Shown piece by piece: positions 1 to 64,000 of a stretch of DNA of 64,000 nt. The position numbers and the translations under genes were made by a program. This stretch comes from Candidatus Hydrothermarchaeum profundi (GTDB lineage: Archaea > Hydrothermarchaeota > Hydrothermarchaeia > Hydrothermarchaeales > Hydrothermarchaeaceae). The stretch is taken from assembly GCA_002011125.2 (NCBI GenBank), contig MTMF02000009.1, positions 1,456,989 to 1,520,988 of the forward strand, written 5' to 3'. Every line of letters begins with the position of its first letter. Position 1 is the stretch's first letter. Below the pieces are notes generated by a model that was given only the letters and a program-made list of their open reading frames with translations, searched no databases and had not been told where the DNA came from.

Positions 1-1
1 A

Positions 2-484
2 AATGCCAAATTAGAGGGAGTCCAGGAAAAAATAGATTTTGTTTTAGGAGATGCTGAGGATTTATCTAACGTCGGAAAGGAGTTTAATGTTGTTTGTTGT
101 ATGGAACTTTTCGATCATCTCCCAAATCTAGACAAGGCCGTTAGAAAGATGGCTAATAAACTTGTTACAGGTGGATATTTCTTGTTTACATATGTATCTG
201 AGGACTCGGTTTATTGGAAACTTGCTAATAGAGCTTCTAAATCGAATCTTGCAAGAGCGTACAATACCAATTATCTCCTAAAAATCTTAAATGGTAATAA
301 TATAAAAGTAGTTAATCTATTTGGAGTTGGCTTACTTTTTCCTGTTAGAATAATCTACCACCTTTTCATACCAATTTGGATGTGTAAACTTGAAAAAAAA
401 TTAAAGCCATATTATCATCATCCTTTTTTTGTTAAGAGATGCACCCATGTGTTGGGAATAGGGGTTAAAATGTGTAAAAGATGA
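2..484 (+). CDS. SAM-dependent methyltransferase, 5' truncated by the window edge
   Basis: The frame is open from base 2, so the ORF-track Met at 101 is internal and the gene begins before the window. The visible part is the C-terminal two thirds of a class I methyltransferase. It shows an acidic post-II segment (GDAEDL), then VVCCMELFDHLPN and a GGYFLFTYV strand, matching the late Rossmann strands of small-molecule or glycan methyltransferases. It lies 4 bases before a second methyltransferase and a glycosyltransferase on the same strand, so a role in modifying a sugar or lipid-linked glycan is inferred. The substrate is unknown. Confidence 0.7.
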   Translation, partial: NAKLEGVQEKIDFVLGDAEDLSNVGKEFNVVCCMELFDHLPNLDKAVRKMANKLVTGGYFLFTYVSEDSVYWKLANRASKSNLARAYNTNYLLKILNGNNIKVVNLFGVGLLFPVRIIYHLFIPIWMCKLEKKLKPYYHHPFFVKRCTHVLGIGVKMCKR

Positions 485-488
485 TGTA

Positions 489-1235
489 ATGGAGGATAAT
501 TTTTTGAAGTCAAACCACTCTCAGCGGAGTACAAAAGTGTGGGATGATTTTTGGAGAAATCATGAAGCTTCCGAATGGGATAGCATTTCTCAATTAGTAT
601 TTAATGTACTATTAAAAGAGATTTTTGATTTCAAAAATAAGAAAATCCTCGAAGCTGGAAGCGGTTCCGGGCGAATATCATTAAAAGTTGCAGAGAAAGG
701 TGCTAAAGTCTTTCTGTTAGATTATTCTGAAAGCGCAGTTACACTAAGCAAAAGAAATTCTTCAAAGAAAAAGATTAAATCAGAAATTGTACGTGCTTCT
801 ATCTTTAACATTCCTTTTAAAGAAAATGTCTTTGATATTGTTTGGAACGCAGGCGTTTTAGAACATTTTTCTGAGGAGAAACAAATTAAGGCGTTAGAAG
901 AAATGAGAGCCGTTTGCAAAAAAAAAGGCAAAATTATTACTATGAATCCTTATGTGCGTGCTTATTTTTACAGACTTGGTAAATGGTATGCAAAAAGAAC
1001 AGGAAAATGGGAAGTTGGCTACGAAAAACCTATTAAAACGTTAGGAAAAAAGTTAGAAGATTTAGACATTAAAATTAAAAACGAATATAATACCGGATTT
1101 ATGGAGTCGGTAGACTTTTTAGGATATATCCCATACACTACTTATCTCACTCCCATTATTCGAAAATTAAAGAAGATCTTCACCTCTTTAGGAGTTGGAG
1201 GATACTTATTAATCACAGTTGGCGAGAAAAAATGA
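489..1235 (+). CDS. Class I SAM-dependent methyltransferase
   Basis: The 248-residue protein has a glycine-rich SAM motif I (EAGSGSGRIS, about residues 55-63), an acidic motif II (LLDYS) and a post-motif VWNAGVLEHF, typical of the Methyltransf_11/25 type. It starts 4 bases after the preceding methyltransferase stop and its stop overlaps the next glycosyltransferase start by 4 bases (ATGA), so the three are probably co-transcribed. O- or N-methylation of a surface glycan is inferred from context only. Confidence 0.82.
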   Translation: MEDNFLKSNHSQRSTKVWDDFWRNHEASEWDSISQLVFNVLLKEIFDFKNKKILEAGSGSGRISLKVAEKGAKVFLLDYSESAVTLSKRNSSKKKIKSEIVRASIFNIPFKENVFDIVWNAGVLEHFSEEKQIKALEEMRAVCKKKGKIITMNPYVRAYFYRLGKWYAKRTGKWEVGYEKPIKTLGKKLEDLDIKIKNEYNTGFMESVDFLGYIPYTTYLTPIIRKLKKIFTSLGVGGYLLITVGEKK

Positions 1236-2449
1236 AAATCCTACTATTGACTATTTGGCCGTACCCCCATATTGGAGGGGGTTCAACGCATATGAGAGTC
1301 CTAGGCGAAGGACTTTCTAAGTTAGGATATGATGTTGATTATTTTTCACCATCATATTTTAATAAAAATATAAAGTTTTTCATTGGCGGAACTTTGCAGA
1401 TTTTGAAAAAGTTCGCTGGTAAAAAAGAGGCTTACATTGCTGTTGACATATTTTTTAAAAAAATATTTATGTCCTTGTATCTAGTTGTAAAACAAATAAA
1501 AAATGAATATACCATAATTAATGCTCAGGATGTGTGGAGTTACAATTCAACGTTTTTGATAAGAAAAATTTTTAGAGTTCCAGTATTACTAACTGTACAT
1601 ACATATTATACCTACGAAATTATTTCGGAAGGCTTAGTCAAAAATAACTCCTTTTCAATGAGATTCTTAATAGACGAAGAGCGGAAAGCATACAAATCAA
1701 CCGTGAAAATCATCAGCGTAGATAGGAAGATTAAGGAATATATCGTAAGTAAATTTAAAGTTTCTTCAGAAAAAATCAACGTAATAAAGAATTTTGTAAA
1801 TATAGATGAATTCTATCCTCAGAGCAGAAATAAATTACAAAAATATCAAAAAAAATTTAAAATTCCTAGCAACAAAAAAATTATACTCTGTGCGAGACGT
1901 TTAGTACCTAAAAATGGTGTCATATATGCTGCTTTCGCAGCCAAAATTTTAAAACAGAAATTAGGAGACACATTCGTCATTGTTTATGCTGGCGACGGTC
2001 CAGAAAAAATTAAAATTGAAGAGTATATTAAGAAAAATGATTTACAGTCTAATGTTATGTTTCTCGGCGCCATTCCACACAACGATATGAAATTTTTGTA
2101 TAACTTAGCAGATGTAGTGATAATTCCATCAGTTAATATAGCCGGCGTTGAGGAAGCAACATCTATTACTGCCTTGGAAGCTATGGCATCCGGCGTGCCT
2201 GTGATCGCATCGAGAATTGGAGGATTAGTAGAAATTATTGATAATGGAACAACCGGGTTCTTGGTAAAAGAAAGGGATCCTGAGGAATTGAGTAATAAAA
2301 TCATAGAAGTTCTGAATAGCGATATTAGCTCCATTTTATTAAATGCAAGAGAGAATATTGTTAAAAACTATTCTCATACAGAGAGAGCGAGGAAATTTTT
2401 AGGATATTATGAGGAGATTATCAGTCAAAATAACGATCGCTTGCGTTGA
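1232..2449 (+). CDS. GT4-family glycosyltransferase
   Basis: This 405-residue GT-B protein has an N-terminal glycine-rich acceptor-domain loop (GGGSTHMRVLGEGLSKLGYDV). Its C-terminal nucleotide-sugar domain has the GT4 retaining E-x7-E signature region (TALEAMASGVPVIAS, about residues 312-326) followed by GGLVEIIDNGTTGFLV. No membrane segment is evident, so it probably works at the cytoplasmic face on a lipid-linked glycan. It is the third gene of the plus-strand unit that enters from the left edge. Donor and acceptor cannot be read from sequence. Confidence 0.88.
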   Translation: MKILLLTIWPYPHIGGGSTHMRVLGEGLSKLGYDVDYFSPSYFNKNIKFFIGGTLQILKKFAGKKEAYIAVDIFFKKIFMSLYLVVKQIKNEYTIINAQDVWSYNSTFLIRKIFRVPVLLTVHTYYTYEIISEGLVKNNSFSMRFLIDEERKAYKSTVKIISVDRKIKEYIVSKFKVSSEKINVIKNFVNIDEFYPQSRNKLQKYQKKFKIPSNKKIILCARRLVPKNGVIYAAFAAKILKQKLGDTFVIVYAGDGPEKIKIEEYIKKNDLQSNVMFLGAIPHNDMKFLYNLADVVIIPSVNIAGVEEATSITALEAMASGVPVIASRIGGLVEIIDNGTTGFLVKERDPEELSNKIIEVLNSDISSILLNARENIVKNYSHTERARKFLGYYEEIISQNNDRLR

Positions 2450-2514
2450 TCTAGATAATTTAAGAAGAAGCGTATTATACCTACTTTCACATATATTCTT
2501 TCACAGAAATAATT

Positions 2515-4257
2515 TTAGGTATAATCTAATTTCCACAATCTATATCCGCTTTTGTTGTATACTAATTTAAATCGTTTATCTTCTTCAATTACTTTTATAA
2601 GCGGATCGAAGCAGTACCACTTTATCTCTTCGCAAGTTGTTGGTCCATCATATATGTAATCCACGTTTATTTTTTTGAATATTTGATAATAATATTCTGA
2701 ATCATTTTTATTATACTCGAATTTTGTGTTGTTGCTTAATACTCTGAATATAGGGGACTCAGGGTATACTCTCACCGCATCACCATACCAGTTAAGGGCT
2801 GGAGCAAACTCGCCAAATATCCTTATTGGCTGTTTGTCTTCTCTATGTTCGTCTAGAAATTTAATTACATCTTGGTGAGCGTTTATCTCGTATTTGTCCC
2901 ATGTAGAGTATAGAGGATATATTTTTCCAAAAGAGTAGGTTGCTCCAAATAAAAGTAAGATTATCGCTATTTTATTTTTATTTTTTTTAAGCGGTTGTAG
3001 TAATATAGAATCATAAAGTATTGAAAGTTCTATACCCGCGTAGAGTGCAAAAATTCCAATAAAATGATGATAATATCTCGTTATTTCATCAAGGCTACTA
3101 AGCCCCATGTAATATGTGTAAGATACAAATAAAAGTAAGATTACTAATTGTTCAAACTTCTTTATGTTCCTTAAAATATATACAAAAGAGAATAAGAGAA
3201 GGGGGTAAGATACGAATATACTCTTTATAGCTATAGGGAGGGTGACATTGACGAATCCACTACTCGCAAAGAGTCCCGAAATTTTCCCTACTGAAGGGTT
3301 AAAGCCCCCTATATATGATATGGGGGTCAATCTATAATAGTAGTAATTTCTCAATACCCAGATGAGTATTAAAATATGTGCGCTGGCATAGTACTTAATT
3401 ACATTGAGTTTCTCTCCGGACTTATATAATAATGCGAATAAAAGCATAAATGAGATATAGTATCCTACAATATCGCTGCTCATGGCGAGAGTGAGGGAGA
3501 TTGCAAGTAGGAACAGGTTTTCTCTTCTTTTAGTTTTCAAGTAATATGAAAAAAAATAGAACGAGCAAGTAGTAAAAAATAAAAGGGGGATCTCTTCTGT
3601 GGACCGAGTATTATCCACTAAAAATCGTGGCCACCAACCAAATAAGGCTAATATGATAAAATAAGGCACTGATTTTCCAAAATCTCTCCCCCATTTTACT
3701 AGCGTGAAGATTGTAAAAAAAGTGTAGAATAATGGTATAGCTTTGGTTATGTCTATGGAAAAACTATTTTGCACTGAAAATAATAAAGCGATATGAGAAT
3801 AAAGTAGAGGTGGTTTATAAAGCCGGTAGTACTCATTTTCTAAATGAAACGCTGGTATCCCTCCTTCCCTAACAACAAGGCGCGCCCAAGGAAAATCAGC
3901 GAAAAGTGATATTACTGATGGATAAGTGTAGTGCTGTATTATACCTAAAAATAAGACGAAAAGCAGAGATAAAATAAGAGTTTGTGAAGGTAACTCTTCG
4001 TCATTTTTAATGTATATCCTTCTCAAAAGTATTCCTATAATAGCAGAAGTTACTATGGCTATTGTTAAAATTAAATAGCCTCTAAAGAGCCCCACTATGC
4101 CAAGTAAAATAAGATAAAATGTTAATATATACTCTCCTATTAAAACAGAAGTTAGGATTTTGGTGAATCTCAACTTTCCATTAAATGCTATAGAATGTAT
4201 GATCGCTGGATTCAATGAAAGAATAATTAACCCCAATATTATCGAAAGGAAGGACAT
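2515..4257 (-). CDS. Multi-spanning GT-C-like membrane protein
   Basis: This 580-residue protein has roughly ten or more hydrophobic segments. An acidic loop after the third segment (FADFPWARLVVREGGIPA, D near 121) resembles the first external loop of GT-C lipid-sugar-dependent glycosyltransferases. A soluble C-terminal domain of about 120 residues follows the last membrane segment. It is convergent with the GT4 gene to its left and divergent from the GT2 gene to its right. Family membership is inferred from architecture, and a flippase or polymerase is also possible. The start codon has no clear Shine-Dalgarno sequence and may be leaderless. Confidence 0.6.
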   Translation of the reverse strand: MSFLSIILGLIILSLNPAIIHSIAFNGKLRFTKILTSVLIGEYILTFYLILLGIVGLFRGYLILTIAIVTSAIIGILLRRIYIKNDEELPSQTLILSLLFVLFLGIIQHYTYPSVISLFADFPWARLVVREGGIPAFHLENEYYRLYKPPLLYSHIALLFSVQNSFSIDITKAIPLFYTFFTIFTLVKWGRDFGKSVPYFIILALFGWWPRFLVDNTRSTEEIPLLFFTTCSFYFFSYYLKTKRRENLFLLAISLTLAMSSDIVGYYISFMLLFALLYKSGEKLNVIKYYASAHILILIWVLRNYYYYRLTPISYIGGFNPSVGKISGLFASSGFVNVTLPIAIKSIFVSYPLLLFSFVYILRNIKKFEQLVILLLFVSYTYYMGLSSLDEITRYYHHFIGIFALYAGIELSILYDSILLQPLKKNKNKIAIILLLFGATYSFGKIYPLYSTWDKYEINAHQDVIKFLDEHREDKQPIRIFGEFAPALNWYGDAVRVYPESPIFRVLSNNTKFEYNKNDSEYYYQIFKKINVDYIYDGPTTCEEIKWYCFDPLIKVIEEDKRFKLVYNKSGYRLWKLDYT

Positions 4258-4416
4258 ATAGATGGAAAGATTTATATTGAATCTATATAAGCCTAAGCCC
4301 TTACGTTATAATACTATAAAGCTTTCTAAATAACTGCCAGCTTAATTTATTATGTGGTGTATTCGCAAAAACTACAAATAAATATTACTGGGGTATATAG
4401 AACTTAGAGCGATTTT

Positions 4417-5319
4417 ATGAAACATCCAGCTGTAAGCGTAGTAATCCCTACATATAACCGGGAAGATTTGTTAAAAAAATGTCTAGGGGCTGTAATTGCT
4501 CAAAGTTACCCGAAGAGTGACTATGAGATAGTCGTTGTTGACGATGGTTCGACTGATAGGACAGAAGAAGTTGTAATGAGTATTGCGAAGACTACTAGCA
4601 ACCTAAAGTATATTAGACAGGCACATAAAGGACCCGCTGCAGCAAGAAATCTAGGAATAAAAGAGGGGAGAGGGGAAATCGTCGCGTTTATAGATGATGA
4701 CTGTATTGCGGATAAGAAGTGGTTAGAGAGTTTGGTGCAATGTTTTAGTAAAGACGACAAACTAGCAGGAGTCGAAGGAAAAGTAATTGCAGAAGGCAAG
4801 ACGCCTTTTACTCATCAAGTTGAGAATTTGAAAGGAAACTTTTATTTAACGGCGAATATAGCTTATAAGAAAAAAGTTCTTTTAGAAACGGGACTCTTTG
4901 ATGAAGGCTTTCCATATCCTGCAAGTGAAGATTGGGATTTGGCATTTAAGATACTTAAAAGGGGGGAAAAAATCAAGTTCTGTGAAAGAGCGGTTGTTGT
5001 TCACCCCTCTAGAGAACTATCACTAAAGCAATGGTTAAAGTCAACTTGGATACAGTGGGCAACGGTGGATAGGCTTTATCAAAGGCACAAAGAACTATGG
5101 AAAAAAACTACAGGGCACACTCTAATGCGCTCCTTTTTTGATGGTGTTTTCCTTTATTTTTTTGTATTTTCAAAAAGGTGGAGAAATTATCTTATCTCCA
5201 ATCCACGGAAGCTACCTAAATTTATTGTTTTCTATATTCTGCAAAGTCTAATCATTGCATTTTTTGCTGTAAGGTACCTGATAAACTTATCAAAAAATCT
5301 CATAACGGGGAGAGGATAA
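4417..5319 (+). CDS. GT2-family glycosyltransferase
   Basis: The 300-residue GT-A protein starts with VSVVIPTYNREDLLKKCL, has the VVDDGSTD nucleotide-binding strand near residue 41 and a metal-binding DxD-like AFIDDDC near residue 91. It also has the SEDWDLAFKI segment typical of the catalytic acid region. A hydrophobic stretch near the C-terminus (FIVFYILQSLIIAFFAVRYLI) probably anchors it to the membrane. It is a single gene on this strand, with an AT-rich TATA-like stretch about 40 bases upstream. It probably adds one sugar to a lipid carrier. Confidence 0.88.
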   Translation: MKHPAVSVVIPTYNREDLLKKCLGAVIAQSYPKSDYEIVVVDDGSTDRTEEVVMSIAKTTSNLKYIRQAHKGPAAARNLGIKEGRGEIVAFIDDDCIADKKWLESLVQCFSKDDKLAGVEGKVIAEGKTPFTHQVENLKGNFYLTANIAYKKKVLLETGLFDEGFPYPASEDWDLAFKILKRGEKIKFCERAVVVHPSRELSLKQWLKSTWIQWATVDRLYQRHKELWKKTTGHTLMRSFFDGVFLYFFVFSKRWRNYLISNPRKLPKFIVFYILQSLIIAFFAVRYLINLSKNLITGRG

Positions 5320-5482
5320 GATGTTTTTAAGTGAATAATTTTTCCATACTCTGTGGGGTATTAAAACCGGATTCATCCAATAATATTCTAATTTCTCTTT
5401 TCTCTTTCAACTGGGATGTAAAAGAACATAGGCCTCATACTAGATAATATCTCTGCAATAATAACGTGTAGATAAGATGCGT

Positions 5483-6592
5483 TTATGTCTCACTCACTAC
5501 TTCGTACATATTTATTATATTTTTTAATACATTTTCTTTTGAGAATCTTTCCTCTGCCCTTTCTCTAGCTTTCTTTCCCATTCTATGCCGGAAATTGTCA
5601 TTTAAATATTTTCTGAGTGCGCTGGTTAGATTGCCTTGCTTGCTCATATCAATAAGAGTTCCTCCTTCATCAACAATCCACGTGGTTATGGGAGTCTTCT
5701 GGACAATAACAGGGATACCGCTGGCCATTGCTTCAAGAATGGCAATACCGAATTGCTCTGTTAAGCTTCCTAATACAAATACATCAGACGATCCATAGAC
5801 CCTCGGTATCTCTTTCATTGGAACATTTTTCATAAAGAATATGCGATCGCCGAGCATTTTTTTTCCCATTTTTATTACTTTTTCAGTTTCTTGTTCTACA
5901 TGTCCTGCTATAATTAGATACGCGTCCTCTAGTTCTGCTACTTCCTCTATTACGTAATCCATTCTTTTAATTCTCGTTTGGATAGCACCTACAGAGAGAA
6001 CGACAAAAGCATCTTCAGGGATCCCTAGACTTTCTCTAATACTCCAAGCATTTGTGGGAGTGAATTTTTTTGTGTCAACGAAATGGGGAATCATAAACCA
6101 TTTATTAGTATTAAAGCCTGCTTTCTTTGCCTTTTCGAGGTAGTGTGGTGCGAAAAGGTGTAAATGTTCGAAGGCCAGAGGCCATCTTGGAGGGTTTTTA
6201 ATATCTTTAATCTCTAGACTAGTAGCAAAAATTACTTTTGTCTTCAGTAAGCCTAACTTCTTTACTCTCATTAACAGGCTAGCTACGCCTGCGTCAGCGA
6301 GGTGTACAATATCATAATTTTTAAGCCTTAAGGATAAAGGAATAGAAAACGTTATTTGCTCTAGTAAGTAACGGTAGAACCCGGGAATTATGCTTTTGTT
6401 CCATCCAACAAGCCGAGAATCTCTTTTAATACAGGGCAGTATCTCCTCTATCTCCGATTCTCTATCTCCTCCACCTTTAAATAGTGTGACATCAACACCT
6501 TTTTTATTAAGAGCATAAGCAAGCTCTCTTGCCCACGATTCAATTCCTCTGTAGATATGTCCAAGGCCACTAGAAGCAATAGCTACTTTCAT
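5483..6592 (-). CDS. GT4-family glycosyltransferase
   Basis: This 369-residue GT-B protein has an N-terminal SSGLGHIYRGIESWARELAYAL acceptor-binding segment. The GT4 C-terminal motif is EQFGIAILEAMASGIPVIVQ (about residues 284-303). No transmembrane segment is visible. It is divergent from the methyltransferase at 6659, with only 66 bases between the two starts. The 163-base gap on its 3' side carries no supportable gene. Donor and acceptor sugars are unknown. Confidence 0.85.
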   Translation of the reverse strand: MKVAIASSGLGHIYRGIESWARELAYALNKKGVDVTLFKGGGDRESEIEEILPCIKRDSRLVGWNKSIIPGFYRYLLEQITFSIPLSLRLKNYDIVHLADAGVASLLMRVKKLGLLKTKVIFATSLEIKDIKNPPRWPLAFEHLHLFAPHYLEKAKKAGFNTNKWFMIPHFVDTKKFTPTNAWSIRESLGIPEDAFVVLSVGAIQTRIKRMDYVIEEVAELEDAYLIIAGHVEQETEKVIKMGKKMLGDRIFFMKNVPMKEIPRVYGSSDVFVLGSLTEQFGIAILEAMASGIPVIVQKTPITTWIVDEGGTLIDMSKQGNLTSALRKYLNDNFRHRMGKKARERAEERFSKENVLKNIINMYEVVSET

Positions 6593-6658
6593 AAATGATT
6601 ACTCGCTTTAAACTATTAAATAAATATCCAAATTGTTTTAATTGAAAAGTAATCCGAT

Positions 6659-7459
6659 GTGATTAAGTTGAAATTTCCTAAAAAAGAGGACTTAAGTAAT
6701 AAAGACCATCTTTATCTTTACGATTATGATATAAAGGGATATCATAACCCTAATAATCATTCTTTCTGGAAAATTCATTATTTAGAGCATATCGATAATA
6801 TAATAAATACAATCTGTAAGCTAGGTACTAGAAGGATTCTAGAAATAGGATGTGCGCAGGCTAATGTAAGTACATTGCTAGCTGAAAGAGGCTTTGAAAC
6901 AGTAGCCTTGGATATCAATCCTAACTTTTTAACATATGCTATGATGAAATATGAATCTGGACGCATCTCCTATGTTGTAGGCAGTGCTGAAAGTCTTCCC
7001 TTGCAAAATGAAACATTTGACGTTGTAGTAGCAAGTGAAATCTTAGAGCATATTGCATTCCCTGAAAAACTCATTAGGGAAACAAAGCGATGTTTAAGGC
7101 CTGGAGGATACATTATTATTACTACCCCTAACGGAGAGTGTTTATTTAGAGAGAAAGTAGAGTGTTTCTCTAAAGCAAAGGCACAAAGAGATAAATTAAA
7201 GGAACTTCAATTTGGTCCAAGCGGTAAAAATCATCTTTTCCTATTCACCCAAAAGGAAATAATTGAGTTATTGGGGGAGTTAAAATTAGATATAATATCA
7301 ATCAAGTGGATTAAATCGATATTACTAAATAGGTTCTCTCAGCCTTTTATTAGACTTTTTCCTATATCCCTAATAAACAAAATAGAATCAATTTTATCTA
7401 ACTTTCCTTTCTTAAATAGAAAAATAGGCACTACTTTACTGGTAATTGCCCGTAAATGA
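6659..7459 (+). CDS. Class I SAM-dependent methyltransferase (Methyltransf_11 type)
   Basis: The 266-residue protein has motif I RILEIGCAQANVSTLLAERG (about 59-78), motif II ALDIN, and VVASEILEHIAFPEKLIRE followed by RPGGYIIITTPN. This is a textbook Methyltransf_11 order. The start is GTG, the only candidate in frame with the motif region. The 3' end overlaps the convergent glycosyltransferase by 29 bases. It probably methylates a sugar or a small molecule of the surrounding glycan pathway. Confidence 0.82.
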   Translation: MIKLKFPKKEDLSNKDHLYLYDYDIKGYHNPNNHSFWKIHYLEHIDNIINTICKLGTRRILEIGCAQANVSTLLAERGFETVALDINPNFLTYAMMKYESGRISYVVGSAESLPLQNETFDVVVASEILEHIAFPEKLIRETKRCLRPGGYIIITTPNGECLFREKVECFSKAKAQRDKLKELQFGPSGKNHLFLFTQKEIIELLGELKLDIISIKWIKSILLNRFSQPFIRLFPISLINKIESILSNFPFLNRKIGTTLLVIARK

Positions 7460-8540
7460 TATTCTCAACCCTCTGTGATAATTTCTCCCAGTCAAATTCT
7501 GATAGAGAAGGATAATTAAAAGTCTTGTTCATCGCCTTAATAACATTTTTAGCAAAATCTCTCGCATTAGGCTCTGAAAAAACTATATTCTTAAAGCCTA
7601 AAAGCTTAAGTTCTTCTAATTCTATAGAGACTACTGGTTTCTTTGCAGCCGTATATTCTAGGACTTTAATAGGGCAAGCTGAATCGAAATATACATTTTT
7701 TTCTACGGGATAAGTTCCTACATCGCTTGCTGCAAAATAGTCAGGTATCTCATTATAATCGACCCACCCTGTAAAGATTACGTCGTCCCTATATTTTTCA
7801 ACATGCTTCTTCATTTCAGGGATCAAATAACTATCGCCTACGACCATAAATTTCACTTGAGAGACAGCCTCTCTAATAAACTGAACTGAGTCTAAAAAAT
7901 AAAAAGATTCGCTACAGGTTATACCAATAAGACTAATGATCTTTTCCTTATCTAATCTATATTTTCTTCTTATTCTCTCAGGATTTGTCTTTTTAAACTT
8001 GTGAAGGTCAATTCCATTCGGCACATAAAAGCAGTTCTTGTTATATTTCTGGGCATCATTATGAAGGACATTTGATGCGCATATTACCGCTTCTGATTCT
8101 TTTAGATAAACTTCTTTTGTTTTTTGATTTCCAATATAATCAGCATAGTCAAAGATAACTGGGATCCCTAAATCAAATGGTGGAAAGCCATTAAGATAAT
8201 AATTTGAACCACAAAATATTATATCGATCCTATATTTTTTTACAATTTCTTTAACTCTATGTTGAAAAAATTTCTCATTAACCTTTCGTAGCAGGTTATA
8301 CCTACTCAAACACAACCGTCTGAAGTGATGAAGATGTATCTGATTTTCTCTCTTCGTCCAATTCTGTAAGGCTTTCCAGTGTATTGAGGGATTTAAAAAA
8401 TATCTGAATTTTGGCCCCTTTGGTTCAGTCCAAACTAAGATGTGAATTTCATGCTTTTTCTTCAATCTATCAATAAAATAATGTGATCTCTGTCTGATTT
8501 TGTTCAGCCAACTTGCATGAGGGATCCAAAGTATTTTCAT
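7431..8540 (-). CDS. Glycosyltransferase, GT4-like (divergent)
   Basis: The 369-residue GT-B-like protein begins MKILWIPHASWLNKIRQRSHYF. In the C-terminal half, AASDVGTYPVEKNVYFDSACPIKVLEYTAAKKPVVSI replaces the usual EAMASGxPV motif with a shorter EYTAAKKPV version, which is seen in a subset of GT4 and GT1-like enzymes. Its start overlaps the end of the upstream membrane protein by 4 bases, so the pair is translationally coupled. It may build the glycan that the neighbouring GT-C protein handles. Confidence 0.75.
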   Translation of the reverse strand: MKILWIPHASWLNKIRQRSHYFIDRLKKKHEIHILVWTEPKGPKFRYFLNPSIHWKALQNWTKRENQIHLHHFRRLCLSRYNLLRKVNEKFFQHRVKEIVKKYRIDIIFCGSNYYLNGFPPFDLGIPVIFDYADYIGNQKTKEVYLKESEAVICASNVLHNDAQKYNKNCFYVPNGIDLHKFKKTNPERIRRKYRLDKEKIISLIGITCSESFYFLDSVQFIREAVSQVKFMVVGDSYLIPEMKKHVEKYRDDVIFTGWVDYNEIPDYFAASDVGTYPVEKNVYFDSACPIKVLEYTAAKKPVVSIELEELKLLGFKNIVFSEPNARDFAKNVIKAMNKTFNYPSLSEFDWEKLSQRVENIIYGQLPVK

Positions 8541-10366
8541 CGTCTAAAAATCACCACTTCTCCATTATCGTAGATCTTGCTGGTTTCTTTAAAATTATTT
8601 AAGATTGCTTTATCTATCTTTACTTTCCAAATAAATCCTCTGTCCAATTTATCTAAATTTATAATGAAAAATCCCTTTTCATCAGCGACACCCGGGCTAA
8701 ACATTCTAATATCTTTTTTATTAGTTTGTATTATACCCCTATCTCCGCTGAATAGATATCGACTACTTACTTCATCAACGTAAATCGAACCTACAATTTT
8801 ATTTACAAAAGGATATTCAGCCAATACCGGCTGAGTAGCATGTCGCTGGTCAAAGGGTAATTCTCTATTAAAAATACCGTTATCATCCCCCGTCAGATAA
8901 CTTGTAAGGGAAAAGAAACAAAAAATAAATAGAAAGGATGCGGCCACTAATATTTTTAAATAGTTTTTCTTTATAAGCGCGAAAATAGCTGTTAGTCCTA
9001 CTGCCGCAGGAATTATCGTTAGGATATCCCCATGCACCAAAAATCTTGATGGTTGTGTCTCAAAAAAATTAGTCAGAACAGAGTATACAGGTATTATGTA
9101 AATGAATACTATACCTAGAAGTATAGTCAATTTTTCCAAATCATATTTCAAAAGCCACTTTAGCGATCCTATAACTCCTAAAAGCAAAATTAGAGAGATT
9201 CCGATATAAGATATATATGCTTCAAAATGATAAATCCAAGACATTTTCGCAACAGTTTCTGGAGGGAGTACAGTAATCAACGGTACTACTTCTTCATCTG
9301 GGATGAAAATAATCTTTACAATTTCTACGAAAAGGGAATAATGCACGAACTCTAAATATGCTACAAAACCTATGAAATAAGATACAAAGGGCGTGATCTT
9401 AAATGTATAATGTTTTTCTTTAAAATAAGCTGCAGTGTTTTTTAGAACAAAGTTTGCTCCTAAAAATGCGAGTAATGCCACTGTTGCTGTTGGATGGACA
9501 AAAAAAACAGCTACTGCGGCTAACCAAAAAATTATCCATGAGCGGTATATACCGTAGCGTGAGGCTTTTATAATAGCTAGAATTCCGAATAAAATAAATG
9601 TAACTTCAGGCCTTGCTAACCCTGTAGATCTGTAAATATGCAGGGTTGAAACCGCTGTTATTAAAGCACCTATGAGAGCAATTTTACTATTAGAAAGTTC
9701 ATTTACAATGTAGTACATTAAAAGTACAGTAAATGTTCCTATTAAGAGATTGGTAGCGAGTAGTATAGGAATATCAAAAGACAAGAATAGAGACGTGATC
9801 GTATTGATAATGTGAAAAAAAGGGTAGTAGTAGTAATGTCCCGATGCCGGATTAAGTTTACCAGATGTTACGAGATCTCCGATCCTATGATAATGCCAGT
9901 AGGCATCCCATCCGGTGAGATAAGGGTTGATTAATGGGGTACTAACTCTCGTTAACGCAGCTAAAATGAGTATTTCAACTAAAATTTTGGTACGTATAAC
10001 CTTAGTAATTCTTTTAGTAAAAAGGATTTGTAGGCCTATAGCTACAAATGCGGCTGAGATAAAAACATAATAAGACAGGGGCTTTACATAGATTGCGTCT
10101 CTAAGTGACAATATGGAAAGCGAGAGAAAGAAGATATACATCGCATCGAATATCCTTATCTGACTGGTTGAAAGTATATCGATAGAACTCAACGTATTTT
10201 TAATCAGCCTTGCATGGTAAATCGAAAATATAAGGATTCCAATGAAACCAAAAATCGCATATTCTATTACAAATACACTTAAAGTAGATGTACCTCCACT
10301 ATATTTGGTAACGATATATGTTACAAAAAGTAAACTACCTAATATTAACCCAACTGTCTTCCGCAT
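8537..10366 (-). CDS. GT-C superfamily membrane glycosyltransferase
   Basis: This 609-residue protein has about a dozen hydrophobic helices and a C-terminal soluble tail of roughly 110 residues. The first long external loop contains NPYLTGWDAYWHYHRIGDL, where D154 sits in the position of the catalytic acidic residue of GT39/STT3-type enzymes that use dolichyl-phosphate sugars. It overlaps the following GT4-like gene by 4 bases. A lipid-phosphate-sugar-dependent transferase acting outside the membrane is the best reading. It is too short and lacks a WWDYG-like motif, so it is not the AglB oligosaccharyltransferase itself. Confidence 0.68.
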   Translation of the reverse strand: MRKTVGLILGSLLFVTYIVTKYSGGTSTLSVFVIEYAIFGFIGILIFSIYHARLIKNTLSSIDILSTSQIRIFDAMYIFFLSLSILSLRDAIYVKPLSYYVFISAAFVAIGLQILFTKRITKVIRTKILVEILILAALTRVSTPLINPYLTGWDAYWHYHRIGDLVTSGKLNPASGHYYYYPFFHIINTITSLFLSFDIPILLATNLLIGTFTVLLMYYIVNELSNSKIALIGALITAVSTLHIYRSTGLARPEVTFILFGILAIIKASRYGIYRSWIIFWLAAVAVFFVHPTATVALLAFLGANFVLKNTAAYFKEKHYTFKITPFVSYFIGFVAYLEFVHYSLFVEIVKIIFIPDEEVVPLITVLPPETVAKMSWIYHFEAYISYIGISLILLLGVIGSLKWLLKYDLEKLTILLGIVFIYIIPVYSVLTNFFETQPSRFLVHGDILTIIPAAVGLTAIFALIKKNYLKILVAASFLFIFCFFSLTSYLTGDDNGIFNRELPFDQRHATQPVLAEYPFVNKIVGSIYVDEVSSRYLFSGDRGIIQTNKKDIRMFSPGVADEKGFFIINLDKLDRGFIWKVKIDKAILNNFKETSKIYDNGEVVIFRR

Positions 10367-10456
10367 AAGATACTGCCTTTTAGCCTATAAATTATAAAAT
10401 GTTTATTTTCATGACTCTTGGAGTCTAGATTTATTGAATGTTCTACTATTACAGAA

Positions 10457-11584
10457 TTAGGTGTATTTATAGATCTCGTCATATGTCTTAACTAACTCTA
10501 AAACAATTTTATTAAACGAATATTTTTTTTCTACTACTTTTTTAGCGTTTTTTCCTATTAAGTCACTCTTTTTGCCATCTGATAAGCATATTTCCAAGTA
10601 TTTCACTAAATCTGTAATATTTTCTTTTTCAAATAAAAACCCGTTTTTGCCATGGGTTATAATGTTCTTTGGTCCAATAATATTACTAGCAATTACCGCT
10701 TTACTTGAAGCCATGGCTTCTAATAATATACCTGGGAAATTTTCAAACAACGATGGTAAAACAAAGACACTGCATTCAGATAAGTATTTTCTTACTATTT
10801 CTCGGCCGCTCCAAGGAATAAATCTTATTTTATCTTTTTTTCTTGTTTTTAGAGCTAACCTTCTTAGTATATCCTCCTCCGGGCCAGATCCCAATAAGAT
10901 TAAGTGATAGTCATCAAAATCCCTATGTAAGCAGTCGAAAGCTTTAATGAGATATCTAACACCTTTAACTTTGTTTAGTCTTCCTGCGTAGAGGATATAC
11001 CCTTTGTCTCCATTATTTGAATATAACTTAGGATCGACTCCTCGTGGAACTACTTTTGTATTTTTTATTCCTCTAGAGTTAAGATACCGCTCTATACTCT
11101 TGTTCAGTGCAATTACAACGTCTGATTTTTTCATAATATTTTCTTCTAATTTCTTTTTAATGCCAAAGAAAAAGTAGTTCAATTTATTGTATTTTAGTGC
11201 GAAGTCCTTATAATAAGCAAATGCATCGTAATTAGCGGTAAAAAAAGCCTGCGTGATACTTAGCTTTGAAGGGAAGTATGCGGAGAATCTTTCTGATAAA
11301 TTTATAATGTCAGGTTTGATTTTTTTAATCTCTTTTGCAGCATTTTTTGAATATATAAGTACCGACAGAACATCGTCTTTAAAGGGTGCTTTTACATCAA
11401 TGAAGTTAATTCCTTCGAGATTTTCAGTTTTTCCGTCTATAAAACGTTTTATTATATGGATTTCATGTCCTAACTTGACAAATTCTTTGGCCATGCCAAA
11501 AATCTGAGATTGGGTACCTCCTCCATCTGGATATCTATCATATATAGGATGACCAGGAGAAACGAAAAGAATTTTCATAATCAA
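10457..11584 (-). CDS. GT4-family glycosyltransferase
   Basis: This 375-residue GT-B protein has an N-terminal SPGHPIYDRYPDGGGTQSQI acceptor loop, GYILYAGRLNKVKGVRYLI at the domain junction, and the C-terminal motif ENFPGILLEAMASSKAVIAS followed by NIITHGKNGFLF. Two candidate starts lie two codons apart (MIMKIL); the second Met would give the common MKILFVS terminus. It is divergent from asnB, and the 50-base gap between them must hold both promoters. Confidence 0.88.
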   Translation of the reverse strand: MIMKILFVSPGHPIYDRYPDGGGTQSQIFGMAKEFVKLGHEIHIIKRFIDGKTENLEGINFIDVKAPFKDDVLSVLIYSKNAAKEIKKIKPDIINLSERFSAYFPSKLSITQAFFTANYDAFAYYKDFALKYNKLNYFFFGIKKKLEENIMKKSDVVIALNKSIERYLNSRGIKNTKVVPRGVDPKLYSNNGDKGYILYAGRLNKVKGVRYLIKAFDCLHRDFDDYHLILLGSGPEEDILRRLALKTRKKDKIRFIPWSGREIVRKYLSECSVFVLPSLFENFPGILLEAMASSKAVIASNIIGPKNIITHGKNGFLFEKENITDLVKYLEICLSDGKKSDLIGKNAKKVVEKKYSFNKIVLELVKTYDEIYKYT

Positions 11585-11634
11585 AAGTATATATTGATTC
11601 AGGGATATATAGGTATATTCTTGGGGTTTTAATC

Positions 11635-13386
11635 TTGTGTGGCATATGCGGTGTGGCAGGTTTTGAAGATAAGGAATTAGTTAAAAGAATGTGCAATACC
11701 ATTAAACATCGCGGTCCAGACGATCAAGGAATATTCTCAAATGATAATGTTACTCTGGGTAATCGACGTTTAAGCGTTATAGACCTTGAGGGTGGGCATC
11801 AACCTATTCATAATGAGGAGGAGTCAGTGTGGGTTACTTATAATGGTGAAATCTACAATTATCAAACTTTGAGAACCGAATTAGAAAAGCTTGGGCATTC
11901 TTTTTACACTAGGAGTGATACGGAAGTCATTGTGCATCTTTATGAGGAATTTGGAGAAAACTTCACCACAAAGCTTAGGGGGATGTTTGCTTTTGCATTA
12001 TGGGATATAGATACTGAAAAGCTAATTTTAGCGAGAGATGGAAGAGGAATTAAACCATTATATTATACAAATTTCAATGAAGGGATTATTTTCGCTTCTG
12101 AGATAAAATCAATCCTTGAATGTGGCATAAAGAGAAGCTTAAATCTGAAAGCTGTCGATCAATTTCTCTCGTATCGTTTTGTTTTTGGTTCTGATACGAT
12201 GTTTGAAGGCGTTAAAAGCCTTCTCCCAGGGAGTCTTCTCCTATATGAAGGCGGTAAAGCAGTAACTAAGAATTTTTTGCACCTAAGAGTAAGAGGAAAG
12301 CTCTCTGAAAATGAAAAGATAGTAGCTGAAAAACTAAAAAAGCTCCTAGACGAAGCTGTACAACTAAGATTGATAAGTGATGTCCCGTTAGGTGTCTTTT
12401 TATCTGGAGGAATAGACTCTACTTCTATAGTAGGAAGTATGAGTGTTCTGGTAGATGATCCTGTAAAAACTTTTACTGTGGGTTTTGATGATGGAGATGA
12501 GGATTTTAAAAAAGCGAGATTAGTAGCAGAGTACTTCGGCACTGACCATCATGAATTAATTGTAGATTTTGATGATATGACAAAAAAGTTTCCTAAGATG
12601 ATATGGCATCTCGATGAGCCAGTCGCGGATCCTGCAATAGTACCTTTTTATTTTGTTTCTAAATTAGCGAGAAATAATGTAAAGGTTTCACTTGTGGGCG
12701 AAGGGGCTGACGAACTCTTTGGGGGATATCTACATCACAAACTGGCGTTTTCGTATGCTAATTTTTTACCCGAGATTTTAAAGAGAAAAATACTTATGCG
12801 TTTAAATGCTCCCTCTCCGATTAATGATAGAAGATTCCTCTTAGGAAATACAGAAAATCATATAGAATTTAAAAAATTCTTCGATAAGGCGCATAACTCT
12901 TATGATTTTTTAGACAAGATTTTGCTTTGGGAGATTCGGAATGTACTGCCTAAGTTTCAACTAATGCGGGTTGATAAAATTACCATGGCTCATTCTTTAG
13001 AGGCGAGGGTACCCTACCTTGATCCTAAGCTTATAGAATATGCAGTATCTATCCCTAATAATCTCAAACTCAAAGCTCTCGATGGAAAGTATATACTTAA
13101 GAAAGCGGTAAAAAAAAGCATTCCTAAGCCAATTATAAAAAGTAAAAAGAGAATTTTTACTGTGCCTCTTAGAACATGGTTTAGAGAGGGATTAGGAGAA
13201 ATGCTATCATACTTATATGATTCAACTATGTCGGAAGATAGGTACTTGAATCGAGAGCATATCCATAAAATCATTAATCGCAAATCAGCTAGAAATTCTC
13301 ATTTTTACCATTTATGGTCTCTTCTAATGCTTGAACTTTGGTATAGGATCTTTATAAAGGAAGAAAAATCATGGAAATTTCCTTAG
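11635..13386 (+). CDS. asnB: Asparagine synthetase (glutamine-hydrolysing) / AsnB-type amidotransferase
   Basis: This 583-residue class II amidotransferase starts at TTG immediately before TGT, so Cys2 becomes the N-terminal nucleophile after Met removal (CGICGVAGF). The glutaminase domain continues with HRGPDDQGIF and YNGEIYN. The synthetase domain has the PP-loop LSGGIDSTS near residue 258 and SLEARVPYLDP. The length fits typical AsnB. It lies among glycosyltransferases and overlaps the next one by 16 bases, so amidation of a uronic acid or other glycan carboxylate is as plausible as asparagine synthesis. Confidence 0.9.
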   Translation: MCGICGVAGFEDKELVKRMCNTIKHRGPDDQGIFSNDNVTLGNRRLSVIDLEGGHQPIHNEEESVWVTYNGEIYNYQTLRTELEKLGHSFYTRSDTEVIVHLYEEFGENFTTKLRGMFAFALWDIDTEKLILARDGRGIKPLYYTNFNEGIIFASEIKSILECGIKRSLNLKAVDQFLSYRFVFGSDTMFEGVKSLLPGSLLLYEGGKAVTKNFLHLRVRGKLSENEKIVAEKLKKLLDEAVQLRLISDVPLGVFLSGGIDSTSIVGSMSVLVDDPVKTFTVGFDDGDEDFKKARLVAEYFGTDHHELIVDFDDMTKKFPKMIWHLDEPVADPAIVPFYFVSKLARNNVKVSLVGEGADELFGGYLHHKLAFSYANFLPEILKRKILMRLNAPSPINDRRFLLGNTENHIEFKKFFDKAHNSYDFLDKILLWEIRNVLPKFQLMRVDKITMAHSLEARVPYLDPKLIEYAVSIPNNLKLKALDGKYILKKAVKKSIPKPIIKSKKRIFTVPLRTWFREGLGEMLSYLYDSTMSEDRYLNREHIHKIINRKSARNSHFYHLWSLLMLELWYRIFIKEEKSWKFP

Positions 13387-14498
13387 TATCCTCGGTTTTC
13401 CCTTATCCTAAGAAAGGAGTTTTTGTTGGGATCGAGAGATTCGTATCAGAGTATTCTGCTGTTTTAGCAAAGAAAGGCCATAAGGTAAAGGTAATAACGA
13501 CTTACTGGAATGGAGGAAAAGCGAGGGATGAATATAATGGGATCGATATCTATAGAGTGAGAGATTCTAGCATCTCGTATGGTAAAATTGGAAGAGTATT
13601 TGATCTACACTACACGACCTTTGGAAGAAATGTTTTAAAGTGCAGAGAAATTTGGAATTCTGATATTATACATGCAATCTCTACATTAGTTACAACAAAA
13701 AAAATTAAAGAACGAGGAGTACCTGTGGTGAGTCACTTCCACCATAAAGCAGAAATGAGAGAGCTTTCTGACTATTTAGTTGTACCCTTTCATATAAGAA
13801 ATGAGAAGATAGCTTATTCCCATTCTGATGCTATTATTACTATGTCACGAGCCAATGAACGAGTACTAATAAGTGACTACGGAGTTGATAAGAGTAAGGT
13901 AAAAATAATACCACATGGCGTGGATATCAACAAATATTACAAGAAAACAATTGAAAAAGAGAATTTTATAATCCTTTTTGCTGGAGCATTAATACCCCGA
14001 AAGGGAGTTCGATACCTTATAGAGGCTTTTGGTAAAGTTAGCCTGAAGCATAAAAAAACAAAGTTAATAATTATTGGTGAGGGTTCTGAGAAAAAAAAGT
14101 TAAAATCATTATCAGAAAAATTAAATTTAAACGTAGAATTCACCGGGCTAATCGAAGACAATGAGCTTTTGAAGTATCTTAATATCGCTGATGTTTTCGT
14201 TCTTCCTTCGCTTAAAGAGGGCTTTGGTCAAGCTATAGTTGAGGCAATGGCATGCAGCCTTCCAGTGATAGCGAGTAATACAACTGCTATCCCAGAAGTT
14301 GTAGGCGATGCAGGGATATTAGTTAGACCGAAGGACTCTAGGGCGCTTGCTGATGCTATTATTTATCTGATCGAAGATGAAAAATTTAGAAAAGAACTTG
14401 GCATTAAGGGGCGTAGGAGAGTAGAAAAATATTTCAGCTGGGAGAAGGTTGTCGAGAAGGCAATAAATATCTACGAAGAAATAGTAGAGAAAGATTAA
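13371..14498 (+). CDS. GT4-family glycosyltransferase
   Basis: The 375-residue GT-B protein has IERFVSEYSAVLAKKGHKV at the acceptor side and LFAGALIPRKGVRYLIEAF at the start of the donor domain. The GT4 motif region is EGFGQAIVEAMACSLPVIAS followed by IPEVVGDAGILV. It overlaps asnB by 16 bases in another frame, which indicates coupled expression. It is convergent with the next gene, with 15 bases between the stops. Donor specificity is unknown. Confidence 0.88.
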   Translation: MEISLVSSVFPYPKKGVFVGIERFVSEYSAVLAKKGHKVKVITTYWNGGKARDEYNGIDIYRVRDSSISYGKIGRVFDLHYTTFGRNVLKCREIWNSDIIHAISTLVTTKKIKERGVPVVSHFHHKAEMRELSDYLVVPFHIRNEKIAYSHSDAIITMSRANERVLISDYGVDKSKVKIIPHGVDINKYYKKTIEKENFIILFAGALIPRKGVRYLIEAFGKVSLKHKKTKLIIIGEGSEKKKLKSLSEKLNLNVEFTGLIEDNELLKYLNIADVFVLPSLKEGFGQAIVEAMACSLPVIASNTTAIPEVVGDAGILVRPKDSRALADAIIYLIEDEKFRKELGIKGRRRVEKYFSWEKVVEKAINIYEEIVEKD

Positions 14499-14513
14499 AC
14501 AAAAGCTAGTCAA

Positions 14514-15668
14514 TTATTTTTCTTCTAACAATTTATCATACAGTTCGATATATCGTTCTATAATTATTTCCCAACTGTAATTTTCAGCTATTTTTCGAGC
14601 ATTTTCACCAAAGTCCTTTATCTTTTTTTCGTCATTTAACAATGAAATAAGCTTATCTGAAAGTTCTTTTGGATTGAAACCTACGAGGTAGCCTGCGGTA
14701 CTATCTTCAATAATATCTCTTGCGACTCCTACAGGAGTTGAAATTATTGGAAGCCTAGAAGCGGCAGCTTCTAAGATGGTTTGACCGAAATTCTCATATT
14801 TAGAGGTGTAGACAAACACATGTGAAGACTTATAAACTTTAATCAAATCTTCTCCATAAATAGGGCCAACAAATTTCACATAATCGTGGATGTGTAGGTC
14901 GTTAGCTAGATTTTTAAGTTCTAACATATACCCCCTATAACTTGCGAAACTCCTCTTAACTTCGTCTCCAATAATAACCAATTCAGAGTCCTTTACCTCT
15001 TTTACTACTTCTTTGAACGCATAAAGGATCTGTTCAAGATTTCTGTCTCGGGATATTCGTCCTACAAATAGAATCCTCTTATTAGGACTCTTTTTACACG
15101 GGACTTTATCGTATAATCCTAGGTTAATTCCGGCAGGTATAACGGATATTTTACTCTCTTCTACCCCAAATTCAACCGCTTCTCTATACTCTTGTATAGT
15201 TGATACAATCACAGTATCCGCCTTTCTAGCTACCGATTTTAGGGTGACTAAATCATGAACTCTATAAGGAATTCCAAAAAACCCGCTTACAAACTTCTTA
15301 TACCCCACTAGTCCACCGTGAGGTTGTAATATGAATGGCTTTGATTTTATCCTGGAAGTTATGAACCCACAATCTGTAAGCATATTCCGATAATTATGCG
15401 CATGCAGGATATCAAAATCCTCTTTTAAAAGCCTCGTAAAAATACTTGGAACGATTCGATACTGCATGACTCCACCAAAACTCCGAAGTCTTGAAATAGA
15501 GACCCCCTGTACGATTTCGTTTTTAGGTATAGATCTCACTTCAAAATCAGATGTAACTACAGGTGAAGAGACACCTCTTTTTTCTAGTTGAAGAGATACT
15601 TCAAAAGCTTGTTTACCTGGGCCCGTTACTACCGGAAAAAACATGGGAATAGTTCTAAGAACTTTCAA
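14514..15668 (-). CDS. GT4-family glycosyltransferase
   Basis: The 384-residue GT-B protein has MFFPVVTGPGKQAFEVSLQL as the acceptor loop, RILFVGRISRDRNLEQILYA at the domain junction, and ENFGQTILEAAASRLPIIS followed by IIEDSTAGYLV as the GT4 signature. It starts 10 bases after the stop of the methyltransferase on the same strand, so the two probably form a small operon at the right border of the glycan island. Confidence 0.87.
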   Translation of the reverse strand: MKVLRTIPMFFPVVTGPGKQAFEVSLQLEKRGVSSPVVTSDFEVRSIPKNEIVQGVSISRLRSFGGVMQYRIVPSIFTRLLKEDFDILHAHNYRNMLTDCGFITSRIKSKPFILQPHGGLVGYKKFVSGFFGIPYRVHDLVTLKSVARKADTVIVSTIQEYREAVEFGVEESKISVIPAGINLGLYDKVPCKKSPNKRILFVGRISRDRNLEQILYAFKEVVKEVKDSELVIIGDEVKRSFASYRGYMLELKNLANDLHIHDYVKFVGPIYGEDLIKVYKSSHVFVYTSKYENFGQTILEAAASRLPIISTPVGVARDIIEDSTAGYLVGFNPKELSDKLISLLNDEKKIKDFGENARKIAENYSWEIIIERYIELYDKLLEEK

Positions 15669-15678
15669 TGAAATACAC

Positions 15679-16458
15679 CTATTTATTTGCTTTAACTACT
15701 AAAAATCTCCCAAATTTTTGTACCGGATGTCTCCTACTCATTCTTGGAAATATTCTTGATAAAGGATATAAGCTATCAAACATCTGTATTCTTATATTTT
15801 TAAATCTCGCATTTCTAAACGTATTTTCTGCTTCACTACGGGTAAAGTACTTTATTAAAGGATGTTCCCACATTTCTTTAAAGGCAGAGATTTCTGCGGG
15901 AGTAGCTCTCCTTCTTACTATGGATTCAAAAACTCTAAGTAATTTTTCTCCAAATATCCTATACAAAAACTTGTTTATTTTAGTTATAATAGTTGCCAAG
16001 CTATACTTATGATAAAGTAAGACTATCACTTTGCCATTGTTTTTAAGTACTCTATGTATCTCTTTAATTCCTTTATCATAGCCGGGAGTATGATGGAGAA
16101 CCCCTATACTGTAAACAAAGTCGAAAACTCCTTTCTTCAAAGGCATATTTTCAAGGTCACATCTTATTAACCGTGGCTGGAAACCCGCAGATTCCATTTT
16201 ACTTTTTAGTATTTTCAAGGGTTTCTCAGCTAGGTCAACTCCAACCACGTGGCTTCCATTTTCTATGTACTTTAGCAAATCTATTCCAATACCACATCCT
16301 ACATCGAGTAATAATTCATTTGCATGCTTATCATATTCAAATAAGTCATCTAACCAAGGCAGGAGAGTATATCTAGCATCGTCTTTCTCCCAGTCTCCAC
16401 CACAGGGGTGCAAGTCATAAAATTTTCGTATTTTACTCTTAAGAAACTCATTTGACAT
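15679..16458 (-). CDS. Class I SAM-dependent methyltransferase
   Basis: The 259-residue protein has motif I LLLDVGCGIGIDLLKYIENG (about 49-68), motif II GVDLA, and FDFVYSIGVLHHTPGYDKGIKEIHRVLKNNGKV. This is the Methyltransf_11/UbiE-like pattern. The segment between strand 5 and the C-terminus is longer and basic, as in methyltransferases found in polysaccharide loci. It is first in a two-gene unit with the GT4 gene at 14514. The substrate is unknown. Confidence 0.82.
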   Translation of the reverse strand: MSNEFLKSKIRKFYDLHPCGGDWEKDDARYTLLPWLDDLFEYDKHANELLLDVGCGIGIDLLKYIENGSHVVGVDLAEKPLKILKSKMESAGFQPRLIRCDLENMPLKKGVFDFVYSIGVLHHTPGYDKGIKEIHRVLKNNGKVIVLLYHKYSLATIITKINKFLYRIFGEKLLRVFESIVRRRATPAEISAFKEMWEHPLIKYFTRSEAENTFRNARFKNIRIQMFDSLYPLSRIFPRMSRRHPVQKFGRFLVVKANK

Positions 16459-16530
16459 TTTCTAATCTGGTATAAAATAAGTGTGATTACTCTTTAAAAT
16501 AATACGCCTTATTTACGGGATAGCGATTAT

Positions 16531-17415
16531 CTAAATTTTTATTGAAGAAAGCCTTTCTTCTATAAGCTCCTTTTTTAAATTTTCACCTATAACTACGAAC
16601 TTAGATAAATCCGAACTTTCTAATTTTTCTATATCTAAACTTCTTGGAACATAATTGAAATTTATTACTCCATCGTCTGTTTTAATAATGCCTTTAGCCC
16701 GAATTATATCTCCAAATTCGCCAGAATCCAAGGTTGATAGAAATTTTTTTAATTTTGTATTATCAAATTTATTTTCTGTTTCGAACGAGAAAGAATCTAA
16801 GTGAATGTCAAAATAATAGGGTTTAACATCTCGTTCCCTTTTACCCTCTAGTAGTGGAGTCTTACAATATACTGTCCTAAAGATTACCGCCGATCTATTA
16901 AGATCCTTAATGATATCTTCAATTTCATCAATGATTTCCTTTGAAACTAAATCGCACTTATTTATTAATAAGATATCAGAGTTGGTTATCTGATCCAAAA
17001 AGAAATTACCTAAATTCCCTGATTTATAATAGTTAAGGAAAGTAGTTGCATCTATTACTCCGATAACAGGTTCAATTTCCAAAGAATCATAAATCTTAGA
17101 TATTTTAAGGGACTCAAGGATATTGGAAGGTGTTGCAATACCTGAAGGCTCAATAATAAGCCTAGCTGGATTAATTTCTTTCAATATTTCTTCTACAGTC
17201 CTTATTAAGTCTGCTCTCAATGCACAGCAGATACACCCACTTGGAAGTTCCATAACTTCAAGTGCACCGTACTTAGTAATCACAGCGCCATCGATCGCGA
17301 CATCTCCCATCTCATTTATAAGTACAACTGTCTTTTCTTTAGATTCTTCAAGTATATTTCTCAAAAGTGTTGTTTTTCCAGCTCCGAGGAATCCGCAAAT
17401 TATCTTAATTTTCAT
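16531..17415 (-). CDS. CobW/YjiA-type G3E GTPase (metal chaperone family)
   Basis: The 294-residue protein has the Walker A GFLGAGKTTL (8-17), NEMGD, the family metal-binding motif GCICC (Cys61, Cys63, Cys64), EPSG and NKCD. This is the full order of a COG0523 GTPase. No His-rich tail is present. It follows the MtaA-like gene by 28 bases on the same strand. Known COG0523 proteins deliver or insert metals (zinc, cobalt). Delivery of zinc to the neighbouring zinc-dependent methyltransferase, or service to its corrinoid, is an inference from this position. Confidence 0.85.
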   Translation of the reverse strand: MKIKIICGFLGAGKTTLLRNILEESKEKTVVLINEMGDVAIDGAVITKYGALEVMELPSGCICCALRADLIRTVEEILKEINPARLIIEPSGIATPSNILESLKISKIYDSLEIEPVIGVIDATTFLNYYKSGNLGNFFLDQITNSDILLINKCDLVSKEIIDEIEDIIKDLNRSAVIFRTVYCKTPLLEGKRERDVKPYYFDIHLDSFSFETENKFDNTKLKKFLSTLDSGEFGDIIRAKGIIKTDDGVINFNYVPRSLDIEKLESSDLSKFVVIGENLKKELIEERLSSIKI

Positions 17416-17443
17416 AAGGACTTAGGTAGATTCTTAACTTCTT

Positions 17444-18472
17444 TCAGGTTTTATATTCATGCGCTGCATTGATGAATGCTTGGATGTTCTCTAGGGGCAC
17501 GCTTGGAGGGATATCGCAGCCAGGCATAAGCACATAGCCTCCTCCCTCTGCTCCATCCTTTATCGCTCTAAGTGAAGCCTCTTTTACTTCTTCAGGAGTC
17601 TTCTCGTTCATCACTCCCACGGGGTCTACGTTTCCAGCTATGCACATCTTCCCCTTGAAAAGCTCTTTGGCAGCCTTAAGGTCCACCTTATAGTCAAGAG
17701 TGAAACAAGTTGCACCGCATTCCAAGATCGAGGCGAGCTTATCAGTCGTGTCACCGCAGATATGCACCAAGCTATATACCCCCTTCTTCTTAAACTCCCT
17801 GTTTATCCTTCTAAGGTAAGGCAGGGCAAACTCGTCGAAATGCTTCTTAGATATCAGGTCACCCGAGGCAGTAGGGTCCGCGATGCTTACAACCTCTATG
17901 ACGCTCTCCTCGATAAGCGGCCGATAAAACTCGAGGTTAAGCCGTGCCGCGAAGTCGACGACCTTTTTAACGAAGCCGGGGTCCCTGAAGATGCTGATCA
18001 TCAGGTTCTCAACGCCCATTATCTGCGCGCCCAACGTGAAAGGCCCCCAGCAGGTAGCTGTCACCAGGTACTCGCCGCCTATCTCTTCAGAAACGATCCT
18101 GGTCGCGTCCCATATAGTGTTCACTATCTTGTCCCCCGCTAGGTCTTCTAGATCTAACTTATCAAGTTCCTTTAGACTGTTTACTAAAGGTGCTGCCAGA
18201 TCCGGGGGGCCAACCTTCCTAAACTTCATTTCTCCCCCAAGAGCGGCGGCATGAAAGTTGTTATAGCCTGAACCGCAGTATACGATATCGCTCCTCAGCT
18301 TACTGCTCATCGAGATCAACACGTCAGCCATTTTTTGCGGACTCTCAGCAAGCGTCAAAAAAGTGTTATCCGAGTTGAATATAGTCCACGCCCCGCCTCC
18401 AAAGAGAGCCACCGGTATCCTATCAGGCACGCCTAACCGGAAAGCTTCTAAAACCGCATCCCTTGGCTTCAT
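17444..18472 (-). CDS. MtaA/CmuA-like methylcobamide methyltransferase (UroD superfamily)
   Basis: The 342-residue TIM-barrel protein belongs to the uroporphyrinogen decarboxylase superfamily. It has the zinc-ligand pattern of methylcobamide:CoM methyltransferases, HICGD (His237, Cys239) and a late Cys in MPGCDIPP (Cys319). These suggest a zinc-activated thiol acceptor and a corrinoid methyl donor rather than haem synthesis. No corrinoid protein gene is in the window. The gene is distinctly richer in G+C than its neighbours. It shares a divergent promoter region with the CMD-like gene at 18603. Whether the acceptor is coenzyme M is unproven. Confidence 0.78.
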   Translation of the reverse strand: MKPRDAVLEAFRLGVPDRIPVALFGGGAWTIFNSDNTFLTLAESPQKMADVLISMSSKLRSDIVYCGSGYNNFHAAALGGEMKFRKVGPPDLAAPLVNSLKELDKLDLEDLAGDKIVNTIWDATRIVSEEIGGEYLVTATCWGPFTLGAQIMGVENLMISIFRDPGFVKKVVDFAARLNLEFYRPLIEESVIEVVSIADPTASGDLISKKHFDEFALPYLRRINREFKKKGVYSLVHICGDTTDKLASILECGATCFTLDYKVDLKAAKELFKGKMCIAGNVDPVGVMNEKTPEEVKEASLRAIKDGAEGGGYVLMPGCDIPPSVPLENIQAFINAAHEYKT

Positions 18473-18557
18473 ACTATAACACTAATCCAATTATTATTTA
18501 AGACTTTTTAAAAATAGGAACATAACTTTTAAATAAAAACATGTGCCTATAGAAGTT

Positions 18558-18572
18558 AGGGCTTTAAGCTCT
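18558..18572. promoter_or_regulatory. Imperfect palindrome in the leader of the CMD-like gene
   Basis: AGGGCTTTAAGCTCT reads nearly the same on both strands and lies between a TATA-like stretch (cttttaaataaa, about 18527-18538) and the Shine-Dalgarno sequence at about 18589. Its place near the expected transcription start would suit an operator for the CMD-like gene. No second copy was found near the MtaA-like start. Assignment is speculative. Confidence 0.3.
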
Positions 18573-18602
18573 GGTGTTGTGTTTTTTAGGAGGTGAGTTG
18601 TT

Positions 18603-19049
18603 TTGGCTGAGGCTAAGGAGTTGTCTGCGGAGGAGGCCGACAGGTATATGGAGGAGGTCATGGGCTTTACGCCCAGGATGTTTAAGGTGATTAACACGGT
18701 TAACCCTGAGGCTGGTAAGACCTTCGCGGACTTCTATAACAGTATATGGAAGGACGCCGCTCTTTCTAAGAAGGTTAAGGAGCTTATCTTCACCGCCATA
18801 GGCGTCGCCAACATGTCCCCTAGGTGCCTTATACACGTTATACCCGCGTTAAAGGCAGGGGCTACGACGGCAGAGATATTTGAGGCGGTATCGGTCGGCG
18901 TTATAGCCGCTGGCTTCGTGCCCAACGGCAAGGGCATACCCTACGCCTTCGAATACGCTGCCAAGGTACTAGAGATAGCAGACAAATACAGCAAAGGCGA
19001 AGAATGGGAATACCTGCTGCCGCCAAAATTCGACCACGGCATATACTGA
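18603..19049 (+). CDS. Carboxymuconolactone decarboxylase / AhpD-like protein
   Basis: The 148-residue all-helical protein has the CMD core KKVKELIFTAIGVAN followed by PRCLIHVIPALKAGATTAEIFEAVSV. The canonical CxxCxxxH redox centre is reduced: only Cys75 and His78 remain and the proximal Cys is absent. Disulfide chemistry like AhpD is therefore unlikely unless another Cys takes part. Start is TTG, supported by AGGAGGTGA six bases upstream. Base composition is G+C rich like the divergent MtaA-like gene. Function is unknown; association with corrinoid methyl transfer is inferred from the paired location. Confidence 0.75.
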   Translation: MAEAKELSAEEADRYMEEVMGFTPRMFKVINTVNPEAGKTFADFYNSIWKDAALSKKVKELIFTAIGVANMSPRCLIHVIPALKAGATTAEIFEAVSVGVIAAGFVPNGKGIPYAFEYAAKVLEIADKYSKGEEWEYLLPPKFDHGIY

Positions 19050-19077
19050 GGAGGGGACACCCTCCTTCTTATTTTTC
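19050..19077 (+). terminator. Hairpin-plus-T-run terminator after the CMD-like gene
   Basis: GGAGGG-GACA-CCCTCC forms a perfect 6-bp stem directly after the TGA stop and is followed by TTCTTATTTTT. The stop of the convergent gene at 19069 lies inside the T-rich part, so this probably ends transcription of the plus-strand gene. Confidence 0.65.
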
Positions 19078-19380
19078 TATAGTCATTGTTACGTCTTTAG
19101 GTAGAGCAAATCCCATCTCGACTTCAATTGCTTTCAAAATAGCTGCGGGTACGGGACAGGCCGGATGTTTTATATGTTTCGAGGCTATCTTGTAAATTTC
19201 AGAATCATTAATTCTCAAAAAAACATTATCGCCGCTTACTTCGTCAAGCTCCTTAGCAAGATTTTTGATCATTTCACAAGGGCTTGCGATTTTAAGCTTT
19301 AATTTATTTTTATCATTTTTTTCTGCTTTTATTACTACTGTAAAACCACAAGCGCCTGCTGAAACTTTTACTTTCGACAT
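19069..19380 (-). CDS. Small Cys-containing protein of unknown function
   Basis: The 103-residue soluble protein has three spaced cysteines in distinctive contexts: GACGF (Cys11), ASPCEMIKNLAKEL (Cys35) and HPACPVPAAILKAIEVE (Cys75). It resembles a family of about 100-residue proteins found beside UroD/MtaA-type genes, which I recall as DUF6951 but cannot verify here. The conserved cysteines suggest metal or cofactor binding. It is convergent with the CMD-like gene. No function is claimed. Confidence 0.7.
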   Translation of the reverse strand: MSKVKVSAGACGFTVVIKAEKNDKNKLKLKIASPCEMIKNLAKELDEVSGDNVFLRINDSEIYKIASKHIKHPACPVPAAILKAIEVEMGFALPKDVTMTIEK

Positions 19381-19450
19381 CTTAGACTAAAATCACAAGG
19401 TAACAACCGCAATAATATTTGTTCTTATGTGTTCATCAAAATTAAACATA

Positions 19451-20641
19451 TTATTTTTTCTTTTTATGTACTAGGAGATCTATTCCTAAATCTTTGGGGG
19501 AGGATCCTCTTTTTTTTGCTAAATACATCATCTTAGATGCTTTAGAAAGTTCTGTAATACAGCCTTTTGTTTTATGGCTAGCTTCAGTAGTAAAAACTAA
19601 ATCAGCACCACATTCGCTAGCTATTCCACATAAAACTGCGTTTATTCCAATAGAATCAGCATCAATAAGTTCTGTAACATTTCCAATCCCCATTAACATT
19701 GGAATATTATGATAAAGACGACCAAATTTTCTATAAGCTATTATAGAGTCTGACAATCCAAAATTAATTGGCTTCAGTATAGGATCAGCAATTACTTTTT
19801 GAAAGTTTCTTTCTTTAGCTAATTTAATATTATTCTCTAGAAATTTAATCCTTTCATCCGGATTATCTGGTATCACTCCCTTTTTCATAGGAAGAATGAC
19901 AGCAGCCTGTTCTACTCTTTTAAAATTTTTTATCATACTCTCATCAAAGCTGAGAATTAGATCTATACCTTCTTCAATAGCGCATTCTATATTTTTTTTG
20001 TTAAGAGTATCTATAGAGAGAGGTTTTCTTAATTTTTTAAGTTCTGGGACAACTTCTCTAATTTTGTCTTCATCTTCTTTATTTAAACCTAAATCTATAA
20101 TATCCGCTCCAGATCTAATATAATACTTCGCAATTTTTATTATCTCGTCTAAGTTTTTACTACTAATATCCACAATTTCAGCGACTATTCTAATTGGGAA
20201 ATCTTTACCGACGGGTAATTCTCCAATTAGAATGTTTCTTGAAGTTTTTAGTGTTTCTCTTATGTAATCAGGGGACTTGAGTTTTTCAAATTCTTCTAAG
20301 GCTTTTTTCTTTTTATAATCTACTAAAAACTCGTCAGCTGGAATATCCTTTGAAAGAGGGATCTTTTCGATATTTTCTAAGAGTATGTCGAGGTCTGCAA
20401 TATCCTTTGGGCCTCTATATGTTTTTATACCTAGAGTATTCTCTATCTCGCTTAGATCTGCATCTACAAGCCCAGGTAGAATCAGGATATCGTAGTTTTT
20501 CTTTACACTTTTTTTAATGAGTTCTGGGGTAAGAAACGTAGCCACTTCGAGAGGAGGTATATACACATCGCATCCGTATCTTCTAGCTATATCTTTAACA
20601 TAATTTTCAGTAGATTTGGCACTTATGAGGAGTACTTTGAT
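19451..20641 (-). CDS. Dihydropteroate synthase-like protein, with probable ATC start
   Basis: The ORF-track start (GTG at 20566) cuts into the protein. The frame stays open upstream, and translation from ATC at 20641 gives MKVLLISAKSTENYVKDIAR, which looks like the intact N-terminus of this archaeal family. A Shine-Dalgarno-like GAGGTG lies about 5 bases before the ATC, and no ATG, GTG or TTG exists upstream of 20566 in frame. The 396-residue product has an N-terminal domain of about 130 residues and a C-terminal pterin-binding TIM barrel (SGADIIDLGLNKED, RKPLSIDTLNKKNIECAIEEG, PMLMGIGNVTELIDADSIGINA). Such proteins are linked to methanopterin synthesis in methanogens, but the exact reaction is not settled. 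Confidence 0.78.
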   Translation of the reverse strand: MKVLLISAKSTENYVKDIARRYGCDVYIPPLEVATFLTPELIKKSVKKNYDILILPGLVDADLSEIENTLGIKTYRGPKDIADLDILLENIEKIPLSKDIPADEFLVDYKKKKALEEFEKLKSPDYIRETLKTSRNILIGELPVGKDFPIRIVAEIVDISSKNLDEIIKIAKYYIRSGADIIDLGLNKEDEDKIREVVPELKKLRKPLSIDTLNKKNIECAIEEGIDLILSFDESMIKNFKRVEQAAVILPMKKGVIPDNPDERIKFLENNIKLAKERNFQKVIADPILKPINFGLSDSIIAYRKFGRLYHNIPMLMGIGNVTELIDADSIGINAVLCGIASECGADLVFTTEASHKTKGCITELSKASKMMYLAKKRGSSPKDLGIDLLVHKKKK

Positions 20642-20692
20642 CTTACCACCTCGAAAATCTATATTAATAGGTCTAACCTTTCATAGATAAAT

Positions 20693-21280
20693 ATGTTGAG
20701 TTCTAGATTTAGAAATTATATAGAGTACTTTATTATTCCTGTCGCAAAGCTAATAGCTAAATCGCGTGTAAGCCCAAATAGTCTTACTACAATAGGATTT
20801 ATTGTAAGCATATTTGTTGCGGTCGCTTTTTTCTATAATAACTTAACTGCGGCTTTTTTATTTCTTCTATTAACATCTTTTTTTGATTTACTCGATGGGG
20901 CAGTTGCAAGAGTTACTGGAGGCGTAACCAAGTTTGGAGGTTTTTTGGATTCAACGCTCGATAGGTATTCTGATTCAGCGATATTGATAGGGATCGCATT
21001 TTTCTTAAAGAATTTCTACTTTTTGATATTCATAGTTTTAATAGGCACTTTCCTTGTGAGTTATAGTAGAGCTAAGGCGGAAGTGTTTATTAATAAATGT
21101 GATATAGGATTTGCGGAGAGAGCTGAGAGATTATTACTGGTAACGTTTGTTACATTTCTTTCTGCGTACAAAATTGTTGAACCAAAAGAGGCTTTTTTTG
21201 TTGTTCTAATATTTCTAGCTGTTATAACCCATTTAACCGTTTTTCAGAGAATACATTATACATACAAACTATTGAGATAG
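20693..21280 (+). CDS. CDP-alcohol phosphatidyltransferase, probable archaetidylinositol phosphate synthase
   Basis: The 195-residue membrane protein has about five hydrophobic helices and the complete CDP-alcohol phosphotransferase signature, DLLDGAVAR (Asp65, Asp68) then GGFLDSTLDRYSD (Asp86, Asp90). It most likely joins CDP-archaeol and inositol phosphate to make the archaetidylinositol head group. The inositol-phosphate synthase gene 360 bases to the right supports inositol as substrate. The 3' end overlaps the convergent PadR-type regulator by 12 bases. Confidence 0.82.
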   Translation: MLSSRFRNYIEYFIIPVAKLIAKSRVSPNSLTTIGFIVSIFVAVAFFYNNLTAAFLFLLLTSFFDLLDGAVARVTGGVTKFGGFLDSTLDRYSDSAILIGIAFFLKNFYFLIFIVLIGTFLVSYSRAKAEVFINKCDIGFAERAERLLLVTFVTFLSAYKIVEPKEAFFVVLIFLAVITHLTVFQRIHYTYKLLR

Positions 21281-21571
21281 TTTTTCCACCATCTTATTCA
21301 GATATTTTACTCCCTCTTCAAGAAGATTTTTACCTTTTTCGGTAATGTAGTAATACTTCTTATTTTCTTTTTTTTCTCTTCTTACATAACCAGAAGTTTC
21401 AAGCCGGTATAATACTACATAGGGTGTAATTAATGCTGGTTCAAAATCAAATTTCTTTTTCAATTCTTTTTTTATTTCATACGCGTACATCTCTTTATCC
21501 GCTAGAAGTTTCAATATGTATATCCACAATATTTCTTTCGTAGTTTTTACCTTAAGTCTCTCCAGAGGCAT
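21269..21571 (-). CDS. PadR-family transcriptional regulator
   Basis: The 100-residue protein is a single winged-helix domain with the PadR pattern LLADKEMYAYEIKKELKKKF ... YVVLYRLETSGYVRREKKENKKYYYITEKG. It lacks the C-terminal dimerisation helix domain of longer PadR proteins. The gene sits between the two inositol-lipid genes and is transcribed away from ino1. Two matching palindromes fill the 66-base gap between their starts. Autoregulation and control of ino1 are inferred. Confidence 0.85.
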   Translation of the reverse strand: MPLERLKVKTTKEILWIYILKLLADKEMYAYEIKKELKKKFDFEPALITPYVVLYRLETSGYVRREKKENKKYYYITEKGKNLLEEGVKYLNKMVEKLSQ

Positions 21572-21576
21572 ATCTT

Positions 21577-21596
21577 TATTTTATCACCATAAAATA
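21577..21596. promoter_or_regulatory. Palindromic operator 1 (padR/ino1 gap)
   Basis: TATTTTATCACCATAAAATA has perfect 8-bp inverted arms (TATTTTAT/ATAAAATA) around a 4-base spacer. It starts 5 bases upstream of the padR start codon. A near-identical copy lies exactly 30 bp away, about three helical turns, which favours a dimeric regulator binding the same face of DNA. The obvious candidate is the adjacent PadR-like protein. Confidence 0.65.
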
Positions 21597-21606
21597 TTTA
21601 AAAGAG

Positions 21607-21626
21607 TATTTTATACCCATAAAATA
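21607..21626. promoter_or_regulatory. Palindromic operator 2 (padR/ino1 gap)
   Basis: TATTTTATACCCATAAAATA repeats operator 1 with two changes, both in the 4-base spacer. It ends 11 bases before the ino1 ATG and touches the ribosome-binding region (AGGTGG). Its TATTTTAT arm could overlap a TATA-like element, so bound protein would block transcription initiation at ino1. Confidence 0.65.
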
Positions 21627-21637
21627 GGTGGTCTCAT

Positions 21638-22720
21638 ATGGGGAAAAAAAAGGTAAGAGTAGGAATCATCGGGATAGGAAACTGTGCGTCTGCACTTGTT
21701 CAAGGAGTTGAATTTTATAAAAACACTTCTGATGACGAGTTTATTCCGGGATTGATGCATCCAAAATTGGGCGAATATCATGTAGGGGATATAGAATTCT
21801 CTGCAGCTTTTGATATAGATAAAAATAAGGTTGGCAAGGATTTAAGCGAGGCTATTTTTACTAAACCAAATAATACATATAAATTTTCTGATGTTCCAAG
21901 ATTGGATGTTCCAGTTCAACGCGGCATGACACACGACGGTTTAGGAAAATACCTATCGGGAGTAATAGAGAAACATCCTTCGCCTACGGTTGATGTAGTT
22001 GATGTACTGAGAGAAACTAGAACCGATGTAGTAGTAAATTTTCTGCCCGTGGGAAGCGAATTCGCAACGAAATGGTATGTTGAGATGGCATTAGAAGCAG
22101 GATGCGGTTTTGTTAATTGTATACCCGTCTTTATTGCAAAAGAAAAGAGATGGCAAGAACTCTTTGAAAAAAAGGGTCTACCAATAATAGGAGACGATAT
22201 TAAAAGTCAAGTTGGAGCTACCATTGTTCATAGAGTGCTTGTAAATCTTTTCAGCAGTCGAGGAGTAAAACTCTTAAGAACATCTCAGTTAAATGTTGGA
22301 GGAAATACAGATTTTTTAAACATGCTTGAAAGAGAACGATTAGAGTCTAAAAAGATATCAAAAACTACTGCGGTTTCTTCTCAATTGCCCTACACTATTG
22401 CAGAAACAGATATACATATTGGGCCTAGTGATTATATCCCTTGGTTGTTAGATAGGAAGTGGGCATATATCAGATTAGAAGGAAGTAGCTTCGGTAATGT
22501 CCCTTTGAATATAGAATTAAAGTTAGAGGTCTGGGATTCTCCAAACTCGGCAGGCGTAGTAATAGATGCTATAAGATGCACAAAAATTGCAATCGATCGT
22601 GGTATAAAAGGGGTTTTAAAAGGCCCCTCTGCATATTTTATGAAATCCCCGCCTGAACAGTTCTCTGATGATACTGCACGCGAGATGGTCGAAGATTTTA
22701 TTAAAAATAAAAAAAATTAA
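21638..22720 (+). CDS. ino1: myo-Inositol-3-phosphate synthase
   Basis: The 360-residue protein is full length for the archaeal/actinobacterial class. It has the N-terminal NAD-binding [20 protein letters not shown], then [24 protein letters not shown] and [12 protein letters not shown], the conserved core of the synthase. It converts glucose 6-phosphate to inositol 3-phosphate through an NAD-dependent internal redox cycle. Start ATG has AGGTGG upstream. The product would feed the archaetidylinositol phosphate synthase at 20693. Expression is probably controlled through the two palindromes just upstream. Confidence 0.92.
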
Positions 22721-22905
22721 GTTTCATAATGGTGTACTGTATTTACATCATGCTTACTAGAATTACATTTTAATAATCCTTGATTTTCTAGGTACTCTAT
22801 AGCTTTTAAAACCTTTTTGGGACTCACTAATATTTCAGACGCGATATCAGTAGCGCTACGTGGTCCTCTTTTAAGTAATCTTAATACTTTTTCTTCAACT
22901 CTCAT
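22717..22905 (-). CDS. Small winged-helix-like protein
   Basis: The 62-residue protein reads [40 protein letters not shown], a clear helix-turn-helix/winged-helix pattern of the MarR/ArsR kind reduced to the DNA-binding core. It starts 3 bases after the stop of the small gene upstream, so the two form a unit. Its end overlaps the ino1 stop by 4 bases on the other strand. It is probably a DNA-binding protein; no target is known. Confidence 0.65.
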
Positions 22906-22908
22906 TTT

Positions 22909-23130
22909 TTAGATGACAAAATAGTGATTGATTCCGTTGATCTCTTCTTTCTGAAGATGCTTGTGCAACATATTGTGGTAAATGAACATCTTTAGATGGG
23001 TATCCTTGACATTGTAGCCCTTCCTTTTGACCCTCTCTACAATCTGTTTTCCATTAAGTTTTTCTCCCTCATTGAAAACGCTTAATATTACCTTAGCTTT
23101 ATGGGCTGCGTTTCCAAACTTTTTTCCCAA
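22909..23130 (-). CDS. Small helix-turn-helix-like protein
   Basis: The 73-residue basic protein (KAKVILSVFNEGEKLNGKQIVERVKRKGYNVKDTHLKMFIYHNM) resembles a compact winged helix. Start is TTG with GGGAGGTG upstream (spacing 6). It lies 3 bases before the wHTH gene at 22905 and 121 bases after the small ORF that follows ftsZ, all on the minus strand. I do not recognise the family. Because of this chain it may belong to the ftsZ transcription unit. Confidence 0.6.
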   Translation of the reverse strand: MGKKFGNAAHKAKVILSVFNEGEKLNGKQIVERVKRKGYNVKDTHLKMFIYHNMLHKHLQKEEINGINHYFVI

Positions 23131-23251
23131 TTTTTACACCTCCCTAATCTTTTTTTATTAAAATAGACAATTAAAGAGCGTATTAAATTCTTTTTAAATA
23201 AAATTACATTAAATTTTTTAAAATATAACAAATTATTGGACATTTTTATTT

Positions 23252-23425
23252 TTAGATTTCAATAATCTGCCTAATTACAATGAATCCTGCTTTCTCTATA
23301 GGAATTAATAAATAGTTTTCAATCGAGTTTTCGGACTCAGATACTCTAAGAATAGAGTAGCTCTTTGGAGCGTTTTTTGTATTGTTGTTATCAAAAATAT
23401 TGAGGCATTCAACACCGCTATTCAT
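23252..23425 (-). CDS. 57-residue small protein directly downstream of ftsZ
   Basis: This ORF is too short for the supplied track. It starts at ATG with a strong GGGAGGG Shine-Dalgarno sequence (spacing 5) and begins 31 bases after the ftsZ stop. The product (MNSGVECLNIFDNN... to ...AGFIVIRQIIEI) has a polar N-terminus and a beta-strand-rich C-terminus, with no membrane segment. Many archaea have secE and nusG after ftsZ; this is neither. It is probably translated from the ftsZ mRNA. Function is unknown. Confidence 0.55.
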   Translation of the reverse strand: MNSGVECLNIFDNNNTKNAPKSYSILRVSESENSIENYLLIPIEKAGFIVIRQIIEI

Positions 23426-23455
23426 TTTACCCTCCCAAAAGGATAATGGGGAAGA

Positions 23456-24619
23456 CTACACAATGTAGTCTATCCCTAAGTCAGCCATAACTCCCTGTGG
23501 CTTTGGTTTTTCTGTTTTTCTGAAATGCTTGTTCTGGAAATTGAATGTGCCGACTCTTCTGTTTAGTGTCATCCTCTTGGGAATCTGAATATCCTCTGGT
23601 CCCAATATGTCTGGAGAGGTTACTCCAGTCATAATTACCATTACTTCTACCCTGCCATTGTAACTTGGATCTATTCTTGCGCCCCATATGACATTAGAAT
23701 CATCCTGTAAGTAACCTGTAGCGATCTCTCCGATTCTATTAGCCTCAGCAAGACTCAAATCTTCTCCACCAGTGATATGCACTAAAGCTCCAAACGCTCC
23801 CCTATAGTCTACTTCTAATAAGGGATTCTCAAGTGCATGAGTTACAGCTTCCTCAGCTCTATTTCTTGAGTCTGATTCACCGAGTCCAATCATAGCTATT
23901 CCTCTACCCGACCCTTCTTTCATAACAGATCTTACGTCAGCAAAATCTAAGTTAATCAAGCTGGGAGTTGAAATAGTCTCGGTTATTCCTTTAACCATTC
24001 TCGCTAAAACTTCATCAGCTACTCCGAATGCATCTTCTATTGGGAGATCGGGAACATAGCTTAGTAGCTTATTGTTATCTATGACTACAACGCTATCACA
24101 TGCCTTTCTAAGATTAGTTAGTGCGGTATGACTTTTGAGTATTCTCGCTCTTTCAATCTTAAAAGGCAACGTAACTGCCCCGACTACTACGGCTCCATTA
24201 CTTTTTGCAACTTCGGCTACAATAGGTAAGCTGCCTGTGCCAGTTCCTCCACCTAAACCCCCTGTTACAAAAACTAAGTCTGCTCCTTCGACTATTTCTT
24301 TTAATGCAGGTTTTGCTTCTATAGCAGATTGCTCTCCCACTTCAGGATTTCCGCCGGCTCCCAGCCCCTTGGTTAAATCATATCCTATGAGAACTTTCTT
24401 GTCTGCTTTAGTGACTGCTAAATGTTGTTTATCTGTGTTCACCGCTATTAGCTGTGCTCCTTTCACGCCGATATGTGAAAGCCTGGTTATAGTGTTATTT
24501 CCAGCACCTCCACATCCTATTACTAATATTTTGGCTTCACCAATCTCGGTCTCGGAGACTGGTTTTGCCCTATTTATTATCTGGTTGTTCTCCATCGCTT
24601 TTCTAAATATAGTTTCCAT
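23456..24619 (-). CDS. ftsZ: Cell division GTPase FtsZ
   Basis: The 387-residue tubulin-family protein has ILVIGCGGAGNNTITRL at the nucleotide-binding start, the G-box GGLGGGTGTGS near residue 123, and a T7-loop region with NLDFADVRSVM. The C-terminus GVMADLGIDYIV matches archaeal FtsZ1-type tails. It forms the division ring at mid-cell. The start is preceded by GGGGGT. The 214-base upstream gap is shared with a divergent gene and carries four copies of TTGTGAAT. A small ORF follows at 31 bases. Confidence 0.96.
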   Translation of the reverse strand: METIFRKAMENNQIINRAKPVSETEIGEAKILVIGCGGAGNNTITRLSHIGVKGAQLIAVNTDKQHLAVTKADKKVLIGYDLTKGLGAGGNPEVGEQSAIEAKPALKEIVEGADLVFVTGGLGGGTGTGSLPIVAEVAKSNGAVVVGAVTLPFKIERARILKSHTALTNLRKACDSVVVIDNNKLLSYVPDLPIEDAFGVADEVLARMVKGITETISTPSLINLDFADVRSVMKEGSGRGIAMIGLGESDSRNRAEEAVTHALENPLLEVDYRGAFGALVHITGGEDLSLAEANRIGEIATGYLQDDSNVIWGARIDPSYNGRVEVMVIMTGVTSPDILGPEDIQIPKRMTLNRRVGTFNFQNKHFRKTEKPKPQGVMADLGIDYIV

Positions 24620-24636
24620 ATTCGCTTTTACCCCCT

Positions 24637-24839
24637 TTGTGAATAAGTGAACAAATATTGTGAATGTGCCCCTATATAAATCTTTCTATTTTATTTTTTT
24701 TTATAAATTAAATGTTAATAGACGTTAAATTTCTTATTCACATGATAATAATTGAATTATAATATGAAAAGATATTTATATGCGGAAATTTTTGTATACA
24801 TAGTTGTGAATAAAAAAATAATCTGGTGATATTGTGAAT
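24637..24839. promoter_or_regulatory. Repeated TTGTGAAT motif in the ftsZ divergent promoter region
   Basis: TTGTGAAT occurs at about 24637, 24659, 24804 and 24832, and a 7-of-8 inverted copy (ATTCACAT) lies near 24736-24743. GTGAATAAG at 24639 and CTTATTCAC at 24733 form a 9-base inverted pair. Copies lie close to both gene starts, and the last contains the GTG start of the gene at 24834. This looks like a set of operators for a regulator shared by ftsZ and the divergent gene. Confidence 0.45.
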
Positions 24840-25430
24840 AGCTATGAAGAGTATATCCTTATAAATCTTGAGGCAGAAGATAGGTTTGGAAGTTCTTCTA
24901 TTACTCTCGAGGGCTTAGATTATGGGGATGCTTGGGAAGAGATAAAAAACCATCTAAAATTTTTATATCAAACAGAAAGATTCGTCGATATCACACTATC
25001 AATAAAAATTAAGGAAGAAACAACTAAAACCATTCAAAGAAAATTAAAAAATGTTGGATATAGTAAAGCAAAAGATGCAATAGCAGGGTTTTTAAAATAT
25101 GCTTATAGAATTGAAGATGAAACGCTACTATTACCTGCAATTGAATCTCCGATAGAGCCAATTTTTGGAGAATCAAGCTGGCTTTCTAATTATGATCTTG
25201 AAAATTTAACTCAAAAAGAAAAAGTATTTTTGCTATTAAAATACAATCATCCTGGTCATTGGGTGAAATCGCAAGAACTTCAAAAGGAATATAAGATTGT
25301 ATATGGAGAACAAATAAAACTTAGCTCCCTTTCAACATATTTGGCTAGATTCTACGAGAAAGGCAGTTTAGAGAGGAGGGGCAGTAGAGCACAGAGAGAA
25401 TATCTACTTAAAGCAGCTTCAAGTTTTTAA
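24834..25430 (+). CDS. Hypothetical protein with C-terminal winged-helix-like domain, divergent from ftsZ
   Basis: The 198-residue protein starts at GTG (GGTGATATT upstream). The N-terminal part is an alpha/beta region with alternating charge (YILINLEAEDRFGSSSITLEGL). The C-terminal part (LTQKEKVFLLLKYNHPGHWVKSQELQKEYK ... LSSLSTYLARFYEKGSLERRGSRAQREYLL) reads like a winged helix with a basic wing. I do not recognise a named family. Divergent placement with shared octamer repeats suggests it might regulate itself and ftsZ. That is inference only. Confidence 0.6.
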   Translation: MNSYEEYILINLEAEDRFGSSSITLEGLDYGDAWEEIKNHLKFLYQTERFVDITLSIKIKEETTKTIQRKLKNVGYSKAKDAIAGFLKYAYRIEDETLLLPAIESPIEPIFGESSWLSNYDLENLTQKEKVFLLLKYNHPGHWVKSQELQKEYKIVYGEQIKLSSLSTYLARFYEKGSLERRGSRAQREYLLKAASSF

Positions 25431-26044
25431 TGCTTTACACCCACTTTCTTTAAAAGACGCAATATTTTTTCATATTCACCTCGGCTAATAGTTTTTTCCA
25501 TTATCTTAAGATACTCTGTGATATCGACATCTTCTCTTCGTGATAGCTTTATAGCTAGCTCTATAGCAGCACATAGACCCCTATTTACGGCAATAGGATT
25601 TCCAGAAACTGACATGTCCACGACTTTGCACTTGATTAAAGAAAACTTAGTAGGCCTGAATTTATCAGATTTCAGATATTCCTTATGGGCAAGGAGTTCC
25701 GTCTCTATATATGCACTAGATTTTTTGAGAATAGGGGCATTAACTTTTTTAGCTTTATCTACGCTCTCTCTTTCTATTTCTAGTTCAGTAGCCCCTTTGC
25801 CTCTACCTAATAGCGTAGTGCTCAAAAATAAGTAAGGATCAGAAGTAACATTAATAACACATGCCTTATTCCTCATAAGGTTATTATATGTATCACTAGT
25901 TGTGTGAATCCTCATTACTACAATATCCTCGCCTATAGAACTTATTCCAATTGGTGCCGCGTTTGGACTTCCATCTTCATTATAAGTTGTTACAATAGCT
26001 TCAGAAATCTGATTTTCTTTTATTCCCAAGTCTGACAATTTCAA
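25427..26044 (-). CDS. DUF447 family flavin-binding-like protein
   Basis: The 205-residue protein matches the archaeal DUF447 pattern: ISEAIVTTYNEDGSPNAAPIGI, VMRIHTTSDTYNNLMRNKACVINVTSDPYLFL and a C-terminal helical part with VNRGLCAAIELAIKLSR. The split-barrel N-terminus is like FMN-dependent flavin reductases. It overlaps the CitG-like gene by 4 bases and ends the cofE-cofD-citG operon. In methanogens and H4MPT-using methylotrophs this family occurs with methanopterin genes, so a role in that cofactor is likely but unproven. Confidence 0.82.
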   Translation of the reverse strand: MKLSDLGIKENQISEAIVTTYNEDGSPNAAPIGISSIGEDIVVMRIHTTSDTYNNLMRNKACVINVTSDPYLFLSTTLLGRGKGATELEIERESVDKAKKVNAPILKKSSAYIETELLAHKEYLKSDKFRPTKFSLIKCKVVDMSVSGNPIAVNRGLCAAIELAIKLSRREDVDITEYLKIMEKTISRGEYEKILRLLKKVGVKH

Positions 26045-26946
26045 ATTCTCAATCCTCTTAAAAGCGATATCATTAAAGACGAAGTAACGAGATCAGCTGT
26101 TGTACCTGGATTTAAACGATTTTTGCTTTTTCTCAAATAATTATCAAACTCATGCACGGATAAACTTCCTTCTAATACTCTCTGAGCTTTCTTAGATACT
26201 TCTTCAGCAATTTTAGCACCCTCTTTCCGCTTAATCAAGGAGTCAGGTATTTCTGATAAAATTTTTAGGTAGGTATTTACTATAGCGTCATTAATATTTT
26301 TTAGTTGTGAATACTCTTCCATTAAGGTAGGGAATCCTATTTCAAATGAAATTCTCATTGATGTCGTTAATTCTTTAGCGATAGAATCATCTTTGCTTAA
26401 TTCCATAAGCTGAAAAAGGTTCACTTTATTCTCTTCAATTTCTCTTAAAGATCTGTCACTAAAAACATCATATTCTTTTACTTTACCCATGCCTCCAGGT
26501 TTAACGATCCTAATCGTATTAAACAACGCCAGAGAATCATGAAAAGTGCTCTCTTTTATAATGTGGTCTATGTTTTTCCTTATTACTTTCTCATTCTCAG
26601 TTCCCATAGCAATTGAGGCGCCCCATGCGGAGGATAGGGGTATTAAAAGCATAGCAATCCCAAGATTAGTATTCTTGCCGGTATGCCATTTTTTTGACTC
26701 AATTACAGCATCCATTACAAGTCTTCCAATCCCTATCTCGCTAAATCTCATGTTACCGGTTCCGGATTTGAACCCTCTCTCAGCAGCTTTTTTAGTTGAT
26801 TTCCACAGGGATACTCCGCTGGCTAAAAAATGTTCAAATCTGGTATCATCGAAATCATGGTATCTGTTCACATTGCCAGGTTTAGGAGCGCTTACTTCTA
26901 AAACGCATGCAAGTTGAGCGCATGTAGGTATATCAGAAATTTCCAT
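26041..26946 (-). CDS. Triphosphoribosyl-dephospho-CoA synthase-like (CitG/MdcB family) protein
   Basis: The 301-residue protein has the family N-terminus VSAPKPGNVNRYHDFDDTRFEHFLASG, with KPGNVNR as the hallmark, and NPGTTADLVTSSLMISLLRG at the end. No citrate lyase or malonate decarboxylase genes are present, so the bacterial role is unlikely. Its homologues in methanogens and H4MPT methylotrophs sit with C1-cofactor genes, as here between cofD and DUF447. It may carry out a ribosyl-phosphate transfer in methanopterin synthesis (inference). It overlaps DUF447 by 4 bases. Confidence 0.8.
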   Translation of the reverse strand: MEISDIPTCAQLACVLEVSAPKPGNVNRYHDFDDTRFEHFLASGVSLWKSTKKAAERGFKSGTGNMRFSEIGIGRLVMDAVIESKKWHTGKNTNLGIAMLLIPLSSAWGASIAMGTENEKVIRKNIDHIIKESTFHDSLALFNTIRIVKPGGMGKVKEYDVFSDRSLREIEENKVNLFQLMELSKDDSIAKELTTSMRISFEIGFPTLMEEYSQLKNINDAIVNTYLKILSEIPDSLIKRKEGAKIAEEVSKKAQRVLEGSLSVHEFDNYLRKSKNRLNPGTTADLVTSSLMISLLRGLRI

Positions 26947-26951
26947 ATTTC

Positions 26952-27878
26952 TTAATTTAATAATTCTAATATAAAACTCGCTAGTGTAGTCTTATCGTTA
27001 AGGCTTCTCATAATTATATTTGTTTCATAGCATTCTACACCGAGATTTTCAATAGCCGCTTTTGAATCATCGGAGGAATTTATTATGAATTTGCTTATAA
27101 TGCCGCTATAAACTTTGGCGACTCCGACTGGACTTACTTCGAATCCCATAGCTTCCATAAATTTATCTGCAGGACCAGATACGGGATTAGTACCTATAAT
27201 AGGCGATATTGCTACGCATTTTGCGTTGTTTTTTCTAATAGCTTTTTTTATTCCTTTGATAGATAAAATTGGAAGAATGCTTGAAATAGGATTACTTGGT
27301 CCAATAATTATACCATTAGCATTTGCCAAAGCTTTTAACACAGATGGAAGAGGTCTAGCTTTTCCTATTCCATGGAAGTAAATGCTATTAACCTTTAATT
27401 TTCCTTTGTATCGGATGAGATAAGTATGGAGATTCATTTCTCCAAGCGGAGTTTGTATTATCGTCTGAACCCTATCGTTACTCATCGGGTAAACCTTAGC
27501 CTTTACTCCTAATGCTTTTTTTTGGAGTTCAATCACTCTTGATAGCCTCATGCCTTTTGACAGTAGAACCCCTCGTTGGATATGCGTAGCTCGGTCTCTA
27601 TCCCCTATGTTCAAGATCTCATCGTAACCGAGTTCTTTCAAAGTTTTATGTGTTATAAATGAATCTCCTTTAATGCCGTACCATGTTTCTTCATTGATCT
27701 TATCCGCTAAAGTGTACATAACCGTGTCAACATCTGGGGAGAAATATCCATGTGGCAGCCACTCATCTTCAGCAGTGTTAACAATAACTACAAGTTGATT
27801 TTCTGGGAGTATCTCTTTTAAACCTTGAAGAAGCTTAGGAGTCCCTGTCCCGCCTGAAAGAACTACGAGCATGCTCAT
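26952..27878 (-). CDS. cofD: 2-phospho-L-lactate transferase CofD
   Basis: The 308-residue protein begins VVLSGGTGTPKLLQGLKEIL and has VVIVNTAEDEWLPHGYFSPDVDTVMYTL, then GIIIGPSNPISSILPIL, the diagnostic CofD order. It joins a lactyl- or enolpyruvyl-guanosine donor to the deazaflavin Fo to give F420-0 (or its dehydro form). It overlaps cofE by 4 bases and is followed 5 bases later by the CitG-like gene. Two starts two codons apart are possible (MSML). Confidence 0.95.
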   Translation of the reverse strand: MSMLVVLSGGTGTPKLLQGLKEILPENQLVVIVNTAEDEWLPHGYFSPDVDTVMYTLADKINEETWYGIKGDSFITHKTLKELGYDEILNIGDRDRATHIQRGVLLSKGMRLSRVIELQKKALGVKAKVYPMSNDRVQTIIQTPLGEMNLHTYLIRYKGKLKVNSIYFHGIGKARPLPSVLKALANANGIIIGPSNPISSILPILSIKGIKKAIRKNNAKCVAISPIIGTNPVSGPADKFMEAMGFEVSPVGVAKVYSGIISKFIINSSDDSKAAIENLGVECYETNIIMRSLNDKTTLASFILELLN

Positions 27879-28627
27879 CTCCTGAATATATCAATCCTTT
27901 TATCTCTTAATAAGTCGCTTGCTTTCCCGCTACCGAGAAAATTAAGCCCTTTTATCACTGCACAGGGTATCCCTTCATTTGCCTCTCCAAAAATTAGAGA
28001 AGCAAATGCAGCCAATGCGTCTCCAACCGCAACTCGGGTTACTTCAAGACGGCGGTTGTATAAATCTCTGTGTCCTCTCCTATCCCATAAAACAGTTATT
28101 CCAGACGCACCTATAACAAATCCCACAGTTCCATATCTAAATGGTCTCCCCCATGAATCAACTATTATAACTCCTAATTTCTTTCCCGTTTTTTCTTCAA
28201 GGCTTGTTCTGATCTCATAGGCAGATTCGTCTGGATCTTTTGGTAAAAGCTTCACCATACCGCTACTAACATTACTCTGATCAACACCCCCATTAGCGCA
28301 TATAAACCCCTGTTTAGTTTCAACAATTATAAAATGTTCACCAAACCCGATAATTTCTTTAGATTCCCTCAATACGAGTTCTATAATTCTTGGGTCCTTT
28401 CCAATTTTATTAGATAATTCAAGTGCTTTCTTGGATGGCTGAATATCGTCTAACTTATATAGCCTACCTTCAGCTTTTGAAACTATCTTCTCTGTAATAG
28501 CAATTATATCGCCATTGTCTAGCCTTATTCCACTAGCAGATAATGCATTCAAGATAATTTCAACGATATTGTCTCCAGGGCGTACCTCTGGGATTCCTTC
28601 TAGTCCGATCACTTGAACTTGTTTCAT
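27875..28627 (-). CDS. cofE: Coenzyme F420:L-glutamate ligase CofE
   Basis: The 250-residue protein is the archaeal stand-alone length, without the C-terminal nitroreductase domain of actinobacterial FbiB. It has VRPGDNIVEIILNAL, DIIAITEKIVSKAEGRL, NGGVDQSNV and DSWGRPFRYGTVGFVIGASG. It adds glutamates to F420-0 in a GTP-dependent reaction. It is the first gene of a four-gene overlapping operon (cofE, cofD, CitG-like, DUF447) read from the 90-base gap shared with the methylthiotransferase gene. Confidence 0.95.
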   Translation of the reverse strand: MKQVQVIGLEGIPEVRPGDNIVEIILNALSASGIRLDNGDIIAITEKIVSKAEGRLYKLDDIQPSKKALELSNKIGKDPRIIELVLRESKEIIGFGEHFIIVETKQGFICANGGVDQSNVSSGMVKLLPKDPDESAYEIRTSLEEKTGKKLGVIIVDSWGRPFRYGTVGFVIGASGITVLWDRRGHRDLYNRRLEVTRVAVGDALAAFASLIFGEANEGIPCAVIKGLNFLGSGKASDLLRDKRIDIFRR

Positions 28628-28717
28628 GCGAAAATATTCTATATAAGAGGGTTTAAGCTTTTCTTTATAGACAGAGCTCTCTAAAATAAGAAGAGGAGGC
28701 TCTTGTGGGGTTAAAAG

Positions 28718-29962
28718 ATGAAAGTTTATTTCGAGACGTATGGTTGCACAATGAATAAAAGCGATACTGACTTAGCAATAGGTTTAGTACAGAGGGAGCA
28801 TAAAATAGTTGGAAGTGCTCATGAAGCTGATGCCATTGTGGTAAATTCTTGCGGAGTCATAGAGACTACGGAAAGAAAGATAATAAAGAGATTATATGTT
28901 CTAAAAAAGTCTAATAAAAAAATTATTCTAACTGGATGTCTCCCTAAAATTAATCCTTCAGTAATAAAGAAATCTATGGTAGATGCAGTCGTTCCTCTCA
29001 GGGCGATAAACACTGCTCTGGGGAAATTTAACGGTAGAGAGATAGAGGCTTCTCATAAGAGCGAAATAGATAGGTATTATCTGCCTGTAAGTAGACCTAA
29101 TGGTGTAATCGCAGTTGTGCCGATCTCTGAAGGATGTTTAGGGGAATGCACATACTGCGCTACTAAGAAAGCGAGAGGGAGACTTAAAAGTAGATATCCT
29201 GATTTTATATTGAGAGAAGTTAGGGACTTGATCAAAGAAGGGTACAAAGAAATACAACTTACTGCTCAAGACACAGGTGCTTATGGTTTGGATATTGGAG
29301 TTCGATTACATGATCTCCTAACAAAAATCTGTGGTGTAGGGGGTGATTTTAGGATTAGAATTGGGATGATGAATCCAAAGAATGTAATTGACATACTTGA
29401 TGCCCTTGTAGATGTCTACCAAAATGAAAAAATATATAAATTCATCCATCTTCCATTGCAAAGCGGTGATGATCAGGTTCTTAAAGATATGAAAAGAGGG
29501 TATACTGTCGCTGATTTTATGAATATTGTTGAGGTAATTAAAAGGAAGTTTCCTGAAATGACTTTTTCAACCGACGTTATTGTGGGGTATCCAACAGAGG
29601 ACGAAGAAGCATTTCTAAAGACAAAAAATCTTATAAAACAAATTGAGCCCGACATTTTGAATATAACGAGATTCTCTAAGCGTCCGGCTACTGAGGCAGC
29701 GAAGTTAAAGGATACTCTTGATAGAACCAAAAAAAATAGATCTAGAGAACTAACAAGTTTACATCATGAAATCGGATTAAAGAAGAATAAAAAATACAAA
29801 GGTAGACAATTAGATGTCTTGATAACAGAAAGAGGAAAAAATAACACGTTTTTAGGCAGATCTAATAATTATAAACAGATAGTACTAAAAAATGGTAAAA
29901 TTGGGGAGTTCTACAAGACAAAAATAGTAGACTTTACTTTTACTTATTTGATCGGTAACTAA
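28718..29962 (+). CDS. tRNA N6-threonylcarbamoyladenosine(37) methylthiotransferase (MtaB/CDKAL1 type)
   Basis: The 414-residue protein has the UPF0004 domain with three cluster cysteines (YGCTMN Cys10, SCGV Cys45, TGCLP Cys74) and the radical-SAM motif CLGECTYC (Cys140, 144, 147). A C-terminal TRAM segment (GRQLDVLITERGK) follows. It converts t6A37 to ms2t6A37 in tRNAs reading ANN codons. The t6A substrate is made by KEOPS, whose kae1 and bud32 genes lie 2 kb to the right. It is divergent from the cof operon. Confidence 0.93.
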   Translation: MKVYFETYGCTMNKSDTDLAIGLVQREHKIVGSAHEADAIVVNSCGVIETTERKIIKRLYVLKKSNKKIILTGCLPKINPSVIKKSMVDAVVPLRAINTALGKFNGREIEASHKSEIDRYYLPVSRPNGVIAVVPISEGCLGECTYCATKKARGRLKSRYPDFILREVRDLIKEGYKEIQLTAQDTGAYGLDIGVRLHDLLTKICGVGGDFRIRIGMMNPKNVIDILDALVDVYQNEKIYKFIHLPLQSGDDQVLKDMKRGYTVADFMNIVEVIKRKFPEMTFSTDVIVGYPTEDEEAFLKTKNLIKQIEPDILNITRFSKRPATEAAKLKDTLDRTKKNRSRELTSLHHEIGLKKNKKYKGRQLDVLITERGKNNTFLGRSNNYKQIVLKNGKIGEFYKTKIVDFTFTYLIGN

Positions 29963-30093
29963 ACATAACGCGATTTTTATGCATAATTCATTAAAAAAGT
30001 GAAGAATTTCGAAATAATTGGCGGAAAGATGGAAAAACACAACATGGAAGAAATATCGGGATACTCTGCGGATAAAAAGACGGAGGTGATATT

Positions 30094-30282
30094 ATGGTTA
30101 GACCGGTAGTAGATACAGAACTTTGTACAGGGTGCGGAACTTGCGAGTCTCTCTGCCCTGATGTATTTGAGGTTGGAGACGACGACAAATCCCATGTTAT
30201 AAATGAGGAAGGATGTAACGGTTGTGATTGCCAGGAAGCTGTCGACTCCTGCCCTGAGGGTGCTATTAGTTTAGTTGAGTGA
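30094..30282 (+). CDS. Small ferredoxin, [4Fe-4S] type
   Basis: The 62-residue protein has CTGCGTCESLC (Cys11, 14, 17, 21) and a late SCPEGAI (Cys53), the layout of a single-cluster ferredoxin, with Cys21 possibly forming a disulfide. It also has an unusual GCNGCDC cluster (Cys41, 44, 46) whose spacing does not match the classical second CxxCxxCxxxCP. Start ATG follows GGAGGTGAT. A TATA-like tttttatgcata lies upstream and a terminator hairpin follows, so it is probably monocistronic. It would act as a cytoplasmic electron carrier. Confidence 0.88.
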   Translation: MVRPVVDTELCTGCGTCESLCPDVFEVGDDDKSHVINEEGCNGCDCQEAVDSCPEGAISLVE

Positions 30283-30308
30283 GAGGACTCAAAGTGAGAG
30301 GAGGATTT

Positions 30309-30355
30309 GAGAGAGGGGACGAGCCTTAACTCTGAGGCTCGCCAAATCTCTCTTT
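30309..30355 (+). terminator. Terminator-like hairpin after the ferredoxin gene
   Basis: CGAGCCT (30320-30326) pairs perfectly with AGGCTCG (30335-30341) around an 8-base loop. An outer GAGAG/CTCTC pairing extends the stem, and TTTT follows. It lies 38 bases after the ferredoxin stop and covers the end of the convergent DUF2299 gene. Confidence 0.6.
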
Positions 30356-30802
30356 TAGGATTAAATATAGATAAAGGCGTGTTTTTAGATTGATATTTAA
30401 CCCCCTATATAAGTTATTTTTTGTTAATCCGTCAAAATAAATAGGATATGTGAATATAACATTACTTAATATTCCTTTTTCATCAAATTTGAATTCAAAT
30501 TGATTTTCTTTAAATATAAACTCTTTCCTAAGCTCATCTAGGAACTTTTCGCGTGCATTTTTTTCCATATTTTTGAGCCTTTCTTTAAAGTATGAAGTTA
30601 TAATTATTGGGTCGACAATTAATAATAAATCCCCGATTTGCTTCGGTTGCACAATATGCTGCCTTGTTTGTTTTCCAATTGGGTAATCTATCTTAAAATT
30701 AAAGGTTGCATTTTTATCCTCAATTTTTTCAATTGAATGGCCGTTTTCAGTTATCCACTTATATACAATTTCTTTTGCTTCTTCAGCATCTTTTATTTCC
30801 AT
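30326..30802 (-). CDS. DUF2299 family protein
   Basis: The 158-residue soluble protein resembles archaeal DUF2299: ITENGHSIEKIEDKNATFNFKIDYP, DLLLIVDPIIITSYFKERLKNM and a C-terminal YRGLNINLKTRLYLYLILKERFG. Function is unknown in the family. Start ATG is supported by GAGGTGATG upstream, and an AT-rich TATA-like region follows near 30832-30846. It is convergent with the ferredoxin gene. Confidence 0.7.
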   Translation of the reverse strand: MEIKDAEEAKEIVYKWITENGHSIEKIEDKNATFNFKIDYPIGKQTRQHIVQPKQIGDLLLIVDPIIITSYFKERLKNMEKNAREKFLDELRKEFIFKENQFEFKFDEKGILSNVIFTYPIYFDGLTKNNLYRGLNINLKTRLYLYLILKERFGEPQS

Positions 30803-30847
30803 TTTTACATCACCTCAATAGCATTAAAAGTAAATTATATAATATAA

Positions 30848-30935
30848 AGGCAAAGGCAGGAAGGCTTAAAAAAATTTTTAGTAGGAGGCTATCTGCAGAA
30901 GGAAAGAGGTGGATGAACTTATCCTGCCTTTGCCT
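30848..30935. repeat. 14-bp perfect inverted repeat, candidate structured RNA or small element
   Basis: AGGCAAAGGCAGGA (30848-30861) is the exact reverse complement of TCCTGCCTTTGCCT (30922-30935), 60 bases apart. The flanks are very AT-rich, so the G+C-rich stem stands out. Transcribed from either strand it would close an 88-nt hairpin with a 60-nt internal region. No target-site duplication is visible at the ends, which argues against a MITE. No known RNA family is recognised. Confidence 0.5.
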
Positions 30936-30948
30936 ATCTGTAATTTAA

Positions 30949-31135
30949 TTAAACTCTAAATATAAAAACCTTTTGAATAATTATCCAAACTATTAGCGAT
31001 ATTAAAAAAATTAATTAGAACTATTTTTGAATATTTTTTCATAATCATTAAAAAAAATTAGACAAAAATATAGAAAGTATATCTATATGGCGGGTTGATG
31101 GATAATAGATCATTTATCTCCTCATAGAAGTATAA
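30949..31135. other. AT-rich intergenic stretch with no recognised feature
   Basis: Together with the inverted repeat and the terminator, this completes the roughly 400-base gap between DUF2299 and the 38-residue gene. It is strongly AT-rich with several A- and T-runs. No ORF with a ribosome-binding site, no tRNA and no repeat array were seen. Confidence 0.5.
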
Positions 31136-31184
31136 TAAAAAAATGAGGCAGGGGAACCTTACATATCCATTAGGTTTTCCCCTT
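31136..31184 (-). terminator. Terminator-like hairpin for the 38-residue gene
   Basis: AGGGGAACCT (31150-31159) pairs with AGGTTTTCCCCT (31172-31183), with a 2-base bulge and a 12-base loop. On the minus strand the hairpin is followed closely by a run of seven T. It lies just past the stop of the small minus-strand gene ending at 31200. Confidence 0.6.
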
Positions 31185-31199
31185 TATTTTTAGTGGGAT

Positions 31200-31316
31200 T
31201 TAAAGTTTCTTTAACAGTTCATCCACACTTGGAAGTCCATTAAGCTCGTCTTCATTCATTTCTTCTTTATATGCAGATAGGTCCATTGCAATATCTTTTG
31301 CAGATTTCTCAGCCAT
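31200..31316 (-). CDS. 38-residue small protein with its own transcription signals
   Basis: The ORF-track entry 31200..31502 runs through the tRNA-Gly gene and cannot be the real reading. The supported start is the internal ATG at 31316, preceded by GAGGTGA (spacing 7). It gives MAEKSAKDIAMDLSAYKEEM... ending VDELLKKL, a highly charged helical peptide. A TATA box (TTTATATA, 31367-31374) and a downstream hairpin with a T-run frame it as an independent unit. The family is not recognised. Confidence 0.55.
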   Translation of the reverse strand: MAEKSAKDIAMDLSAYKEEMNEDELNGLPSVDELLKKL

Positions 31317-31366
31317 TAATTCCTCACCTCTTTCCACTAAATACAAACTGACATTAGAAGTTCCCA

Positions 31367-31374
31367 TATATAAA
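31367..31374 (-). promoter_or_regulatory. TATA box of the 38-residue gene
   Basis: TTTATATA on the minus strand, preceded by an A-rich stretch, lies about 50 bases upstream of the ATG at 31316. Initiation about 25 bases downstream would leave a leader of about 25-30 bases that contains the GAGGTGA ribosome-binding site. Confidence 0.5.
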
Positions 31375-31421
31375 TTTAATTGTAAAAAAAATTCAATAGG
31401 ACTGCTACATTGTATCATGAG

Positions 31422-31516
31422 TGCGGCCACCGGGATTCGAACCCGGGTAGCTAGCTTTTTCCAGCCTTTAGCAAGGCTATGGGAAGCTAGTGTCTTAACC
31501 ACTGGACCATGGCCGC
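31422..31516 (-). tRNA. tRNA-Gly (CCC) with a 23-nt intron at 37/38
   Basis: The acceptor stem GCGGCCA/TGGCCGC is perfect, discriminator A, and no CCA is encoded. The T arm is GGGTTCGAATCCC. The anticodon stem CTAGC/GCTAG flanks 30 bases. A canonical bulge-helix-bulge is visible: a 3-base bulge CAT, central helix TTCC/GGAA, 3-base bulge AAA, and an intron hairpin AGCCTT-GCTA-AAGGCT. Splicing at CA|T and AA|A leaves the loop TTCCCAA with anticodon CCC. The mature tRNA is 72 nt before CCA addition. Confidence 0.93.
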
Positions 31517-31556
31517 ATACTATTCAACTATTATAATTGTGGCTTATTAAAATTTT

Positions 31557-33154
<1,598 letters not shown>

Positions 33155-33171
33155 CTACAGGGGCGGTAAAT

Positions 33172-33327
33172 TCATTTTTTCTTCCAGATGGTATAACCAC
33201 AGGAACCACATGCATAGCGATCCTTATGTTCAGCCATGAATACCCCATCCCCACACCGCGGGCATGACTTTTTCTTCCGGATAATCTTATTATCTTTTAT
33301 TTCATATAGCTTCCATTTTTGTGACAT
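33172..33327 (-). CDS. rps27ae: 30S ribosomal protein S27ae
   Basis: This 51-residue protein is missing from the ORF track because of its length. It reads [20 protein letters not shown], then [28 protein letters not shown]. The four zinc ligands are in two CxxC pairs and the basic N-terminus is typical of archaeal S27ae. It lies 24 bases after the S24e stop and 23 bases before kae1, the usual archaeal order. Confidence 0.95.
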
Positions 33328-33351
33328 TTTCTGACCTTCCTGAAAATCTTT

Positions 33352-33693
33352 TTAAGCCTCCTCTTTTACAGTTTTTTCTAAATTCTTTGTATCGCTCTCC
33401 TTTTCTTTCTCTTCCTCTGCGATAAAATTCTTCTTCAATATGTGTTCGGGCTCGATTTCTAAGGCTTTTTCCTTGCTTTCGTATATTTTTACAAAACCTA
33501 CTGATTCTCTAGCTCCAAAGAGGGATTTAAATGAGTCAACGACTACTGTGCCTTTTTTAGCTGTCATTAAAGCTTCTATTTTCTCTCTTACTTCTTTTCT
33601 GGTTGGGGTAGCGCCATTATGGTAGATCCTCACCCGTAGCTCTTTCCTATACAGTAAGGGATTATCTTTTTCTTCTAGAATCTCTATCTTCAT
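33352..33693 (-). CDS. rps24e: 30S ribosomal protein S24e
   Basis: The product is about 113 residues. The track start at 33717 adds eight residues; the family N-terminus MKIEILEEKDNPLLYRKEL favours ATG at 33693, which also gives a 4-base ATGA overlap with the preceding stop. The conserved PTRKEVREKIEALM and VVVDSFKSLFGARESVGFVKIYES are present. The C-terminal tail is rich in Lys and Glu. Confidence 0.93.
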   Translation of the reverse strand: MKIEILEEKDNPLLYRKELRVRIYHNGATPTRKEVREKIEALMTAKKGTVVVDSFKSLFGARESVGFVKIYESKEKALEIEPEHILKKNFIAEEEKEKESDTKNLEKTVKEEA

Positions 33694-34223
33694 TTGGTAT
33701 CCTCCGGAAGCTTCCATTTTTCTCTATCCCACATTAGTTTTATTATGCTACCAGCATCAAATTTTGCATCCTCTGTTACCCTTACCATCACAATCCCCTC
33801 ATCTGGCTGGCCATATAAAATTACAGAATCCCAGTCAGCTTCTACGATGCATGGCAATACGGCTAGGTCCTCCTCACCGTCTACGATGATGAGAGTACCC
33901 TCTCTCTCCAATCCTTTATGGATTTTATCCCATAAATCCCTACTTATCATTCCCGGAGGGTTTTTTGCTTGTAATGCATGTTTCTTGATGTCGAATTTCT
34001 CTTTTATATCTCTCTTGGTCTTAAGATCTACTACGGCTAGATAAGGCTTTACACCTACAGCTAATACATTTTTAAGGGTAGTGTCTCCAACCACAATTAC
34101 TTTCTCGCCTTTTAATTCCTTTTTTATCTCTTCGGCAGGTTTAAGACCCTCCCCCCGATAGATTTTTCCAAAGGGCTTTTTTAATAGGCCTCGGACCTCT
34201 TCAGGTAATATAAGATCTTTCAT
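33690..34223 (-). CDS. GTP-dependent dephospho-CoA kinase (DUF359)
   Basis: The 177-residue protein matches archaeal DUF359: LILPEEVRGLLKKPFGKIYRG, VIVVGDTTLKNVLAVG, LAVVDLKTKR and IIVDGEEDLAVLPCIVEA. Members phosphorylate dephospho-CoA with GTP, the last step of archaeal coenzyme A synthesis. It overlaps S24e and spt4 by 4 bases each, so it is co-translated with the ribosome and polymerase genes. Confidence 0.9.
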   Translation of the reverse strand: MKDLILPEEVRGLLKKPFGKIYRGEGLKPAEEIKKELKGEKVIVVGDTTLKNVLAVGVKPYLAVVDLKTKRDIKEKFDIKKHALQAKNPPGMISRDLWDKIHKGLEREGTLIIVDGEEDLAVLPCIVEADWDSVILYGQPDEGIVMVRVTEDAKFDAGSIIKLMWDREKWKLPEDTK

Positions 34224-34405
34224 CCTTTTACCCTCAACGCATATTTACCTTTAACTTTAATATCCAACTTTTCAGCGATTAGAGAATTTTCAGGGTCTAT
34301 AACACTCACGTAGCCCATCCAGTCAGCTGAAGTTGCGACCTTGCATATTGGGCATATATCAAGATTTGTTATCATCTTGCATTCTTTACAAGCTTTCTCT
34401 TTCAT
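34220..34405 (-). CDS. spt4: Transcription elongation factor Spt4 (RNA polymerase subunit E'')
   Basis: The 61-residue zinc protein has KACKECKMI and DICPICKV, the two CxxC pairs of Spt4, and DWMGYVSVIDPENSLIAEKL. It pairs with Spt5/NusG to increase polymerase processivity. It starts immediately after the rpo7 stop and overlaps the dephospho-CoA kinase by 4 bases. Confidence 0.94.
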   Translation of the reverse strand: MKEKACKECKMITNLDICPICKVATSADWMGYVSVIDPENSLIAEKLDIKVKGKYALRVKG

Positions 34406-35029
34406 TTATTTTTCCTCTTTAGCAGCTTTTTTATCTTTCATTGCGCCTTCTTTACTTTTCTTTTCTTCTTCTAGCCATTCAAATTTACCTAAACCAGGTT
34501 GTCGCATTGTAAGATTTATTTTACTCTCTTTTTCTTTTTCTGAACTCAGGCTTATGGCGACTACACGGGCTCTAACTTTGTCACCTACTTGAAGTACTCT
34601 ATTTGTTTCTTTACCGATCAATGCTTCTCTCTTTTTGTCATATATTATGAAGTCGTCTGTTATTTGAGATACGTGAATTAATCCATCCAGCGACCCAAAT
34701 CTGACAAAAGCTCCGAATTCTACTATTTCTACTACTTCTCCGTCTAGTATCTCATGAAGTTCTGGCTTAAAGACCAAGGCTTCGAACTTAGTATTGTGAA
34801 AAGCGGCTCCATCTCCGGGAATAACGCTGCCATCATCTATCTCTTTAATATCGGTTATAGCCAGTACGGCTCCTAAGTCTTTATCAATTTTACCTTCGTA
34901 TCCTCCTTCTCTACGTCCTTTGTAGCTATAACCCACTTTTAGAATATTATCAATCACGTCACCTAAGGGCTTTCCAAACATTTCTGGCGGTACTCTCACC
35001 AGATCCTCTAAGACCACTAATTTGAATAT
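34406..35029 (-). CDS. rpo7: DNA-directed RNA polymerase subunit Rpo7 (RpoE1), probable ATA start
   Basis: The track start (GTG 35017) lies 18 bases after the Shine-Dalgarno sequence AGGAGGT, too far for normal use. Reading from ATA at 35029 (spacing 6) gives MFKLVVLEDLVRVPPEMFG, which aligns exactly with the family N-terminus MYKKVVLED. An in-frame TAA lies 5 codons further up, and no NTG codon occurs between them. The 207-residue product has the tip and S1/OB domains (EIVEFGAFVRFGSLDGLIHVSQI). A charged 40-residue C-terminal tail is an extension. It forms the polymerase stalk with Rpo4. Confidence 0.9.
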   Translation of the reverse strand: MFKLVVLEDLVRVPPEMFGKPLGDVIDNILKVGYSYKGRREGGYEGKIDKDLGAVLAITDIKEIDDGSVIPGDGAAFHNTKFEALVFKPELHEILDGEVVEIVEFGAFVRFGSLDGLIHVSQITDDFIIYDKKREALIGKETNRVLQVGDKVRARVVAISLSSEKEKESKINLTMRQPGLGKFEWLEEEKKSKEGAMKDKKAAKEEK

Positions 35030-35041
35030 GGTGATACCTCC

Positions 35042-35431
35042 TTATTTCAAATATCCTTCAATGGTTAAGTATTTTTTTTGCCTTAAATAAATGATAGGTG
35101 CCCCCTTTTTTCTTATCTTCTCCTTTAAAACCTTATCGTTTGTACAAATAATAGTATCTCTTGATGCAAGATTTAGTAGGATATCGTCGGGATTTCCTTT
35201 TATATCAAGTAATTTCATTTTTTTTACCTCATGTAATGCAGCTCGTGCATATTGGGCACTAGTTCCCTTCTTTTTTGAGAGTTTTTCTAGTTCTTCAATA
35301 ACTCCTTTCAAGGTGTATACTTCGTATTTAACATCCAAGATTCTTTCAATCTCAGAACGAATATCAACGCCAAATTGAAACTGAGATAGAATAAAGTTCG
35401 TATCTAATATTACTTTATATGATTGTTCCGT
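35042..35431 (-). CDS. PIN-domain protein (Fcf1/Utp24-like), probable ACG start
   Basis: The track start (TTG 35338) removes the active-site N-terminus. The upstream frame reads [18 protein letters not shown], then [14 protein letters not shown]. The ILDTNF motif with its catalytic Asp is essential for PIN nucleases. No ATG, GTG or TTG is present between the in-frame TAG and that TTG. ACG at 35431 is the best candidate, about 10 bases after GGTGGAGG. The 129-residue product has SQFQFGVDI and [23 protein letters not shown], as in archaeal proteins related to eukaryotic Fcf1. A role in rRNA processing is inferred. It overlaps aIF2 gamma by 17 bases. Confidence 0.82.
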
Positions 35432-36635
35432 ATCCTATCAGCCTCCACCGGGTACCTATACGTCTACTTATCGCCACCCTATCTCCTTTATCAGCGCTTA
35501 CTGGTAACCTTAGCTTAAGCTCTGCGCTACCATTTCGTGCACTCGTTACAACGCCAACACTTGTGGACGTTCCTACATTTAGCATGATAAGTTCGCTAGT
35601 CTTCAATTCTTCAACTTCTAACTCTTCTTTTGCACCAACTACCCTATTGAGGAGATTAACTTGAAGTGTTAAGCTGTTAAGTATGGGAGGCAGAGTTCCA
35701 GGTTCTCCTAATATCATGCCACTTAGACCATCGGCTTTTGTTAGGCTTGGATCCAGTTTGGTACCTATGCCTATTAAACCTCCAGGTCTCGCTATTTCTA
35801 TCTTTTCACTACCAACCATTAATGAAGTTATAGTAGTTTTAAGAGATCTCCAAAACGTTTGATTTTCTTCTTCTATCTTCAATCCAGGCCGGATTTCGAT
35901 TGTGTCGCCTACTTTTAAAGTACCTTGCATCAATGAACCTCCAACCACGCCTCCCTTTAACTCTTCTGGAGGAGTCCCGGGGCGATTAACGTCAAATGAT
36001 CTGGCGATATACATCCTAGCAGGCTTATTAGGATCCCTTTTAGGGGTCGGAATATTATTCTCTATTTCCATAATGAGGACATCGATATTAGCCTTATGCT
36101 GGGCTGCAATTGGTATAATAGGTGCGTTTTCAGCTGAGGTTCCCTTTATAAACTCTTTGATTTGTTTATAGTTTTCAAGTGCCTTTTCTTTAGAAACGAT
36201 ATCTATCTTATTTTGGACAATAACAATATTTTTTACTCCAATTATGTCTAGAGCCATTAAATGTTCTTTAGTCTGTGGTTGTGGGCAGGGCTCATTCGCA
36301 GCTATTACTAGTACAGCACCATCCATTATAGCAGCTCCTGATAGCATTGTAGCCATTAGTGTTTCATGACCCGGAGAATCTACAAATGAAACAGCTCTTA
36401 GAACCTCTGTTTTGGTACCACAATGGGTGCATATCTCTTCAGTTGTATAAGCTTGCGGTTCTGGGCACTTTGGGCATTTTCTAAACACGCAATTTGCATA
36501 ACCTAGCCTGATTGATATCCCTCTTTTTATTTCCTCACTGTGCCGGTCTGTCCAAACACCAGATAAAGCTTGAGTTAAAGTAGTTTTTCCATGGTCAACA
36601 TGACCAACCATCCCAATATTGATCTCAGACTGCAT
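35415..36635 (-). CDS. eif2g: Translation initiation factor aIF2 gamma subunit
   Basis: The 406-residue GTPase has [17 protein letters not shown], a zinc-knuckle ([10 protein letters not shown] ... ICTHCG), [10 protein letters not shown] and [12 protein letters not shown], then domains II and III. It carries initiator Met-tRNA to the small subunit with the alpha and beta subunits. It starts one base after the S6e stop. Its 3' end encodes the presumed start region of the PIN gene in another frame. Confidence 0.97.
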
Positions 36636-36636
36636 C

Positions 36637-37020
36637 CTACTGTTCCTCTGCTCCTAATATTTTTTCTATAGGAGTATTTCCTTTTTTCACTATTTTTGCA
36701 TTTATCTGGACAATATTAGGTGTTATAGTGTTTCCAGCTACTGTTTTTCGCTTTTTAGTTCCTTTAGTTTTTGGCTTATAACCCGGGCCTTTTGTTAAAT
36801 ATACTCTTCTTCTTGTCCTACCGGGCACATCTTTTCTCATTGGGAAGCCATCTTTATCGCTTCCCCCAGTAATCATTAATTCATAACCGCTTAATCCAAT
36901 ACCTTTTGCATTTACCACTTCACCTATTTTTTTTCCAACGAAAACTTTTGCTTTAGCTTCGTCTAACTCTAAATTATAAGACCTCCCTGTTTCTGGGTCT
37001 GAGATTATGATCTTTTGCAA
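36637..37020 (-). CDS. rps6e: 30S ribosomal protein S6e
   Basis: The 127-residue protein starts at TTG and reads [48 protein letters not shown] and [25 protein letters not shown], the archaeal S6e core. It directly abuts the aIF5B stop, with no intergenic base, and is followed one base later by aIF2 gamma. This is a typical archaeal translation cluster. Confidence 0.95.
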
Positions 37021-38802
37021 TTAAACACCTCCAGTTGCCCAAAATGGGTTTTTCTTGCGCTTGATTCTTTTTATTTCTTCAAAAGCTTCATTTTCCTCAA
37101 ACGATAGATCTTCTTTATATTTTGCTTCAATTAATCTGGCTTCGTTTTCAGATATATCGCTATATAAAATATCTCCCTCATTTATTTGTTTTCCTACTAC
37201 TGGTCCCTCGATAGATACCGCAACTTGTTGGCCAATTTGTGCACATGAAATGTTTCTGCCTTTATCTTGAATTCCTTTTATATATCCAATTTGGGTTCCG
37301 TCCTCCTTCATTAATTTATAGTTATTCCTTATAACCCCTGCTAGTACTTCTATTCCTACTATTGCTGGCTTACTCGTTCTAAAAACAAAACCAGGGAGTA
37401 TTCTTATCTTCGCTGGCATAATTATTTTCTCTAGCTCTCTCTTCTTCTCTTCCTCTAGTTTTTCTTTAACCCAGTCTAGGTATTCTTCAATTAATTTATA
37501 AATAACATTATTTCTGAAAATTAGTACTCCAGTATTATTTGCTCTCTCCTCAGCGTCTTTCAATACTTTAACATTGAATCCTAATACTACTGCCCTAATC
37601 GGGGCTTCCTCTTTTGCAGTCTCGGCTTCTAAAATATCCCGTTTTGTAATATCTCCCACATCAGCAAGTCTGATAGGTATCTTCTCTTCTTCTAGCATCT
37701 TTACAAGTGCTTCTAGAGAGCCTAAGGTATCTGCCTTTACTATGACTCCCAGTTTTTCTGTTTCTACTTTGACTTCCTCCATCTCAGCTTTGACTTCTTC
37801 TATTATCTCGTCTCTCCCATTCCATATTGCTCTTAAAGGAGAGCCAGCGAGAGCCTCTCCTAAATTTGGTGCTGCGATTTTGATTCCTGCTGCAGCTACA
37901 ACTTCAGTAGTGCTTTGAAATCTATACCTAGGGTCTCTTATTTCGTCTAACGGTTTCGGCTTTAGAAGAGACCTTACTTTCGTCACAATAACATCTTTTT
38001 TTCCTCCTAAAGCAATGTAGTCCCCTCTCCTAATTTTTCCATCGTAGATTATTACATCTATTGTTGTGCCGAGCCCTACTTCCTCTTTTACCTCTAATAT
38101 CGTCCCCTTAGCCGGGCTGTCAAGTTTGATTTGTAGTTTTTTCTCTAAGAACTTTTGAGCTAATCCGATTAGTATCATTAAAAGCTCTGGAAGACCTTCT
38201 CCAGTTTTTGCACTGACCGGAACTATTGCGACTTGCTTCTCAAATTTTTCTACTCTGTCGAATCTTTCTGATTGAAATCCTTCTTCATAGAGCTTGCCTA
38301 CTAACTCGTATACTTTCTCCTCCAAATATTTTCTTACACCCTCAGTTTGTTTTGAAAAACTATGGGTAAATGGATATCTCTGGAAAACTTGCCATCCGCG
38401 TATTTTATCGATTTTATTTGCTGCTATTAGGAAAGGCGTCCTATTTGTTCTAAGAATATTTAGCGCTTCGAAAGTTTGAGGCTGAAAGCCTTCTGTTATA
38501 TCTACAACCAGTATAGCAATATCAGCTAGCGCTCCTCCCCTTTTACGGAGCGTTGTAAAAGCCGCATGCCCGGGGGTGTCTATGAAGAGAAGTCCTGGGA
38601 TAGTTATCTTAATACTCAGTTGTTTCATCAAGCCTCCACAAATATTTTCTATGACCTTTATAGGTATCTCAGTAGCTCCTATATGTTGTGTAATGCCCCC
38701 TGCCTCTCTCTCTGCAACCGCGCTCCCTCTTATCTTATCTAGTAGAGTAGTCTTACCATGGTCTACGTGACCTAACACGGACACAACGGGTTGCCTTATC
38801 AT
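37021..38802 (-). CDS. infB: Translation initiation factor aIF5B (archaeal IF2)
   Basis: The 593-residue GTPase has [35 protein letters not shown] and ANKIDKIRGW, followed by beta-barrel domain II, domain III (GVIVKADTLGSLEALVKML) and the C-terminal domain IV. It lacks the long N-terminal extension of eukaryotic eIF5B, as in other archaea. No intein is visible. It promotes ribosomal subunit joining. It is read before S6e and aIF2 gamma in the same unit. Confidence 0.97.
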   Translation of the reverse strand: MIRQPVVSVLGHVDHGKTTLLDKIRGSAVAEREAGGITQHIGATEIPIKVIENICGGLMKQLSIKITIPGLLFIDTPGHAAFTTLRKRGGALADIAILVVDITEGFQPQTFEALNILRTNRTPFLIAANKIDKIRGWQVFQRYPFTHSFSKQTEGVRKYLEEKVYELVGKLYEEGFQSERFDRVEKFEKQVAIVPVSAKTGEGLPELLMILIGLAQKFLEKKLQIKLDSPAKGTILEVKEEVGLGTTIDVIIYDGKIRRGDYIALGGKKDVIVTKVRSLLKPKPLDEIRDPRYRFQSTTEVVAAAGIKIAAPNLGEALAGSPLRAIWNGRDEIIEEVKAEMEEVKVETEKLGVIVKADTLGSLEALVKMLEEEKIPIRLADVGDITKRDILEAETAKEEAPIRAVVLGFNVKVLKDAEERANNTGVLIFRNNVIYKLIEEYLDWVKEKLEEEKKRELEKIIMPAKIRILPGFVFRTSKPAIVGIEVLAGVIRNNYKLMKEDGTQIGYIKGIQDKGRNISCAQIGQQVAVSIEGPVVGKQINEGDILYSDISENEARLIEAKYKEDLSFEENEAFEEIKRIKRKKNPFWATGGV

Positions 38803-38860
38803 TCTTATAGAACTCCTACTAAAAATATGATATGACTTTTAATTAATTAGCTTAAGATAG

Positions 38861-39313
38861 TTAGCTTTCGTAAATCCACTCTTCGCCTGCCCTTTTATAT
38901 TTGACGAGTTCTTCTTCACTAAAGAATAGTTCTAACTCTCTTTTGGCAGATTCAATCGAGTCCGAGGCATGAACTATGTTTTTCCCAACATCTATTCCAA
39001 AATCCCCTCGAATTGTTCCTATAGGCGATTCTTTAGGGTCAGTATTTCCTATAATAGATCTTAGTATCCTTACTGCATCCTTGCCTTCAATAGCCATAGC
39101 AACTGAGGGGGCTGAGGTGATAAAGGATATAAGACTCTCAAAAAAAGGCTTATCTTTATGTTCGGCGTAATGTTTTTTTGCGAGATTCTCGTCTAGCTTT
39201 ATCATTTTCATTCCTACTATTTTCAGGCCTTTATCTTCTATTCTAGATATGACTTTTCCTATTAACCCCCTTGATACTCCATCAGGCTTTATCATTAGGA
39301 ATGTCCTCTCCAC
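38861..39313 (-). CDS. ndk: Nucleoside diphosphate kinase
   Basis: The 150-residue protein has [20 protein letters not shown] and the active-site [16 protein letters not shown], with the phosphorylated His. It is complete and of typical length. It exchanges phosphate among nucleoside triphosphates. It lies 13 bases after L24e and 58 bases before aIF5B, the conserved archaeal L7ae-S28e-L24e-ndk-infB order. Confidence 0.96.
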
Positions 39314-39326
39314 TTTTTCAGCCCCA

Positions 39327-39512
39327 TTAATCTCGCTTCTTTTTAATAACCCACCTTACTTTTCTAGGAGTCCTTCCAAGTTTAATGAGATTTTTTTCAC
39401 ATTTTGAACTGCAAAAATAGAGTACATGGCCGTCTTTCTTTACAAACATTATTCCAGTTCCGGGTTCGATCGTATCCCTACAAAATGAACATTTATGGGC
39501 TTCCATTTCCAA
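39327..39512 (-). CDS. rpl24e: 50S ribosomal protein L24e
   Basis: The product has up to 61 residues with the zinc-binding [14 protein letters not shown] and FCSSKCEKN, and the basic C-terminal [13 protein letters not shown]. The track start is TTG at 39512; the internal ATG at 39506 (MEAHKCSFC) matches family N-termini better. It is 3 bases from the S28e stop. Confidence 0.95.
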
Positions 39513-39515
39513 TCA

Positions 39516-39731
39516 CTATGGTATTTTTATCTCCCTTGCTTCACGCTCAGTTTCCATTAATATTAAGATATCACCAACTCTAACGGGTCCTTTAACATTC
39601 CTTCGGATAATCCTCCCTTTATCCCTTCCCTGAAGTATCCTACATTTTACCTGTAATATCTCTCCTGTCATTCCTGTTCTCCCAATTACTTCGACAACTT
39701 CTGCGGGAAAACCTTGATATTCCTCAACCAT
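39516..39731 (-). CDS. rps28e: 30S ribosomal protein S28e
   Basis: The 71-residue protein has [38 protein letters not shown] and the near-invariant C-terminus ETEREAREI. It is complete. It follows L7ae by 9 bases in the ribosomal cluster. Confidence 0.96.
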
Positions 39732-39740
39732 ATAGATCGC

Positions 39741-40112
39741 TTACTCCTTTTTTAATGCTTTAAGTTGCTCTACAATCTCATCAACAGCTTCTTTTGCCTT
39801 TCCAGGATTTACTATGCATGATGAAGCAGTCGGAACCTCGATTCCACTAGCTTTTCCAAGTTCCATTTTATCTGGCACATATATATAGGGGATTTTTTTC
39901 TCTTCGCAGAGCATAGGTAGATGAGCCACTATTTCTTCAGGCTCAACATCTGTGGCGATCAAAACAAGTTTTGCTTGGCCACGCTCAACCAACTTAGTCA
40001 CTTCGTTTGTTCCTTTTCTAATTTTTCCAGTGCTCCTTGCAGTTTCCAAGGCTTCATATGCTTTTTCAGCGAGTTCTTTCGGAACCTCGAACCTTACATA
40101 CATTTTAGACAT
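39741..40112 (-). CDS. rpl7ae: 50S ribosomal protein L7Ae
   Basis: The 123-residue kink-turn-binding protein has [41 protein letters not shown] and [11 protein letters not shown]. In archaea it is part of the ribosome, of C/D and H/ACA guide RNPs and of RNase P. It is the first gene of the S28e-L24e-ndk-aIF5B run. Its C/D RNP partners Nop5 and fibrillarin lie 3 kb to the right. Confidence 0.96.
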
Positions 40113-40177
40113 TTCATACCTCCTTTCATCGGTATGTCCTATTAGAGAGAATTAATATCTGATTTAAAGTTTTCCCT

Positions 40178-41854
40178 TTATTTATGAGTAAAGTAGGATA
40201 CTATTTCTCCGTCTTTACTGTCTATTCTGACGTAACCAAATCTCTCAAATTGTACTATATCATCTATGTTAACATCAGTAAGGCTAATTTCTCCTACTCC
40301 TCCAATAACTCCATTAGGTGAGATTACTTTAACTGCGATATTCTCTTTTACGGGTACCCAGTGAATTAATTTTGCCTTTATTTCTCTTGCATACTCCAGT
40401 TCTTCACTTACAAATTTGCTAATAATCTTATCTTTCTTACTACAGATCTCTATATTAAATGCCTCCATGAGTCTAACAGTGTTGCCTTCTTTCAAATTAT
40501 CGAAATCTTGTTTGGTAATGTATAATCTACACTCACCTTGCTCTGAGGTAATACTGATTACTCTACTACCTCTATCTGGATAATCAGGATGTAGTGGTGC
40601 TTTAACTTTTTTCCCTTTACATCCCTTCACGATCAATTCTTTTGGATTAAAAACAAAAAAGTACCTGTTTGATTTTGCATCGATGAAACTTCTATTAAAT
40701 GCGTAGAGATTTTCCCAACTAAAGTTTATGTCCGCCATTTTTACCCCAATGTCTATCATGGCTTGTCTAACGGCCTCAGGCTGTATTCCTCTACGTTTAA
40801 GCGCTTTCAATGTTCCCAGCTTTATGTCATCCCATCCAGAATATTCTCCTTTTTTAATTCCTTCCCTAATATCGGAAGTGCTCAATGCAACACCTTCTAT
40901 TTTTAGTCTACCATAATGAATAAACTCTGGAGGTGTCCAGCCAAGATATTTATAAATGAATTTTTGCTTTTCAGTATTTGCTATGTGATCTTTGCCTCTC
41001 AATACGTGAGTAAGACCATCTAAGTGATCATCAATTGTTACCGAAAAGTTCATAAGAGGGTATACTCTACAGTCTCCAACACGCGGATGGGGAAAGCCAC
41101 TTATCCTCATTATCGGAAACTCTCGCATAGAGGGGTCTGCTAGGTTCATATCCGTTTTTAGTCTTACTACAGCTTCTCCTTCACCATAAGCAGTGAACAT
41201 TTTTTCAAATCTTTCAAGGTTCAGTTCTATTTCGTTGTTTCTGCAGTTACAGATTCTCTTTAGTACTCTTAATTTTTGAAATTCTTTAGGATTGCAAGTG
41301 CAAACATACGCGTGCCCTTTTTTTATTAATTTCTCCGCATAGCGATAGTAAATTTCTAAGCGGTCAGATTGTATCACCGTTTTATGAGTAGTTACCCCGA
41401 GCCATTCTAAATCCTGCTTTATCATGTCATAGGCGTCTAGGTCTACTCTAGTTGGGTCAGTATCTTCGAATCTTAGAATGAGCTTTCCATTGTATCGTTT
41501 AGCATATTCATCATTTAATACAGCTGCCCTACTATGGCCTAGATGCAGGGGTCCTGAGGGGTTAGGGGCAAATCGTAAAACAACATTTTTGGTTTTAGAT
41601 AATGGGGGTAATGTTTTCTCTCTCTTCTCTTTAACCGAGAATTCATATTTCTTTATATTTTTTTCTCGTTCTTTAATAGAAAGAGAATTCACTTCTTTTA
41701 CTATATCCTCAACCTGAGGGAGGAGTTCCTTAATTCTGGATTTAAGCTCTGGAAGCTCAGCGAGTACTTTACCCAAAACAGCTTTAGAATCCGCTTTCCC
41801 ATAGTCAAGGGCATTTTTCAGCGCATACTTATAGATTATCTCTTTCAAACTCAT
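40178..41854 (-). CDS. gltX: Glutamyl-tRNA synthetase
   Basis: The 558-residue class I synthetase has the archaeal/eukaryotic-type N-terminal domain, then RFAPNPSGPLHLGHSRAAVLN with the HIGH-type motif HLGH. It also has EDTDPTRVD and a KMSKS-like region in VALSTSDI, with a C-terminal beta-barrel anticodon domain. It is probably non-discriminating, supplying Glu-tRNA-Gln for GatDE in archaea. No GlnRS is in the window. It faces a 112-base gap before the small plus-strand gene. Confidence 0.95.
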   Translation of the reverse strand: MSLKEIIYKYALKNALDYGKADSKAVLGKVLAELPELKSRIKELLPQVEDIVKEVNSLSIKEREKNIKKYEFSVKEKREKTLPPLSKTKNVVLRFAPNPSGPLHLGHSRAAVLNDEYAKRYNGKLILRFEDTDPTRVDLDAYDMIKQDLEWLGVTTHKTVIQSDRLEIYYRYAEKLIKKGHAYVCTCNPKEFQKLRVLKRICNCRNNEIELNLERFEKMFTAYGEGEAVVRLKTDMNLADPSMREFPIMRISGFPHPRVGDCRVYPLMNFSVTIDDHLDGLTHVLRGKDHIANTEKQKFIYKYLGWTPPEFIHYGRLKIEGVALSTSDIREGIKKGEYSGWDDIKLGTLKALKRRGIQPEAVRQAMIDIGVKMADINFSWENLYAFNRSFIDAKSNRYFFVFNPKELIVKGCKGKKVKAPLHPDYPDRGSRVISITSEQGECRLYITKQDFDNLKEGNTVRLMEAFNIEICSKKDKIISKFVSEELEYAREIKAKLIHWVPVKENIAVKVISPNGVIGGVGEISLTDVNIDDIVQFERFGYVRIDSKDGEIVSYFTHK

Positions 41855-41966
41855 AAACTCCTTCGGTTTAAATCGTTAATGTAAAAAAGCTTTACCTTGG
41901 ATAGAATAAATTTATAAGCTTTGAATTAAAAACATTACTGAAAACTCTTATAAAAGGTGGGGTGAG

Positions 41967-42137
41967 ATGAAGAGAGAGATCGAGGGAATATTAGTAAGGG
42001 AGAAGGATCAGCCAGCTATCAAAACCTCTGATAATAAGATTAGACTAATTTATAATCTATTTGATGGACTTACAGGAAAAAAAGTTAAATTTATTATCGA
42101 GGAAATCACCGAAGAAGAGAGCACAGACGATGCCTAA
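41967..42137 (+). CDS. 56-residue small conserved-looking protein
   Basis: The ORF is too short for the track. It has ATG with GGTGGGGTGAG directly upstream and a TATA-like aaatttataagc about 50 bases further up. The product MKREIEGILVREKDQPAIKT... is strand-rich and ends in an acidic tail (EEITEEESTDDA), like a small beta-barrel. It precedes the alanine dehydrogenase gene by 75 bases on the same strand. The family is not recognised. Confidence 0.6.
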   Translation: MKREIEGILVREKDQPAIKTSDNKIRLIYNLFDGLTGKKVKFIIEEITEEESTDDA

Positions 42138-42212
42138 GTCTGTAGCTAGCAGTTTATTTGACGAGGGAATTTTTAAGCGTTGATATCCTACTATAAGCTT
42201 CGAGTGATTAAT

Positions 42213-43199
42213 ATGGATATACTATGGTTAGATGATGAAGATATGAAGAAAGTTTTAACTATGGATAAGGTCATGGACGCGGTTAAAGAAGCTTTTAAGG
42301 AACATGGTTTAAAGAATGTCAGAATGCCTCCTAAGATTTATCTTAATTTAAACGAATTCAACGGGGATATTAGGGCTATGCCAGCATATATTCCCTCGCT
42401 AAAAACAGCAGGTGTAAAAATAGTTAATGCTCATCCAGATAATCCTAAAAAAAATCTTCCTACAGTGATGGCAGTAGTTATATTAAATGACCCTACGACA
42501 GGTGCTCCTTACTCTATAATGAACGGAACTCTTCTCACAGACATGAGAACCGGTGCTGCAGGAGGTCTCGCAGCGAGATATTTGGCAAGAGAAGATTCAG
42601 CTGTGATTGGAATGATAGGCTCTGGGAGACAGGCTAGAACTCAACTTATGGGGTTAAGTGAGATAATGGGTATCGAGATGGTAAAAGTAGCGAGTAAAAG
42701 CAGAGAAAGTTGCGTAAAATTCAAGGAGGAAATGAAAGAACTCATCTGTGGAGATATCGTTATAACTACGGTTAAAGAGGCATGTGACTGTGATATCTTG
42801 GTGACTACCACGCCTGTTACTGCTCCTATTATTAAGGCAGAATGGGTCAAGCTTGGCACTCACATTAATGCTATTGGAGCAGATGCGCGAGGAAAAGAGG
42901 AATTAGACCCTTTACTCCTAAAGAAGTCGAAAATAGTTGTAGATGACAAGGCGCAAGCGTTTCACTCCGGTGAAATTAATGTTCCTCTTGAAAAAGGGAT
43001 AATCACCGAGAAAGATATCTACGGAGAACTCGGTGAAATAATAGCTGGATTAAAGCCCGGTAGAGAAAATGACTCGGAGATAACTATTTTTGACTCTACA
43101 GGTCTCGCAATTCAGGATATCGCTACGGCTAATCTCGCATATTCTCTGGCAAAATCTAAGGGTTTAGGAATGAGTATTCCATATAATCCTTTGAGCTAG
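42213..43199 (+). CDS. ala: Ornithine cyclodeaminase/mu-crystallin family, probable alanine dehydrogenase
   Basis: The track start (TTG 42180) is less likely than ATG 42213, which follows GAGTGATT and gives MDILWLDDEDMKKVLTMDKV. The 328-residue protein has VRMPPKIYL, LLTDMRTGAAGGLAARYLA, the Rossmann GMIGSGRQARTQL and IGADARGKEELDP. In archaea this family includes NAD-dependent alanine dehydrogenase. Proline-forming ornithine cyclodeaminase and related imine reductases cannot be excluded. Confidence 0.85.
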   Translation: MDILWLDDEDMKKVLTMDKVMDAVKEAFKEHGLKNVRMPPKIYLNLNEFNGDIRAMPAYIPSLKTAGVKIVNAHPDNPKKNLPTVMAVVILNDPTTGAPYSIMNGTLLTDMRTGAAGGLAARYLAREDSAVIGMIGSGRQARTQLMGLSEIMGIEMVKVASKSRESCVKFKEEMKELICGDIVITTVKEACDCDILVTTTPVTAPIIKAEWVKLGTHINAIGADARGKEELDPLLLKKSKIVVDDKAQAFHSGEINVPLEKGIITEKDIYGELGEIIAGLKPGRENDSEITIFDSTGLAIQDIATANLAYSLAKSKGLGMSIPYNPLS

Positions 43200-43200
43200 T

Positions 43201-43872
43201 TTAATGGTGAGAGGATTTTAGACTTAGTGATAAAAATAAGTGGTCTTTCTCATATGGACTTAGATCGATGCTTTGTTCTATTTGAAAAACCTTTCTCAGT
43301 TTTCTTTTCTCTCTTCTGAAGATAGTTTCCGGCCTTTCCGCTACGTCTATACTTCGGGCTTTTACAGCTAGTAGTGCATGCCCCTCTTTTTTTAGGAAAT
43401 ATTCTGCATTAATGGTAAGTATCTCTGTTTGATTAGGCTGAGCTATATCTTGGTAAATTATGTCGACTTCTTCTAGCAATGGACTATACTCTTCAGGGTT
43501 TGACGCGTTCCCAAGGATAGGTATTAGGTTGTTTCTCTTTCTACTATTCTCAAGTAGTCCGAGGTATGCTTTTTTAGAAAATTCGATACAGTATACTACT
43601 CCTTCTGTAGCCACATCAGAGACATGGGAAGCAGTAGTTCCGGTTGCAGCTCCTAAGTACAGTATCTTTGAGTTTTTTTCAATAGGAAGGTTTTCTAGCC
43701 CATTCAGGATAGCCGCTGCGAGTTTACTTCTTGTAGGATTCCATAGCCTATATTCCTCTCCATTAATCTCAATTAATCTCTCGCCGTAGACGTTAAGTCC
43801 TGGCGTATAATTTTTGGTAGCAAGTCTGTCTCCTAGCAGATATATGCCTGGAAATTTTTCTTCTACCTGCGT
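43201..43872 (-). CDS. flpA: Fibrillarin-like rRNA/tRNA 2'-O-methyltransferase, probable ACG start
   Basis: The track starts at an internal GTG (43614) and misses 86 residues. The frame continues upstream as QVEEKFPGIYLLGDRLATKN, with YGERLIEINGEEYRLWNPTRSKLAAAI, the standard fibrillarin N-terminus, and motif I ILYLGAATGTTASHVSD. Between the in-frame TAA and the first NTG codon there is only ACG at 43872 in a good position, 8 bases after GGAGG within GGGGAGGG. The product would be 223 residues, the usual length. It methylates ribose targets chosen by C/D guide RNAs with Nop5 and L7Ae. It overlaps nop5 by 10 bases. Confidence 0.92.
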   Translation of the reverse strand, partial: TQVEEKFPGIYLLGDRLATKNYTPGLNVYGERLIEINGEEYRLWNPTRSKLAAAILNGLENLPIEKNSKILYLGAATGTTASHVSDVATEGVVYCIEFSKKAYLGLLENSRKRNNLIPILGNASNPEEYSPLLEEVDIIYQDIAQPNQTEILTINAEYFLKKEGHALLAVKARSIDVAERPETIFRREKRKLRKVFQIEQSIDLSPYEKDHLFLSLSLKSSHH

Positions 43873-44921
43873 TTTCTTTCCCTCCCCGTTTTCTTTTTCC
43901 GCTTAATAATCCTCATTTTCTTAGGTTCAACAGGATAACTTTCTTTTATCTCTTTTATCCTTTCATTTAACTCTTTATTAAGAAGATCAGCGATATACTC
44001 CCCTGTAAAAGCGTCAGCTCTAGCAGCTATAGATATTTTTTGGGCAATAATCCTCGCTATCTTTCCTCTCTGCCACCATGGTGCGGATTTTATTAGAGGG
44101 TGTTGGGATATTATTCCATGTTTAGGGGGTGGGAGTTTCTTTCTAATGTGCATGAATAATGCCCGTTCGGCTCCTAATAGCTGTAGTCTACTTCCGGGCA
44201 TTTTAGCTAAATTATCCAGACCTTTCGCATAATGTAATAATCTGGCTCCTAGTGTGGGACCTATAATAGCTGATGTATTCGGAGCTACTTTTTCCATCTT
44301 TTTTATTATATATTTTTCAAGCTTTTTTTTAAAGTTCCATAATGATAAGATGCCCTCAGAAAAATCGGTAATTATACTTATATCCTCCTCCAAGAAATCT
44401 GCGCCGACAGATTCTTTAGCTAACTTCCCTAATTCCCCTTCAAACATTTCTCTAGGGCCATACTTCCTTATAAGCTTTGAATATTTTTCATTGTCATTGA
44501 TTTCCTTATCCAATTCTGGAAAATGTAGGGAATACCATTCTCTTATCATTTCCGTCAGTTGATTAAGGGAGTACTCTATCACGTCTAAAGCTTTAACGCC
44601 TTGAATTATTAGTTGATCTTCTTCCATGCTTTGAAGCTCTTGTTTAGCTAACTCTTCAGCAACTCCTTTAAGTAGCGAGTAGTATTCGGGTAGAGAAACA
44701 TCGAATTTTGCTATTATCTCTGGAAAATTTCGTCTTAAGATCTTCCCGCCATCTTCTATCTCAAAATTTTTGAATTTCTTCAATATTGCAGCGTTTGTCT
44801 TTTTCTTTAATCTCTCGGAGATTGCCTTTGGGTCTTTGGGGAAGGGTTCAAATTCAAGTAAATCTCCCTCTTCACTAAATACGAAAAAACCTAGGATATT
44901 TTTCGCTATGTAAACTTTCAT
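43863..44921 (-). CDS. nop5: Nop5 (Nop56/Nop58-like) C/D RNP scaffold protein
   Basis: The 352-residue protein has an N-terminal fibrillarin-binding domain, a central coiled coil and the Nop domain with APNTSAIIGPTLGARLLHYA, MPGSRLQLLGAERALFMHI and HGIISQHPLI. The C-terminal tail is highly basic (KKMRIIKRKKKTGRERKRR). It bridges fibrillarin and L7Ae on box C/D guide RNAs. It is co-transcribed with fibrillarin, which starts inside its last codons. Confidence 0.96.
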   Translation of the reverse strand: MKVYIAKNILGFFVFSEEGDLLEFEPFPKDPKAISERLKKKTNAAILKKFKNFEIEDGGKILRRNFPEIIAKFDVSLPEYYSLLKGVAEELAKQELQSMEEDQLIIQGVKALDVIEYSLNQLTEMIREWYSLHFPELDKEINDNEKYSKLIRKYGPREMFEGELGKLAKESVGADFLEEDISIITDFSEGILSLWNFKKKLEKYIIKKMEKVAPNTSAIIGPTLGARLLHYAKGLDNLAKMPGSRLQLLGAERALFMHIRKKLPPPKHGIISQHPLIKSAPWWQRGKIARIIAQKISIAARADAFTGEYIADLLNKELNERIKEIKESYPVEPKKMRIIKRKKKTGRERKRR

Positions 44922-44963
44922 GAAATTATTTAAATCCTTGCGTATTAATTTACTTTTGGTGTT

Positions 44964-45866
44964 ATGATGTTATCAATCGAACTTTGCGGTTTATCTTTAA
45001 GAAATCCTACAATTCTTGCTTCGGGGATTTTAGGTTCAACTGGAGCTACGTTAAACCGTGTCGCTAGAAATGGTGCTGGCGCTGTCGTTACAAAATCTAT
45101 TGGTGCTAAACCCCGGGATGGTTATCCGAATCCGACGGTATTAGAACTACGCCAAGGCTTACTAAACGCTATTGGACTTGCTAATCCGGGGTATAACAAT
45201 TTTGAGGAAGAAATTAAAGTCGCGAAAAGAGGAGGAGTTCCTATTATAGTTAGCATATTTGGCTTTGATATAGGTGAGTTCGTCGAGGTTGCCAAGGCAG
45301 TCCAAAATTTTGGAGCAGACGCAGTTGAATTAAACCTCTCCTGTCCGCATGTAAAGGAAACTGGAGCGTACTTTGGGACTGATCCTGAAATCACTTATGA
45401 GCTAGTTAAAGCTATTAAAAGAGAAATAAAGATTCCAGTAATACCCAAACTCACGGCAAATGTAAATGATATTGTAGAAATCGCTAAGGCATGTGAAGAT
45501 GCGGGTTGTGACGGAATTACTGCCATAAACACCTTAAGAGCTATGCAAATAGATATTCGAGCGAAAAAGCCTGTACTCGGGAATAAGGTTGGGGGATTAA
45601 GTGGGCCTATGATCAAGCCTATAGCAGTAAGATGCGTTTATGAAATAGCTAATGAAGTCGAAGTTCCTATTGTAGGATGTGGAGGAATAATAAACGGACA
45701 AGATGCGGTTGAGTTTATTTTGGCAGGAGCTTCTGCCGTAGAAATCGGCACCGGTATATACTTTAGAGGTATAAGCATTTTTGAAATGGTTTGTAATGAG
45801 ATTTCAAGCTATATGAAAGAGGAGGGCTATGAAACCATTAGCGAGATGGTGGGGGCGGCCCTCTAA
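44964..45866 (+). CDS. pyrD: Dihydroorotate dehydrogenase (class 1B catalytic subunit)
   Basis: The 300-residue FMN TIM-barrel has NPTILASGILGSTGATLNRVA, AIGLANPGYNNF, ELNLSCPHVKETGAYFGTDP, KLTANVNDIVEIAKACEDAG and GCGGIINGQDAVEFILAGAS. The class 1B active site uses Cys. Its NAD-linked PyrK partner is not in this window. It catalyses the oxidation step of UMP synthesis; pyrE lies 10 kb to the right. The stop overlaps the next start by one base. Confidence 0.94.
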   Translation: MMLSIELCGLSLRNPTILASGILGSTGATLNRVARNGAGAVVTKSIGAKPRDGYPNPTVLELRQGLLNAIGLANPGYNNFEEEIKVAKRGGVPIIVSIFGFDIGEFVEVAKAVQNFGADAVELNLSCPHVKETGAYFGTDPEITYELVKAIKREIKIPVIPKLTANVNDIVEIAKACEDAGCDGITAINTLRAMQIDIRAKKPVLGNKVGGLSGPMIKPIAVRCVYEIANEVEVPIVGCGGIINGQDAVEFILAGASAVEIGTGIYFRGISIFEMVCNEISSYMKEEGYETISEMVGAAL

Positions 45867-46393
45867 TGCTTGAGGCACTAAAAAAAATAGAAGAGAGAAT
45901 ACAACTTTCTCCGGTTCAGAAAATTCTTTTAACGACGGATGGTTCTATTACTCGAATCCTTGAAGCTCTCACAGGGGAGGAGGTATCTATATCTACTGAG
46001 AAGCAAGAAGTAATAAAGGCAGATGAAGAGATAGCAACTAAGCTGCAAATTGAAGTAGGAGGCGAGGTAAATTTTAGAGTTGTAAATATTCGGTCTTCAG
46101 GTGGGGTATTAATGCATGCGATTTCTTACACTCCCCTAAAAAGGCTTAAAAAAAAGTTTAGGGAGGATATAATGAAGGCTGATATTCCTATAGGCAAAAT
46201 AATGGCACGGTTAAAAATTGAAGCACGAAGAGAAATAATGGATATGGGGATTATAGAGGCGGATGAAAGATTTAGCCAACTTTTCAGTGTGAAAAAAGGC
46301 TCTTTTCTTTTAAAAAGGACCTATAATATAATCCATAATAATGAGATACTCTTGAATATCACAGAGATATTCCCATATGAGGCATTCAGATGA
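45866..46393 (+). CDS. Chorismate lyase-like protein (DUF98 family)
   Basis: The 175-residue protein has the UTRA-like chorismate-lyase fold pattern: QKILLTTDGSITRILEAL, EVNFRVVNIRSSGGVLMHAISYTPL, IPIGKIMARLKIEARREI and FLLKRTYNIIHNNEILLNITEIFP. Archaeal DUF98 members are considered chorismate pyruvate-lyases making 4-hydroxybenzoate. The next gene, overlapping by 4 bases, is mptG, whose substrate is 4-hydroxybenzoate, so the assignment fits the context very well. Confidence 0.82.
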   Translation: MLEALKKIEERIQLSPVQKILLTTDGSITRILEALTGEEVSISTEKQEVIKADEEIATKLQIEVGGEVNFRVVNIRSSGGVLMHAISYTPLKRLKKKFREDIMKADIPIGKIMARLKIEARREIMDMGIIEADERFSQLFSVKKGSFLLKRTYNIIHNNEILLNITEIFPYEAFR

Positions 46394-47319
46394 GAATAAA
46401 AACTCCTTCAAGAATCCATATGACTTTAATTGATTTAAATGCATCCATAGGAAGGATAGACGGAGGTATAGGCCTAGCGTTAGAAGAGCCCCATATACTA
46501 CTAGAAGCTGAGGAAAGTGGAGAGTTAGAAATCGAAGGCCCTCTGTCAGATAAAGCAAAAGAGGCCGCTCTTAAGGTTTTGGAGGCATATAGAATAGACG
46601 CGGGTATAAGGATAAATATTGAAAAAGCCTACACGCCTCATATAGGTCTTGGTTCAGGGACACAAATCTCCCTTGCTGTAGGAACGGCGATTTGCAGGAT
46701 TTATAAGAAAAATTTCACGATAAAGGGGCTCGCTAGAATGGTCGGAAGAGGAGGCACATCCGGTATAGGGGTGGCCGCATTTGAGGCCGGGGGTTTTATC
46801 TTAGATGGAGGTCATTCTACGAAGGAGAAAAAGGATTTCCTACCTTCTTCGGCATCAAAGGCAGCACCTGCTCCAGTGATTTTAAGGAGGAACTTTCCAA
46901 ATTGGGATATTGCCCTCATTATACCGCGAAGAAGAAGGAGAATAAGTGGGGTTAGAGAAGTTAACATATTCCAAGAATTTTGTCCTCTCCCTATCAATGA
47001 AGTTCAGGGCCTTTGTCACTTAATCTTAATGAAGATTCTGCCGGCATTAGCGGATGAGGATATCGAAAGCTTTGGCGATGGCATCAATAAAATCCAAAAT
47101 ATCGGGTTTAAAAAAATAGAGGTAGAACTTCAAACTAAGGAGGTTAGAGAACTTCTTAAGACTTGCAGTGAGTACTCATATGGCGCTGGACTAAGCTCTT
47201 TTGGTCCAACAATTTACTGTTTGGTGAGAGATGAAAGGAAGCTTCTTGATGCAGTAGGTGAAAAGGCAGAAGTTATAATTACAAAAGCAAATAATAGTGG
47301 GGCCAAAATCGGTGATTAA
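46390..47319 (+). CDS. mptG: Beta-ribofuranosylaminobenzene/hydroxybenzene 5'-phosphate synthase MptG
   Basis: The 309-residue GHMP-kinase-fold protein has IKTPSRIHMTLIDLNASIGRIDGGIGLALE, HIGLGSGTQISLAVGTAICR and GRGGTSGIGVAAFEAGGFILDGG. These motifs distinguish RFAP synthase from kinases. It condenses an aromatic acid (4-hydroxybenzoate or 4-aminobenzoate) with phosphoribosyl pyrophosphate and releases CO2, the first committed step to methanopterin. It overlaps the chorismate-lyase-like gene and the next FAH gene. Confidence 0.92.
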   Translation: MRIKTPSRIHMTLIDLNASIGRIDGGIGLALEEPHILLEAEESGELEIEGPLSDKAKEAALKVLEAYRIDAGIRINIEKAYTPHIGLGSGTQISLAVGTAICRIYKKNFTIKGLARMVGRGGTSGIGVAAFEAGGFILDGGHSTKEKKDFLPSSASKAAPAPVILRRNFPNWDIALIIPRRRRRISGVREVNIFQEFCPLPINEVQGLCHLILMKILPALADEDIESFGDGINKIQNIGFKKIEVELQTKEVRELLKTCSEYSYGAGLSSFGPTIYCLVRDERKLLDAVGEKAEVIITKANNSGAKIGD

Positions 47320-48055
47320 AGGGAGATTTCTTTATAATAATAAGGCCGTAGAAGGCATCTTCAAGGACGGTAAGATTGAGATCGATGGATTTGATCTGGG
47401 ATTAAGTCAAGTAAAATTTTTACCTCCAGTCATGCCGTCTAAAATCATCTGTGTAGGCTTGAACTATGAGGATCATGCTAAGGAGCTTAAGATGGATATA
47501 CCTGATGAACCGATAATATTTCTTAAGCCTCCTTCTGCCGTTATAGGGCATGAAGATAATATAGTCTATCCGAGGATCTCTCGCAGAGTAGATTACGAAG
47601 CAGAGCTAGGTGTAGTAATTGGTAAAAAGTGCAAGGATGTTAAAGAAGATGAGGCTGCTGATGTTATTTTAGGGTACACCGCTTTTAACGATATAACTGC
47701 GAGAGATTTACAGAAAAAAGACGGACAATGGACTAGGGCAAAAAGCTTCGACACATTTGCACCACTAGGCCCATACATCGTGACTCAGGATGAAATCGCA
47801 GATCCTCAGAAACTTAGTATAAAATTGTTTTTGAACGGTGAGCTAAAGCAAGACTCAAGCACACGAAATTTTATTTTTGAAATTCCTTATCTGATAGAGT
47901 TCATTTCTGGTATAATGACGTTACAACCAGGGGATATAATTGCTACTGGAACTCCTCCTGGAGTAGGCCCGATGAAGGTAGGGGATATTATTGAGATAGA
48001 GATTGATAAAATTGGGGTATTACGGAATTACGTTTCAAGCAGGGCGGAGAGGTAG
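47297..48055 (+). CDS. Fumarylacetoacetate hydrolase family protein
   Basis: The 252-residue protein has the FAH core KIICVGLNYEDHAKELKM, EPIIFLKPPSAVIGHEDNIVYP, DYEAELGVVIGKKCKDV and TARDLQKKDGQWTRAKSFDTFAPLGP, with metal-binding acidic residues. Family members are hydrolases, decarboxylases or isomerases of 2-keto acids, such as oxaloacetate or acylpyruvates. The substrate is unknown here. Start may be GTG at 47297 or at 47312; both overlap mptG, so it is co-translated with the methanopterin pair. Confidence 0.85.
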   Translation: MGPKSVIKGRFLYNNKAVEGIFKDGKIEIDGFDLGLSQVKFLPPVMPSKIICVGLNYEDHAKELKMDIPDEPIIFLKPPSAVIGHEDNIVYPRISRRVDYEAELGVVIGKKCKDVKEDEAADVILGYTAFNDITARDLQKKDGQWTRAKSFDTFAPLGPYIVTQDEIADPQKLSIKLFLNGELKQDSSTRNFIFEIPYLIEFISGIMTLQPGDIIATGTPPGVGPMKVGDIIEIEIDKIGVLRNYVSSRAER

Positions 48056-48064
48056 AGTAATTGT

Positions 48065-48811
48065 TTATCGGAGAAATGTCCACTCTTCGTTACTATATTT
48101 TTTCTCAGCTAGTTCTTCTGCTCGTGAAATTTCTTTCTCATTTAACTCCCCTCTATAGACGTCTTTCCCGTAAGAAAATCCCTCCCATAAGGCTTTCACT
48201 ACTTCGCTGTAATCTACGTCCACGATTCTAGTTATACTCGTCACTCGCTCCTCAATTTTTTTTATTAATTTGTCAGAAATCTTTTCTTGGGAAATTCGTA
48301 GAACTGAGAACATTACTTCCAAATTTAAGTCATAAAGTATTGTACCATGCTGAAGGACTACGCCTTTTCTCCTAGTTTGAGCGTTTCCAGAGATTTTTTT
48401 CCCATCTACAATGATGTCGTTTATAGGCTGAAAACTTGATTCTATTCCCAATGTTTCAAGGGAACGCGCTATCCAGCCGCATATCTCGCGATAAGATTTT
48501 GTTATGTCTCTTGGTAATAATTCTTCAGGGGCTAGCACGCTATAAGTGATCTCTCCATTGTAATCGTGATATACAGCACCTCCACCCGTAATTCTCCTTA
48601 CTACATCAATACCCAGTTTCCTACATTTATCGATATCGACTACTTCTCTGATTCGTTGAAATCTGCCTATAGACACTGCACTTGGTCTCCATCTATAAAA
48701 TCTTACTGTGGGGGGAGATGCTCCTTGAGCTATTTTTTCAAGTATCACTTCATCTATAGCCATATTGATTTTCGCTGGGTAGGTTTGAGTAGGTATAAAC
48801 CTCCATTTCAC
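48065..48811 (-). CDS. lplA: Lipoate-protein ligase A, catalytic domain protein
   Basis: The product is about 248 residues. GTG at 48811 overlaps the upstream TGA by 4 bases and follows GGGAGG with 7-base spacing, so it is preferred to the track's ATG at 48826. It has RRITGGGAVYHDYNGEITYSV, the lipoyl-AMP pocket, and the lysine-containing DGKKISGNAQTRRKGVVLQHGTIL. It lacks the C-terminal domain of E. coli LplA, which is encoded by the upstream gene. It activates and attaches lipoate to GcvH/E2-type proteins, none of which lies in the window. Confidence 0.92.
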   Translation of the reverse strand: MKWRFIPTQTYPAKINMAIDEVILEKIAQGASPPTVRFYRWRPSAVSIGRFQRIREVVDIDKCRKLGIDVVRRITGGGAVYHDYNGEITYSVLAPEELLPRDITKSYREICGWIARSLETLGIESSFQPINDIIVDGKKISGNAQTRRKGVVLQHGTILYDLNLEVMFSVLRISQEKISDKLIKKIEERVTSITRIVDVDYSEVVKALWEGFSYGKDVYRGELNEKEISRAEELAEKKYSNEEWTFLR

Positions 48812-49092
48812 TTCAAAGCCTCCCATACCGTTTCAGCTAAGTCTTTCTCCGTAAAGCCTATTAACTCAATATTTTTTTTGAAGATAACTTTGTTTAAGCG
48901 CTCTTCAATCTCCACAGGGGTAGCGTTTTTGTCCAATCCTACTAAGGCGTTTTCGAGGTCTTCTATACTCTCTCCAGGGATAAGAAAAAAATCTCCTGAG
49001 ATAATAGCTTTTTCAATAATCGTATCGGTATACCACAGTTCAACTTCTATCAGCTTTCCTCCCTTAACTTTTCTCTTGGCTATTCCCTTCAT
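48808..49092 (-). CDS. Lipoate-protein ligase C-terminal domain protein (LplB of bipartite ligase)
   Basis: The 94-residue protein (KGGKLIEVELWYTDTIIEKAIISGDFFLIPGESIEDLENALVG) corresponds to the C-terminal accessory domain of LplA. Split ligases of this kind are known in Thermoplasma, where both parts are needed for activity. Here it precedes lplA with a 4-base overlap, so equal synthesis is expected. A TATA-rich stretch lies just upstream. Confidence 0.88.
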   Translation of the reverse strand: MKGIAKRKVKGGKLIEVELWYTDTIIEKAIISGDFFLIPGESIEDLENALVGLDKNATPVEIEERLNKVIFKKNIELIGFTEKDLAETVWEALK

Positions 49093-49200
49093 AGCTTGAG
49101 ATAATAATCTTGGGAGTATATTTATCTTTATTTAAACTTAAAAGAAATCTCATACAAAAACTAAGGAGCATGAAGATCTGCGGAATTATGCTGACATTTA

Positions 49201-49830
49201 TTATTCTTTAATTATCCTAAAATCAACTGCAGTTACACCTTTTTCAAATACAAGTAATGGATTAATTTCTGCTTCCTTAACTCGAACTTCTTCGCCTATC
49301 CGAGAAAATCTAGAGATAATCTTAGCTAGAGAATCAATATCTCTTGCAGGCATACCTCTAACTCCCTCAAGCAAAGGATAACTTTTTATTTCTTTAATCA
49401 TCTTCAAAGCTTCTTTTTCATCGATAGGAGCGATTCTATATGTTACATCTTTTAGAACTTCAGTGAAGATTCCTCCGAGCCCGAACATAACAGCGTAGCC
49501 AAAAATCTCATCACTTATAACTCCCACAATAACCTCCGTTCCGCCTTGGTAGTACCTCTGAATCATTACCCCCTCAATCCTTGCTTCTCTACGAAAAGCA
49601 CGGGCATTTTTTATTATTTCTGTAAATGCTGACTCTACTTCCTTTCTAGAGGTTAGATTAAGTTTTACTGCATTTGCATCTGTTTTATGTTGTATGTCCT
49701 TTGATACTATTTTCATTGCCACAGGGTAACCAATTGTTTCTGCAATTCTCACAGCTTCTTTTTCATTGGTTGCTATGTCTCCTTCTGCTACCGGAATACC
49801 AAGTTTTTTTAGAATAACAAACTCATCCAT
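49201..49830 (-). CDS. acdB: ADP-forming acyl-CoA synthetase, beta subunit (ATP-grasp)
   Basis: The 209-residue protein has the ATP-grasp_5 pattern: KKLGIPVAEGDIATNEKEAVRIAETIGYPVAMKIVS, DIQHKTDANAVKLNL, VGVISDEIFGYAVMFGLGG and EAEINPLLVFEKGVTAVD. It phosphorylates ADP using the phosphohistidine of the alpha subunit. It overlaps the alpha gene by 8 bases. Separate subunits are as in Pyrococcus; many other archaea fuse them. It gives ATP from acetyl-CoA or other acyl-CoAs. Confidence 0.92.
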   Translation of the reverse strand: MDEFVILKKLGIPVAEGDIATNEKEAVRIAETIGYPVAMKIVSKDIQHKTDANAVKLNLTSRKEVESAFTEIIKNARAFRREARIEGVMIQRYYQGGTEVIVGVISDEIFGYAVMFGLGGIFTEVLKDVTYRIAPIDEKEALKMIKEIKSYPLLEGVRGMPARDIDSLAKIISRFSRIGEEVRVKEAEINPLLVFEKGVTAVDFRIIKE

Positions 49831-51169
49831 GTATTATCTTCCCCCTATAGATTAGCGATTTTACCGCTGAAGCTCCTCTCCTAGGATTTGGGTAGGATGG
49901 GATACCTCTTTCGACTAGCATTTTCATGGGTTCTTTTACTCTTTCTCCACCTATCCACGCAGAAATTAGGGGTTTATCTATGAATTTAGAACTCTCGAGT
50001 ATTCCTCTTGCAACTTCCTTAGGGTCTACTAGCGTAGTTTCAACATGGAGGACTACTATTAGATCAATATTTGATTCTCCTAATATCTCTACTGCATTCT
50101 TATATCTCTCAAATCCTCCGTCTCCCAGTACATCTACAGGATTATTGGAGGATGCTATTTCTGGTAATACTCTGCGTAATTTTTCCTTAACTTCAGTTTC
50201 AAGACTTGGAACTTCTGCTCCGAATTCTTCAATTAGATCACTAAACATTACACCGGCTCCTCCACCGTTTGTGATAATCCCTATCCTATTTCCTTTCGCA
50301 GGTTTTTGAAATGATAGCGCTACAGCCATATCAAACAGTTCAGTAGTGTCTTTAGCTATTAGAACCCCGCTTTGTTTAAAAGCCGCTTCGTATAAACTAT
50401 ATTGAGATGTCATAGAGCCTGTATGGGACATAGCTGCCCTAATCCCTCCACTAGTTTTGCCGCCTTTTAATGCTATGATAGGTTTTTTCTTTGAAACTTC
50501 TCTGGCGATTTCAATAAATCTCCTACCATTCTTAAGGCTTTCAACATACATCGCTATAACGCGGGTATCCTTGTCTCTGCCTAAGTAAGATACGAGGTCT
50601 GCGTCATCGATATCCATTTTGTTCCCAGTGCCGATTATCTTACTCATACCAATGTTCTCAGTTTTCATCCACATTATCAATGCTTCAGCCATAGCACCTG
50701 ACTGTGTAATAAACGAAATGTCCCCTCTGTCCGGCATTCCATATGCAAAACTGCAGTTCATATTGTGTTTAGTATTAATAATTCCAAAGGTATTTGGACC
50801 TACTACCCTAAAATTGCAGGCTTTTGCTCTAAAGCATAGTTTTTCCTCTAGGTCCTTTTTACCAATTTCTCGAAAACCAGCTGAAACAACTATAACTCCT
50901 CCTATCTTTTTTTGAAGACATTCAGTAAGGGAACCCTCGACAAGATTAGCCGGAACAGCTATTATTACTAAGTCTAAATCATCGGGTACTTCCCCGATAC
51001 TCTTATAACATTTTAGCCCCATGATCTCTTTGGCGTTTGGGTTAATTGGATAAATCTTGCCAGGAAAGTTGTTTTCTAAAAGATTGTTCACTATCCGATT
51101 GCCTATCTTTTTTGGATTTCTCGATGCCCCTATTATCCCTATAGTTCGGGGATAAAAGAATTTATACAT
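49823..51169 (-). CDS. acdA: ADP-forming acyl-CoA synthetase, alpha subunit
   Basis: The 448-residue protein has the CoA-binding Rossmann start RTIGIIGASRNPKKIGNRIVNNLL, VVGPNTFGIINT and the phosphorylated-His region AAMSHTGSMTSQYSLYEAAF. A ligase-CoA domain with GNRIGIITNGGGAGVMFSDLIEEFG follows. Together with the beta subunit it makes acetate (or another organic acid) and ATP from the acyl-CoA, phosphate and ADP. It is the first gene of a two-gene unit. Confidence 0.93.
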   Translation of the reverse strand: MYKFFYPRTIGIIGASRNPKKIGNRIVNNLLENNFPGKIYPINPNAKEIMGLKCYKSIGEVPDDLDLVIIAVPANLVEGSLTECLQKKIGGVIVVSAGFREIGKKDLEEKLCFRAKACNFRVVGPNTFGIINTKHNMNCSFAYGMPDRGDISFITQSGAMAEALIMWMKTENIGMSKIIGTGNKMDIDDADLVSYLGRDKDTRVIAMYVESLKNGRRFIEIAREVSKKKPIIALKGGKTSGGIRAAMSHTGSMTSQYSLYEAAFKQSGVLIAKDTTELFDMAVALSFQKPAKGNRIGIITNGGGAGVMFSDLIEEFGAEVPSLETEVKEKLRRVLPEIASSNNPVDVLGDGGFERYKNAVEILGESNIDLIVVLHVETTLVDPKEVARGILESSKFIDKPLISAWIGGERVKEPMKMLVERGIPSYPNPRRGASAVKSLIYRGKIIHG

Positions 51170-51343
51170 AGTTTTAGGATTAAAGCACTTTATTAAAAAA
51201 TTAATCTATGAGTGTATGTGGAGTTCTAGAAAAACTTTTTTGATTGTATAGAAAAAAGTCTGTTGATATGCTAAGAATTGGTAGGTTGTATGAATATAAA
51301 AAAATAAAAAACTTCGAGTGAGAATATAAGAATTCTGCCGACT

Positions 51344-52249
51344 ATGCTAAAGTCGAAAGTTTATATAATAAAGACGGATGACAGATTAAATGGAGTCACT
51401 GAGTTATTAAAAAAAGAGGGACTAAATAACCCTAGAGGGAAAAAAGTTGCTATAAAAGCAAATTATAACAGTGCAGACCCTTTTCCAGCGTCTACTCACA
51501 TCGATACGCTATCTGCTATAATAGATTTTCTTAAAAATGAGAAGACAGGAAGCATCACTCTAGCGGAAAGAAGTGGGATGGGGCTTACTAGAAAGGTACT
51601 GGAGGACAGGGAGGTCATGGAACTTTCTAAAAGAAAAGGCTTTGACGTTGTAATATTAGACGATTTAGACATTAAAGATTGGAACCAAGTTGATCTCGAA
51701 AATGGACACTGGAGCAGAGGCTTCTTATTCCTAAAAATCTTCCAAGAAGCAGACATTGTGATACAAACTTGTTGTCTAAAGACGCATAGGTTTGGAGGCC
51801 ACTTCACTATGTCGCTAAAGAACAGCGTAGGAATGATAGCAAAATATAACCCTGCAGACGGCTATAACTATATGTCAGAACTTCATACCTCCAGAGATCA
51901 GCGGAAAATGATAGCAGAGATTAATACAGCTTACGAACCCGATTTCATTATTATGGATGCCTTAAAAGGATTTTCTAAAGGAGGCCCAGATATTGGCGAA
52001 TTGATAAACCCCGGGATTTTAATAGCCAGCAAGGATAGGATTGCGATAGATGCTGTTGGAGTAGCTATTCTTAGAATTTATGGCACTACAAGAGAAGTTT
52101 CTAGAGGCAATATATTCCAACAGGAACAAATAGCGAGAGCGGCTGAGTTGGGATTAGGAGCCCGCGGGCCTAATGAAATAGAAGTTGTCCCTATCAATGA
52201 TGATGCTCAGCAAATCTGCTCTAAAATAGAAGATAAGCTCAAGGAGTAG
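51344..52249 (+). CDS. DUF362 domain protein
   Basis: The 301-residue protein has the DUF362 pattern: GKKVAIKANYNSADPFPASTHIDTLSAIIDFL, ITLAERSGMG, ADIVIQTCCLKTHRFGGHFTMSLKNSVGM and DFIIMDALKGFSKGGPDIGELINPGIL. It has no ferredoxin domain, unlike many bacterial members. Some family proteins are proposed iron-sulfur or redox-related enzymes, but no reaction is established. It is transcribed alone. The 174-base upstream gap shows only AT-rich promoter-like sequence. Confidence 0.83.
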   Translation: MLKSKVYIIKTDDRLNGVTELLKKEGLNNPRGKKVAIKANYNSADPFPASTHIDTLSAIIDFLKNEKTGSITLAERSGMGLTRKVLEDREVMELSKRKGFDVVILDDLDIKDWNQVDLENGHWSRGFLFLKIFQEADIVIQTCCLKTHRFGGHFTMSLKNSVGMIAKYNPADGYNYMSELHTSRDQRKMIAEINTAYEPDFIIMDALKGFSKGGPDIGELINPGILIASKDRIAIDAVGVAILRIYGTTREVSRGNIFQQEQIARAAELGLGARGPNEIEVVPINDDAQQICSKIEDKLKE

Positions 52250-52256
52250 TATTTTT

Positions 52257-52877
52257 TTACTTCTTTTTAAGTTCGATTATCTCTACGTCTACGCTACTTT
52301 TACTAATCCTTAATAGCGCAACAGAAGGGCTTGTGAAAAGAGGATTAGTGGGGCTTCCGGGATTTAAAAGTAAAATGTCCCCTTCTTTTTTTATTACTGG
52401 TCGATGAGTATGACCAAAAATTAATACATCGAAATTATTCTCCTTAGCGACTTCTTTTATCTTATCCATTTTGAAGGGAGATAAAGAATTATGGGTCACA
52501 CCAATTCGCCAACCCATAACTTCTAGGGAGTTGACCTCCGGGAATTCAATGGAGGGATAATCCATATTTCCTTTCACTCCTACTACCGGGGCTATTTTTT
52601 CTAACTCAACAATCACTTCAGGGCTTACGAAATCGCCGGCATGAATTATATACTTAGTTTTTTGAAATATCTGGAAAACGGCTGCCGGGATTTCTTTCGC
52701 TCTTGTGGGGACATGAGTATCGGAGATTACTCCTATCTCAATAGTTTCTCCTCTTTCTTCTCCTTCTCTCTTTGTCTTTATCAAACTCTCGCTTTTTGTA
52801 TCTAAAATAAGGCAACTTAGTGTAGAAGAAAGCAACATTGTTATCACGGCTACAATTATTAGAGTTCCCTGTTTCAT
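52257..52877 (-). CDS. YfcE/MJ0936-type metallophosphoesterase with N-terminal membrane anchor or lipobox
   Basis: The phosphoesterase core (about residues 47-206) has IGVISDTHVPTRAKEIP, IIHAGDFVSPEVIVELE, VKGNMDYPS, THNSLSPFK and FGHTHRPV, the full metal-ligand set of the YfcE class. The first 45 residues are unusual: a hydrophobic stretch ending LSSTLSC looks like a signal with a lipobox-type Cys21, followed by a charged linker. Most family members are cytoplasmic, so this one may be displayed outside the membrane. It is convergent with DUF362, 7 bases apart. Confidence 0.8.
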   Translation of the reverse strand: MKQGTLIIVAVITMLLSSTLSCLILDTKSESLIKTKREGEERGETIEIGVISDTHVPTRAKEIPAAVFQIFQKTKYIIHAGDFVSPEVIVELEKIAPVVGVKGNMDYPSIEFPEVNSLEVMGWRIGVTHNSLSPFKMDKIKEVAKENNFDVLIFGHTHRPVIKKEGDILLLNPGSPTNPLFTSPSVALLRISKSSVDVEIIELKKK

Positions 52878-52984
52878 GAGTTTTATATTTTTTATTAGTT
52901 GAGGTTAATAATAGGATCTCAAAATCAAAATTATAGAACCATTTCTACAGAAGATAAGAGATTATTTAACTTCAAAGATTCTTT

Positions 52985-53092
52985 TTACCATTTTCCTTGT
53001 ATATCCTCAACTCCCCACTCTTTTATCCTCTCTTCAAGAATTCTCTTTAAAGCAAGAATTAAAGACCTTTCATCTTCTTCGTTGTATATCAT
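52985..53092 (-). CDS. Possible 35-residue small protein
   Basis: ATG at 53092 is preceded by GGGAGATAGGGAA, a modest ribosome-binding site. The product MIYNEEDERSLILALKRILE... ends GVEDIQGKW and looks like one amphipathic helix. It is the only supportable feature in the roughly 330-base gap between the phosphoesterase and tRNA-Trp. No family is recognised and it could be chance. Confidence 0.3.
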   Translation of the reverse strand: MIYNEEDERSLILALKRILEERIKEWGVEDIQGKW

Positions 53093-53208
53093 TTCCCTAT
53101 CTCCCTTATCCTAACCCCATAAATTTTCCTTAATTACTCTCTTTTTTAGATATAAATAATCCTGTAGAAGTTCCGCTATAATTCTTACTTGTCCTTCAGA
53201 CGTTATAA

Positions 53209-53304
53209 TGGGGGTACTGGGATTTGAACCCAGGTCCGTGGGTTTCTTCCACTTGGAGTGGAACGTCTGGAGCCCACTATGATAGGCCGCTACACCATAC
53301 CCCC
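53209..53304 (-). tRNA. tRNA-Trp (CCA) with a 23-nt intron at 37/38
   Basis: The acceptor stem GGGGGTA/TACCCCC is perfect, discriminator A, and no CCA is encoded. The T arm is CTGGGTTCAAATCCCAG. The anticodon stem GTGGG/CCCAC encloses 30 bases beginning CTCCAG, giving anticodon CCA with purine 37. About 23 bases containing the hairpin TTCCAC/GTGGAA must be removed. The central helix of the bulge-helix-bulge is less regular than in tRNA-Gly, with one A-C mismatch. A TATA-like gcttataagc lies about 15-25 bases upstream. Confidence 0.9.
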
Positions 53305-53359
53305 TTTTGCCAAAAGCTTATAAGCTTTGTTTTCCTATATAAATTTTTGAGTGTGTAAC

Positions 53360-53764
53360 ATGACCAAGGTAAGTGCATATACAATTGAAGAGATTGTCGA
53401 ATTATTGGAAGAAGCGCACTTTGATTTAATAGACTATTTTCAAATCAGAGACGCTGAAAAAAGAAGCCATAAGCTACAGGAATATGAATCACGAGTTAAG
53501 GCTGCTTATGACATGTGCGTTAAGACGATGGGGAAATATCCCGAGGATAGTGAATTTAAGGAATATGTTAACAAGTTCAATAGATTGATGGAGAAAAAAG
53601 CGGAAGGCCTCTCTGTTGAAGATGAGAAGGAGTTACTTGAAAAATTTCTATCTGATATAAGGAGATTTGTTCATTGGAGGAAGCTGGAAATATCTTCAGG
53701 TGAATATCTGCCTTTCAGGGATTATCGCAGCCTTAGAGAGGAAGGGGGAAGGCGGGGTATCTAA
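53360..53764 (+). CDS. Hypothetical helical protein
   Basis: The track start is GTG at 53351, but ATG at 53360 (MTKVSAYTIEEIVELLEEA) fits a TATA-like cctatataaattt about 25 bases before and probably gives a short-leader or leaderless mRNA. The 134-residue product is almost entirely charged alpha-helix (YFQIRDAEKRSHKLQEYESRV, then KKAEGLSVEDEKELLEKFL) with no membrane segment. I do not recognise the family. The stop overlaps the end of convergent fen1 by 4 bases. Confidence 0.6.
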   Translation: MTKVSAYTIEEIVELLEEAHFDLIDYFQIRDAEKRSHKLQEYESRVKAAYDMCVKTMGKYPEDSEFKEYVNKFNRLMEKKAEGLSVEDEKELLEKFLSDIRRFVHWRKLEISSGEYLPFRDYRSLREEGGRRGI

Positions 53765-54789
53765 AACCACTTCTCTAGGCTAGACTGAGATTTCACCTCT
53801 TTTGTTTTATTTTCTAATTTATCAAGCGCTTTTTTAACTCTGTCGAGAGAGAAGTCTCTTTCAGTGCAAAGGAATTCAATGGTTTTATCCTTGTTGGGCA
53901 GTTCCCAGTTAATTTTGTATTCGTCCGTTACTTCTGGATTTAAAAAGAGTTCTCTTATCTCGTCGATATCAAAATTGATATCTATTTTTTTCTCTCTTAC
54001 TATTGTTTTGAGGTCGCCAAATTCTTTAATTAGAGCGTAGGCTTTTTTAGGGCCTATCCCCTCTACGCCCTTTGGGTTGTAATCAGTGCCTATAAGTATC
54101 GATAAATCAACTAACTGTGCTCTAGTTAACTCCAGCTCTCTTAGTGTTTCCTCCAGAGAGATTAGCTCTGGCTTAATTTCAATGTATGCCTGTTTTCTTG
54201 GGATCTTTCTTCTGCCTGAAATCGTGAGGTTCTTAGCAAGTCTAGGTGATCCAAATAATAGAGAGTCATAATCTTGACTCCCAGTAGCCCATACCTCCCC
54301 CTTGGCAGCCATATAAGCCGCCTGAGCCTCTCCTTCAGAAGGCGCTTGAACCACAGGCACGCCCATATATTTTAAAAGTTTTTTAGAGTCTTCTATCATC
54401 TCCTCTGTAAATCTTGAAGACTGTTGAGCGAATATCCTCGCTTCTTCAAGCCGTCCTTTTGAGACAGCCTCCAGCCATTTTCTTTGAGCCTCATCTCTTA
54501 GCTCTGATCTTTCCTCTACCACCGCTCCCTTTAGCTTAGGCGGCTTTCCATCAAAGACGTAAACAGGTTTTATCCCGAATTCTATTAGATTTACATTCCG
54601 GTAAAAGAGGCCAGAGAGATGACTTGTTATTCTACCTTGAGAATCCATTAGAGGCGTTCCATCAGGTTGCCTAATTATCGATAAGAACTGATATAAAGAG
54701 TTCATAGCGTCTATAGCTATCTTTTTTCCGCTCAATGCCTGAAAATCTATTTCTTTGGCGTTAACGAGTTCCGCAAGTTGTACTCCCAT
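53761..54789 (-). CDS. fen: Flap endonuclease 1
   Basis: The 342-residue nuclease has the mature N-terminus GVQLAELV, KKIAIDAMNSLYQFL, YVFDGKPPKLK, VPVVQAPSEGEAQAAYMA, GSQDYDSLLFG and the helix-hairpin-helix IGTDYNPKGVEGIGPKKA. The C-terminus QSSLEKWF is a PCNA-binding (PIP) box. It removes RNA-primed 5' flaps in Okazaki-fragment maturation and long-patch repair. It is divergent from carS. Confidence 0.96.
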   Translation of the reverse strand: MGVQLAELVNAKEIDFQALSGKKIAIDAMNSLYQFLSIIRQPDGTPLMDSQGRITSHLSGLFYRNVNLIEFGIKPVYVFDGKPPKLKGAVVEERSELRDEAQRKWLEAVSKGRLEEARIFAQQSSRFTEEMIEDSKKLLKYMGVPVVQAPSEGEAQAAYMAAKGEVWATGSQDYDSLLFGSPRLAKNLTISGRRKIPRKQAYIEIKPELISLEETLRELELTRAQLVDLSILIGTDYNPKGVEGIGPKKAYALIKEFGDLKTIVREKKIDINFDIDEIRELFLNPEVTDEYKINWELPNKDKTIEFLCTERDFSLDRVKKALDKLENKTKEVKSQSSLEKWF

Positions 54790-54875
54790 ATGATTAAACT
54801 CCTTTTTAAAACTTAAAAAACTTTATATTATCCTTGATTAGAAGATGCCTTTAGTTTAAAATTGAGCGTGGGAAA

Positions 54876-55388
54876 ATGAGTATAGTAGTAGACGCATTAT
54901 ATTTCTTCATACCCGCATATGTTGCAAATACCTTCGCATGCATCTTTGGGCATGGTCGTCCTGTCGATTTAGGAAAGACTTTCATAGATGGCAAGCGAAT
55001 TTTAGGTGATGGTGTCACAATTAGAGGTTCCCTCGCCGGAATAACGTGCGGAACTTTAAGCGGAGTGTTAATGGCGCCCTACTCGCATCCTTTTTTGCCT
55101 AATGCTACATCTACTGATATTATATTGCTTGCTTTTCTACTATCCTTTGGAGCAATCATTGGAGACGCGGTTGGCAGTTTTATCAAGCGCAGAATTGGAT
55201 TGGAAAGAGGAGCTCCAGCACCACTCTTAGATCAACTAAACTTTGTCTTTGGAGGACTCATTTTCTCAGCGTTTATTGTGGCAGTTCCGCTGAGAGCTGT
55301 TGTAGTGCTATTATTATTAACTCCTTTTGGGCATCTCATGGTTAATAAGACCGGATATTTATTGAAAATGAAGGATGTGCCATGGTGA
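54876..55388 (+). CDS. carS: CDP-archaeol synthase CarS
   Basis: The 170-residue membrane protein has about five hydrophobic helices and the CarS/DUF46 pattern PAYVANTFACIFGHGRPVDLGKTFIDGKRILGDGVTIRGSLAG, with GDAVGSFIKRRIGLERGAPAPLLDQLNFVFGG. It activates digeranylgeranylglyceryl phosphate with CTP to give CDP-archaeol, the donor for archaetidylinositol and other lipids. The upstream prenyltransferase and the inositol-lipid genes are in the same window. Confidence 0.94.
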   Translation: MSIVVDALYFFIPAYVANTFACIFGHGRPVDLGKTFIDGKRILGDGVTIRGSLAGITCGTLSGVLMAPYSHPFLPNATSTDIILLAFLLSFGAIIGDAVGSFIKRRIGLERGAPAPLLDQLNFVFGGLIFSAFIVAVPLRAVVVLLLLTPFGHLMVNKTGYLLKMKDVPW

Positions 55389-55395
55389 AGGTATA

Positions 55396-55908
55396 ATGGT
55401 CTCTCAAGATCTTATTCAAATGCTTAAGCCAGCGGTTAAAAAAGGCGACTTTATACTAGCGTCCGGCAAAAGAAGCAGTTATTATGTCGATATTAAAAGT
55501 GTTTCAACGAAACCAGCCGTATTAAAAATGATAGCACAGGAAATGCGAGAATTATTAGAGGGTACCGATATTGATAAAATAGCTGGCGTAGCTGTAGGTG
55601 GCGTTCCCATTGCTACAGCTTTGAGTTTGGAGACAGGTATTCCTTTCTTAATTATAAGAAAAGGTAAAAAAAAGCATGGTATGAAAACAAATATCGAAGG
55701 AGAGTTTATGGATGGCGACAAGGTAGTGGTGGTAGAGGATGTGACTACTACAGGTGGCTCCGTTATGGAAGCTGTGCGTGCTATAAGAGAGAGAGGAGAA
55801 TGCGACATGGTGCTTGTAGTGGTTGATAGAAAAGAAGGAGCCGCAGAATTATTAAAAAGTAATGGAGTCAGGCTTATCCCCTTAGTAACCGCAGAGGAAT
55901 TGATTTAG
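55396..55908 (+). CDS. pyrE: Orotate phosphoribosyltransferase
   Basis: The track start at 55375 lies inside carS. ATG at 55396 follows GGTGAAGG and gives the usual MVSQDLIQMLKPAVKKGDFI. The 170-residue protein has SGKRSSYYVDIKSVST, GVAVGGVPIATALS and the PRPP motif VVVVEDVTTTGGSVMEAV. It makes OMP from orotate. It starts 7 bases after carS and abuts the membrane protein gene that follows. Confidence 0.95.
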   Translation: MVSQDLIQMLKPAVKKGDFILASGKRSSYYVDIKSVSTKPAVLKMIAQEMRELLEGTDIDKIAGVAVGGVPIATALSLETGIPFLIIRKGKKKHGMKTNIEGEFMDGDKVVVVEDVTTTGGSVMEAVRAIRERGECDMVLVVVDRKEGAAELLKSNGVRLIPLVTAEELI

Positions 55909-56769
55909 ATGGAACTCCCATCTTTAATACTAAAAATTGTTGGAATTCTATTAATCTTTATTGGAGTAGTTGGTACTGCTGGGAGCTTTTATGCATTAAA
56001 GATTGTTTACGATTATGATTTTGAAGAGACATCTTCGGAGTTAGTTCAGGCTTCAATACAGGACGTATCAAATAGCTTGGAAAAGAGCAATGAAGGAGTG
56101 GGGGTTTCTATCTCATCTGCAAGCAAAAGCATCCTGAATGCCTCTCTCGGAATAATGGATGCAGGGCAAAAGGTGAAAGACGCGGCTCAAAACGTTAGGG
56201 CTACAGCTGAAGAACTTGACAGAACCTCTGAGGAACTGCTTTCAGCTTCAAAGTTCCAAAAAGATGCAAGCGAATATTTAAAAGAGGCTGCTTCTACCTT
56301 CTCTTTATGGGCGGATGTATATAGCTATAATGGTAGCTCTCTGCCTGGAAAGAGCACGTTCCTTTCAGCTGTAGATAACATTGACAATGCTGCAGAAAAG
56401 CTTGAGAGTTCTTCAATAAAACTAGCGGAGTCATCCGGCACCCTAACCTTAGCTACAAATAATTTAAAAAGTACTTCATCGAATCTCAATGGAACCGGTT
56501 TATATTTAGCAACAACTGGAGAGAGCTTGGAAAAAACGGGTAATAGTTTAATGGGGATGCATAATCATTTAGGAGATTTCATGAGTTATATCTCCGCACC
56601 AGTAAAAGAACTTCAGAGTAGTATGAGTATAATTTCAGATACCACAAGAAACATCAAAACAGTATCTTATGCTATTGTCGGGTATCTAATAATAGCCCAC
56701 CTTATATTACTTGGAGTAGGTATAGCTATTATTATAATAGAAATGAATCTTTTTTATCCAGCTAGGTAG
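55909..56769 (+). CDS. Membrane protein with two terminal helices and a long Ser-rich coiled coil
   Basis: The 286-residue protein has a hydrophobic helix at about 7-28 (LKIVGILLIFIGVVGTAG) and another at about 252-276. Between them about 215 residues are rich in Ser, Ala, Thr, Leu and Asn in heptad-like repeats (SASKSILNASLGIMDAGQKV, ATAEELDRTSEELLSASK). The layout resembles the external helical part of chemoreceptor-like or spacer proteins. No catalytic motif is visible. It abuts pyrE and is 13 bases before purD, so it is co-transcribed with metabolic genes. Function is unknown. Confidence 0.65.
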   Translation: MELPSLILKIVGILLIFIGVVGTAGSFYALKIVYDYDFEETSSELVQASIQDVSNSLEKSNEGVGVSISSASKSILNASLGIMDAGQKVKDAAQNVRATAEELDRTSEELLSASKFQKDASEYLKEAASTFSLWADVYSYNGSSLPGKSTFLSAVDNIDNAAEKLESSSIKLAESSGTLTLATNNLKSTSSNLNGTGLYLATTGESLEKTGNSLMGMHNHLGDFMSYISAPVKELQSSMSIISDTTRNIKTVSYAIVGYLIIAHLILLGVGIAIIIIEMNLFYPAR

Positions 56770-56782
56770 GAGGTGTATTTCT

Positions 56783-58162
56783 TTGGAAAAAATAGGAGTG
56801 TTACTCGTAAGCTATGGGTCTAGGGCTGCCTCGATCGCTGATGCACTGTGTAGAAGCGATAATTATGATGTTAGAATATATGATGCTGATAAACAACGCA
56901 ATCCCTTTATTCTGAAGAGATCTGCGGACTACATAGTTAGTCTAGACCCTAGCGATATAGTTAATTTCGCAAAAAAACATAAAAATGAAATAGATTTCGG
57001 GATAGTTGGGCCGGAGGCTCCGATAATAGCTGGTGTGAGAGATCTCGTTGAGAAAGAAACCGGAATACCTATGATATGCCCTACAAAAGAGTTTGCTCTT
57101 GAGGGAAGCAAGGTAGCTCAGAGAAAGCTATTAGAAAAATGCTATCCAAAGGCGAATCCAAGGTTTAAGATATTTGATCCAGAAGAGTACTCTAATAAGA
57201 ATGAAGTGAAGAAGGATCTTTGGAAGTGGCTTGACGAAATGGATAATCAAGTAGCAGTAAAACCTGACAATCCTACTGCTGGGAAGGGCGTAGGAGTTTG
57301 GGGTGATCACTTTAGCAGCAGAGAGGAGTTATATGCTTTTTTCTTGGCAAATTTTGAGCATGGCAAAGTGATCGTTGAAGAAAAAATCGATGGAGAAGAG
57401 TTTAGCCTTCAATTTTTCTCTGATGGAAAACATTTAGTTGAGACACCCTGTGTAAGGGACTACAAAAGGGCTTTCGATGGGGATAGAGGACCTAATACAG
57501 GCGGTATGGGATGCTATAAAGATGTGAGCCATAAGCTTCCATTCATGTATGAGAGCGATTGGGAAGAAGGCTTGAAAATAGGCCGTAGAATATTTGAAGA
57601 ATTAAAAGGTGATGGCAGTAACCTAGGATTAAGAGGCATACCTTTATACATGGCTTATACTTGCGCAAAAGAAGGGGTTAAGGTTTTTGAAATAAATTCC
57701 CGTCCTGGCGATCCGGAAATAATGAATCTAATGCCAATTTTAGAGGATGACTTTGTGGACACATGCTTTAACATTATCGAAGGCAACCTAGCTAACCTTA
57801 GATTTAAATCTCTTGCGACTGTTATTACATACGCAGTACCAATGACTTATGGGGGATATCGCAAAAAATATTCTGGTGATAGGAAAGTGGATTTAACGGA
57901 CGCTTATAAGCTAATGGAAAAGTATAACGGTGCATTGAGAGTTTACCCCGGCTCTATGGAGCTACGTGATGACGGTAATAGCTATCTATTGGGCTCTAGG
58001 ACCGTAGGTTGCGTGGGAATTGGAAGAAGTATAGAAGAAGCGAGGGATATTTCTCTAGAAGCGATTCAAAGTATAGATGGGCCTTTATGGAATAGATGGG
58101 ATATTGGCTCTAAAGAACATATTGCCAGCAGTATAGAACATGTGAAAAGCCTGAGAAAATGA
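56783..58162 (+). CDS. purD: Phosphoribosylamine-glycine ligase (PurD)
   Basis: The 459-residue ATP-grasp protein starts at TTG after GGAGGTG. It has VLLVSYGSRAASIADALCRS, FGIVGPEAPIIAGVRDLVEK, AVKPDNPTAGKGVGVWGD, KIDGEEFSLQFFSDGKHLVE, YKRAFDGDRGPNTGGMGCY and FEINSRPGDPEIMNLMP, matching the archaeal PurD subfamily. It joins phosphoribosylamine and glycine in purine synthesis. The first loop (SYGSRAAS) differs from bacterial GxGGREHA. Its stop overlaps argF by 4 bases. Confidence 0.9.
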   Translation: MEKIGVLLVSYGSRAASIADALCRSDNYDVRIYDADKQRNPFILKRSADYIVSLDPSDIVNFAKKHKNEIDFGIVGPEAPIIAGVRDLVEKETGIPMICPTKEFALEGSKVAQRKLLEKCYPKANPRFKIFDPEEYSNKNEVKKDLWKWLDEMDNQVAVKPDNPTAGKGVGVWGDHFSSREELYAFFLANFEHGKVIVEEKIDGEEFSLQFFSDGKHLVETPCVRDYKRAFDGDRGPNTGGMGCYKDVSHKLPFMYESDWEEGLKIGRRIFEELKGDGSNLGLRGIPLYMAYTCAKEGVKVFEINSRPGDPEIMNLMPILEDDFVDTCFNIIEGNLANLRFKSLATVITYAVPMTYGGYRKKYSGDRKVDLTDAYKLMEKYNGALRVYPGSMELRDDGNSYLLGSRTVGCVGIGRSIEEARDISLEAIQSIDGPLWNRWDIGSKEHIASSIEHVKSLRK

Positions 58163-59058
58163 ACCTCATTTCAATATTAGATGTGAAGGACATTAGCCTT
58201 CTATTTGAGAGAGCTAAACAGTTTAAGAAGGAAAAGAGAATAGGTGTCTGCCATGAGTACCTCCATGGCAAAACCCTAGCTATGATTTTTGAGAAAGCAT
58301 CTACTCGTACTAGAGTATCCTTTGAAGTGGCGATGAATCAGTTAGGTGGACATTCTATCTATCTAGAATGGAAGACAATGCAGCTAGGCAGGGGGGAGTC
58401 TCTTAAGGATACAGCAAAAACTCTTAGTAGATATGTTGACGGGCTGATGATTAGGGCCTATAGACATAGTGATGTTGTAGAAATAGCTAAACACTCTGAT
58501 ATACCCGTAATAAATGGATTAACTGACCTAGAGCATCCTTGCCAAGCTCTTTCAGATCTCTTTACAATTCAGGAGCTAAGAAGTTTTGATGCAAAGCTTG
58601 CTTATGTTGGTGACGGAAACAATGTGTGCAACTCTTTACTACTGGGCTCCGCATTGGTTGGAATGGACATCTCAGTAGCCTGCCCTAAAGGATACGAGCC
58701 TCCTGAAAGCATTATCTCGATAGCAAAAGAGATAGCGGATACTACGGGATCTAAAGTATCTTTAACGCATGACCCGTTTGAAGCGGTAGCGGATTGCGAT
58801 ATAATCTATACCGATGTATGGGTTAGCATGGGGCAGGAAGAGGAGAGAAAAAGAAGACTTAAAGTTTTTAGGCCTTTTCAAGTTAATTCTGAGTTGGTTA
58901 AACACGGGAATGATCCCTTAATTATGCATTGTCTTCCAGCGAAGAGAGGAGAAGAGATTACTGATGAAGTAATAGATGGTCCTAACTCTATAGTTTTTAC
59001 TCAGGCAGAAAATCGATTGCATCTCCAGAAGGCTCTCTTATTTAGACTTTTAAAATAG
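58159..59058 (+). CDS. argF: Ornithine carbamoyltransferase
   Basis: The 299-residue transcarbamylase has the carbamoyl-phosphate site KASTRTRVSFEVAMNQLGG, MIRAYRH, DLEHPCQALSDLFTIQE, AYVGDGNNVCNSLLLG and the ornithine-site MHCLPAKRGEEI. These mark it as OTC rather than aspartate transcarbamylase. It makes citrulline for arginine synthesis. It overlaps purD and ends 9 bases into the convergent EF-1 beta gene. Confidence 0.95.
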   Translation: MNLISILDVKDISLLFERAKQFKKEKRIGVCHEYLHGKTLAMIFEKASTRTRVSFEVAMNQLGGHSIYLEWKTMQLGRGESLKDTAKTLSRYVDGLMIRAYRHSDVVEIAKHSDIPVINGLTDLEHPCQALSDLFTIQELRSFDAKLAYVGDGNNVCNSLLLGSALVGMDISVACPKGYEPPESIISIAKEIADTTGSKVSLTHDPFEAVADCDIIYTDVWVSMGQEEERKRRLKVFRPFQVNSELVKHGNDPLIMHCLPAKRGEEITDEVIDGPNSIVFTQAENRLHLQKALLFRLLK

Positions 59059-59313
59059 TCTCGTAGCTCTTACAACCGATACGTCCCCTACGCCGGGAAT
59101 TTTTTTTAGAGTTTCTTCAAGGTCGTCAGTTGCACCTTCTGTCTCTTGGACGACAAATGAGGATCTAAGCGCTACCAAGCCAAAAGCTATAGGTTCTTCT
59201 TCGATTTTATCCAGCCTTCCCTTTTTTACTTGCTTGATTTCTTCTTTAATCTTATTTATGTCCGTTTCTGCGCTTTCAGGCATTATTTTGATGGTTACTA
59301 ATACTTCTGCCAT
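59050..59313 (-). CDS. ef1b: Translation elongation factor aEF-1 beta
   Basis: The 87-residue protein has VLVTIKIMPESAETDINKIKEEIKQ, EPIAFGLVALRSSFVVQETEGATDDLEETL and PGVGDVSVVRATRLF, the complete archaeal EF-1 beta. It exchanges GDP for GTP on EF-1 alpha. It starts 2 bases after the stop of the small zinc protein, a conserved archaeal pair. Confidence 0.95.
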   Translation of the reverse strand: MAEVLVTIKIMPESAETDINKIKEEIKQVKKGRLDKIEEEPIAFGLVALRSSFVVQETEGATDDLEETLKKIPGVGDVSVVRATRLF

Positions 59314-59315
59314 TT

Positions 59316-59477
59316 TTAGGGTCCCTCAAAACCGCACTTGCTTACATACCTTTTTCCAAGTTCACGACATCTTTTGCATCTACCAATAATTTCATCACAC
59401 TCTGGACACGGGAACCTTACAGCGCCTTTACCCACCTGTATATAGGTACCGCAGGATATACATGTTAGTCTTTCCAT
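59316..59477 (-). CDS. Small two-zinc-finger protein (HVO_2753 family)
   Basis: The 53-residue ORF is below the track limit. It reads MERLTCISCGTYIQVGKGAV, then RFPCPECDEIIGRCKRCREL and ends SKCGFEGP. Four CxxC-type half sites suggest two zinc centres. The order and the terminal CGFxGP match the archaeal family typified by Haloferax HVO_2753, which usually precedes EF-1 beta, as here. The molecular role is not settled. Confidence 0.9.
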   Translation of the reverse strand: MERLTCISCGTYIQVGKGAVRFPCPECDEIIGRCKRCRELGKRYVSKCGFEGP

Positions 59478-59517
59478 ATTACACCTCTAAGGGCATTCCT
59501 TTAATTCGTTTACATAT

Positions 59518-60330
59518 TTAAAGGCTACCTATGAAGAAGGATACCAATGCTGTTAGCATGCCTATTTTTATATTTTTCTGAAAGGATGTGGGACTTAGAT
59601 CTCTTAGGAATTTTATCGTAGAGTATAAGAAGATAGCATCAGCAATGGTCACTAGCGCAAGATATACTGTATTTAAGAACCCGAGGAGATATGGGAGAGG
59701 ACTGATTAAAAGAGCTATAATTACCAATATTGCAGCTATTTCCGACGAGCTTTTTAACCCTATCTCTGATGGTAGTGTCCTTATATATTTCCTATCCCCC
59801 ACGAAGTCCTCCATATCTTTGGCTATTTCTCTACTTGTGTTTACAATAAATGCAAGCAATGCTAGTAGTAGAGTCGGTAGGATATTACCCACAACAGCCA
59901 ATCCTCCGAATACGAATGGGGACGCTACTAAGTAACTTACTGTGAAGTTTTTGGTAATGCCCCCCCCTTTTTTTATTTTCCAGGCGTATATGTAGAGTAA
60001 TATTGAATTGAAAAAAGCTAGTAATAACGCGTAAATATTAATGAAAATTGACACAAGAATTCCTATCGCAAAAAGTATTAAAGAATAGTAGTAGGCAGTT
60101 TGTAGGGATATTTCGCCTGAAGGTAGTGGACGGGCAGGCCTATTTATCCTATCAATTTCTATGTCAAAATAGTCGTTAATGGCGTTTCCAGCGCCACAGA
60201 TTAGGAAAGTAGCGAGAAAAGCGAGAGCTACATCCCATGAAAGAGGGCCTAACGCAATACTTGCTCCAATTAAAACAGCGATTCCCGCCATCATGCAATT
60301 TAGGGGCCTTAGTAGCTTAAGGTAGGCCAT
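59518..60330 (-). CDS. (S)-2,3-di-O-geranylgeranylglyceryl phosphate synthase (UbiA family)
   Basis: The track start (60402) lies in the tRNA-Gln gene. ATG at 60330 gives MAYLKLLRPLNCMMAGIAVL, the usual family start, and 270 residues. The protein has about eight hydrophobic helices and the Mg-prenyl motifs NDYFDIEIDRINRPARPLPSG and REIAKDMEDFVGDRKYIRTLP. It adds the second geranylgeranyl chain in archaeal ether-lipid synthesis. The product is then activated by CarS, encoded 4 kb away. Confidence 0.93.
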   Translation of the reverse strand: MAYLKLLRPLNCMMAGIAVLIGASIALGPLSWDVALAFLATFLICGAGNAINDYFDIEIDRINRPARPLPSGEISLQTAYYYSLILFAIGILVSIFINIYALLLAFFNSILLYIYAWKIKKGGGITKNFTVSYLVASPFVFGGLAVVGNILPTLLLALLAFIVNTSREIAKDMEDFVGDRKYIRTLPSEIGLKSSSEIAAILVIIALLISPLPYLLGFLNTVYLALVTIADAIFLYSTIKFLRDLSPTSFQKNIKIGMLTALVSFFIGSL

Positions 60331-60376
60331 ACTACCAAAATTTTTTTGTAGGTATTTATTAATGTTTATCCCATAT

Positions 60377-60449
60377 AGCCCGGTAGTGTAGTGGTCAATC
60401 ATGGGGGACTCTGGATCCCTCGACAGCGGTTCGAATCCGCTCCGGGCTA
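60377..60449 (+). tRNA. tRNA-Gln (CTG)
   Basis: 73 bases with acceptor stem AGCCCGG/CCGGGCT and discriminator A. The T arm is AGCGGTTCGAATCCGCT. The anticodon stem GGGGA/TCCCT (one G-T pair) encloses the loop CTCTGGA, anticodon CTG. No intron and no encoded CCA. A TATA-like tatttattaatg lies about 25 bases upstream. Outside the anticodon arm it is identical to the tRNA-Gln at 60933. Confidence 0.95.
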
Positions 60450-60590
60450 TACTCCAAGAATTTCATTGCTGATATCCTTTGGATAACCGTAGAGGATAAA
60501 TCTATTGATGAGCACTATAGAGGTTACCGTAATTATATTAACTCCAATAAGGAATAACTTTAATATTGGGGAAGATAATATCAAACCCAA
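60447..60590 (-). CDS. Possible 47-residue hydrophobic peptide
   Basis: On the minus strand, between the first tRNA-Gln and UPF0058, a TTG-initiated frame gives a peptide with one strong membrane helix (LFLIGVNIITVTSIVLINRF) and a polar C-terminus (YGYPKDISNEILGV). No Shine-Dalgarno sequence is visible. The stop codon overlaps the last three bases of the tRNA on the other strand. It may be a real small membrane protein or a chance hydrophobic frame. Confidence 0.25.
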   Translation of the reverse strand: MGLILSSPILKLFLIGVNIITVTSIVLINRFILYGYPKDISNEILGV

Positions 60591-60627
60591 TTTTTTATAA
60601 TCATGAAGTAATAGGGGGTATCCCTAA

Positions 60628-60921
60628 GTGTACAAAGATGAGTTGATAGGTCTTCACCAATTGCTATACCATATATGCAAATTACTCCAGGATAATGGGG
60701 TCTCGTTAGACGATTTCCAGGAGTATATGAGCTTGGAAATCAGCCCCCATCACATCCACAAAAGGAAAGAAGAACACAAATGTGCAGTACTCTTACTTTC
60801 TAAATGCATTTCTAAAGCTCTGGCGGAACACTATATTATGCCAAAGGCGCTTCCAAAAAGCTTTGACACGTTGGCGCAACGATGTAAGAAAGAGGCTCAA
60901 AAAGCTATTCCTAAATCCTAG
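60628..60921 (+). CDS. UPF0058 family protein
   Basis: The 97-residue protein starts at GTG after GGGGGT. It has the UPF0058 pattern LIGLHQLLYHICKLLQDNG, then EISPHHIHKRKEEHKCAVLLLSKCISKALAEH, with conserved His residues suggesting metal binding. It is archaeal-specific and of unknown function. It lies between two tRNA-Gln genes, and the second starts 11 bases after its stop, so the mRNA and tRNA may share one transcript. Confidence 0.88.
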   Translation: MYKDELIGLHQLLYHICKLLQDNGVSLDDFQEYMSLEISPHHIHKRKEEHKCAVLLLSKCISKALAEHYIMPKALPKSFDTLAQRCKKEAQKAIPKS

Positions 60922-60932
60922 AAATCTTTTAT

Positions 60933-61005
60933 AGCCCGGTAGTGTAGTGGTCAATCATGCGGGCCTTTGGAGCCCGCGACAGCGGTTCGAATCCGCTCCG
61001 GGCTA
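60933..61005 (+). tRNA. tRNA-Gln (TTG)
   Basis: 73 bases with the same acceptor, D and T arms as the tRNA-Gln at 60377. The anticodon stem CGGGC/GCCCG encloses the loop CTTTGGA, anticodon TTG. No intron and no encoded CCA. No separate strong TATA box is evident in the 11-base space after UPF0058, so processing from a joint transcript is likely. The pair reads both glutamine codons. Confidence 0.95.
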
Positions 61006-61067
61006 TACTTTTTCATGCTTTTGTCACATAATATCTTTGAAACATTTTTATATTCGTGTGATTCCTT

Positions 61068-63782
61068 ATGAAAAATATGAAAAAACTGCTAATAATGGCG
61101 ATTTTTATCTTTTTTATCCAGCCTGCTTATGGTATATCTTGCCCGAAAAATGTTCATATGCTTACTCCGGATTATAACTTCGCTGATGGAGTCTTGGTAT
61201 TTAAGTATCTTGATATGGATGTGTCGGCAGGCGGCGTACAGGATAAAGTAACTACTAAGCCTAGTGAATTACTTACCGGAGAAGTAAATTGGATATGGGG
61301 CCCTAACTGTCCTGAATGCTTGGTATATGTCAATTCTTTTGGCTCATGGGATCTTACTTCCCCAGTAACCGAGATATTCTCAGGATATAAAGGTGGAGTT
61401 ACTTCTACAGTTAAGATTCCTTTCTCATTCAAAGCACCAGCTACTCCGGGCACATATAGATTTAGAATTATATTTGCGTTTGACAAGGGACCATCTAGTG
61501 ATTTCCATGCTTCAAATCTTTGCAGCCAGGTAGAATGTGAAGAAAAGGGGGAATGTCATATCCTCATTGCTGAAGGAGAGGTTATCGTTACTGAGCCTGG
61601 GGTCAATAATACTTTACCTCCTTCTATTGATATAATAAGTCCTATTTCAACTTCTGTTTCGGGAATAGTGACCACAGAAGTAGGATCAGTAATAACAATC
61701 AATGCTAAGGCAGATAAGCCTGTGAATTTTTCAGTTGAGATAGACGGCAATAAGGTTTCTGACATTCTGCCTTACAGCTGGAACACCTTTAATCTCTCAG
61801 AAGGAAGTCATACTATAGCGGTTATCGGTAGAGACAACATAGGGAATGTAGTAAGAAAGGAAATTACAGTAATTCTTACTAATACAACGTTATCGCTGGG
61901 CCAGCAGCCTATATTATTATGGAGCTATGAAGCAATTGGAGAAGTAAACTCTATTGATGTTTCACCAGACGGAAAGTATATCGCTGCAGGCACTAGTGTT
62001 GGGGTCTTTTATCTATTCGGAAATAATGGGGAAGTAATATTAGATTCCAAATTTCTAAGGGGAGTAAGAAAGACGGCTATATCCTCTGGTGGAGAATACA
62101 TAGCATTAAGTACGGAGAATGTTCTATATTATCTTCAGAAAAATGGAACGATCCTGTGGAACACTTCTTTTCCCGTAGCAGTAAACAGTATATCTATAAC
62201 TCCAGACGGAGAGTTTGTAGCAGTAGGATCTGGAAACATCATAAAATATTTTGATAAAAATGGAGTAGAACTTTGGAGCTATTCAACATCCAATAATATA
62301 AATGACGTTTCAATATCTTCTGATGGGGAATATATAGCCGCAGCCTCTGGCAATGTTATCTATTACTTAAAAGGAGACGGCTCGCTAGACTGGACTTTTT
62401 CTGCTTCAAGAGAACTTAAGGATTTATCAATTACGTCTGACGGGGCCTTTATTGCTGCGACAACTGAAAATACCCTATATTACTTAGACAAAGTTGCATC
62501 AATATTGTGGAATTATTCTGGAAATAATTTTAAAAGCGTTACAGTTGCTTCGAATGGAGAGATAATCACCGTTACCTCTGGATCAACAATAATTCTTCTG
62601 GAGAGAAGAGGCAGAGTAGTTTCTAGATTCCTAGCAGACGGTGAAATAACTCTTACAGATCTTTCTTCACAAGGGGATTATCTTGCTTATGCTTCCAGTA
62701 AAAAACTCTATTTTCTAGATAATTCAGGCCGGAGGATAGTCGCGACGCCCAGTATTCCTAGATACCTGTTGCCTACTGGAGTGGCAGTGCTTTTTTTAGC
62801 GATTGTAGTTTTACTACTACGCCGTAAGATGAGAGTGGTCGTCAAAAAAGAAGAGAAGCCATTAAAAATCGAGTCTAGTGAGATCAGAATATCTAAGGAA
62901 AAAGAGCCATTACGGGAGCAGTACGGCAAAGTTCTTGTAAAAGTTGTTAATTCAAGAACAAAAAAACCTATCCCCCTAGCTTCTGTTTCGCTTAGAGGTC
63001 TTGTAAAAACAACAGATGAGAGAGGAGAAGCGTCCTTTGAGAACGTGCCATTAAGAAGGGCAGAATTATCGGTTGTAAAAGAGGAATATGAAGAACAAAT
63101 TGAAGTATTTGACGTAGATATCGAGAATAAGATAATTATAGAAATGAACCCAAGAAGCATACTTACTCAAGAGCAACGTGAAGAAATCCAGAGGAGTCTA
63201 GAGATTCTTAAAGGTGCATATGAAAAAGTCTCAACGCTAGATACGTGTATACCTAACTATTATGTTTCAGTAGCCGAGAGAATAGCTAAGATAATTGAAA
63301 TGGCAGGTTATTCGCCTGAAGTTTTTAAGTCCGAGAAGGAGCTGGAAAAAGTACTTGATTATTTAATCACAAAATTTCAGGATATATGCAAAGAACTTTC
63401 TGAAATAATGGTAGATTGGAGGAATATAAAGATTTATAAAGCGGCCGGAAAGCTTGATCCTAGTAACTGTATGGCCGGAGAGATTGATGAGAAAGTTGAT
63501 GAACTTCAAGATCTCGACGCATTAGCTGGACGAGGATTACTGTATCTTAGGGAGGAGATACGGAGCGTAGACAAGCTTATTATATCAAAAATGGATGAGC
63601 TTACCGTTCTGCCTGTATCCAGTTTATGGAAGATTTCTAAATATCTGGCTGATGAAGCATCTAGTAAGGAGAAAGTTGAAAAAGCAATTAATGTATTTCT
63701 CTCCAAGATAATATTAAACTATTCCAAAGATATGTTAGAGAATGATTCCATCGTAAAGAGACTAAAATTTGCTCTTGTCTAA
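61068..63782 (+). CDS. Large membrane protein with external Ig-like and beta-propeller domains and a cytoplasmic tail
   Basis: The 904-residue protein starts with a signal peptide (KKLLIMAIFIFFIQPAYG). It has a Cys-containing N-terminal domain (about 22-180) and an Ig-like domain (about 185-273). Seven beta-propeller blades of about 40 residues follow (for example VNSIDVSPDGKYIAAGTS), with IxxSxDGEYIA and ILWNYS-type repeats. A membrane helix at about 565-585 ends in RRKMR. On the inner side come a carboxypeptidase-regulatory-like beta domain (KVLVKVVNSRTKKPIPLASV) and about 200 residues of charged helices. A sensor or scaffold role is inferred; no enzymatic motif is seen. Confidence 0.75.
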   Translation: MKNMKKLLIMAIFIFFIQPAYGISCPKNVHMLTPDYNFADGVLVFKYLDMDVSAGGVQDKVTTKPSELLTGEVNWIWGPNCPECLVYVNSFGSWDLTSPVTEIFSGYKGGVTSTVKIPFSFKAPATPGTYRFRIIFAFDKGPSSDFHASNLCSQVECEEKGECHILIAEGEVIVTEPGVNNTLPPSIDIISPISTSVSGIVTTEVGSVITINAKADKPVNFSVEIDGNKVSDILPYSWNTFNLSEGSHTIAVIGRDNIGNVVRKEITVILTNTTLSLGQQPILLWSYEAIGEVNSIDVSPDGKYIAAGTSVGVFYLFGNNGEVILDSKFLRGVRKTAISSGGEYIALSTENVLYYLQKNGTILWNTSFPVAVNSISITPDGEFVAVGSGNIIKYFDKNGVELWSYSTSNNINDVSISSDGEYIAAASGNVIYYLKGDGSLDWTFSASRELKDLSITSDGAFIAATTENTLYYLDKVASILWNYSGNNFKSVTVASNGEIITVTSGSTIILLERRGRVVSRFLADGEITLTDLSSQGDYLAYASSKKLYFLDNSGRRIVATPSIPRYLLPTGVAVLFLAIVVLLLRRKMRVVVKKEEKPLKIESSEIRISKEKEPLREQYGKVLVKVVNSRTKKPIPLASVSLRGLVKTTDERGEASFENVPLRRAELSVVKEEYEEQIEVFDVDIENKIIIEMNPRSILTQEQREEIQRSLEILKGAYEKVSTLDTCIPNYYVSVAERIAKIIEMAGYSPEVFKSEKELEKVLDYLITKFQDICKELSEIMVDWRNIKIYKAAGKLDPSNCMAGEIDEKVDELQDLDALAGRGLLYLREEIRSVDKLIISKMDELTVLPVSSLWKISKYLADEASSKEKVEKAINVFLSKIILNYSKDMLENDSIVKRLKFALV

Positions 63783-64000
63783 TCTTCGCCTATCACGACA
63801 TCGCCTACACTGGATTCTCTATCATCTTGTTTAAATCTCTGCATTCCAATAGTTACTCTGCCCATAAACCAGATAAAAGTTAAAACTAGAATACTGCCAT
63901 ATGCAACAAAAGCAATAAAAATCTGGTTCTTTTGTTTGTAAAGAATTTGTAGTTCTTCGGCAATGCGTTCTGCGTCTTTAATCTCGCCTGCTTTTCTATA
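63779..64000 (-). CDS. Membrane protein C-terminus, cut by the window edge
   Basis: The frame is open to base 64000 and ends at TAG (63781-63779), overlapping the stop of the 904-residue gene by 4 bases on the other strand. The visible 73 residues are a charged helix (AGEIKDAERIAEELQILYKQ), one membrane helix (IFIAFVAYGSILVLTFIWFMG) and a 30-residue polar tail. Most of the protein lies outside the window, so no family can be given. Confidence 0.65.
   Translation of the reverse strand, partial: YRKAGEIKDAERIAEELQILYKQKNQIFIAFVAYGSILVLTFIWFMGRVTIGMQRFKQDDRESSVGDVVIGED

Follow-up and report, generated by a model that had tools for sequence, protein, structure and literature searches.

Probable AUA initiation of rpo7 in Candidatus Hydrothermarchaeum profundi and recurrence of AUH at the homologous position across its class

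Rpo7 is a stalk subunit of RNA polymerase. In the window (the whole 64,000-nucleotide stretch of Candidatus Hydrothermarchaeum profundi DNA that was analysed), its gene appears to be translated from an AUA codon, and in the archaeal class concerned the start of rpo7 would typically be AUH (AUA, AUU or AUC). Of 22 class genomes, 17 have AUH at the homologous position, which indicates that the ATA is not due to chance. Initiation at AUH in rpo7 is considered very likely, and the conservation of this codon suggests a deliberately weak translation of the gene. Initiation at AUA had been put forward in the initial annotation and is supported as the best reading of the DNA. The class-wide conservation, the variable third base and further non-NTG starts in the same genome go beyond that annotation.

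The rpo7 start site

The gene belongs to a run that includes those of aIF2 gamma, a PIN-domain protein, Spt4, a DUF359 protein, S24e and S27ae (Table 1). On the minus strand, the start region reads AAATAAGGAGGTATCACC-ATA-TTC-AAA-TTA-GTG. As first described, six bases (ATCACC) separate the Shine-Dalgarno sequence AGGAGGT from the ATA. This distance, 7 nt counted from the final G of GGAGG, is the commonest one in the two genomes sampled. The in-frame TAA reported five codons upstream of the ATA is also confirmed. It is the stop codon of the PIN-domain gene, which overlaps the Shine-Dalgarno sequence by one base at 12 bases from the ATA. No conserved RNA structure or hairpin was found over the start: z was -2.2 in the window, and in three relatives it was positive or close to zero.

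Translation from the ATA to the stop at 34406 yields (M)FKLVVLEDLVRVPP..., a protein that consists of an SHS2 Rpb7-N domain (PF03876, 51.8 bits) and an S1 domain (PF00575, 52.1 bits). These domains and the full-length alignment place it in the Rpo7 family. The solved archaeal Rpo7/RpoE' proteins (PDB 1go3, 4qiw, 8cro) are the same protein, full length from Met1. The alignment with M. jannaschii Rpo7 covers residues 2–184 of 1go3_E, residue 2 falling on residue 2, and the other chains align likewise, which puts the ATA exactly at Met1. The nearest solved relative has Y-K at positions 2–3.

Table 1. Position of rpo7, its start signals, its neighbours and genes with candidate non-NTG starts (window numbering unless prefixed).
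Feature	Position	Strand	Basis or remark
rpo7 (RNA polymerase subunit E'/Rpo7), 207 codons from ATA	34406..35029	-	PF03876 and PF00575 above cut-off; PDB alignment from residue 2
rpo7 ATA start codon	35027..35029	-	sequence; homologous position ATA, ATT or ATC in 17/22 class genomes
Shine-Dalgarno AGGAGGT of rpo7	35036..35042	-	sequence; spacing is the genome's mode; strong in nearly all AUH members
In-frame TAA 5' of rpo7, stop of PIN-domain gene	35042..35044	-	final base shared with the 5' end of the Shine-Dalgarno sequence
GTG at rpo7 codon 5, competing downstream start	35015..35017	-	18 bases from the Shine-Dalgarno sequence
spt4 (rpoE''), next downstream of rpo7, ATG start	34220..34405	-	PF06093; NTG start class-wide
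PIN-domain gene, 5' neighbour of rpo7, with ACG (35429-35431) as probable start	35042..35431	-	PF18477; ACG aligned to ATG of G001
Fibrillarin gene, probable ACG start (43870-43872) behind GGAGG	43201..43872	-	PF01269
Pterin-binding-domain (DUF6513-like) gene, probable ATC start (20639-20641) behind GAGGTG	19451..20641	-	PF00809
rps9, probable ACG start directly after in-frame TGA, behind GAGGTGAT	L057:9057-9455	+	first NTG is codon 19
EMC3/TMCO1-like gene, probable ATT start, the only one spaced for a Shine-Dalgarno sequence	L057:546-1070	+	no NTG for about 40 codons
MoaC gene, likely CTG start, less certain	L167:18611-19075	+	
Amidohydrolase gene, likely ACG start, less certain	L053:15795-16625	+	
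CYTH-domain gene, likely ATT start, less certain	L175:7044-7547	-	

Conservation of the start codon

The comparison set comprised 23 genomes of the window's class, the only class of its phylum represented; rpo7 was found in 22. The 17 genomes with AUH belong to 10 of the 14 genera and 7 of the 10 families. At the aligned position, ATA is present in ten genomes, ATT in three (G002, G011, G021) and ATC in three (G009, G015, G019), while in G020 an ATA stands one codon 5' of it. AUH is thus carried by the two lineages that fall outside the window's order (G020 and G021). The other members have ACG (G003), ATG (G004) or TTG (G006, G010 and G012, three genomes of family f6). Comparison with relatives had been proposed in the initial annotation; the close ones were found to lack ATG and to have ATA, ATT or ATC. 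Outside the class, unlike within it, all 38 rpo7 genes examined, from many archaeal lineages, start with ATG or TTG (AUH in 0/38 versus 17/22, Fisher p = 7e-11, a guide only as the genomes are related).

A strong Shine-Dalgarno sequence (AGGAG or longer) lies 5–9 bases upstream of the start in nearly all AUH members; it is GGGGGG in G021 and GAGGTGAT in G020. In the sole ATG member, G004, AGGAGG is 15 bases from the start, a single case. The TTG of the three f6 genomes and the ATG of G004 indicate that an AUH start is not indispensable. In G005 (L004), unlike the other genomes, the rpo7 frame stays open over 729 codons, and the ATA has no stop close to it.

Where it is AUH, the start codon is uniform within genera, as ATA, ATC or ATT. 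On the tree, its third base has undergone at least three changes, none of them to G: the three genera of family f2 have ATT, ATC and ATA, and f10 and f9 show ATT versus ATA. AUG reappears once. The 22 genomes are not independent, so that the avoidance of AUG amounts to only about ten trials when lineages are counted.

A sequencing or assembly error masking a true ATG would be in keeping with an assembly in 19 contigs and with several other genes that are one base off ATG (ACG, ATC, ATT). It is nevertheless extremely improbable, as AUH is shared by 16 further genomes from different genera and families, and is uniform within genera. The AUH of the relatives excludes read error as a general explanation. 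Moreover, among some 140 orthologues only about one seems to carry a frameshift, which indicates that the assembly is not grossly poor.

Where translation begins

Substitutions were compared on either side of the start. The eight codons upstream have a pN of 0.53, with little amino-acid constraint, versus 0.20 (pS 1.0) for codons 2–4 and 0.28 (pS 0.76) for codons 2–10, which indicates that the protein begins between the two regions. Upstream NTG starts were discarded: the window has no in-frame one between the stop and the ATA, and the TTG found in G007, three codons before the start, abuts the Shine-Dalgarno sequence and is poorly positioned. The ATA of G008 is preceded by a TAG at a distance of two codons and followed by no NTG before codon 11; downstream of the start in G007, none occurs until codon 26. 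No upstream or downstream NTG is therefore usable as a common start.

A slightly shorter Rpo7 would result from initiation at a downstream NTG. The GTG at codon 5 is in frame in the window, and NTG is found at codons 5–7 in some relatives. This GTG, correctly given at the outset as the nearest NTG (35017), is however 18 bases from the Shine-Dalgarno sequence. Across the class the nearest downstream NTG is at codon 5, 6, 7, 10, 11 or 26, a position that is not conserved, whereas codons 2–4 are under purifying selection. Class members with ATG or TTG, and all the outsiders, start at the AUH position. Use of the downstream codon is considered very unlikely. The N-terminal peptides predicted from the AUA are MFKLVVLEDLVR or FKLVVLEDLVR, and MVLEDLVR from the GTG.

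Gene finders usually accept only ATG, GTG and TTG, so that Rpo7 of this class is likely clipped at its N terminus in annotations.

Proposed decoding of the AUH codon and control genes

It is proposed that AUH is read by the ordinary initiator Met-tRNA (CAU), which would pair with its first two bases and be mismatched at the third one. The first residue of Rpo7 would then presumably be methionine despite the codon. The strong Shine-Dalgarno sequence would place the ribosome and partly compensate for the weak codon, which in turn would lower or condition the output of Rpo7 as compared with those of the neighbouring Spt4 and the partner subunit Rpo4.

The initiator tRNA of the window's genome is ordinary, with a CAU anticodon and the archaeal GGG/CCC anticodon stem. 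A special initiator was looked for and rejected: the two CAU tRNAs among those read are the ordinary initiator and the elongator tRNA-Met, and no other looks like an initiator, with the reservation that ARAGORN did not call two weak tRNA hits. The tRNAs read did not include a CAU tRNA for AUA codons.

Other genes were compared in the same genomes. All 21 copies of the aIF1 gene start with ATG, spt4 starts with NTG throughout the class, and rpo4 starts with ATG, or once GTG, in 21 of 21 genomes (p = 2e-4 for rpo7 versus rpo4 counted by genera, again a guide only given relatedness). Among the genes compared, the class-wide pattern is thus a property of rpo7. In G013, where 395 kb were surveyed through 141 orthologue pairs with the window's genome and scans for strong Shine-Dalgarno sequences, rpo7 was the sole AUH gene found.

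Archaeal initiation complexes formed on non-AUG mRNAs are destabilised by aIF1, which disfavours non-canonical starts (PMC6237735). Most simply, rejection of near-cognate starts by aIF1 would limit the output of Rpo7. Control of the rpo7 start through aIF1 is put forward tentatively. Loss of aIF1 was rejected as an explanation, since a gene of its SUI1 family was found in 20 of the 23 class genomes, the window's among them.

Proposed selection for a weak start

The third base changed at least three times, AUG came back once, and the neighbour and partner genes use NTG; from these observations we infer selection rather than lost constraint. With few independent changes, selection for a weak start on rpo7 is something that we infer, and it is regarded as reasonably probable. 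The explanation as a whole, which joins AUH initiation by Met-tRNAi, a strong Shine-Dalgarno sequence and selection for a weak rpo7 start, is favoured with moderate confidence.

The AUH codon might instead be tolerated, AUG having been lost once in the ancestor of the class and a strong Shine-Dalgarno sequence having let the third base drift. The variation of that base among A, C and T fits such a drift, as do the other near-cognate starts in the window's genome, which look as if selection on starts were relaxed. It is at odds with the solitary AUH gene of G013 and with the NTG starts kept by aIF1, rpo4 and spt4. AUG should also have returned more often, though independent lineages are few. 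Drift is a possible but rather unlikely account.

Translational coupling, in which ribosomes that end the upstream gene restart at the AUH and relax the demand for AUG, would suit the overlap of the PIN stop with the Shine-Dalgarno sequence in the window. The odd-start genes rps9 and EMC3-like also seem to lie close behind an upstream stop. However, the upstream stop of rpo7 is 12 to about 57 bases away, and spt4, which is equally near the stop of rpo7, has an ATG start. The gene that precedes rpo7 also differs among genomes (the PIN-domain gene or an apparent membrane pyrophosphatase), which argues against ascribing the AUH start to a single context. Coupling is held to be improbable, and selection for a weak start is retained as the preferred reading.

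Comparison with known systems

The product of infC, IF3, judges start codons and regulates itself. Bacterial infC starts with ATT or ATC (PMC5472188). The sigR gene of Streptomyces has a conserved GTC start (GTT in 2 of 34 species) behind a strong AGGAGGTG Shine-Dalgarno sequence; it is repressed by IF3, and a canonical start codon breaks the regulation (PMC5472188). A conserved non-NTG start and a strong, well-spaced Shine-Dalgarno sequence, which mark genes of this kind, are both found in rpo7.

Like infC, rpo7 is an information-processing gene with a conserved AUH start. Unlike infC, its product is not a fidelity factor: infC-type autoregulation does not apply, the product being Rpo7. The archaeal fidelity factor aIF1 was considered as an AUH gene analogous to infC and rejected, as it always starts with AUG. 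Like sigR, rpo7 is a gene of the transcription machinery that combines a conserved non-canonical start, a variable third base and a strong Shine-Dalgarno sequence. It differs from sigR, which is bacterial, begins with G, is controlled by IF3 and has been tested experimentally, in that it is archaeal, starts with AUH and is under a putative control. In form, rpo7 resembles sigR and is not an infC-type self-regulator.

By analogy, rpo7 might be an archaeal counterpart of infC and sigR: the stringency of aIF1 would set the amount of the Rpo4/7 stalk and couple the state of initiation to transcription, the window's lineage having in addition broadened its starts to ACG, AUC and AUU (roughly 1% of genes). 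This proposal is speculative. The open-licence literature searched held no description of a class-wide non-NTG start on one core archaeal gene. The rpo7 start provides a concrete, testable case of start-codon strength as a means of control in archaea, and raises the question of how aIF1, which checks for AUG, lets such genes through.

Other candidate starts in the genome

Starts were surveyed in 20-kb stretches covering about 0.86 Mb of the 2.19 Mb genome. The table-11 open reading frame of the PIN-domain gene starts too late, at 35338, since PF18477 is matched only from its position 35 from that TTG; the gene probably begins at ACG. In the fibrillarin gene, the first in-frame NTG comes about 86 codons past the ACG. 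The pterin-binding-domain gene has ATG (once GTG) at or beside the aligned start in 17 relatives. The start of rps9 is ATA in G003 and ATG in most other relatives. A histidine kinase gene has a candidate ATC start, which is less certain. These starts are graded no higher than probable because a single substitution separates most of them from an NTG codon.

Two further observations were made in passing. At L049, about 4600–5850 (minus strand), consecutive segments of one G013 protein are matched by two frames that overlap, possibly owing to a frameshift or an assembly error. A tRNA-Pyl (CUA) gene (L052:1584-1653, minus strand) stands beside pylS (G000:C9:1320440-1321159, minus strand; TIGR02367, 294.5 bits), which among the class is over the cut-off in the window's genome only; UAG may be read as pyrrolysine in this genome.
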